Of a stretch of 28,157 nucleotides of DNA, positions 1 through 28,157 are shown piece by piece (position 1 is the stretch's first letter; each line of letters begins with the position of its first letter). Position numbers and translations under genes: made by a program. Origin of the DNA: a virus. Location: positions 1-28,157 of IMG/VR virus record IMGVR_UViG_3300007538_000127. The stretch is one strand, 5' to 3'. The notes below the pieces were generated by a model. It was given only the letters and a program-made list of their open reading frames with translations, ran no database searches and was not told the DNA's origin.

Positions 1-304
1 AGTAGGATTGAGTTTGAGTCAGGATAAACATAAGCTCAAGACCAGGTGGCTGCAGTACACCGTCCGCATCCATCTCAGCTTCAACATAAACGGCACGTAG
101 TCCCCCACTCTCAATAGTTGTACGTTTGTCCCAAGCATCATTCAGGCGCTGCTCAGCGGATAGAATAAGTTGCACAATGGTGGGTACCTTTAAACCGTCA
201 CGTGTAGCCCATTTCCAATCAACTTGTCCCATTACTTTATGGACACGTTCGAAGTTAAACGTATTAAGGCAATACTCAATCGCCTCTCTCTTGTAGTTAG
301 TCAT
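1..304 (-). CDS. Conserved cyanophage hypothetical protein, 3'-truncated by window edge
   Basis: The frame is open from an ATG at 304 to the window edge, giving the N-terminal 101 residues (begins MTNYKREAIEYCLNTFNFER; the last visible codons read TQTQSY). The segment FNFERVHKVMGQVDWKW, followed by a stretch reading VPTIVQLILSAEQRLNDAWD, resembles a small conserved protein seen in many cyanophages; that similarity is from memory. No catalytic motif or membrane segment is visible and no function can be given. It is the last of a row of small minus-strand genes that look like early (left-arm) genes. No Shine-Dalgarno sequence precedes the start. A 15-base motif (TGTGAATGTGAAATG on the plus strand, 329-343) lies in its leader and recurs in the leader of the next gene upstream. 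Confidence 0.75.
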   Translation of the reverse strand, partial: MTNYKREAIEYCLNTFNFERVHKVMGQVDWKWATRDGLKVPTIVQLILSAEQRLNDAWDKRTTIESGGLRAVYVEAEMDADGVLQPPGLELMFILTQTQSY

Positions 305-354
305 AGTTGTAGCTACGTCCTTGGGTTGTGTGAATGTGAAATGGTTCGCTCTAC

Positions 355-675
355 TTAGGCAGCGTCATTCTCCTCCATCATATCAACAAGACGGCTACAA
401 TACGTCTCAACAGTATGCCAAACCATAACCTGGATTAGCCCTTGTACACTAGTGATATCCTTGGAAAGAATAGCCATGAAGTCATCACCAAGCGTGTCGA
501 AACACACGTCCTCGATGTCATCCTCAAAGCGTTGGAAGAACTCATTACACTCTTTGTAATAGATGAACCCAGAGACACCAATGCTGCAACCGTAGTTAGC
601 AACATCAATGATCTCATCTTCGTCGGTGAAACGCTCAGCAAGGGCGTCAGTAAGTTCTTGGGTGTAGAACAGCAT
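355..675 (-). CDS. Small acidic hypothetical protein (106 aa)
   Basis: The reading frame opens at 738, but the first 21 residues are low-quality leader. The ATG at 675 gives a compact acidic protein starting MLFYTQELTDALAER and ending MEENDAA, so I prefer that start. The body is rich in Asp and Glu (TDEDEIIDVANYG, FEDDIEDVCFD) with aromatic residues between, as in small cyanophage conserved proteins of the early region. There is no signal peptide, membrane segment or recognisable enzyme motif. Its leader contains the same 15-mer (679-693) as the leader of the downstream gene, only 4 bases from this ATG. No Shine-Dalgarno sequence is visible. The function is unknown; an acidic host-takeover protein is one possibility, by position only. 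Confidence 0.7.
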   Translation of the reverse strand: MLFYTQELTDALAERFTDEDEIIDVANYGCSIGVSGFIYYKECNEFFQRFEDDIEDVCFDTLGDDFMAILSKDITSVQGLIQVMVWHTVETYCSRLVDMMEENDAA

Positions 676-776
676 GGTTGGTTGTGAATGTGAAATGTAC
701 AACGTAGTCTCGTGGTGAGAGCTACAGAAAAGGATCAACGAATGATCCTAAAGTGTAGCTATCTTAAGACGCTAAC

Positions 777-1022
777 TCACACAGCGATAGCATAACGCAG
801 CTCAACGGTGCTACGCTTACCATTAACACAATTCTCGTTAACCCAGAAGCCAAGCGACATATTAGGATTAGCAAGCAGGTTAAGGATAGCACGACGGCTA
901 ACACCAGTGTACTTATAGCTACGTCCACCATTGAAGGTGACGTTAACAACACCAGTAACAGGGTTAGCAGTCATGAAGTACACAGCATCAGAGGTACGGA
1001 TGGGAACGATGGAAGTAAACAT
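777..1022 (-). CDS. KTSC-domain-like small protein (81 aa)
   Basis: The protein starts MFTSIVPIRTSDAVYFMTAN. The central part, FNGGRSYKYTGVSRRAILNL followed by LANPNMSLGFWVNENC, has the pattern of the KTSC domain: a beta strand with F-x-G-x-x-Y-x-Y, then a helix, then a G-x-[FY]-x-N stretch. KTSC domains are small nucleic-acid-associated or unknown-function folds common in phages. The gene is complete, 81 residues, and belongs to the row of small minus-strand early-type genes. The leader upstream (1023-1070) is free of genes and lacks a Shine-Dalgarno sequence. The domain call rests on pattern recognition only, and the biological role is unknown. Confidence 0.72.
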   Translation of the reverse strand: MFTSIVPIRTSDAVYFMTANPVTGVVNVTFNGGRSYKYTGVSRRAILNLLANPNMSLGFWVNENCVNGKRSTVELRYAIAV

Positions 1023-1091
1023 GTTGAAGTTAAGTAAGTGAATGAGTAGCTTGTGAAGGCTACAGAGAGGCAGTTAGCCTCAGTGTAACAT

Positions 1092-1259
1092 TCAGGAATT
1101 GAGATCCTTAGGAATCGTAAGCCAGATCGCCCTATCAGTGCCCATTGTGAACTGATGATCCCAGATAAAGTGAGTGGCGTCTTGATTACTCAAGCCACAC
1201 TCAGACATCAGATGGGTGATAGCTTCTTTGAAAGTAGTAAACCGGAAAGTGTTAGACAT
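1092..1259 (-). CDS. Small hypothetical protein (55 aa)
   Basis: Reading the minus strand from the ATG at 1259 gives 55 residues (begins MSNTFRFTTFKEAITHLMSE, ends TIPKDLNS) before TGA at 1092-1094. The composition is protein-like, with a probable amphipathic helix (FKEAITHLMSECGLSNQDA) and three Trp. It starts three bases downstream of the stop of the preceding 62-residue gene (stop at 1263), which fits the dense spacing of this block. I recognise no family. It is small enough that chance cannot be excluded, but its position and composition favour a real gene. Confidence 0.55.
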   Translation of the reverse strand: MSNTFRFTTFKEAITHLMSECGLSNQDATHFIWDHQFTMGTDRAIWLTIPKDLNS

Positions 1260-1262
1260 TAG

Positions 1263-1451
1263 TTAGCTCCAGGCAGTAATGAACTCGTCGATGTCATCGC
1301 TAGCTTCATCGATAAGCTCGTCGTCACTCAACGACTGCAGCATAGCGAGGTACTCATCAGGAGTAGGATCGACACTAGGATCGAAGTCATCGTGGCAAAG
1401 GAACTTGTATTCGTTGTGGAGAGCAGTAATGAGTTGAGATCGGTTGAACAT
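1263..1451 (-). CDS. Small acidic conserved cyanophage protein (62 aa core)
   Basis: The preferred start is the ATG at 1451, giving MFNRSQLITALHNEYKFLCH and then DDFDPSVDPTPDEYLAMLQS, ending EFITAWS. This strongly acidic pattern (NEYxFLCHDDFDP, then DEYLxMLxSLSxDELI) is one I associate with small conserved cyanophage proteins. The frame is open further upstream to 1667. An in-frame ATG at 1634 overlaps the stop of the previous gene by 11 bases (ATGAGCTTTGA), so a longer 123-residue form begun by translational coupling is possible. The extra N-terminal segment is less protein-like and may be leader. No Shine-Dalgarno sequence decides between them. The function is unknown. Confidence 0.68.
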   Translation of the reverse strand: MFNRSQLITALHNEYKFLCHDDFDPSVDPTPDEYLAMLQSLSDDELIDEASDDIDEFITAWS

Positions 1452-1623
1452 GTCTGTAGTGTAGCAGGTGGTGAGAGCGCTTGGGTGGGAGAGTGGACAG
1501 AGCTTGAACTGGCTGGCTTCGTACTCAGCTTGCATCAGTGCTCCTTCCTCATCTCTCATGCTTACAACATAGCACGTGTTGAGGTGGTTTGCAAGTGGGT
1601 GTGTGCCACTTCCTTCACTGGTT

Positions 1624-1941
1624 TCAAAGCTCATGGAACACCTGCACTTCTGATACAAGAATACCATTCAGTTTAGCGGGTTTGTTTCGCTTAGCCTTTG
1701 GTACGCAATCACACCACATTAAACTCTTAATTGGCTTATCACCAAGTACAAATGTTGTGTCCTTTAATTTCATCGTGTCTCTCAACTGGACATACGTAGT
1801 ATGGCACAGCTCCAAGCCAATTGCAAGCGATGGTAGACAGTAGTTTAACTGGCGCTCAACCGATAACGTTTGCTTATCATTTAGATAAGTTATACTGATG
1901 GCTATACAGATGTTTTTATTTTTATTTATTCGTATCAGCAT
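1624..1941 (-). CDS. Possible small hypothetical protein (105 aa, or 49 aa from an internal ATG)
   Basis: The frame is open on the minus strand from an ATG at 1941 (105 residues). The N-terminal part runs across a hairpin (1873-1889) and an AT-rich stretch that looks more like a promoter or leader, so the real start may be the ATG at 1773, giving 49 residues (begins MKLKDTTFVLGDKPIKSLMW; the C-terminal stretch NGILVSEVQVFHEL is well formed). Its TGA (1624-1626) overlaps an in-frame ATG of the next gene, which is consistent with coupling. Two Cys in a W-C-D-C segment could bind metal, but no family is recognised. Plus-strand frames over the same bases look weaker. Confidence 0.42.
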   Translation of the reverse strand: MLIRINKNKNICIAISITYLNDKQTLSVERQLNYCLPSLAIGLELCHTTYVQLRDTMKLKDTTFVLGDKPIKSLMWCDCVPKAKRNKPAKLNGILVSEVQVFHEL

Positions 1942-1966
1942 TTGCTAACAATACGTATTCGTATCA
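1927..1966. repeat. Two 11-bp direct repeats, 29 bp apart
   Basis: TATTCGTATCA occurs at 1927-1937 and again at 1956-1966 (TGATACGAATA on the minus strand). The second copy is flanked by an inverted ATACG/CGTAT. They sit just upstream of the small-gene block in the direction of transcription. On the minus strand, TTGTTA and TAAATA separated by 17 bases fall within and beside the repeat (1926-1954), a weak sigma-70-like promoter. A paired operator or regulator site is possible; this is inference. Confidence 0.45.
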
Positions 1967-1990
1967 ACGCACGATACCGATGACGATTAC

Positions 1991-2105
1991 CCGCTCGCAC
2001 TTCGTGCTCGCTCCCCTCACCACCAGTGATGAGCAGTGATAATCATTATCAACACAGTGGAAAGGAAGCGAGCGAAGCCGAACGAAGTGAGGCGGATGCG
2101 AGCGG
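1991..2105. repeat. Imperfect inverted repeat built of GCGAGC motifs
   Basis: CCGCTCGCA at 1991-1999 is the exact reverse complement of TGCGAGCGG at 2097-2105. Inside these arms ACTTCGT (1999-2005) again matches ACGAAGT (2082-2088) in inverted sense. The right arm is longer and contains GCGAGCGAAGCCGAACGAAG-type phased repeats (2068-2087). The related GCGAGC-GTA-GCGAGC lies at 2276-2290, overlapping the 3' end of the 107-residue gene. The region is GC-rich compared with its surroundings. Confidence 0.6.
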
Positions 2106-2173
2106 CATAACACAATACAACGCTGCTGTAGTGCTACGATATAACAGTATTGGCCGCGGCAAATAATGTAATG

Positions 2174-2188
2174 TTAGGGTACCCCAAT
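2174..2188 (-). promoter_or_regulatory. Candidate phage RNA-polymerase promoter (Syn5-like)
   Basis: On the minus strand the 15 bases read ATTGGGGTACCCTAA. The promoter recognised by the RNA polymerase of cyanophage Syn5 is, from memory, ATTGGGCACCCGTAA. The two agree at 11 of 15 positions, with the same ATTGGG block, CC core and terminal TAA. The element points toward the small early-type genes. I found no second copy in the intergenic parts of the window. The same bases can pair as a small hairpin, so the match could be structural rather than a promoter. Confidence 0.4.
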
Positions 2189-2194
2189 GGGGGT

Positions 2195-2214
2195 ATATAA
2201 CGGTAGCGTTATAT
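2195..2214. other. Perfect 8-bp stem hairpin
   Basis: ATATAACG (2195-2202), loop GTAG, CGTTATAT (2207-2214) forms a perfect stem. It is nested inside shorter complementary arms GTACC (2179-2183) and GGTAC (2215-2219), so the whole block 2179-2219 could fold together with the promoter candidate next to it. No T-run follows on either strand, so it is not a simple intrinsic terminator. Confidence 0.55.
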
Positions 2215-2269
2215 GGTACTAGGCTTCACAAATTTATGGTAAAATTTTAAGCCCCCTCTATATGCCTCT

Positions 2270-2593
2270 CTAAGGCTCGCTACGCTCGCCCGCCCCATCA
2301 ATGTACCAAGGAGCGGTTAAACGCATCTCAGGGAGGCTCTCAGACGTCTTAGACAACGTTTCCGTGTAAACGGGAGACACCATATCAGGTGGTGGGGGTA
2401 AAACTACCTCCTCCACCGCTTTACTTACCTCATTTTCCACCCGCTCATCAATAATCCACGACTCAATGGAGTAAAGGAGACCCAAAAGAAGGTGGTCTAC
2501 CCAAGGAACACCAGTCTTAAGGGTCTTGTAAGCTGCTTTAAACTCGTTAAGCTTTAATTGTCTTTGTTCCACAGGTCGAGTGGTGTTATTCAT
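2270..2593 (-). CDS. Hypothetical protein downstream of thyX (107 aa)
   Basis: The ATG at 2593 lies 8 bases inside the 3' end of thyX, a coupling overlap typical of this genome. The frame continues upstream to 2737, but that part is only the shadow of thyX. The protein begins MNNTTRPVEQRQLKLNEFKA, has a central hydrophobic helix (VDHLLLGLLYSIESWIID), an acidic segment and a proline run (VVLPPPPDM), and ends GAGERSEP. The last six residues are encoded by a GCGAGC repeat (2276-2290), so the natural C-terminus may have been extended into repeat DNA. No domain is recognised. Position suggests co-expression with thyX, and perhaps early or middle expression. Confidence 0.65.
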   Translation of the reverse strand: MNNTTRPVEQRQLKLNEFKAAYKTLKTGVPWVDHLLLGLLYSIESWIIDERVENEVSKAVEEVVLPPPPDMVSPVYTETLSKTSESLPEMRLTAPWYIDGAGERSEP

Positions 2594-3245
2594 CACGAGA
2601 CCACATCGCCTCCGACACATTAGGTAAGTACTGGTAGAGGAGGTCTTGAACTTGAGAGGCGATGAGGGCGTGTTCTCGCTGGGTACCGTTACTTGTACGA
2701 AGGTCACAATAGTGAAGCCACGACCTAATGGTACCATTCATGTAAAGTTTGGTGGGTGCTGCCATTGGAAGTACTTCCCTTGCACACTCCTTTGCTACCC
2801 CAGCTTCTACCATCTCTTTGTAGAGACCATAACAGTCGGAGTAAAGACTACCTATGCGGAATTGGAAGTTCTTCTTCACTACTTCATCAAGATCGTCGAT
2901 AGAGTTTTGTCGGTTCTTAGTATCTTGACGACGGAGTTGGGGGATAGAGGCTTGTTTCTCCACCTTAGCGTACCTTTGGCTAAACTCTTGGAAACTAAAG
3001 GAACGGTGTCGAAGGATTTGAGCGGCGATAGAACGTGTAGTGTCGATAGAGACACACATGTTCACCATCTCAAAAGGAGACCAATGGTTATGAGTAATGA
3101 GATAACGGATTAGCTTAGCACTCGTCTGAGTGTTTGACTGGTTAGAGGGATTAGACACCCTAGCCATGTAAGCGATAAGGTCTTCAGCTTCGGGGGTAAT
3201 GTGTACGAGTTGAACGCAGTGAGACGAAGGTTGAGCGGTGTGCAT
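2586..3245 (-). CDS. thyX: Flavin-dependent thymidylate synthase ThyX
   Basis: ThyX methylates dUMP to dTMP using methylenetetrahydrofolate, FAD and NADPH, supplying thymidine for phage DNA replication. The signature is intact: RHRSFSFQEFSQRY, beginning near residue 79 of the 219-residue form, contains the RHR-x7-S motif. Upstream, YMARVSNPSNQ and HNHWSPFEM, and downstream LHYCDLRTSNGTQREH, match the family well; the last is the conserved substrate-binding helix region. The length fits short ThyX proteins. I chose the ATG at 3245 because family proteins begin close to it (VQLVHITPEAEDLI). A GTG at 3293 would add 16 residues encoded by repetitive ACC-rich leader. The gene follows the terminase terminator and a palindromic region, so it probably has its own promoter. 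Confidence 0.95.
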   Translation of the reverse strand: MHTAQPSSHCVQLVHITPEAEDLIAYMARVSNPSNQSNTQTSAKLIRYLITHNHWSPFEMVNMCVSIDTTRSIAAQILRHRSFSFQEFSQRYAKVEKQASIPQLRRQDTKNRQNSIDDLDEVVKKNFQFRIGSLYSDCYGLYKEMVEAGVAKECAREVLPMAAPTKLYMNGTIRSWLHYCDLRTSNGTQREHALIASQVQDLLYQYLPNVSEAMWSRDE

Positions 3246-3307
3246 TGGTGGTAAGGTGGTGGTTAATGGTGGTAAGTAACTTACTTCATTCACTTAGTTT
3301 AACAGTA

Positions 3308-3360
3308 TTAACACAGGATAACAAGGGATGATAATATCATCATGTGTTATCACTTGTTAA
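3308..3360. repeat. 53-bp regular imperfect palindrome upstream of thyX
   Basis: The arms pair in three exact blocks separated by symmetric 3x3 mismatches: TTAACA/TGTTAA (6), GATAACA/TGTTATC (7), GATGAT/ATCATC (6), around a 3-base centre AAT. The spacing 6-3-7-3-6-3-6-3-7-3-6 is exact. As DNA it could be a multi-site operator. As RNA it would be one long hairpin, such as an RNase III site. It lies 5' of thyX, about 60 bases before its ATG. Confidence 0.7.
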
Positions 3361-3440
3361 AGTACTTTAAAGGAAGTAGAAAGAGAAGTTTAAAGAAAGT
3401 ACTAAACAGAATGTCCATTCCCGGGGACATTGTCTTTAGT

Positions 3441-3477
3441 AAAAGGGGGAAGGAGAGCTTGTCTCGAGTTCCCCCTT
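3441..3477 (-). terminator. Intrinsic terminator downstream of terL
   Basis: On the minus strand AAGGGGGAA (3477-3469) pairs perfectly with TTCCCCCTT (3451-3443), with a loop that can form an inner GAG/CTC pair, and is followed by T residues (3444-3441). It lies about 100 bases beyond the terL stop and should end the late (structural, lysis and packaging) transcript. The plus-strand reading lacks a T-run of equal quality. Confidence 0.65.
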
Positions 3478-3573
3478 ACCTTTGGCGGTCCACCCTTCCG
3501 CCTCCGGCTATACGGCAGTCATGTTCAAGATCGGTTGGTATGACTTGTGTCTTATTTTGTGTCTTACGTAAGA

Positions 3574-5301
3574 TTAAACCCACGTTGGGATACCATTTTT
3601 ACCCAATCCACGAGCTTGTCTTTTTTGATTTAAAGACATACCTAAGACTATATGATTTGTCTCAGATTGGGGGTCGTCCATAAACGCTTGTAACATGTCG
3701 TTCCACTCTTCACGTTTACGGTCTTTTATTACTTCTTGAGCGGAGATAGCGAGAGCATCTGTGAAGTACTTAACACCTTGAGCTAAGCTATCTAGTCTGT
3801 CGTCGTGTCTAATGGCTCCCTTTTCCCGACACATCCTAGACATTTGGTAGAAGAGCATGTAAAGGAGTCGCTCTTCCGGTGCAGCGTCTGGATTGGACTT
3901 AAAGTCCCACTCGATAACGTTTCTGTCTACAACAAGTCTATGTTGATTTAATACGGGCTCAAGGGTATCAATAATACGGTCTTCTTTACGTACATTAGCA
4001 CGTACCTCCTCAATGTCTATCAGTTGTTGTGTCTGTTGGAGGTGTTTACGGAATAGCTCGGAGACGATACCATCACCAAAGTTCGTTTCAATTACAAGCT
4101 TAGTAACATTGTACTTTTTACAACCTTTAAGGATGTCTAGCAATGTTTTGTCGCTGTAACCGTCACGGTAAGCACGTACTTCGTGGAGGTAAAGGAAACC
4201 ATTCCTCTGTGAGATAAAGGTAGCAGCCGTTTCGTCTGAGCCTCTACCAGATGGGTCTACGGAACAAATAGTTTCTTGGTAGTCGTCCCATTGACCTTGG
4301 ATTTGCATCGGGGAGTAGAAGTAATCCCCAGGTAGACCAACGGTTGGAAGATCTTTGATGACGTTTTGAGGGTCGGAACACCAAACGATACTTTCAGGTG
4401 CTTTAGTTGGGTTAACGCTAGTAACGATAAGGTCAGAGCACTTAAGGGGGAACTTCTCAGCATCACTAAGGGAGGTATCAAGCATGAACTGCAACATAAA
4501 GTTGCTACGTCCCATTGACGCTTCACGTTCTACTAGATCGTCGTTATCAAAACGATCAGGGTCGGTTACACCCCAAGGCTTCGCTCCACCGTCAATATCT
4601 TCAACAAGTTGAGGAGCTAGAAGACCTTCGTATTGGGTAACCTTACGTGGGTAACGTGCTGGCCAAACAAATGGTTTGTAGTTACGTTCTGCTAACTTAC
4701 GGTAAATGGTAAAGGTAGTCTGAGGAGTACCAAGGTACATAATCCTACTATCATTTTTTGGAGTAAGGATTGACTCAGCCTCCGTACAAAGCTGTAGAAG
4801 CTTCTCCCTCATGAACTCTGTCATGGAGTTACCCGGAACCTCAATATCGTCTAGGATCATAAGGTCCGCACGACTACCAGTTAGTTGTCCGGTGATACCA
4901 ACACTTTTAACGGATGGTGCTTGGTGAGGAGGACACTTAATATCAAAGCTAATACGAGACCACCTGGCTGAGTCATCTTGGGGTTGCATATGTTTCAACC
5001 AAGGTGTCTCGATGATTAGCTTCTGTAGGAAGATAGACATGTTATCAGCCCGCTCCTTAGAGGCGGAGATAATCATGATCTTCTTTTCGTTATCTTTAAA
5101 GAGCGTCCAAAGGACGAACGCTCCAGTAATCCAACTTTTACCCACCCCTCGAAACGCTTGAATCTGTAGACGCTTAGGACCGTATTGGAGGTAATCAGCA
5201 ATAGCGTATTGTGCTCGGGTTGGGTGAGGTAGATCTAGTTGAGCCCAAAGAGCTTGTAAGAAGAGCTTAAAATCGTCTCTAAGGAGGTCTAAAGTACTCA
5301 T
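3574..5301 (-). CDS. terL: Terminase large subunit (T7 gp19-like)
   Basis: This is the DNA-packaging motor: an ATPase that docks on the portal and a nuclease that cuts concatemers. At 575 residues it is close to T7 gp19 (586). Seen directly: Walker A-type RGVGKS at residues 51-56; Walker B LMILDD at 146-151, followed by IEV; a motif-III-like LGTPQT near 189; and an RNase H-like nuclease centre with D348 (CSVDPSGRGSDET), E404 (LVIETNFGDG) and the D500/D503 region (RHDDRLDSLAQG). The ATG at 5301 has no Shine-Dalgarno sequence. A 47-base gap separates it from the upstream 403-residue gene. It is the last gene of the late block and is followed by a terminator. The T7-like type predicts genomes with direct terminal repeats. 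Confidence 0.96.
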   Translation of the reverse strand: MSTLDLLRDDFKLFLQALWAQLDLPHPTRAQYAIADYLQYGPKRLQIQAFRGVGKSWITGAFVLWTLFKDNEKKIMIISASKERADNMSIFLQKLIIETPWLKHMQPQDDSARWSRISFDIKCPPHQAPSVKSVGITGQLTGSRADLMILDDIEVPGNSMTEFMREKLLQLCTEAESILTPKNDSRIMYLGTPQTTFTIYRKLAERNYKPFVWPARYPRKVTQYEGLLAPQLVEDIDGGAKPWGVTDPDRFDNDDLVEREASMGRSNFMLQFMLDTSLSDAEKFPLKCSDLIVTSVNPTKAPESIVWCSDPQNVIKDLPTVGLPGDYFYSPMQIQGQWDDYQETICSVDPSGRGSDETAATFISQRNGFLYLHEVRAYRDGYSDKTLLDILKGCKKYNVTKLVIETNFGDGIVSELFRKHLQQTQQLIDIEEVRANVRKEDRIIDTLEPVLNQHRLVVDRNVIEWDFKSNPDAAPEERLLYMLFYQMSRMCREKGAIRHDDRLDSLAQGVKYFTDALAISAQEVIKDRKREEWNDMLQAFMDDPQSETNHIVLGMSLNQKRQARGLGKNGIPTWV

Positions 5302-5348
5302 AGGTATATTCTAGCGTAAAGGTGGGTGAAGGGGTGTTGTAGGGGCTT

Positions 5349-6560
5349 CTAGCGGGTGCTGCGGATTTCTTGAAGAAGTTTATCTAATTTGTTGTACGAT
5401 TGAATATCTTCAGCCGTTGGTACAACAAGGTTATCTAATGTATCGCGCCAAAGCACAAGTAAGTCGTCAACATCTTTGGCTTCATTAACGACTCCAGCCC
5501 AAGCTTCTGCTTGATTACGTTTGAATCCATCCCCAGCTTCTTTCATAAGAGTGTGATATTCATTATGTGGTGTTTCACCTAAAATGTACATACCACTTTT
5601 ATAGTCCCCTGGTTTACGTCCTTTAGCAATAGCCACACGATTCATTAAAACAAGATCATCCAATTGAGCCTTTCCTGCTTTAATAAATTCATCCATTTTA
5701 GCAAAGAAAGCACCACTAACAACTTTAGGGAATAGGTGGTGTTCTTCTAAAGTCTCAGTTACATTCTCAGTTAAAGTTACCGCCTGCCGATCCCGTCGTG
5801 CCGCCGCTGTACCATAATAAAGCGGATCTTCCGCAGTAGGAACAGAAACATTAGACCTAGCAGAATATAGTTTTGGACGTTCTTTCTTTAAGTTAGCTCT
5901 TAAACGTTTAATAGTGTACGCATCAGCACCTGTATCCAAAGCGTCTATTAATCCAGTTTCTAAAGAATCAATTTTAGCTAAATGTTGCTCAACTTTAAGT
6001 GAACGTTTAGTTAGTTGTTTAGCTTGTTCTGGTGAAATAATATCTTCTCCAGTTTTAACTCCAGCAAGCCTAAGGCTTTCGGGATCTCTTGCTGTAACAG
6101 CTTTCATTACCAACCCACCTTTTTCAAAAGTAGGTTGAATACTAGGTGTTGGCATAGGCGTACCACCAGCCATAGCTGGAGCCATACCAGGCGGCATCAT
6201 CATGTCAACAGGTGGAGTAGTTGGCTTTGGTTTAGGTAAGCCTTTAGGGATAACACGTTTTGCCGTACTACTCACTGCAGGACCACCAGCTGCTAAACCA
6301 AGACCAAAGCCTACAGCACCCCCTAATACTTCATTACCAGTTGATTTAGACACCATTTCACCCATTGCTGCAGCTCCTTTTTCGGCAACACCAATAGGGG
6401 TTTTAGCTACACCACGTTCAACTGTACCAGCTAAAACATCAAGGGCTCTGCCAATGGGTTCTGGGGTAATTGCCCGTACAGTCTCTGTCACATCTTCATA
6501 GAATTCAGATACTGTACGAACAGCTCCGCCAAGAACGTTCATAATTGTTCTGTACGGCAT
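5349..6560 (-). CDS. Protein with C-terminal AHH/HNH-like putative nuclease domain (403 aa)
   Basis: The ATG overlaps the stop of the HNH gene (TAATG), so the two are probably coupled. Residues 1-70 are helical. Residues 77-98 (GNEVLGGAVGFGLGLAAGG) are Gly-rich and hydrophobic. Residues 105-145 are Pro/Met-rich and look like a flexible linker. Residues 155-270 are charged and helical. The C-terminal part has LEEHHLFPK (His274-His275), then DDLVLMNRVA (301-310) and PHNEYHTLM (His332, His336). A double His, a later hydrophobic strand with Asn and a distal H-x3-H is the layout of AHH and related HNH (beta-beta-alpha-metal) nucleases common in polymorphic toxins; I infer the fold from this pattern. 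It sits between HNH and terL, so a packaging or DNA-end processing role, a homing or exclusion nuclease, or a virion-delivered effector are all possible. Confidence 0.6.
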   Translation of the reverse strand: MPYRTIMNVLGGAVRTVSEFYEDVTETVRAITPEPIGRALDVLAGTVERGVAKTPIGVAEKGAAAMGEMVSKSTGNEVLGGAVGFGLGLAAGGPAVSSTAKRVIPKGLPKPKPTTPPVDMMMPPGMAPAMAGGTPMPTPSIQPTFEKGGLVMKAVTARDPESLRLAGVKTGEDIISPEQAKQLTKRSLKVEQHLAKIDSLETGLIDALDTGADAYTIKRLRANLKKERPKLYSARSNVSVPTAEDPLYYGTAAARRDRQAVTLTENVTETLEEHHLFPKVVSGAFFAKMDEFIKAGKAQLDDLVLMNRVAIAKGRKPGDYKSGMYILGETPHNEYHTLMKEAGDGFKRNQAEAWAGVVNEAKDVDDLLVLWRDTLDNLVVPTAEDIQSYNKLDKLLQEIRSTR

Positions 6561-6886
6561 TACTTAATATGCGATAAAATTAGTTGTTCCCGTGGCGTAA
6601 TACCAAACGTTTGTCTCATCCACGTAAGCCAGTTACTTGTACCTTTGTTCTGATTACATTTCCTGCAAGACGGAACCAAATTCTTTGTTGTAGTTTGTCC
6701 CCCATTAAAGCGAGGTATAACGTGATCAAGAGTAAGTTCATTAGCATCATAAGTTTCTCCACAATAGACACATTGACAATTGAAGTGTTCCTTAATGGCT
6801 CTACGCCACATCCGCTTTGCTTCAGGACTTGTCATGGTTATGAGGTTTTGCAGGTAGTGATCAGGACTTGGTAGAAGGGGCGTCAT
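6560..6886 (-). CDS. HNH endonuclease (108 aa)
   Basis: This is a compact HNH nuclease with a structural zinc site: C39-x2-C42 (CQCVYCGE), the catalytic D54-H55 (LTLDHVIPRFNGG), N69 (NLVPSC) and C74-x2-C77 (CRKCNQNKG). The motif order and spacing are canonical and the domain fills nearly the whole protein. The ATG overlaps the stop of the preceding gene (ATGA), supporting the start at 6886; a later ATG (codon 18) is possible. Small HNH proteins next to terminase genes are known in many tailed phages to take part in DNA cutting for packaging. Here it lies between the small and large terminase genes, which fits that role. A free-standing homing endonuclease is the alternative. Confidence 0.92.
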   Translation of the reverse strand: MTPLLPSPDHYLQNLITMTSPEAKRMWRRAIKEHFNCQCVYCGETYDANELTLDHVIPRFNGGQTTTKNLVPSCRKCNQNKGTSNWLTWMRQTFGITPREQLILSHIK

Positions 6887-7128
6887 GCTTTTCTAGCTTT
6901 ACCGACACGGGCACGATTTTTAGAGGCTTTTTCAAGAGTAGTGGAGCCATCTTTTTTATGGGAGACATCTTTACCATCACCATTACCGTAGGTTCCCCGT
7001 TTACGGTTCTCCTTATTAAGGGCAGCACGCTTACGAATCTGTAGCTCACTACTATCATATGCTTTTTGATATGATTTGTAGTTACCGTTAGCGTACTTTG
7101 GACCGCTGTATTTAGACTTTCGAGCCAT
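6883..7128 (-). CDS. Small basic conserved cyanophage protein (81 aa)
   Basis: The protein starts MARKSKYSGPKYANGNYKSY and continues with SSELQIRKRAALNKENRKRG, TYGNGDGKDVSH and a Lys/Arg-rich tail ending VGKARKA. It is strongly basic throughout, suggesting DNA or RNA contact. I recognise the pattern (KSYQKAYDSSELQI, RKRGTYGNGD) as one conserved among cyanopodoviruses next to the terminase, but no function is known to me. The frame extends upstream to 7158. The ATG at 7128 is preceded by GGAGG at proper spacing (GGAGGCTTTATG), the clearest Shine-Dalgarno sequence in this window, and decides the start. It overlaps the end of the small terminase gene by 17 bases and couples to the HNH gene by ATGA. 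Confidence 0.82.
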   Translation of the reverse strand: MARKSKYSGPKYANGNYKSYQKAYDSSELQIRKRAALNKENRKRGTYGNGDGKDVSHKKDGSTTLEKASKNRARVGKARKA

Positions 7129-7360
7129 AAAGCCTCCGTTGGACAAGTGATGGATCAACTTTAGGCATGATAGAAGCTAGTTTATCTAGCGGGTTACCGT
7201 CGTTAGCTACACCGCTAATGTCATTCTTAGCTAGCCAATCACACGCCGCCTTTAACTCTTGTGCAGTGGCTTCACCACTTTTAATTCGATTAAGGAATTC
7301 AGTAGTAACGAGGTTATGTAACTCGTTAAACATCTCTTCCGTAGCTTTGTTTTTAGCCAT
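7112..7360 (-). CDS. terS: Terminase small subunit (T7 gp18-like)
   Basis: This is the small packaging subunit, which recognises phage DNA and recruits or stimulates the large terminase. It has 82 residues (T7 gp18 has 89). The sequence starts MAKNKATEEMFNELHNLVTT. An N-terminal helical segment is followed by RIKSGEATAQELKAACDWLA (helix-turn-helix-like), KNDISGV and a C-terminal stretch reading IMPKVDPSLVQRRLYG. This matches the T7 gp18 and cyanopodovirus small-terminase pattern. It overlaps the upstream coiled-coil gene by 8 bases and lies in the usual T7 order: lysis, then small terminase, then large terminase. In this phage three extra genes separate the two terminase subunits. Confidence 0.85.
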   Translation of the reverse strand: MAKNKATEEMFNELHNLVTTEFLNRIKSGEATAQELKAACDWLAKNDISGVANDGNPLDKLASIMPKVDPSLVQRRLYGSKV

Positions 7361-7586
7361 TTCGCATTACAATCCTGTCTAGTTTTTCTTCAATGCGAAT
7401 CATGTGATCCTCCATTTTTTGAAGAGCAGTAGCTAATTCGTGCTTTTGTACGTAGTTTTCCGCTACACGAAGCTCAACTTTATCTACTCGGCTATCTACG
7501 TCGTTAATTTTGGCGTAAAGGCGGTTGTGTACGGAGACAATAGCGGTAAATAAAGCTATACCTGCTGCTACACTAGCTTCAATCAT
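7353..7586 (-). CDS. Small membrane/coiled-coil protein of the lysis block (77 aa)
   Basis: The N-terminal 20 residues (MIEASVAAGIALFTAIVSVH) form one hydrophobic, probably membrane-spanning segment. The rest is a heptad-like coiled coil (INDVDSRVDKVELRVAENYV, HELATALQKMEDHMIRIEEK, LDRIVMRNG). This one-membrane-segment plus coiled-coil layout is seen in inner-membrane spanin-like (Rz) proteins and in XhlA-like holin-associated proteins. Position, immediately after the glucosaminidase and before the small terminase, matches the T7 order holin, small terminase, Rz only approximately. It starts 8 bases inside the upstream gene, so expression is probably coupled. A role in lysis is inferred; a structural role cannot be excluded. 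Confidence 0.75.
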   Translation of the reverse strand: MIEASVAAGIALFTAIVSVHNRLYAKINDVDSRVDKVELRVAENYVQKHELATALQKMEDHMIRIEEKLDRIVMRNG

Positions 7587-8145
7587 ACTGCTCCATCAAT
7601 CGAATCAACTTCTGTGCATACACGGGATCCGTGGCATAACCTTCCTTCTTCAGGAGGTATGCACAATCTTCACGAGAGGTGGCTCGATTGACGCCTTTAT
7701 AGCCTTTGTAATCCTTATACCATTGGGTAACAAGGTGTTCAACGCAGTCGTAAGGGGTATCAAAGTCTTTAAAAGTAGCTTTGATGGTCACAGGACCGTT
7801 ACCGTAGTCCTCCCAAGTGGTTTTAACCGTACCTGGGCTACCTTTAATGCCAAAGAAGTTGTTTTTACCGCTAACAGTGGTACCAAACGCACTTTCTAGT
7901 GCCCATTGTGCAGCTACTACTTCCGGAAACTTGGCTCCAGCCGCTTTAGCAGCCGCTTCAATACCTTCCCAGGTGTTTGTAAAGTATGTAGGGGGTTCTG
8001 AGACGGGTAGACGCCATAGTTGTACCCACTCCGCCTCATCCGACAAGCCATAGCCCCCAAGCAAATGCTCAAGAGCGTTAATGGCTTGCTTTTGATGAGG
8101 TAACCCCTTGTAGTTTTTGATAACGTCAAGGAGTTTGATGCTCAT
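7579..8145 (-). CDS. Endolysin, glucosaminidase family (FlgJ/GH73-like)
   Basis: The 188-residue protein carries a glucosaminidase domain (mannosyl-glycoprotein endo-N-acetylglucosaminidase type), which cuts N-acetylglucosaminyl bonds in peptidoglycan. Seen: WEGIEAAAKAAGAKFPEVVA, then AQWALESAFGTTVSGKNNFF with the presumed catalytic Glu84, then GIKGSPGT, a central segment with DFDTPYDCVEHLVTQWY, and the family-typical EGYATDPVYAQKLIRLMEQY near the C-terminus. No signal peptide is present, so export would need the holin. The N-terminal 45 residues are an extra helical segment. The ATG overlaps the stop of the putative holin gene (ATGA), which supports the start and a shared lysis role. This replaces the amidase lysozyme of T7. 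Confidence 0.92.
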   Translation of the reverse strand: MSIKLLDVIKNYKGLPHQKQAINALEHLLGGYGLSDEAEWVQLWRLPVSEPPTYFTNTWEGIEAAAKAAGAKFPEVVAAQWALESAFGTTVSGKNNFFGIKGSPGTVKTTWEDYGNGPVTIKATFKDFDTPYDCVEHLVTQWYKDYKGYKGVNRATSREDCAYLLKKEGYATDPVYAQKLIRLMEQYD

Positions 8146-8339
8146 TTCAGGGTATCCTTAATGCGTTGGATCTTGTCGTCTTCAGTTCGGTGAGGTTTAA
8201 GCGCCTCTACAACACGAAGAAAGACTTGTACGACACTATTATCTTTGAGTTTAGAAGCACCAATAACTTCCGAACCGATAAAAAGAGCCAAAAAGATAAG
8301 TGTCTCATAAGAGACTTTAATGCCAAGAATGGTAAGCAT
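8142..8339 (-). CDS. Putative holin (65 aa, one membrane segment)
   Basis: The protein starts MLTILGIKVSYETLIFLALF and continues IGSEVIGASKLKDNSV. Residues 10-28 form a hydrophobic segment able to span the membrane once. The C-terminal half is charged and ends with a basic/acidic tail (KPHRTEDDKIQRIKDTLK). Size, membrane segment, charged tail and coupling to the endolysin (ATGA overlap) fit a class II- or III-like holin comparable in place to T7 gp17.5, which also follows the fibre genes. I recognise the Y-E-T-L-I/L-F-x-A-L-F-x-G-S-E-V-I-G pattern as common in cyanophages. The holin role is inferred from context and not proven. Confidence 0.7.
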   Translation of the reverse strand: MLTILGIKVSYETLIFLALFIGSEVIGASKLKDNSVVQVFLRVVEALKPHRTEDDKIQRIKDTLK

Positions 8340-8344
8340 GATTT

Positions 8345-8653
8345 CTAAAAGAATACACGGACAGGGTTTTCAGGAGTAACTGCATACGGCAGCCACTCAT
8401 CAGGCACTTCACCGCGATAGTTCACATGCCACCCAGGCAGCAGCTCAGGCGGGGTGATGACGTTGCCTTCTTCGTCCCACTCGCCACCACGGGAGATGGG
8501 ACCGATCACATCGAGAGCGTGGGTGTGACTGGCGGTGATGTAGCCGCCGTCTTCGTTGACCAGACCAGCAGCATCCAGGGCAGCGATGCCGGTCGCTTCA
8601 TCCGGGAAGCGAAAGAATGTCGGGGGTGGGGGTGTGAGGAGTTCTTCTTCCAT
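8345..8653 (-). CDS. Conserved tail-associated small protein (102 aa)
   Basis: The protein starts MEEELLTPPPPTFFRFPDEA and contains TASHTHALDVIGPISRGGEW and a C-terminal stretch GEVPDEWLPYAVTPENPVRV. This pattern (FRFPDEA, an ASHTHAxDVIGxI core, then a GWHVNYxGExP ending) recurs, to my knowledge, next to tail-fibre genes in cyanophages and in prophages. Its role is unknown; a fibre chaperone or a small baseplate or fibre component are possible. It starts two bases downstream of the stop of the 457-residue adhesin and is visibly more GC-rich than genes on either side, as is its upstream partner, suggesting that the two moved together. No membrane segment or signal peptide is present. Confidence 0.75.
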   Translation of the reverse strand: MEEELLTPPPPTFFRFPDEATGIAALDAAGLVNEDGGYITASHTHALDVIGPISRGGEWDEEGNVITPPELLPGWHVNYRGEVPDEWLPYAVTPENPVRVFF

Positions 8654-8655
8654 GG

Positions 8656-10029
8656 TTACTGCGTGATGGTTTGGAGGGTTTCGTTGGGCAATCTTGCGGG
8701 CCAGTAGGTAAGGCGCCTGAGATGACCGTTCAAGGGAACGGAAGAGGTATAGGGAGAGCCGCCTAAACCCAATGTTGTCAAACCTGTAGGCACGTTACCC
8801 GCAAGATCACCAGCAGGAACAGCGCCATTACTTGTAGCTGCGAAATCATTCAGCTTGTACCCAACACAATTTCTATATTCCACGTCGGCTTGGATTGCCG
8901 ATGCAGTTGTGTAGAAAAAGGCTGAGTCTACGCCGGCAGCAACGACCCGAGCTGTCAACCTTTGAGGACTTCCATCCCGGTACATACTAATGTAGTTGGC
9001 GCTGTTCAAGGCGGCTTGAGCAATAAAGCTGGTTTGAGAAACCGCGCCAATAAAAGATGCGGCAGTATATAAACTCCCTTCTGACTCATTGAACCAGCCA
9101 GAGAAGTTGCTACCACTAATACTGGCCACGTCAGCAGCGCGGGTGACGGTGGAGCTTGTGGTGGGGATGTAGCTGGTGGGGAAGGAGCCGGCTTCAAGTT
9201 GTACTGCGTCGATAAATAACTCGGAATTAGCCGTGCCTGTGCCAGTGTCGCTGGACAAAGCAGTGGAAAAGCCAATGTCCCATTGCGTGTAATTAGTGTT
9301 AACGCTGGATACCTGTGTGACAATGCTAATGCGCGTCCATTTATTACCAACGGGAACTGCGGAAAAGCTGCCGGACGTTATCGCTGGTGGAGGGGAAGCT
9401 CCAAAAGGCGCGGAAGCATTAAACTCGTAAGTAGAATTTTCGCCATTATCTGTCACCGCTATCGATACTGACTGCCCACCTACGGCAGTTCTTAGGCGTA
9501 CTATTATGCCACGTATGTCAGAATTGGCAGGCTTCGCGACATAGAGACTGAACGTAAACGCGGTACCCGCCGTATAAGGCCCAGACAATGCGCGAATGAC
9601 TCGATGTGCACCCGTCGATGCATTAGCCAGAAAAGCAGTAACTGTGGCTCCATCAATGGCTGCTTTGGTAGAAGCGCCTAACGACGCTGCTACAAAAGTC
9701 CATTGTGTGCTTTCATATCTGCTATATGGTGTGAGATTCGTCCTCTGCTCCTCCACCAACAACCCCAAGCTCTCACCTGTCGTTGGGTCGTGATCAAACC
9801 GTGGCTCGTTTGTCGTCGCCGTCTTGATCAGCCCATCGCTGCCCACATACGTCCCACTACTGGCGCGGGTGAAGTCAACAAGGTTCGACCCAGTAGTGGC
9901 ATCTGTCAGATCTTTGGAGTGTGCAAAATTAAGGTCAAGTGATGGTCGTGCTCCACCAAGGTCCCAGAGTTGATCACCAAGACCACCATTGGTGGAGATA
10001 ACACTTGTCTTGGTTCCTCTGAGTCTCAT
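8656..10029 (-). CDS. Adhesin-like tail protein with concanavalin/LamG-like segments (457 aa)
   Basis: This is probably a virion adhesin or fibre accessory. Residues 27-95 show a pattern widespread in phage tail proteins: SLDLNFAHSKDLTDATTGSN, then FTRASSGTYVGSDGLIKTAT, and NEPRFDHDPTTGESLGLLVE followed by EQRTN. Next comes a beta-rich carbohydrate-binding-like region (about 100-290) ending LEAGSFPTSYIPTTSSTVTR. A second jelly-roll-like region closes with LRRLTYWPARLPNETLQ, the usual end of concanavalin-like repeats in such proteins. No enzyme motif is visible. Its ATG overlaps the stop of the preceding 99-residue gene (TAATG). It is more GC-rich than the fibre genes upstream. Receptor binding is inferred. 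Confidence 0.8.
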   Translation of the reverse strand: MRLRGTKTSVISTNGGLGDQLWDLGGARPSLDLNFAHSKDLTDATTGSNLVDFTRASSGTYVGSDGLIKTATTNEPRFDHDPTTGESLGLLVEEQRTNLTPYSRYESTQWTFVAASLGASTKAAIDGATVTAFLANASTGAHRVIRALSGPYTAGTAFTFSLYVAKPANSDIRGIIVRLRTAVGGQSVSIAVTDNGENSTYEFNASAPFGASPPPAITSGSFSAVPVGNKWTRISIVTQVSSVNTNYTQWDIGFSTALSSDTGTGTANSELFIDAVQLEAGSFPTSYIPTTSSTVTRAADVASISGSNFSGWFNESEGSLYTAASFIGAVSQTSFIAQAALNSANYISMYRDGSPQRLTARVVAAGVDSAFFYTTASAIQADVEYRNCVGYKLNDFAATSNGAVPAGDLAGNVPTGLTTLGLGGSPYTSSVPLNGHLRRLTYWPARLPNETLQTITQ

Positions 10030-10328
10030 TAGATCAACTCCGTTACTTCAAGGGTGCCATCACTAGTACCATTACGGATTACTGCGATGTTAGCACCAGG
10101 ATAACAAGCAAAATCAAGACGCTCACCATTAGCAATAAAGTGACTAGTAGCTGTAGCAGTTTGAGCACCTACACCCATAGCAAATCGAATATCAGCACCA
10201 ACAGCACGCATTGAAATACGTGTGATACCACTTGTCAACGCAGTGTTAGCAGATGTAGAACCTGCAGACAGTTGTCGTGCCAAACCTGCTTTACCCAGCG
10301 GTTCAACATTATCAGTATAGTTAGCCAT
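10029..10328 (-). CDS. Small conserved virion-type protein (99 aa)
   Basis: The ATG at 10328 gives MANYTDNVEPLGKAGLARQL followed by a beta-rich, Ala/Thr/Gly-rich chain ending TSDGTLEVTELI. The open frame continues upstream to 10532 only as the valine-rich shadow of the glycine-rich gene, so that part is rejected. The protein has no membrane segment. Its composition fits a small beta-sandwich structural protein, perhaps a fibre or decoration component, and similar small proteins sit beside fibre genes in cyanophages. It lies 26 bases after the glycine-rich gene and overlaps the next adhesin by TAATG, so it belongs to the same adhesin cassette. The exact function is not known. Confidence 0.75.
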   Translation of the reverse strand: MANYTDNVEPLGKAGLARQLSAGSTSANTALTSGITRISMRAVGADIRFAMGVGAQTATATSHFIANGERLDFACYPGANIAVIRNGTSDGTLEVTELI

Positions 10329-10353
10329 GTTGTTTGAAAGAAAATGAAAGTTG

Positions 10354-11205
10354 TTAAATTGGGTAGCGAAGGACAACAATACCACGTGCGCCATTAGTAG
10401 GCGGATCAGTTGCTGGTGTAAAAGATTGACCACCACCACCACTACCACTGTTAGCAGGTGGAATGGTACCAGGACGGACAGAACCACCAACAGAGGATTG
10501 CGTACTACCTGTAGTAGTACCACCGTGTCCACCAGCTGCGTAACGTACGTTGCTACCAGTTATATTAATAAGGAGTCCAGCACCACCACGACCTGATGCT
10601 GATGTAGTAGCACTAGAGCCAGCACTAGCAGCTCCACCGCCACCTCCACCGTATTCTCTAGAACTACCACTACCACCAGCATAACCTTGGCCTACTACGC
10701 GACCACCACCAGCTCTAGCGGGGCTACCGCCTCCACCACCACCACTACCTCCAGAAGAGCCAGCAGCACTAGGATCAGAAGCGCCACCACCACCGCCACC
10801 AGTTGCAACGATATTAATGGTACTACCAACAACTGAGGAATTACCGCCATTACCGGCTTGACCACCACTATTATTACGGACACCATTATTTCCAACAGTA
10901 ATGGTATAAATAGCTGATGGGAACAAAATACCACTACCAAGTGTGGTATAAAGTAACCCACCAGCTCCACCACCACCGCCAGCAGCAGCAGAAAATGAGC
11001 CAGCCCCTCCTCCTCCACCACCGACAACTAAGTATTCAATAGTTGTCTCTTTGTTAAGCGTAAAGGTACCGCTAGTGGTGAACGTATGGACACGGTAATC
11101 CACACCACCATCATTAATATCAGTGACAGTACCACCCACTGCACCTGCTCCAGAAGGTAAAGTTTCTGAAGCAAAAAGGAGTGGAATAAGACCACCAGGA
11201 ATCAT
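10354..11205 (-). CDS. Polyglycine-rich tail adhesin (283 aa)
   Basis: The N-terminal 70 residues contain GGTVTDINDGGVDYRVHTFT followed by TSGTFTLNKETTIEYLVVGG, the entry into a glycine-rich domain common in phage tail proteins. Residues about 65-265 are dominated by runs of Gly (GGGGGGAG, AAAGGGGGAGG, SGGSGGGGGGS, EYGGGGGGAAS), with conserved spacers such as YTITVGNNG. The end, NGARGIVVLRYPI, is the usual closing strand. Such domains resemble the polyglycine-II sandwich tips of T-even-type gp38 adhesins that contact the host surface; the analogy is inference. The gene follows the main fibre gene after 13 bases. The plus-strand and other-frame ORFs over it are artefacts of the GGN/ACC repeats. 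Confidence 0.88.
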   Translation of the reverse strand: MIPGGLIPLLFASETLPSGAGAVGGTVTDINDGGVDYRVHTFTTSGTFTLNKETTIEYLVVGGGGGGAGSFSAAAGGGGGAGGLLYTTLGSGILFPSAIYTITVGNNGVRNNSGGQAGNGGNSSVVGSTINIVATGGGGGGASDPSAAGSSGGSGGGGGGSPARAGGGRVVGQGYAGGSGSSREYGGGGGGAASAGSSATTSASGRGGAGLLINITGSNVRYAAGGHGGTTTGSTQSSVGGSVRPGTIPPANSGSGGGGQSFTPATDPPTNGARGIVVLRYPI

Positions 11206-11218
11206 GACTTTACCTCCA

Positions 11219-14062
11219 TCACTGGATATTCTTCATAAGGTGACCAACGATGACGGTTGGGCTAAGTACCATGTAAATAAGTACATCAACAGCACCGGGG
11301 TTAAGCGTCAACACAGGTGCATTACCATCAGGGAAAGCCCAATTACCACTGTAGCTAAGAGTACGACTACCAGTACCGTCTTGGGTAATAAAGATAGCAC
11401 CTGATTGCCCAGCTACTGCATTAGAGGGATTATCAAGCACACGATTACCACCAAGGGTTACGCTAAAGTAGTTACTATCATCAAAGTCCACAAGAATAGT
11501 AGCTGCATCTGTAAGTGCTGTTACACCACCACGTTGACCAGCAGTAAAGGTTTGTGTGACATCTGTCTTAGCAGTATCAGCGTCATACCCTTGAACAGTG
11601 ACACCAATATCAGCATCCTTAAGAATCGTAGCGTCGTACGCTTCAACAGTTACACCAATGTCTGCATCTTTAAGAATCGTCGCATCATAGGCTTCAACTG
11701 TAACGCCAATATCAGCATCTTTAAGAATAGTAGCATCATATGCTTCTACTGTTACACCAATATCACCATCAACAAGAATGGTATTACCAGCAGGTAGGTT
11801 AGCGTCATAAGCTTGAACGGTACTACCGATATCAGCAACAGTTACTGCATAGCTATCAACATAGTTCTTAGTGGCTGCATCTTGTGCACTAGATGGTTCA
11901 CCAACATTACTAATCTTATTCAGGTTAAGATCCAGTGTATCGTTAATACTGACGGAACCTGTGCTGTCAATAATGTCGTTACCGTTAAGATCCAAGTTGG
12001 TGTTAAGTTGTGCATCACCATTAGGAGCAATGGTAAGCTCAGACAAATCAAGCGGGATACTACCAGTAGTCAGTGTAATAGTGCTATTTTGTTGATCGAC
12101 AACAAAGAAATCACCAAGTTTAAACTTACCACTTTGATCAGTAATAGCAGCCCAAACCTTACCGTTATTACGTTCAACAACTTGTGCAGCTTCAACTGGT
12201 ACACCACCATTCTCCGGCAAAGCAGAGTAGTTAGTACCAGAGCCACAATACTCCATCGTATGATTGCTAGAAGAAATCATAGAACGAAGGTAGAAGCTAA
12301 CTGCAGCACCACTACTTACTGCACCATCCAGTCCAAGGTTCACTGAAACATCAGTTGGATCAGGACGAAGGATAGTAACATCCCAACCGGAACCATTAGC
12401 TGCTGCAGAAAGTACGGGATAAGTGACACCATTTACTTCCACGACCATATTATTTTGTGGACGTGTAGCAGAGCCATACCAACTAGCACCTGCAGTCGGA
12501 GTACCAATCGTAAAAGTAAGTGCCCCATCAGCTGCATTAGCAGTGGTCGTAGCCGTAAAGATTGCAGAGGTTGATTTACCATCAGCAATCAAGCCATAAC
12601 GACCAAAGTCTGTAGTAGAACCGGTGATGTTTGCTTGACCACCATTCAAGCACTTGAGATGGTAATGAGCAAAGAAGGCGAAACAACTTGTTGCTTGGCA
12701 ATAACCATTATTCGTAACAAGGATACCAGGGCCATCCAGACACACTTGTGAATAAGCATCACACACCATCGAACGAAGCGGGCTACTTGAGTTCACAACG
12801 GAACCATCCACAAGCATACCACCACCAGTAGGTTCAGAATCCGTATCACCAGCAGCACCACCTGCAGGGGTATTGGGGTTCAGATTACTGTTATCGATCT
12901 CGGAATCGGTAAAGCTAGTACAATTCTGGATGTACGGTGACTTGTAGATCATCGCATTAGGATAGAACGAAACGTTCCAACCTTGACTCGGCGGAAGACC
13001 ATAAGTACCATCAGGATCAATAGAACCTGCTGCACCCCTAATACCACTTGCTTTGACACCCATAAAGGTGATATTCTTGAGGTATGTACCGCTATTTACA
13101 CGGAACAGTGAGTTCTCTTGAGTAGCAGCGGTAGGATGTACGATACAACCACGGTAAGTAGTACCAACAATAGATACATCCTTTCTTGTGATGTCAATAG
13201 GTGCAATCTCTTGGTAGACACCAGGAGCAACTACAATAACACTACCATCACCATAGGTGTCATCAGCGTTAACTTGCGTGACCGCTGCTTTAATTGTCTT
13301 TTTAGGACGACTGATACGGTGACCGTCATTAGCATCATCACCACTTGATGCGTCTACATAGACAACCTTAGGTTGGGTAGTAAACGTACCACCGGATGTA
13401 ACACCAGTCCACTCACTACCATTCCAAATAGAAAGTGTAAGGTCAGCATTACTTTGCAACCACGTCTTACCTACACGCCAATCACTACCAGATGGTGTAG
13501 CAGTTTGGACTAGTGTATCGAAGTTAGTAAAAGTACGACCATCAATAGCTGCAGTACTGGCAATCTTATTATCAGCACTTGCCCACGTATCAGTGGAGTA
13601 GATAGCATCACTAAAGGTATTCCAATAGTAGTCCCTCAGGAAATCATAGATCTCTTGAGGTACTTCTTGGCAATTACCTTCTTGAATAGCATACCGAAGT
13701 TGTTCAAAGTTTTTATTCAGATCATCAGATCGAATAGCTGAACCTGGATTGAACAATGCTCGGATGTTATCAATGTTAGTAACACGACGAATCCGAACAT
13801 TATCAACAGTAGGTTCATCTGGGTTAACAGGTGTTGCAGGTGTAGGAGGTGCAGTACCTGTAAACTCTACAATAGTGGGGTTAGCATCTGTCAGTTGCCA
13901 AGGATATGTAGCATCATTTTGTGCAATTACGTCCCATTCTTTAGTTGTAACGTTCCAAAAGGAAACCTGGACTTCTGATTTAAAAAGGTACGGAAAGTCG
14001 AAAGAGAATTGTGTCTTTGATCCGTTACCTGCTTGAATTGTTTGTACGTCAGCACATGACAT
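11219..14062 (-). CDS. Tail fibre protein (T7 gp17-like N-terminus, beta-helix shaft, repeat-bearing C-terminus)
   Basis: This 947-residue protein is the main receptor-binding fibre. Residues 1 to about 150 match the T7 gp17 tail-attachment domain: a beta-rich start (TQFSFDFPYLFKSEVQVSFW), then VDNVRIRRVTNIDNIRALFN, PGSAIRSDDLNKNFEQLRYA and a helical end. From about 232 a pectin-lyase-like parallel beta-helix begins (VVYVDASSGDDANDGH, then SRPKKTIKAAVTQVNA, VIVVAPGVYQEIAPIDI) and runs to about 480. Residues near 750-830 hold tandem repeats with the unit AYDATILKDADIGVTVE. The C-terminus (FTAGQRGG, then VTLGGNRVLDNPSNAVAGQ) is a beta-rich tip module also frequent in marine phages. The gene lies between the gp16-like core protein (5-base gap) and the adhesin cassette, as in T7. 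Confidence 0.93.
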   Translation of the reverse strand: MSCADVQTIQAGNGSKTQFSFDFPYLFKSEVQVSFWNVTTKEWDVIAQNDATYPWQLTDANPTIVEFTGTAPPTPATPVNPDEPTVDNVRIRRVTNIDNIRALFNPGSAIRSDDLNKNFEQLRYAIQEGNCQEVPQEIYDFLRDYYWNTFSDAIYSTDTWASADNKIASTAAIDGRTFTNFDTLVQTATPSGSDWRVGKTWLQSNADLTLSIWNGSEWTGVTSGGTFTTQPKVVYVDASSGDDANDGHRISRPKKTIKAAVTQVNADDTYGDGSVIVVAPGVYQEIAPIDITRKDVSIVGTTYRGCIVHPTAATQENSLFRVNSGTYLKNITFMGVKASGIRGAAGSIDPDGTYGLPPSQGWNVSFYPNAMIYKSPYIQNCTSFTDSEIDNSNLNPNTPAGGAAGDTDSEPTGGGMLVDGSVVNSSSPLRSMVCDAYSQVCLDGPGILVTNNGYCQATSCFAFFAHYHLKCLNGGQANITGSTTDFGRYGLIADGKSTSAIFTATTTANAADGALTFTIGTPTAGASWYGSATRPQNNMVVEVNGVTYPVLSAAANGSGWDVTILRPDPTDVSVNLGLDGAVSSGAAVSFYLRSMISSSNHTMEYCGSGTNYSALPENGGVPVEAAQVVERNNGKVWAAITDQSGKFKLGDFFVVDQQNSTITLTTGSIPLDLSELTIAPNGDAQLNTNLDLNGNDIIDSTGSVSINDTLDLNLNKISNVGEPSSAQDAATKNYVDSYAVTVADIGSTVQAYDANLPAGNTILVDGDIGVTVEAYDATILKDADIGVTVEAYDATILKDADIGVTVEAYDATILKDADIGVTVQGYDADTAKTDVTQTFTAGQRGGVTALTDAATILVDFDDSNYFSVTLGGNRVLDNPSNAVAGQSGAIFITQDGTGSRTLSYSGNWAFPDGNAPVLTLNPGAVDVLIYMVLSPTVIVGHLMKNIQ
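11615..11767 (-). repeat. Three in-frame 51-bp tandem repeats in the tail fibre gene
   Basis: Units 11615-11665, 11666-11716 and 11717-11767 each encode the same 17 residues (AYDATILK-DADIGVTVE phase); only the final Ala of the third unit, in this register, is Gly. Degenerate copies flank the array (11564-11614 and about 11768-11840). Between units 1 and 2 all ten base differences are at third codon positions and silent. Between units 2 and 3 six of seven differences are silent. Confidence 0.9.
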
Positions 14063-14067
14063 GATTG

Positions 14068-17000
14068 TTACTTACGAATAGAAAGAGCAGGGTTAAGTGT
14101 TTCACCAGCGATATTAGCTTCTTCGATCAGATCTCGCTCCATTTGACGGGCTTCAATTTGACCGAGCATTTCAGCATTCATTTCAGCATAGGCTAGTTGT
14201 TCTGCAGCACGTCGTGCATCAGACAGCCTAGTATAAAGATCATGCCACTTTTTAATTGATACTTCATCTGACTTCAAACCACGCATACGTGCTTCACGCA
14301 GTTTAGCAATGCTGTTCCAATTACCAGCATCACGCATAATAGCACGGATCTCTTCTTTGAAGAAACCACTTGTACCCATCAGACGGAACAGTTCAGAACG
14401 CTCATTGGCTTTCAACTTAACACCATCTTTAGAACGGAAGGTAGTGTTAATATCGAACTCCATCTCCTGCAGGAACCGCTCTTCAGGTGATTGCTCAGCG
14501 TGTACCTTGATCGGACTGTAAGCATTCCAGATACGTTGCAGAAGACCATAACCATTAGCTTTCTCACCAGTCACCGGGCTGTAAACATAAGGGTGACGAT
14601 TAGAAGGATCAAGGAAGCTATTACGGTTACCAAGCAAAGAAAGGAAGTCATTATCTACTTCCATCAAACCTTCAGTGATAATACGAGACCACTCAGCACG
14701 TTGACCAGCCAAAGGACCAAGACTATTAACAAATCCAGCACCCCAACGAGTCAATGCACCTTCGTTACCACTTACAATATCAAGCAAAGGTTTAACAGTA
14801 GAAAGAGCAGTACGATCAGTAATAGAAGCACCAATAACAAAGGCTACCTTTTCAAACAAACGTTCAGTAGCAGCTTCACCAAGCATATCAAAGTTATCAG
14901 CGATGTTAGCTACAAGTGCTATAGCATCAGCAAGGGGTCCCAGAGCTTCATAGCTATACCACTTACCATCAAGACCTTTGATATGACGAGGTTTCCAATT
15001 AGAGTTCTTTACTCGTGCACGTTGAATTTCTTTGTCGTAGATACCATCACCAGTAAGGCGATCATTCAAAACAAGACCAATAGCTCCAGTCACAGCGATA
15101 CCACCAAGTGCTTTACGCCCCCTTGTGGTGTACTTAAGATCAGCAAGTTTGTTTTGCTTAGCAATCGTATCAAGTTCCTCTACATTGATATTACGTGCTC
15201 GGAGAAGTTCATCTACACGTGCTTCATTTACAAAAAGATCCTCTAGTTTAACGTAAGCTAGTTCGTTAACATCACGTTGGAATGGCATCCACGGTCCATA
15301 TTTACCACCCATATCAATGAGGTTCATACCAGTGATAGGGAACATCATAAAGGGACGCAAACCAGGTACGGTATTAATAAGACTTGAGATACCTTTAGCA
15401 AGATTACTATCAATGTTCAGTGCCATCTCATCCGTGGCATACTTAACAGCTTCATCCTTCAGCAAACCATCAGCGCCAAACATCTCAGCGTAGTACTTAT
15501 CAGCAATGGGCTTAACAGCTTCCTTAGAGATTGGTTGTCCTGAGGAAACTAGCTCATCCATAGCTCTGAATCGTGCTTCAGCTGCAGCATTAAATACCCC
15601 AGTAAAGCCATCAGTAGCTGTCATAGCATTAACACCAAACCGCAACACTGGATCCTTACCAAGATCATTCAACATCTCTATTTGATTGACGAGATATTGA
15701 AGACCATGATTACCTTCTGCTGCCTGACGGTTAGCTGACATCTTAAGGAACTCCATCTCACGTTCTTGAGACAGGATAAAATCAAGACGTGTACCAGAAC
15801 GTACTGAATTGGGTTCCTTTGAAGCACGCATAAATACATCACCAGCATACGGTAATGCTTTCTTCAGTGTATCCCCAACAGAGCTGTATGCGATCCAACC
15901 ACGTTGCATTGCTTTGAAATCCAAAGACATTGCAGCACCAGCAAAGTGTGAAATTGGTTGAGAAATGATTCCACCAAAGTTACCAACCAATGCTTCAATA
16001 GGAGTCTTAAACGCAGACAACATATTATTGAAGATGTTAGACCACACTCCAGCAACTAACTTATTCTGGACATCAGGGTTTAGGTTAATAATACCTTTAC
16101 CAAGATCACCCGTCATCTCAAAGATCCACTTATTCATCTTAACAATGGTATCAACATCACCATTGGTAATTTCATAAGCAAACAGAAACTCATCCATCAA
16201 ACGAGGTTGGTTGAATGAGATTTGCCTCAAGGTATCAGCAAAACGTTGAGAATCTTGGAAGATCTTTTGTGCTACATCACCAGCTCCTTCAACAGTAGCA
16301 AGGTTATAGCCTTCAATATTCCTGAATCCATTTTGTACAAGTTGGATCAGGTTAGCTTTACGGTTCTTGTAGTATTTAGCAGATCCAGATAATTGAGTGA
16401 CATATTGCATCAAATCAATTACCTTTTCTTGAGCCGCTTCAACAGCAGACGTACCTTCCATTAGACGTGCACCTTCTGAAAGGTCAGAGATACGCCCAGA
16501 AAGCGACCCAGCAAGCAATGCCTGGGCACGTCCTACATCCATACTGGTGAGGTCACTACCAAAGCCCCTGAGCGCCCTGGCAGCCATAGCAAAGCCTTCC
16601 TCTACCATTACCTCTTTACCATCAGCATCCCTTGTAATGAATGGTTCAAGGACTTGACGGACATCTGCCTTACTCATCCGTGGATCAAACAGTTGGATAG
16701 CTAGGTCTTCATTGGCGTCAATAACGTCATCAAAGGTAACCTTCCAACCATCACCTTCCATACCAACACGTCCAGCTTGCTTCAGTTGATCAGCAAGACC
16801 AATAACAATGTCTTGAGCATTGTCACCACTCTTAAGCGCATACTTAAGAGCAGGTTCAGAAAGCATATTACCAAGACGACCGTATACAGTATCAAGGTTC
16901 TTAGCAATACGAGCTTGGTCGATAGAAGCACCTACCACACCAAAGTCGTCAACAGTACGTACACCAAGTTCAGTGTAGTCAAACACATCATGGATACCTT

Positions 17001-17949
17001 TAAGTGGTACATCCATCATGGGGTTTTCTGAGAGGTTATAGTAACCTAACTCATCCAAAGCCTCTTCTTGTTTAATAACTGCTGCAGTAATAGCATCTTC
17101 AGGATCACCAGTTGAAGGCTTAGGTGCATTAGCTTCAAGCCATGCCCGTGCTTGGGGAGTCTCACCAACAAGTTTATTAGACTTGCGGAGGCTACTACCA
17201 AGATTAGACAAGGAAGCAGCAAACTTAACTACACCCTCTGCGACACCTGTAAAGACACCAAGACCCATATCTTCGTAGATATTCTTCTTACGCTTCAGGT
17301 CCGGTGGCTCATCTTTCAAAGTAGCAAGTGAATCAGGAATGAAGTCCCACGTTTCTGGGAAGCTTTGCTTAAGAGTACCTGTGATGTTGTCTTCAGTATA
17401 TTCACTACTGACCGCACCAACAGCAACACCAGCACCTAATTCAATACCTAAAGTACTAGCAGCTTTAACAAAAGCATTATTACCTAAAGACCAACCAACT
17501 CGTGAATGTGCTGCGGTACCACCCTTCATCCCAAGCTTACTAAGGATAATCGTAGGTGCTACAACGGATGCAATCTCACGAAGAGCTTGGAGGTGTTTAG
17601 TTTGAAATTCAGGTACCTTTGGGACACTAACACCAGGAATTTTATTAATTAGATCAACACCAAAATCAACAAGACCAGCGGGAACTGAAAGTCCACCTTC
17701 TACGACTTGTCGTGCAGCATCACCTAAATCATAACCCGGATCAAACGGGGTTTGTTGCTCTGCCGTAGCAGGTTGCATGGGTTGAGCTTGTCCAGGTTGT
17801 CCTCCCGTAGGAGTAGTTGGAGCCATTTGAGCGGCTTGAGCAGCAGCCTCTTCAGCTTGCCGCTCAAGTTCCATCTGGGCTTGTGCTTCCGCAGATAGTT
17901 CCATCTCACCTGGATCAACCCTAAACATCTCTGTAGGATCGTATTCCAT
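14068..17949 (-). CDS. Internal virion protein C (T7 gp16-like, 1293 aa)
   Basis: Its size (1293 residues; T7 gp16 is 1318) and place before the fibre gene identify this as the largest internal core protein, ejected into the cell ahead of the DNA. Residues 1-75 are Ala/Gln/Pro-rich and low in complexity (EAQAQMELERQAEEAAAQAA). Residues 80-200 carry hydrophobic segments (GLSVPAGLVDFGVDLINK, VVAPTIILSKLGMKGGTA). The remainder is helical, with a conserved-looking middle (TVPGLRPFMMFPITGMNLID) and a long charged C-terminus. Unlike T7 gp16, no lytic transglycosylase motif is visible here; that domain is on the preceding gene. The gap to the preceding gene is 10 bases and no Shine-Dalgarno sequence is seen. 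Identity rests on size, order and composition. Confidence 0.85.
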   Translation of the reverse strand: MEYDPTEMFRVDPGEMELSAEAQAQMELERQAEEAAAQAAQMAPTTPTGGQPGQAQPMQPATAEQQTPFDPGYDLGDAARQVVEGGLSVPAGLVDFGVDLINKIPGVSVPKVPEFQTKHLQALREIASVVAPTIILSKLGMKGGTAAHSRVGWSLGNNAFVKAASTLGIELGAGVAVGAVSSEYTEDNITGTLKQSFPETWDFIPDSLATLKDEPPDLKRKKNIYEDMGLGVFTGVAEGVVKFAASLSNLGSSLRKSNKLVGETPQARAWLEANAPKPSTGDPEDAITAAVIKQEEALDELGYYNLSENPMMDVPLKGIHDVFDYTELGVRTVDDFGVVGASIDQARIAKNLDTVYGRLGNMLSEPALKYALKSGDNAQDIVIGLADQLKQAGRVGMEGDGWKVTFDDVIDANEDLAIQLFDPRMSKADVRQVLEPFITRDADGKEVMVEEGFAMAARALRGFGSDLTSMDVGRAQALLAGSLSGRISDLSEGARLMEGTSAVEAAQEKVIDLMQYVTQLSGSAKYYKNRKANLIQLVQNGFRNIEGYNLATVEGAGDVAQKIFQDSQRFADTLRQISFNQPRLMDEFLFAYEITNGDVDTIVKMNKWIFEMTGDLGKGIINLNPDVQNKLVAGVWSNIFNNMLSAFKTPIEALVGNFGGIISQPISHFAGAAMSLDFKAMQRGWIAYSSVGDTLKKALPYAGDVFMRASKEPNSVRSGTRLDFILSQEREMEFLKMSANRQAAEGNHGLQYLVNQIEMLNDLGKDPVLRFGVNAMTATDGFTGVFNAAAEARFRAMDELVSSGQPISKEAVKPIADKYYAEMFGADGLLKDEAVKYATDEMALNIDSNLAKGISSLINTVPGLRPFMMFPITGMNLIDMGGKYGPWMPFQRDVNELAYVKLEDLFVNEARVDELLRARNINVEELDTIAKQNKLADLKYTTRGRKALGGIAVTGAIGLVLNDRLTGDGIYDKEIQRARVKNSNWKPRHIKGLDGKWYSYEALGPLADAIALVANIADNFDMLGEAATERLFEKVAFVIGASITDRTALSTVKPLLDIVSGNEGALTRWGAGFVNSLGPLAGQRAEWSRIITEGLMEVDNDFLSLLGNRNSFLDPSNRHPYVYSPVTGEKANGYGLLQRIWNAYSPIKVHAEQSPEERFLQEMEFDINTTFRSKDGVKLKANERSELFRLMGTSGFFKEEIRAIMRDAGNWNSIAKLREARMRGLKSDEVSIKKWHDLYTRLSDARRAAEQLAYAEMNAEMLGQIEARQMERDLIEEANIAGETLNPALSIRK

Positions 17950-17959
17950 AGTTAGTTAG

Positions 17960-20900
17960 TTAAGATTGAAATTGACTAGCAATTCGACGACGCAGTGAAT
18001 CATAATAAGCGTAAGGAGTCATATCCTTACTACCCCGTGGGGCTGGACGTAGGAAGTCAATAGAAGCAATGGTTCCGTCTGCACTGACAACTCTACCAGT
18101 GCCACCCTGCTGACCAATAATTTGACCAGTTCTCACCATTTGACCTGGGCGTAGATTAGGCTTACTAGCAAGGTGCGCGTAAAGGACATCTACTTTTTCA
18201 TTAGTCGCCGGGTCAATAGATTCGATAACAACGTAGTTACCGTAACCCTTACCTGGACCACCTTGGAAGCTAATATCTTTTACAACACCTGAAAGAACAG
18301 CTGGGAATTGCTTGTCCTCAAAGAAAAGATCCAATCCAGGTTGACCAGTGTCAAAGGTAACCGAAGATACGTTAGGTGCAAAAGATTGGAGTGGACGCAT
18401 CGGGGTAGTTTGCAACGAAGCCTGCTCCATTGGAGAACCAGAACGCATCATCTCAGGACGGTTAAGGGCTTGTGCGCCACCACCGTACTTATACATTGCC
18501 TTAGCGAACTTCTTACCGTGGTTCAACATCTCAGTCTTTATTGGTCCATCAGGAAGCTCACCACGGAGGTAAGCATCATAGTTACCTGGACCTGCGTTAT
18601 ATGCCATAGCAGCTGCTACAGGATCCTTATACTTATTCAAAAGACCTGAGTAGTATTGAGCACCGTAATTGATATTAGCTTGAGGATCTCTCCAGTTTTG
18701 TTGAGCAAAGAATTGCGGATGGGCAGCTCGGTTGATCTGCATCACACCAAATGACGACCCATTATAGCTGGGGATGTTAGGATTAAAACCACTCTCAATC
18801 TCCGCCAAAGCAGCAATGAATGAAGGATTAACACCAGTAGCTTGTGCCGCCTGTTGGATCATAGGACCCATGTTATTGGGGATAATACTTGGGTTGAAAG
18901 TATTAGCCGTACCAAGAGCACGTGTCGAACGCTCAGGACTTGGGTTCTTATAAAGTAGCCTCTGGAAAGTAGGACTAACACCAGAGCCTGTACTAGCCAA
19001 AGACGGGGGAGGTTGAAGAGGTGGAAGACCAAGTGCTTGGAATTGACGGTTAATAATAACCATTGGGTCCAACCCATTAGACATACCAGCAACAGCAAGT
19101 ACGTCTTGAGGGATAGTGAATCCAGGTTTACCGTAACCTTCAATAATAGCTGGAGCTTCTTCCGCTGTAATAATGGCATTCTTTGTGGAGATTGTTTTCT
19201 CCAAACCATTATTACGGATGTTCTGCTTTAGCTCCGTATAACGCCGGTTAGCCCTTTCTAAAGCAGAAAGACTACCTTTGTTAAGATTAGGGAATTGAGC
19301 AGAACCACCAGGAGCATCTGGTTTACGGAACCACTGGCTATTAGGATCTCGTGCACCTGCTTTTACCTCAGCATCCAAAGCTTGACCAACAGTTGTTGCA
19401 GCTTGATCAAATGGCATACCACCGGCTACAGCTTGATCAACACGCTTACGGTACTCAGCCCGCATACGTTCTTGAAGGAAGACACTAGAAGGTGTGTTTG
19501 GTTTGTTGGTACCAAAGGATGTAACACCATTAGCAGTAGCCTTAAAGGCTTCAGCAGTCTCCTTGTAAATACCACTATTGTACCGTGCTTCCTGGGCTTG
19601 GTAACGTTGAGCCATTACCTTACCAACATTAGGATCCAACGCAAAGGCAGCATCTACAGCTTCCCTTGTGACAAGACCATCAGGGATAGCTTCTAGCTTC
19701 TTAACTGCTTCAATCTTTTGAATTGCTTCAGTTGTATGAGAAGATTGGAATTTAATGACTTCTGGTGGTACTCTACCATCATGATTCTCAACAAAGTACT
19801 TGACAGCTGCATCCGCATTTGCTTGAGTTGGCTCTGCAATAAGACCGCCCATGATACGCTTTGTATCTTTAGCAAACTCAATGTTGTCTAGGGTAAGCTC
19901 ACGACGCTCATACTCAATCTGTGACTTAGTACGAGCCTCCTGCATAGCAGTCCAACGATTTGGCCACTCTTCTTTGAAAGTTTTACCATTACCTTTGAGG
20001 TCCAAGTTACCAAGGTCATCCATGGAGTAACGGAAGTTACCGTCGCTATCACGCTCAACCGAGAACCCCGCATACTTATCAAGTGCTCCAGCATAACCAA
20101 GGTGAGGTAGAGCGGCTAACTGGCGGAAACCTGTAGGACCATACGTATTCAAGCCATCAACATTGTTCCGAATAGTACCCAGAATCAAATCTTCATTCTG
20201 GAAGTTGATGTCCTCTCGTTGGAGTTTAGAAGCCTGTGCTTGTCGTGAAAGAAGGTGCTCATTAGCTGCCTTCAAACCAGGCATCAAGAATTGATCATCA
20301 AGACCAACAAGATTAGCTTTTTGAAGTAGTGTCCTCAATGCAAACGTACCAGCAATACCCATGATTTCTGGGTTACGCTGAGCTTGAGAAATAGGAACCT
20401 CTTGCCCCTTATAGCGAACAGTAATACCAGAGTTGATTACTGCGTCAAGTGCTATAGAGTATTGATTGGTGAGTACAAAGGTAGCGTTACCTTTATTGGA
20501 GAAGTGCGTAAGTGCAGGGTTCCCGATCTTAGCCTTTGCACTGGACAAGGGATCAGCAGTACCTGTCGCCTCTTGTTCAGTAACAGCTGCATTGTAAAGC
20601 TCACCACTTTGTAGCAGTTTAGCCTCATTATCCTTATACCAAGTCTCTTTGGTATAATCAGGGTTTACTGCAGCAGAGATGTATGAAGCATAAATCTCTC
20701 GCTTTTCGTTGGTTAGTGCAATCTCTTGTGTAGCTTTAGCTGCGGTTTGACTGAGACCAGCCAGACTGCCAAAGATTTGTTGAGCAGCCTCTTGATTAAC
20801 CCTAGCTTGGTTTTGTTCGGTTTGAGCTTTAAGTTGTTCCTCAAGCTGTTCAGCTTTTAGATTCTGCTGTTGAATCTCAAAGTTACGTTGCTCTTGCTGT

Positions 20901-21094
20901 CGTTGATACTCAGCATTATCTCGTAAAGCCTTTAGATTGGTCAGACCTTGTTGCAACTCAGCCTGACGATTCCTCTCCATATTATCGACAATACGGGCTG
21001 TCTCTTCCCGCATCCGAGTGATCTCAGCTGTACTCAGTTGGAGAGGACGGAAACTAGAGTCAGGTCGTGTTGGGTTGTGTGTTAGTCTAGCCAT
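17960..21094 (-). CDS. Internal virion protein B with lytic transglycosylase and degenerate M23 domains (1044 aa)
   Basis: Residues 1 to about 120 are a Gln/Glu-rich coiled coil. A long helical region follows. An SLT-type lytic transglycosylase domain lies at about 745-870: FIAALAEIESGFNPNIP with catalytic Glu767, FGVMQINRAAHPQFF, and AMAYNAGPGNYDAYL. A lysostaphin-like M23 fold closes the protein (about 920-1025): GQPGLDLFF, GPGKGYGNYVVIE, YAHLASKPNLRPGQMVRTGQ and TIASIDFLRP. The first zinc His is Gln in GQPGLD and the final H-x-H is absent, so it is probably not a peptidase. The protein should cut peptidoglycan during DNA ejection. It starts 8 bases inside the gp14-like gene. By order it corresponds to T7 gp15, but it carries the activity that T7 has on gp16. 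Confidence 0.9.
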   Translation of the reverse strand: MARLTHNPTRPDSSFRPLQLSTAEITRMREETARIVDNMERNRQAELQQGLTNLKALRDNAEYQRQQEQRNFEIQQQNLKAEQLEEQLKAQTEQNQARVNQEAAQQIFGSLAGLSQTAAKATQEIALTNEKREIYASYISAAVNPDYTKETWYKDNEAKLLQSGELYNAAVTEQEATGTADPLSSAKAKIGNPALTHFSNKGNATFVLTNQYSIALDAVINSGITVRYKGQEVPISQAQRNPEIMGIAGTFALRTLLQKANLVGLDDQFLMPGLKAANEHLLSRQAQASKLQREDINFQNEDLILGTIRNNVDGLNTYGPTGFRQLAALPHLGYAGALDKYAGFSVERDSDGNFRYSMDDLGNLDLKGNGKTFKEEWPNRWTAMQEARTKSQIEYERRELTLDNIEFAKDTKRIMGGLIAEPTQANADAAVKYFVENHDGRVPPEVIKFQSSHTTEAIQKIEAVKKLEAIPDGLVTREAVDAAFALDPNVGKVMAQRYQAQEARYNSGIYKETAEAFKATANGVTSFGTNKPNTPSSVFLQERMRAEYRKRVDQAVAGGMPFDQAATTVGQALDAEVKAGARDPNSQWFRKPDAPGGSAQFPNLNKGSLSALERANRRYTELKQNIRNNGLEKTISTKNAIITAEEAPAIIEGYGKPGFTIPQDVLAVAGMSNGLDPMVIINRQFQALGLPPLQPPPSLASTGSGVSPTFQRLLYKNPSPERSTRALGTANTFNPSIIPNNMGPMIQQAAQATGVNPSFIAALAEIESGFNPNIPSYNGSSFGVMQINRAAHPQFFAQQNWRDPQANINYGAQYYSGLLNKYKDPVAAAMAYNAGPGNYDAYLRGELPDGPIKTEMLNHGKKFAKAMYKYGGGAQALNRPEMMRSGSPMEQASLQTTPMRPLQSFAPNVSSVTFDTGQPGLDLFFEDKQFPAVLSGVVKDISFQGGPGKGYGNYVVIESIDPATNEKVDVLYAHLASKPNLRPGQMVRTGQIIGQQGGTGRVVSADGTIASIDFLRPAPRGSKDMTPYAYYDSLRRRIASQFQS

Positions 21095-22340
21095 TAGTTC
21101 CGAACACCGGAGTGTTTAAATAAGAAGGTACTGAGCTGGGGAAATTATTACTACCAAATATGCTACCTAAAGTGTTTTGTCCTTGGTTCTTATACATATC
21201 TGTATAGATAGAAATACCAGAACTAATACCTTGAGTAACACCACTAATCAGCGGTCCCCAAACATTCTGTTGGACAGGTTGTGCCACAGCACCAGGACGA
21301 ACTTTCATTGGTTCAATGAAGACACGCTCAGGAGCCAGTGTAGGGGCAGGAGCATACGGAAGTTGCTCGGGTTTAATCATCAAGTTAGCAGCTGCATTCA
21401 AATCAGCCCCATACTTCTGTAGGCTGATCTGCTGCATGTTACGTTCAGATTGAGCGACAGCACTAGCAATGTCCGCATCAAGAACACGCATGTTAAATTG
21501 AGCATCAGCAATAGCACTCATCGCTGCGTTATCCAGGCTTTCAGCTTGGATTTCTAGCTTCTTAGTAAGTAGTGAAGTCTCAAGACCAAGTTCAGCAACT
21601 TGCAAAGCAGCTTGTCGTTGCTTGCCAGACAAAGCAGAGGATAGTTCAGTCATGCCACGGTAGAAGCCAGCCATCGTGGATTGAGCACCTTTACGTGCTG
21701 AACCACCAGCCTGACGTAATTCGTTCTTACCTTGAGCTTGGAGGGCATCTACAAGAGCACTTTGCTTTTTGAAGTCAGTTTGCTTAGTGTATTCTTTAAG
21801 GTTTTCTTGGATTGCTGTAATACCAAAAGTACCCTTATTGCGGACACTTTGCATCTCAAGGTCAGTTGTCCTGCGATTCAATGAAATCTCAGTCAACGCC
21901 CTTTGAAGACCCATCATCTGATCTTCACGTGCAAAAGCTTGCTGTGTAAAAAGACCAGCTAAAGCAGCGCTTTCGTTAGCGTATGCAGTTTCAGCAGCTA
22001 AGTCGTTAAACGTTAGCTGTTGTTCATAGATCCCAACAGACTTGGCATATTGCCGCATCAATTGACTGAACTCAAAATCCTGGATCTCCTTACCGCGTTC
22101 CCAATTTTGAGTAGCTATTTGGAATTCATAATCCCGTTGGTTGAAGTAGTTTTGTTGATCTACTTCAAAAGCACGTAGATTATATTCGTTTACATTTTTA
22201 GCAATTTTCTTTGCTTTCCTTTCAGCAGCTTCAGCAGCACGCTTTGCTCTAGCATTAGAGCTGGAGGCTTGGCTGGCTCCAAAGATCCCCTGACCAATGG
22301 AAAGGGCACCTCCAATTACAGCAGCGACAGGGAATGCCAT
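21087..22340 (-). CDS. Internal virion protein A (T7 gp14-like, 417 aa)
   Basis: The protein begins MAFPVAAVIGGALSIGQGIF, a hydrophobic Gly/Ala-rich helix, then SSSNARAKRAAEAAERKAKK and a long helical, Gln-rich region (residues 50-290) with coiled-coil character. The C-terminal 100 residues are Pro/Gln/Gly-rich and probably flexible (PEQLPYAPAPTLAPERVF). T7 gp14 has a similar hydrophobic start followed by helices and forms the outer-membrane pore during ejection, but it is shorter (196 residues). Gene order after tail tubular protein B and before the two large internal proteins supports the call. It starts two bases downstream of the tail tube B stop, with an AGGA-like sequence just upstream that could serve as a weak ribosome binding site. 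Confidence 0.85.
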   Translation of the reverse strand: MAFPVAAVIGGALSIGQGIFGASQASSSNARAKRAAEAAERKAKKIAKNVNEYNLRAFEVDQQNYFNQRDYEFQIATQNWERGKEIQDFEFSQLMRQYAKSVGIYEQQLTFNDLAAETAYANESAALAGLFTQQAFAREDQMMGLQRALTEISLNRRTTDLEMQSVRNKGTFGITAIQENLKEYTKQTDFKKQSALVDALQAQGKNELRQAGGSARKGAQSTMAGFYRGMTELSSALSGKQRQAALQVAELGLETSLLTKKLEIQAESLDNAAMSAIADAQFNMRVLDADIASAVAQSERNMQQISLQKYGADLNAAANLMIKPEQLPYAPAPTLAPERVFIEPMKVRPGAVAQPVQQNVWGPLISGVTQGISSGISIYTDMYKNQGQNTLGSIFGSNNFPSSVPSYLNTPVFGTNG

Positions 22341-22342
22341 CC

Positions 22343-24883
22343 TTAAGTCCTCCTATAGAAACGAGGTGAATAATTTCCTTCCCACATCATAGACACCAAC
22401 GACACAGGATACGGTAAGTTACTTGTCACTTTTAGTTCAAAATTAGTATTACGTTGGTGGACGGGAATAGTAAACACACGTTCAGGTTTAACAGGATTAC
22501 TGTCAGCAGTGTAGTAGTCAGCATCTGCTACGTGTTGTACATCAAACCATTCAGTAGAACCTGTTGGTCGCAGTTGGAACCGTATAGCACCTGTCCTACC
22601 CACCGAGAATTTAACCCTAGAAATAGTTAACGTTGCAGTAAAATCAGTAGTAGTTTGATCACGTCTAAAGTAGAACTTAGGCAAGGTTACATCAAACGTA
22701 TAGTTATACCCTACAACGATACCGTCAGCATAAGGCAAGAAGTTACCTTTTACTTCAAAGTATCGATAACCTGTGCCAATCTCTGTACGTTCTGTAGCAG
22801 CTGCCCAGTAACCAGCATCAGCGTCAACCAAAGCAACAGCATCATCTAAATCAGCTTCTGGTTTAGTGAGGAGCATCGCTGCTTCACGTTGTTGGAATGG
22901 TGTGAACGGTACATAGATCTTAGTTACATCATTCACTGCATCATACACCACCGCATCGACACCTACAGCAGGCGAGACGGGGCGTGTAAACATATCTAGG
23001 CATGGATTACCCTCTACGCTACTAGAAGCTGCTGTAACCTCTCCTGAGGGGATTTCATCAAGGGTGATGGAACCAATAGTATACTCATCCTCATGTTGTG
23101 ATACAATGATGATAGAGTCATTGATAATCTTAGCAGTCTGGATAGTACCAGGTAATTGCCATTTAGTCCACGCTTGGAAGATATCTTTCTCACCGTTGTT
23201 GTAGTACCTAAACAGGTAAAGGTAAGATGAACCCCTATCGACCAACATGATCACAGAGTTCTGCGGGCTAACAGCTAGATCATTGATCGTAGCAGGAATC
23301 CATTCAAGTACTGCTTTGCTAATATCAATAACAATTGGATTCTGCTCAACATCCCGCAGTTGCAACGTAAACAACTTACTGTAACCTGATACTTGACTTA
23401 CAAAAGCAGCCGTTGTACCGACATCAGCAGGTGGGATATTAGCATCCATTTCATAGTTAGAGATGGCTCTAACAATAGCTGAGGATGGAGTTAATACACT
23501 ACCATCTGTTGTAAAGACTTGAAACTGTTGTCGATCACTAAAGACAAGCAAACCTTGTGGAGATGGTAGAACGTCAAACAACGTAGCAGGTCTGATGCTA
23601 GCAACATTCAAATCAATAGGATCGGAGTCTACTTGAGTAAGAGCTGATTTAACAAAGAAGTTATAGACATCATTAGCTCTACTCATAATGATGTTATCTT
23701 CTGATAGGATACCAAACCTATTACTGTAGAAGAATGTAGAGTTAATGGTAAACCCAACAAAAGCAGGTAAAGGACTTGTAACATCATCTCCAGTAAGACG
23801 TTCAGACCACTCAACAGGTTGGAACTCAAAAGCAGTAGCACCTGTACGAATAAGCCTATAAGGCATCGTTGTACTATCTAATCCTGGTGAAGTATCACGT
23901 GCCCTTGATTCTTCCCACACACCACGACCATTAACATTATCGTAGGCTTCAAACTTTAGATGGAAATCATCTTCAGCTACTGTACTATTCAGTACCTTAA
24001 CTTGGTGCCCTTCAAAGGATTCCGTAGGGAGACGTGTTACATCTTCGATAGAATCTTGGAAGGCATAAAGAGAGTCGTTGGTAATACCACCTTTAGCAGT
24101 AAGAGTGAATGGAATCGGACTACCACTAGGTGTTGAGTAATCAAGGATTACATCATTAGTACCACTAGTACGTCTGATGACAATACTATTGGTGTAACTT
24201 TCAAGATACCACTTCCCATCAAAGTCAGGGTTACTTGCACTTTGTTGAGCTAAGATACCAGCCCTTACAGCATCAATCAGGTGGTGGTTAGTGTTAACAT
24301 CTGAAGACGTGTAAACCAACGTTTGATCAAAGGTGGTAGATGCTTGAGGGGTAGCATCAAATTTAACCCCTTGGATCGTAACTGAATACTCAAAATCTGG
24401 TGTCAATACACTCAGCACAACTGTACCTACAGTATCCTCAGTATAGGTACCTGCAGGAAGCATAGCAGTCGTTACAGTCCTGTTGGTAACGATTGTGGTA
24501 TCTTGAACACTACGGAAGTGGTAATCATTTTGTCCAGTACCAGTTAGGTAACTCCTACCGTTATTGATAACAGTACACCACTCACCAGTTGAAGCTACCC
24601 AAACATAAATGTTATCATCTTTAATAGCACCAATGTATGATCCAGCTACATCACGTTCGATGTAAAACCAAGCTGCATCTTCAAGTTCAGCTTTACTAAA
24701 GAATGAACCATCAGGTTTCTTAAGGGCACTGGTGAATCTCATCCCAGTCCTTTTCAAAAGACCAAAGGTAGGGTCTGGGTAACCGTTGATGCACTCAGTA
24801 AGTTGACCGTTTAATTTTTTATCATCATTCTGTTGTGAGACACCACCTAGGAAGTTAGGTGTTAGTTGGGTTACAGCAGGCAT
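22343..24883 (-). CDS. Tail tubular protein B (T7 gp12-like, 846 aa)
   Basis: This is the nozzle protein that forms the distal tail. At 846 residues it is close to T7 gp12 (794). The N-terminus is diagnostic: MPAVTQLTPNFLGGVSQQND, then KLNGQLTECINGYPDPTFGL and LKRTGMRF. The chain is beta-rich, with conserved-type segments such as FVGFTINSTFFYSNRFGILS, VLPSPQGLLVFSDRQQFQVF and SSSYLYLFRYYNNGEKD-like strands. The C-terminus ends with a beta-sandwich (GRTGAIRFQLRPTGSTEW) and SMMWEGNYSPRFYRRT, a pattern shared by podovirus nozzle proteins. The ATG overlaps the tail tube A stop (TAATG), so the two are translationally coupled. Confidence 0.95.
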   Translation of the reverse strand: MPAVTQLTPNFLGGVSQQNDDKKLNGQLTECINGYPDPTFGLLKRTGMRFTSALKKPDGSFFSKAELEDAAWFYIERDVAGSYIGAIKDDNIYVWVASTGEWCTVINNGRSYLTGTGQNDYHFRSVQDTTIVTNRTVTTAMLPAGTYTEDTVGTVVLSVLTPDFEYSVTIQGVKFDATPQASTTFDQTLVYTSSDVNTNHHLIDAVRAGILAQQSASNPDFDGKWYLESYTNSIVIRRTSGTNDVILDYSTPSGSPIPFTLTAKGGITNDSLYAFQDSIEDVTRLPTESFEGHQVKVLNSTVAEDDFHLKFEAYDNVNGRGVWEESRARDTSPGLDSTTMPYRLIRTGATAFEFQPVEWSERLTGDDVTSPLPAFVGFTINSTFFYSNRFGILSEDNIIMSRANDVYNFFVKSALTQVDSDPIDLNVASIRPATLFDVLPSPQGLLVFSDRQQFQVFTTDGSVLTPSSAIVRAISNYEMDANIPPADVGTTAAFVSQVSGYSKLFTLQLRDVEQNPIVIDISKAVLEWIPATINDLAVSPQNSVIMLVDRGSSYLYLFRYYNNGEKDIFQAWTKWQLPGTIQTAKIINDSIIIVSQHEDEYTIGSITLDEIPSGEVTAASSSVEGNPCLDMFTRPVSPAVGVDAVVYDAVNDVTKIYVPFTPFQQREAAMLLTKPEADLDDAVALVDADAGYWAAATERTEIGTGYRYFEVKGNFLPYADGIVVGYNYTFDVTLPKFYFRRDQTTTDFTATLTISRVKFSVGRTGAIRFQLRPTGSTEWFDVQHVADADYYTADSNPVKPERVFTIPVHQRNTNFELKVTSNLPYPVSLVSMMWEGNYSPRFYRRT

Positions 24884-25767
24884 TAGCGATACAGCGTGTG
24901 ATAAGGTTGATAACTTTTATAGAAGTTCTGACCTTGGGGACTGCCAAAGTAAGTGTAATCACCTTGATTGCACTCATATTCAAGTGCCATAGCTCTTGCA
25001 AAGGCTTCCTTTTGTTGAAGCATTTGGTACTGATTGCCGTCCCCAATAATACGACTAGAGACAATAGCAGCAGCACGTGCTACAATGAATGCCTGGATGG
25101 GAGTTGGAATATTCTCCCAATCAAAGTACCAAGTAATATCAACGTACAAGGTTTCATCATCCCAAATGTATGAATGTGCTGTACGATCATAGAGTTTACC
25201 TCCACGATTTACAGCATCACGATCCATATTAATTGGGTAGTTCTGGTTTAAATCTATTTGAAGTACGTTGTTGGGAACTTGTACTTCGTTGTTCTCATCA
25301 GGTGTGATTGGGTAATCATACTCTTTATTGAATGTCCAGCCTTCTGACTGCACTTCACGTGACACTTCTCGGAGAGTATTGAGTACAATCGCAACGTCCG
25401 GGTTGGTTGGGGTTTCAAGTCTACTTGTAACAGTCGATTGGATTAGCGTACCTTCTGATACAGTCTGTGAGATATTCACAGTGTATTCATACGTTACAGG
25501 GTCTGTAGCTGGTACGACTTCAACACCAGCTGTAGCAATAGATGTACCGCTAGTGACTCCAGTACCTCCAATGTAAGTACCAACAGGAATACCTGCAGTA
25601 GTAGTAGTTAGAGTAGTACCAGAAATAGAGCCAGTAAATCGACTGACTTCATTAATTACAAGTGTCTCTTCAGTTGTCAACGTAGTAACAGGAGCCTGAC
25701 CAACTGACGCCAGGATCTGATTAACAGCTTGTAGCTCAGTATTGGAGCCAGTAGTAGGGAAAGGCAT
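24883..25767 (-). CDS. Tail tubular protein A with inserted beta-rich domain (T7 gp11-like, 294 aa)
   Basis: This is the adaptor ring between portal and nozzle. The gp11-type halves are clear: residues 8-40 (NTELQAVNQILASVGQAPVT) and 120-294 (NPDVAIVLNTLREVSREVQS, EGWTFNKEYDYPI, NVLQIDLNQ, GGKLYDR, AFARAMALEYECNQGDYTYF). T7 gp11 has 196 residues. The surplus is explained by an insertion at about 42-115 (SRFTGSISGTTLTTTT to SEGTLIQS), which has the GTTLT/GTYIGGTGVTSGTSI pattern of a small beta domain found in many virion proteins. It lies exactly where other members run straight from the first to the second half. The gene follows the capsid terminator and a palindrome resembling a Fur box. Confidence 0.92.
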   Translation of the reverse strand: MPFPTTGSNTELQAVNQILASVGQAPVTTLTTEETLVINEVSRFTGSISGTTLTTTTAGIPVGTYIGGTGVTSGTSIATAGVEVVPATDPVTYEYTVNISQTVSEGTLIQSTVTSRLETPTNPDVAIVLNTLREVSREVQSEGWTFNKEYDYPITPDENNEVQVPNNVLQIDLNQNYPINMDRDAVNRGGKLYDRTAHSYIWDDETLYVDITWYFDWENIPTPIQAFIVARAAAIVSSRIIGDGNQYQMLQQKEAFARAMALEYECNQGDYTYFGSPQGQNFYKSYQPYHTLYR

Positions 25768-25771
25768 AGTT

Positions 25772-25791
25772 GATAATGAGAATTATTCTCA
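25772..25791. promoter_or_regulatory. Palindrome resembling a Fur box, 5' of tail tube A
   Basis: The plus strand reads GATAATGAGAATTATTCTCA, a perfect 7-bp inverted repeat (TGAGAAT, centre T, ATTCTCA) preceded by GATAA. Against the classical 19-bp Fur consensus GATAATGATAATCATTATC, the bases 25772-25790 agree at 16 of 19. It lies in the 36 bases between the capsid terminator and the tail tube A ATG. It may be an operator, or simply a small hairpin near the ribosome entry site. Confidence 0.4.
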
Positions 25792-25803
25792 AACAATAGA
25801 TAA

Positions 25804-25831
25804 GAAAAAAGGAGCCCCCGAAGAGGCTCCC
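25804..25831 (-). terminator. Intrinsic terminator after the capsid gene (T-phi-like)
   Basis: On the minus strand GGAGCCTC, loop TTCG, GGGGCTCC forms an 8-bp stem (25830-25811; one T-G pair) closed by the very stable C(UUCG)G tetraloop and followed by six T (25810-25805). It lies 16 bases beyond the capsid stop. T7 has its late terminator T-phi at the same place, where partial read-through lowers tail-gene expression relative to capsid. Confidence 0.93.
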
Positions 25832-25846
25832 GTACGCACATTTAAA

Positions 25847-26974
25847 TCAGAACTCAGAAGGAGCAGTGCTGGTAACGTGCAGTTCAACAGCAGCAGCAGG
25901 GTTCAGGTAGTCACAACCACAAGCCAGACGACCCAGCATCACATCACCTTGGTAGATGACGGACACATCACCGCTGGTAACTTGCACCTGAGGACCAATA
26001 GCTTCCACCATACCGGCTGCTTCCTTTTGGAAGATCAGGCCGCAGGAGGTAGAGCCGAACTCAGCAGCAGTACCGTAGTCGTTGTTGATACCAGTTTGAG
26101 CAGTGTCAGCATCTTCCAGAGCCACTTCCACGAAGTCACCAGTGTTACCAGGATCAGTCACACCAGTGGTACCGCCGTACTTGGTACCGTACTTACCCAG
26201 GAACGGAATGTTCATGGACTTGTAGATCTTAATACCAGCGATCTCGATGATGCCATTACCGGACTGCAGAGCAGTACCTTGGACATCACGGTTCACCAGA
26301 CCATTAGTACCGACCGCTTGGATGAGGGAGTAGTACTGACGGGGGTTCAGAACAGCCACACGACCGTCCATGGACACACCCTTTTCATCCATAGCAGCAG
26401 CTGCATCATAGAACGCAGCAATCAGCTTAGCGGAATCATAAGCATCAGCCTCAGTACCAGCACCGGTACCGACTTGGATTTGGGTACCACCGGGCTCAAC
26501 ATAACCAGTAGCACTCACAGGGCTGGCCTTACGAGCACCACGTGCAATAGCACGGAAGGCAAGACGATCATACTTCTCAGCCAGGGCATAGCCGATCTTA
26601 CGAGAGATCTCACTACGCAGGTCATAATGAGCAAGCACTTCGTCCAGCTCATACACAAAGGCAGAGCTGATCAGCAGGTCATCACAGGTAATGGTCTTCT
26701 CGGCCACCGGGGGTGCACCGTTGCTATCACCCAGGATGCTGTTACCAGGAGTATGGAACTCGGACTTGGTGCGACCCGTGAAGATGAACTGCAGAGATTT
26801 GCCGTTCTTCAGGGTACGCTTCATGATCAGGTCACGAGCGATAGTGTTATTTTGGAAACCCTTGAACATCTCACCGCTAAACAGCTTGAGATAAAGGGCA
26901 CGGGTATCACCCGCCAGATTAGCCTGACCCAGCTGAGTAAGCTGAGCAGGATTCACAGAAGATTGAAAAGCCAT
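25847..26974 (-). CDS. Major capsid protein (T7 gp10A-like, 375 aa)
   Basis: This protein forms the shell of the head. The N-terminus MAFQSSVNPAQLTQLGQANL, then DTRALYLKLFSGEMFKGFQN, NTIARDLIMKRTLKNGKSLQ and FTGRTKSEFHTPGNSILG, is typical of T7-type capsid proteins with the HK97 fold. Further motifs are ITCDDLLISSAFVYELDEVL, AHYDLRSEISRKIGYALAEK and, near the C-terminus, MLGRLACGCDYLNPAAAVEL. The length (375 residues) is slightly above T7 gp10A. The codon pattern is more GC-rich than in neighbours, as expected of the most highly expressed gene. It begins one base after the stop of a 52-residue gene and ends just before a strong terminator. Confidence 0.97.
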   Translation of the reverse strand: MAFQSSVNPAQLTQLGQANLAGDTRALYLKLFSGEMFKGFQNNTIARDLIMKRTLKNGKSLQFIFTGRTKSEFHTPGNSILGDSNGAPPVAEKTITCDDLLISSAFVYELDEVLAHYDLRSEISRKIGYALAEKYDRLAFRAIARGARKASPVSATGYVEPGGTQIQVGTGAGTEADAYDSAKLIAAFYDAAAAMDEKGVSMDGRVAVLNPRQYYSLIQAVGTNGLVNRDVQGTALQSGNGIIEIAGIKIYKSMNIPFLGKYGTKYGGTTGVTDPGNTGDFVEVALEDADTAQTGINNDYGTAAEFGSTSCGLIFQKEAAGMVEAIGPQVQVTSGDVSVIYQGDVMLGRLACGCDYLNPAAAVELHVTSTAPSEF

Positions 26975-26975
26975 T

Positions 26976-27134
26976 TTAAAGGAGTAAGGTTAATTGAACT
27001 TGCTCCCAAACGTTTGGAAAATTTTGATGTTTATCGTGGTCTATCCCACCGTCTAGACGGCGAAGGTTGTCTCCGTAGAGGCCAACGCCAATAGGAGCCA
27101 GGTCCGACTCTGAGGTGCCTGACTCCAACCACAT
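26976..27134 (-). CDS. Small hypothetical protein abutting the capsid gene (52 aa)
   Basis: Reading the minus strand from the ATG at 27134 gives 52 residues (begins MWLESGTSESDLAPIGVGLY, then a stretch RRLDGGIDHDKHQNFPNVWE, ends QVQLTLLL) and a TAA at 26978-26976, one base before the capsid ATG. The composition is clearly protein-like, with no low-complexity stretch, and the tight spacing to the capsid gene suggests translational coupling. I recognise no family with certainty. No membrane segment is visible and no Shine-Dalgarno sequence precedes it. It could be a small head or decoration factor, by position only. Confidence 0.65.
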   Translation of the reverse strand: MWLESGTSESDLAPIGVGLYGDNLRRLDGGIDHDKHQNFPNVWEQVQLTLLL

Positions 27135-27183
27135 TACTGTGGATTTCAGCCCGATTAGTGTACGTTAGCACGCACTGCGGGAA

Positions 27184-27288
27184 CTATTTCTGTTTAGGTG
27201 TGTAAGCAACGCCGCGATACTTCAGCTTCTGCTCTTTCTCTTGAGCTTTCTGCTCCCGTACACGGGCATCCAGTTCGACTTTAGTCAT
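27184..27288 (-). CDS. Very small DUF4278-like protein (34 aa)
   Basis: The ATG at 27288 opens a 34-residue frame ending with TAG at 27186-27184: MTKVELDARVREQKAQEKEQ followed by KLKYRGVAYTPKQK. The N-terminal part is one charged helix. The end KLKYRGVAYTP is the core motif of DUF4278, a small domain known in cyanobacteria and cyanophages (L-x-YRG-x-x-Y). It lies between psbA and the capsid region, and its start overlaps the end of a 17-codon micro-ORF by 8 bases. The function of DUF4278 is unknown to me. In cyanobacteria it often accompanies stress or light-responsive genes, so association with psbA is suggestive only. Confidence 0.65.
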   Translation of the reverse strand: MTKVELDARVREQKAQEKEQKLKYRGVAYTPKQK

Positions 27289-27334
27289 TGGTCGGATCGA
27301 AGTACCTACCCCCCGTTCCATGAGTAGGCGTCAT
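27281..27334 (-). CDS. 17-codon micro-ORF in frame with psbA
   Basis: ATG at 27334 to TAA at 27283-27281 encodes MTPTHGTGGRYFDPTND. It is in the same frame as psbA. Read-through of the psbA TAA (27370-27368) would continue through 11 further sense codons (ARRPFIPHLGR) directly into it. Its end overlaps the start of the next small gene by 8 bases (ATGACTAA), the coupling pattern used elsewhere here. Just upstream, TCCCA-CACT-TGGGA forms a short hairpin. Whether it is translated is uncertain; it may be a leader peptide or a remnant. Confidence 0.35.
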   Translation of the reverse strand: MTPTHGTGGRYFDPTND

Positions 27335-27367
27335 GCGTCCCAAGTGTGGGATGAACGGACGACGTGC

Positions 27368-28157
27368 TTAGCCGATTACTGGAGCAGTAAGAGCTACAGG
27401 AGTAGTCTCAGCAGAAGCTAGATCGAGGGGGAAGTTGTGAGCGTTACGTTCGTGCATCACTTCAAAGCCAAGGTTAGCGCGATTGAGAACATCAGCCCAA
27501 GTGTTAATGACGCGACCATCAGAAGAGAGTAGGGATTGGTTAAAGTTGAAACCGTTCAGGTTAAACGCCATAGTAGATACACCAAGAGCAGCAAACCAAA
27601 TACCCACCACTGGCCATGCAGCAAGGAAGAAATGGAGACTGCGGCTATTGTTAAAACTTGCGTATTGGAAAATCAGGCGACCGAAGTAACCGTGGGCAGC
27701 GACAATGTTATAAGTTTCTTCTTCTTGACCAAACTTGTAACCATAATTCTGAGAAATGTCCTCGGTCGTTTCACGAACAAGCGAGGACGTAACCAGTGAA
27801 CCGTGCATCGCACTGAATAGCGACCCACCGAATACACCAGCAACACCCAACATATGGAACGGGTGCATGAGAATATTATGTTCCGCCTGGAATACAAGCA
27901 TGAAGTTGAAGGTGCCTGATATACCGAGAGGCATACCATCGGAGAAGCTACCTTGACCAAAAGGGTAGACAAGGAAAACCGCCGTGGCGGCTGCGACGGG
28001 CGCTGAGTATGCGACACAAATCCAAGGCCTCATTCCTAGTCGATAGCTAAGTTCCCACTCCCGTCCCAGGTAAGCATAGACACCAATGAGGAAGTGGAAA
28101 ACGATGAGCTGGTACGGACCCCCGTTGTAGAGCCATTCATCAAGTGAATTAGCTTCC
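27368..28157 (-). CDS. psbA: Photosystem II D1 protein, 5'-truncated by window edge
   Basis: This phage-borne psbA keeps photosystem II working during infection by replacing damaged host D1, sustaining energy supply for phage replication. The visible part corresponds to about D1 residues 98-359. Key residues are intact: His118 (QLIVFHF), Tyr161 (VYPFGQG), Asp170 (GSFSDGMP), Glu189-His190 and His198 ([15 protein letters not shown]), His215 (AMHGS), His272 (NNSRSLHFF), then His332, Glu333, His337, Asp342 and Ala344 ([13 protein letters not shown]). The tail after the Ala344 processing site, [15 protein letters not shown], is of the marine picocyanobacterial type. No frameshift or intron is seen in this part. 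It lies upstream of the capsid gene, so it is probably expressed with middle or late genes. No terminator follows it directly. Confidence 0.98.

Follow-up and report, generated by a model that had tools for sequence, protein, structure and literature searches.

Gene setting and structure of the palindrome

What is a long, regularly interrupted palindrome doing in the gap between the terL and thyX genes of a cyanophage? The window analysed here, a whole stretch of 28,157 nucleotides, is a fragment of a T7-like cyanophage genome (IMG/VR virus record IMGVR_UViG_3300007538_000127), whose best DNA matches are the Synechococcus phages S-CBP3, S-B28, S-CBP4 and 7B11-B, and whose terL has 81-85% identity to many cyanopodovirus terminases. 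Its main genes lie on the minus strand in the order terL, gap, thyX. Read in the sense direction, the 280-nt gap holds a phage-RNAP promoter-like site, a hairpin with a GGGTGGACC core, a terminator-like hairpin, an AATGTCC..GGACATT hairpin, the palindrome and a TACTGTTA motif, listed here with the flanking features.

3574-5301, minus strand: terL (terminase large subunit), upstream of the palindrome
3501-3523, minus strand: phage-RNAP promoter-like sequence CATGACTGCCGTATAGCCGGAGG, predicted phiOR equivalent; at the same place S-B28 has ACACCCGTAAAG and Syn5 has ATTGGGCACCCGTAA
3484-3502, minus strand: hairpin GGCGG-AAGGGTGGA-CCGCC with the conserved core, where the phiOR transcript is inferred to begin
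3441-3475, minus strand: terminator-like hairpin GGGGGAA..TTCCCCC-TTTT, after terL
3410-3431, minus strand: short hairpin AATGTCC CCGGGAAT GGACATT, also in the gaps of many relatives
3308-3360, minus strand: interrupted palindrome, candidate fold-back element (mirror check, shuffle controls, folds, homologues at the same site)
3300-3307, minus strand: TACTGTTA motif abutting the palindrome, promoter-like candidate
2586-3293, minus strand: thyX, downstream of the palindrome, with a GTG start at 3293 or an ATG at 3245
2219-2251, minus strand: predicted right-end cleavage signal ACCATAAATTTGTGAAGCCTAG, from by-eye alignment with the sequence before the terminal repeats of T7, T3, S-TIP37 and P-SSP7

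The initial annotation had described a 53-bp palindrome with symmetric 3x3 interruptions at 3308-3360, in non-coding DNA 5' of thyX and near three more inverted repeats. An exact mirror check bore out the layout, the gene map agrees with the placement (thyX downstream, minus strand), and the further repeats were found at 3410-3431, 3441-3475 and 3484-3502. Alignments indicate that thyX probably starts at ATG 3245 rather than GTG 3293. On the sense strand the palindrome reads TTAACA AGT GATAACA CAT GATGAT ATT ATCATC CCT TGTTATC CTG TGTTAA; the plus strand is TTAACACAGGATAACAAGGGATGATAATATCATCATGTGTTATCACTTGTTAA, which pairs with its own reverse complement as 6-3-7-3-6-3-6-3-7-3-6. Taken as a DNA palindrome, its inner block is 7 bp and its centre a single base.

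The palindrome is far above chance, scoring 15.2 in an ungapped palindrome scan, a value reached by none of 60 dinucleotide shuffles of the whole window (maximum 14.8) and none of 1000 shuffles of the 280-nt gap (maximum 13.6). Its minus-strand RNA fold is -16.2 kcal/mol (z -4.9), and the DNA folds of its two strands are -10.1 and -11.2 (z about -5). Being without any 9-base exact seed, it was missed by a default repeat finder. An Rfam search of the palindrome returned nothing at the gathering score, and the sub-threshold matches to snoRNA and miRNA families were taken as chance. The exact pattern of the window's palindrome type had no match in IMG/VR; a half-pattern search found ten stretches, five of which represent one version like that of the window, also in a terL-thyX gap, and five of which are unrelated. 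The literature search found no paper on such an element in cyanophages, and the palindrome marks a site that cyanophage genome annotation has left unrecorded.

The palindrome does not fit an intrinsic terminator: the stem is A+T-rich and followed by TACTGTTAAAC, in place of a G+C-rich stem with a T run, and a separate terminator hairpin is present at 3441-3475. Sigma-70 promoter matches inside the palindrome were dropped, as inspection showed that they are not kept in other versions.

Promoter-like elements of the gap

We predict that the CATGACTGCCGTATAGCCGGAGG site is a promoter and the positional equivalent of T7 phiOR, because ACACCCGTA[AT]A sites follow terL in S-B28 and 7B11-B and recur there at two further places, and because the Syn5 phage promoter, GATTGGGCACCCGTAA (PMC6395800), stands directly after Syn5 terL. 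The S-B28 genome (L152) has only three such promoter-like sites (reverse-complement positions 1801, 3067 and 6990), one of them within the annotated RNA polymerase gene. The GGGTGGACC core with its complementary flanking arms is strongly conserved, occurring at 3484-3502 of the window and in 162 distinct sequences from relatives.

On the other side of the palindrome, the TACTGTTA motif fits the TAC[AT]G that adjoins many other palindrome versions, and the CTTATACTACTGTATG of palindrome-free relatives. A conserved CTTATACTACTGTATG-type element, promoter-like in appearance, precedes the last gene in palindrome-free relatives at 79 of 202 loci (e.g. L002, L004 and L020); its ATG does not serve as a start codon in every case, L004 having ATGGACTAA.

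Distribution among related phages

For the comparison, DNA downstream of terL was gathered from IMG/VR contigs and public phage records, giving 202 distinct loci, and the gap after terL was searched for a hairpin of three helices with two internal loops of 2-4 bases. Such an interrupted fold occupies the same site in 38 of the 202 loci, a frequency that is biased because part of the set had been retrieved with versions of the palindrome itself as the query, and it is represented by 29 distinct sequences, two or three of them borderline (L251, L123, L270). The same search in 360-nt coding stretches gave 1/202 for terL and 0/137 for thyX. In S-B28 and 7B11-B the element shares with that of the window its position in the terL-thyX gap, its architecture and its flanking promoter and terminator, with TAC directly after the palindrome; it differs in its arm sequences and is unannotated in the records. 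Phage WH11-B carries the element as well. One such intergenic element per genome was found in S-B28, 7B11-B and the window, by a scan of low sensitivity that recovered only one T7 R site.

The fold is missing from the other 164 loci, including the closest terL relatives. Since, in addition, the 79 palindrome-free loci with the linear CTTATACTACTGTATG element, the ones that were folded, have no excess structure at the site (mean z -0.08; a further 84 loci have neither motif nor hairpin), the palindrome is not essential or is replaced. The initial annotation had made its case depend on persistence in close relatives that keep the flanking genes and on compensatory changes in the arms. Persistence fails in L004-L006, the closest by terL (91-93% identity), which have no palindrome although their flanking genes are retained; more distant relatives carry it, with compensatory changes.

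Two ideas about this distribution were rejected. Regulation specific to thyX fails as several relatives carry another gene downstream of the element, and a complementary distribution, with a palindrome downstream of thyX in relatives without the gap element, gave a weak excess (12% versus 2.8% in shuffles) that was not clean.

Coordinated changes in the arms

All 14 helix positions tabulated over 18 versions show two to four Watson-Crick pair types, indicating that the arms change together and that the fold, not its letters, is conserved. The spacers stay unpaired while their own letters vary, with mismatches of 2-4 bases persisting across versions. That the block-and-spacer layout recurs at one site in diverged relatives while its arms change in concert supports the earlier suggestion that the regularity reflects selection rather than drift alone. 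A MAFFT alignment of all versions misplaced the arms of the window, and pairs were therefore counted from each version's own helices, giving 500 Watson-Crick against 15 G-T pairs, counts of sequences and not of independent events.

When the loci are folded as RNA, G-T pairs make up 2.7% of the pairs in the palindrome; the share is 8.0% in their terminator stems (n = 140) and 12.1% in their phiOR-leader hairpins (n = 162). In this comparison the palindrome versions share ancestry, and the way they were detected was biased towards Watson-Crick pairs. If pairing were the sole constraint, G-U should be tolerated in an RNA hairpin but not in a DNA fold, whichever strand forms it, so the scarcity of G-T pairs points to selection at the DNA level, although it is suggestive only. 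Several versions have asymmetric spacers (2x3, 3x2 or 3x4 loops); strict dyad symmetry thus appears not to be required, which suits a fold better than a rigid operator.

Position relative to the genome end

In P-SSP7 the terminal repeat has been mapped experimentally at 206 bp (PMC3350473). We confirmed it as an exact repeat in the sequence, after talC, and in the S-TIP37 record thyX is followed, at a distance of 100 bp, by an exact repeat of 150 bp. Syn5 thyX also lies inside the right end, the Syn5 terminal repeat being, we assume, 237 bp long. The record repeats of S-B28 (127 bp) and 7B11-B (77 bp) are probably assembly overlaps. Visual comparison showed a similar sequence immediately ahead of the repeat in T7 (AAAAATCTGAGTGACTA), T3, S-TIP37 (AAAAATCTCTGAAGCCTAT), S-B28, 7B11-B and the window (ATAAATTTGTGAAGCCTAG). 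For the window, a right terminal repeat starting near 2218 is predicted. If this cleavage signal is right, the small genes below ~2218 would belong to the left end of the linear genome. The palindrome would then stand about 1.1 kb from the predicted repeat in the window, and about 0.8 kb in S-B28 and 7B11-B, or more, with thyX between. A location inside the terminal repeat was rejected, the repeats being beyond thyX or talC.

Comparison with T7 and T3

At the right end of T7 the two best palindromes both fall between phiOR and the repeat. One of them, the interrupted palindrome at T7 39568-39608, is centred 190.0 bp left of the repeat, and its T3 counterpart, 184 bp from the repeat, has the same mismatch pattern, with compensatory changes between the two phages (AG/CT to GT/AC and TGAT/ATCA to TAGT/ACTA). 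Chung, Nardone and Hinkle (1990) reportedly described a hairpin end on T7 concatemers. We take this hairpin to be located 190 bp left of the repeat, and equate it with the T7/T3 palindrome.

The cyanophage element resembles the T7/T3 palindrome in lying between phiOR and the right terminal repeat (a phiOR-like promoter upstream and a repeat signal downstream), in size (48-57 bp against 41-58 bp), in having short helices separated by conserved mismatches, and in arm changes that are compensated while mismatches are kept, as found in both groups. It differs in being without sequence homology to the T7 element, in its distance from the repeat (0.8-1.1 kb or more with a gene between, against 184-190 bp), in its spacers (three helices with mostly 3x3 spacers, against 2x2/1x1/1x1 in T7/T3) and in being missing from most relatives; hairpin ends, published for T7 concatemers, are a prediction for the cyanophage element. 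Since it lacks both the close spacing to the repeat and presence throughout relatives (38/202), we regard it as a possible counterpart of the T7/T3 palindrome and not as a member of the same class.

The Klebsiella phage KMI2 record (L349, MN101216) contains an 84-nt, 100% inverted copy of the T7-type palindrome with its right flank (557-640 and 841-924), the turning point being the palindrome, followed by a 98% direct repeat of 587-836. This may be a hairpin-ended molecule caught in assembly, or an assembly artefact.

A proposed fold-back site for right-end processing

We tentatively favour, at somewhat less than even odds, a reading of the palindrome as a DNA fold-back site for processing the right end of concatemers, because it matches the T7/T3 palindrome in genome interval and size class, is interrupted in a similar layout, is likewise present in a single copy and evolves in the same way. 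A replicating concatemer strand would fold at the palindrome into an interrupted hairpin, which could be an intermediate in duplicating the terminal repeat or in packaging, along the lines proposed for T7. The mismatched spacers might stop the fold from becoming a long perfect cruciform, cut by nucleases and prone to deletion during replication. Among 17 pattern-scan loci no fold-back contigs were found at the palindrome; against a fold-back role, too, the palindrome abuts a promoter-like motif, which fits a regulatory function as well. The origin-like element offered as one guess by the initial annotation comes nearest to this proposed right-end processing fold beside a phiOR-type promoter.

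More doubtful is the broader proposal that these elements form an undescribed class of replaceable fold-back elements at the right-end junction of T7-like cyanophages, with three short helices, obligatory mismatched spacers of 2-4 bases, arms rewritten wholesale between lineages, fixed shape and position, and a DNA-level role in genome-end formation. The way in which terminal repeats are completed as T7-like phages cut their concatemers is still not fully understood (PMC3350473). A shape-conserved fold in the same interval of marine cyanophages and of T7/T3 would allow this step to be approached by comparison, nature supplying many variants of the fold, as well as genomes that lack it, for testing.

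Alternative explanations

The main rival, a serious one though rather unlikely, is an RNA hairpin between the late promoter or terminator and the last gene, acting in RNase III-type processing or mRNA stability (cf. the T7 R sites) or as an attenuator of read-through into thyX. The RNA fold is stable in eight versions (z about -3 to -6), the palindrome follows a phage promoter and precedes a reading frame by 10-60 nt, and compensatory changes suit RNA pairing equally; yet G-T pairs are scarce relative to RNA hairpins of the same loci, most relatives lack the element, and it would be absent from thyX mRNA if that transcript starts at the abutting promoter-like motif. The T7 RNase III sites (R0.3 to R18.5) are likewise intergenic hairpins with internal loops upstream of genes, but they consist of two longer helices (about 9-11 bp) split by one 4x4 or 4x5 loop and number about ten, whereas the cyanophage element has three helices of about 4-8 bp, two loops of 2-4 bases and a single copy, with no series of sites in the low-sensitivity scan. 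The RNase III processing hairpin suggested by the initial annotation is a possible reading, weakened by the scarce G-T pairs and the single copy.

An operator is less likely, and we hold it improbable that the palindrome is a multi-site regulator target overlapping a promoter-like element upstream of thyX, with GAT half-sites about one helical turn apart. Blocks do often begin with GAT at intervals of about 9-10 bp, the right arm runs up to a TTA|TAC[AT]G motif that is promoter-like, and P-SSP7, a related phage, has a gene for a MarR-type DNA-binding regulator (PMC9692554). A protein site, however, would conserve letters, and here mid-helix letters change wholesale with pairing kept (GATATA, GATGAT, GATAACA, TTTAAA, ATTATC): every tabulated position varies across relatives, leaving a weak GAT tendency, a pattern that the multi-site operator of the initial annotation does not explain. 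Asymmetric spacers also break strict dyad spacing in several versions, and there is one giant palindrome in place of repeated dimer sites.

Template switching during replication of quasi-palindromes can match arms without selection, and arms so matched, with the promoter-like right arm as the sole constrained part, would agree with the patchy distribution and with the right arm of L311, still similar to the linear element of palindrome-free relatives (compared with L002), but this seems quite improbable, as switching would erase the 2-4-base spacers too, yet they persist at the same positions with different helices, and the 29 versions occur at one site with almost none in neighbouring DNA.

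Other palindromic sequences were seen in the same loci. The terL-thyX gap of L117 has a very A+T-rich nested palindromic tract at 4982-5087 (TTAGTTAGCTTATTAATTAAACTAATTAAG...). Interrupted hairpins of a second family, exemplified by CTACA CT GAGGGG..CCCCTC TC TGTAG, lie some 1.8-2.8 kb downstream of terL, where the left-end early region is expected (L007 7055-7102, L032 6321-6366, L068 6550-6593; also L005, L053, L056 and L058).
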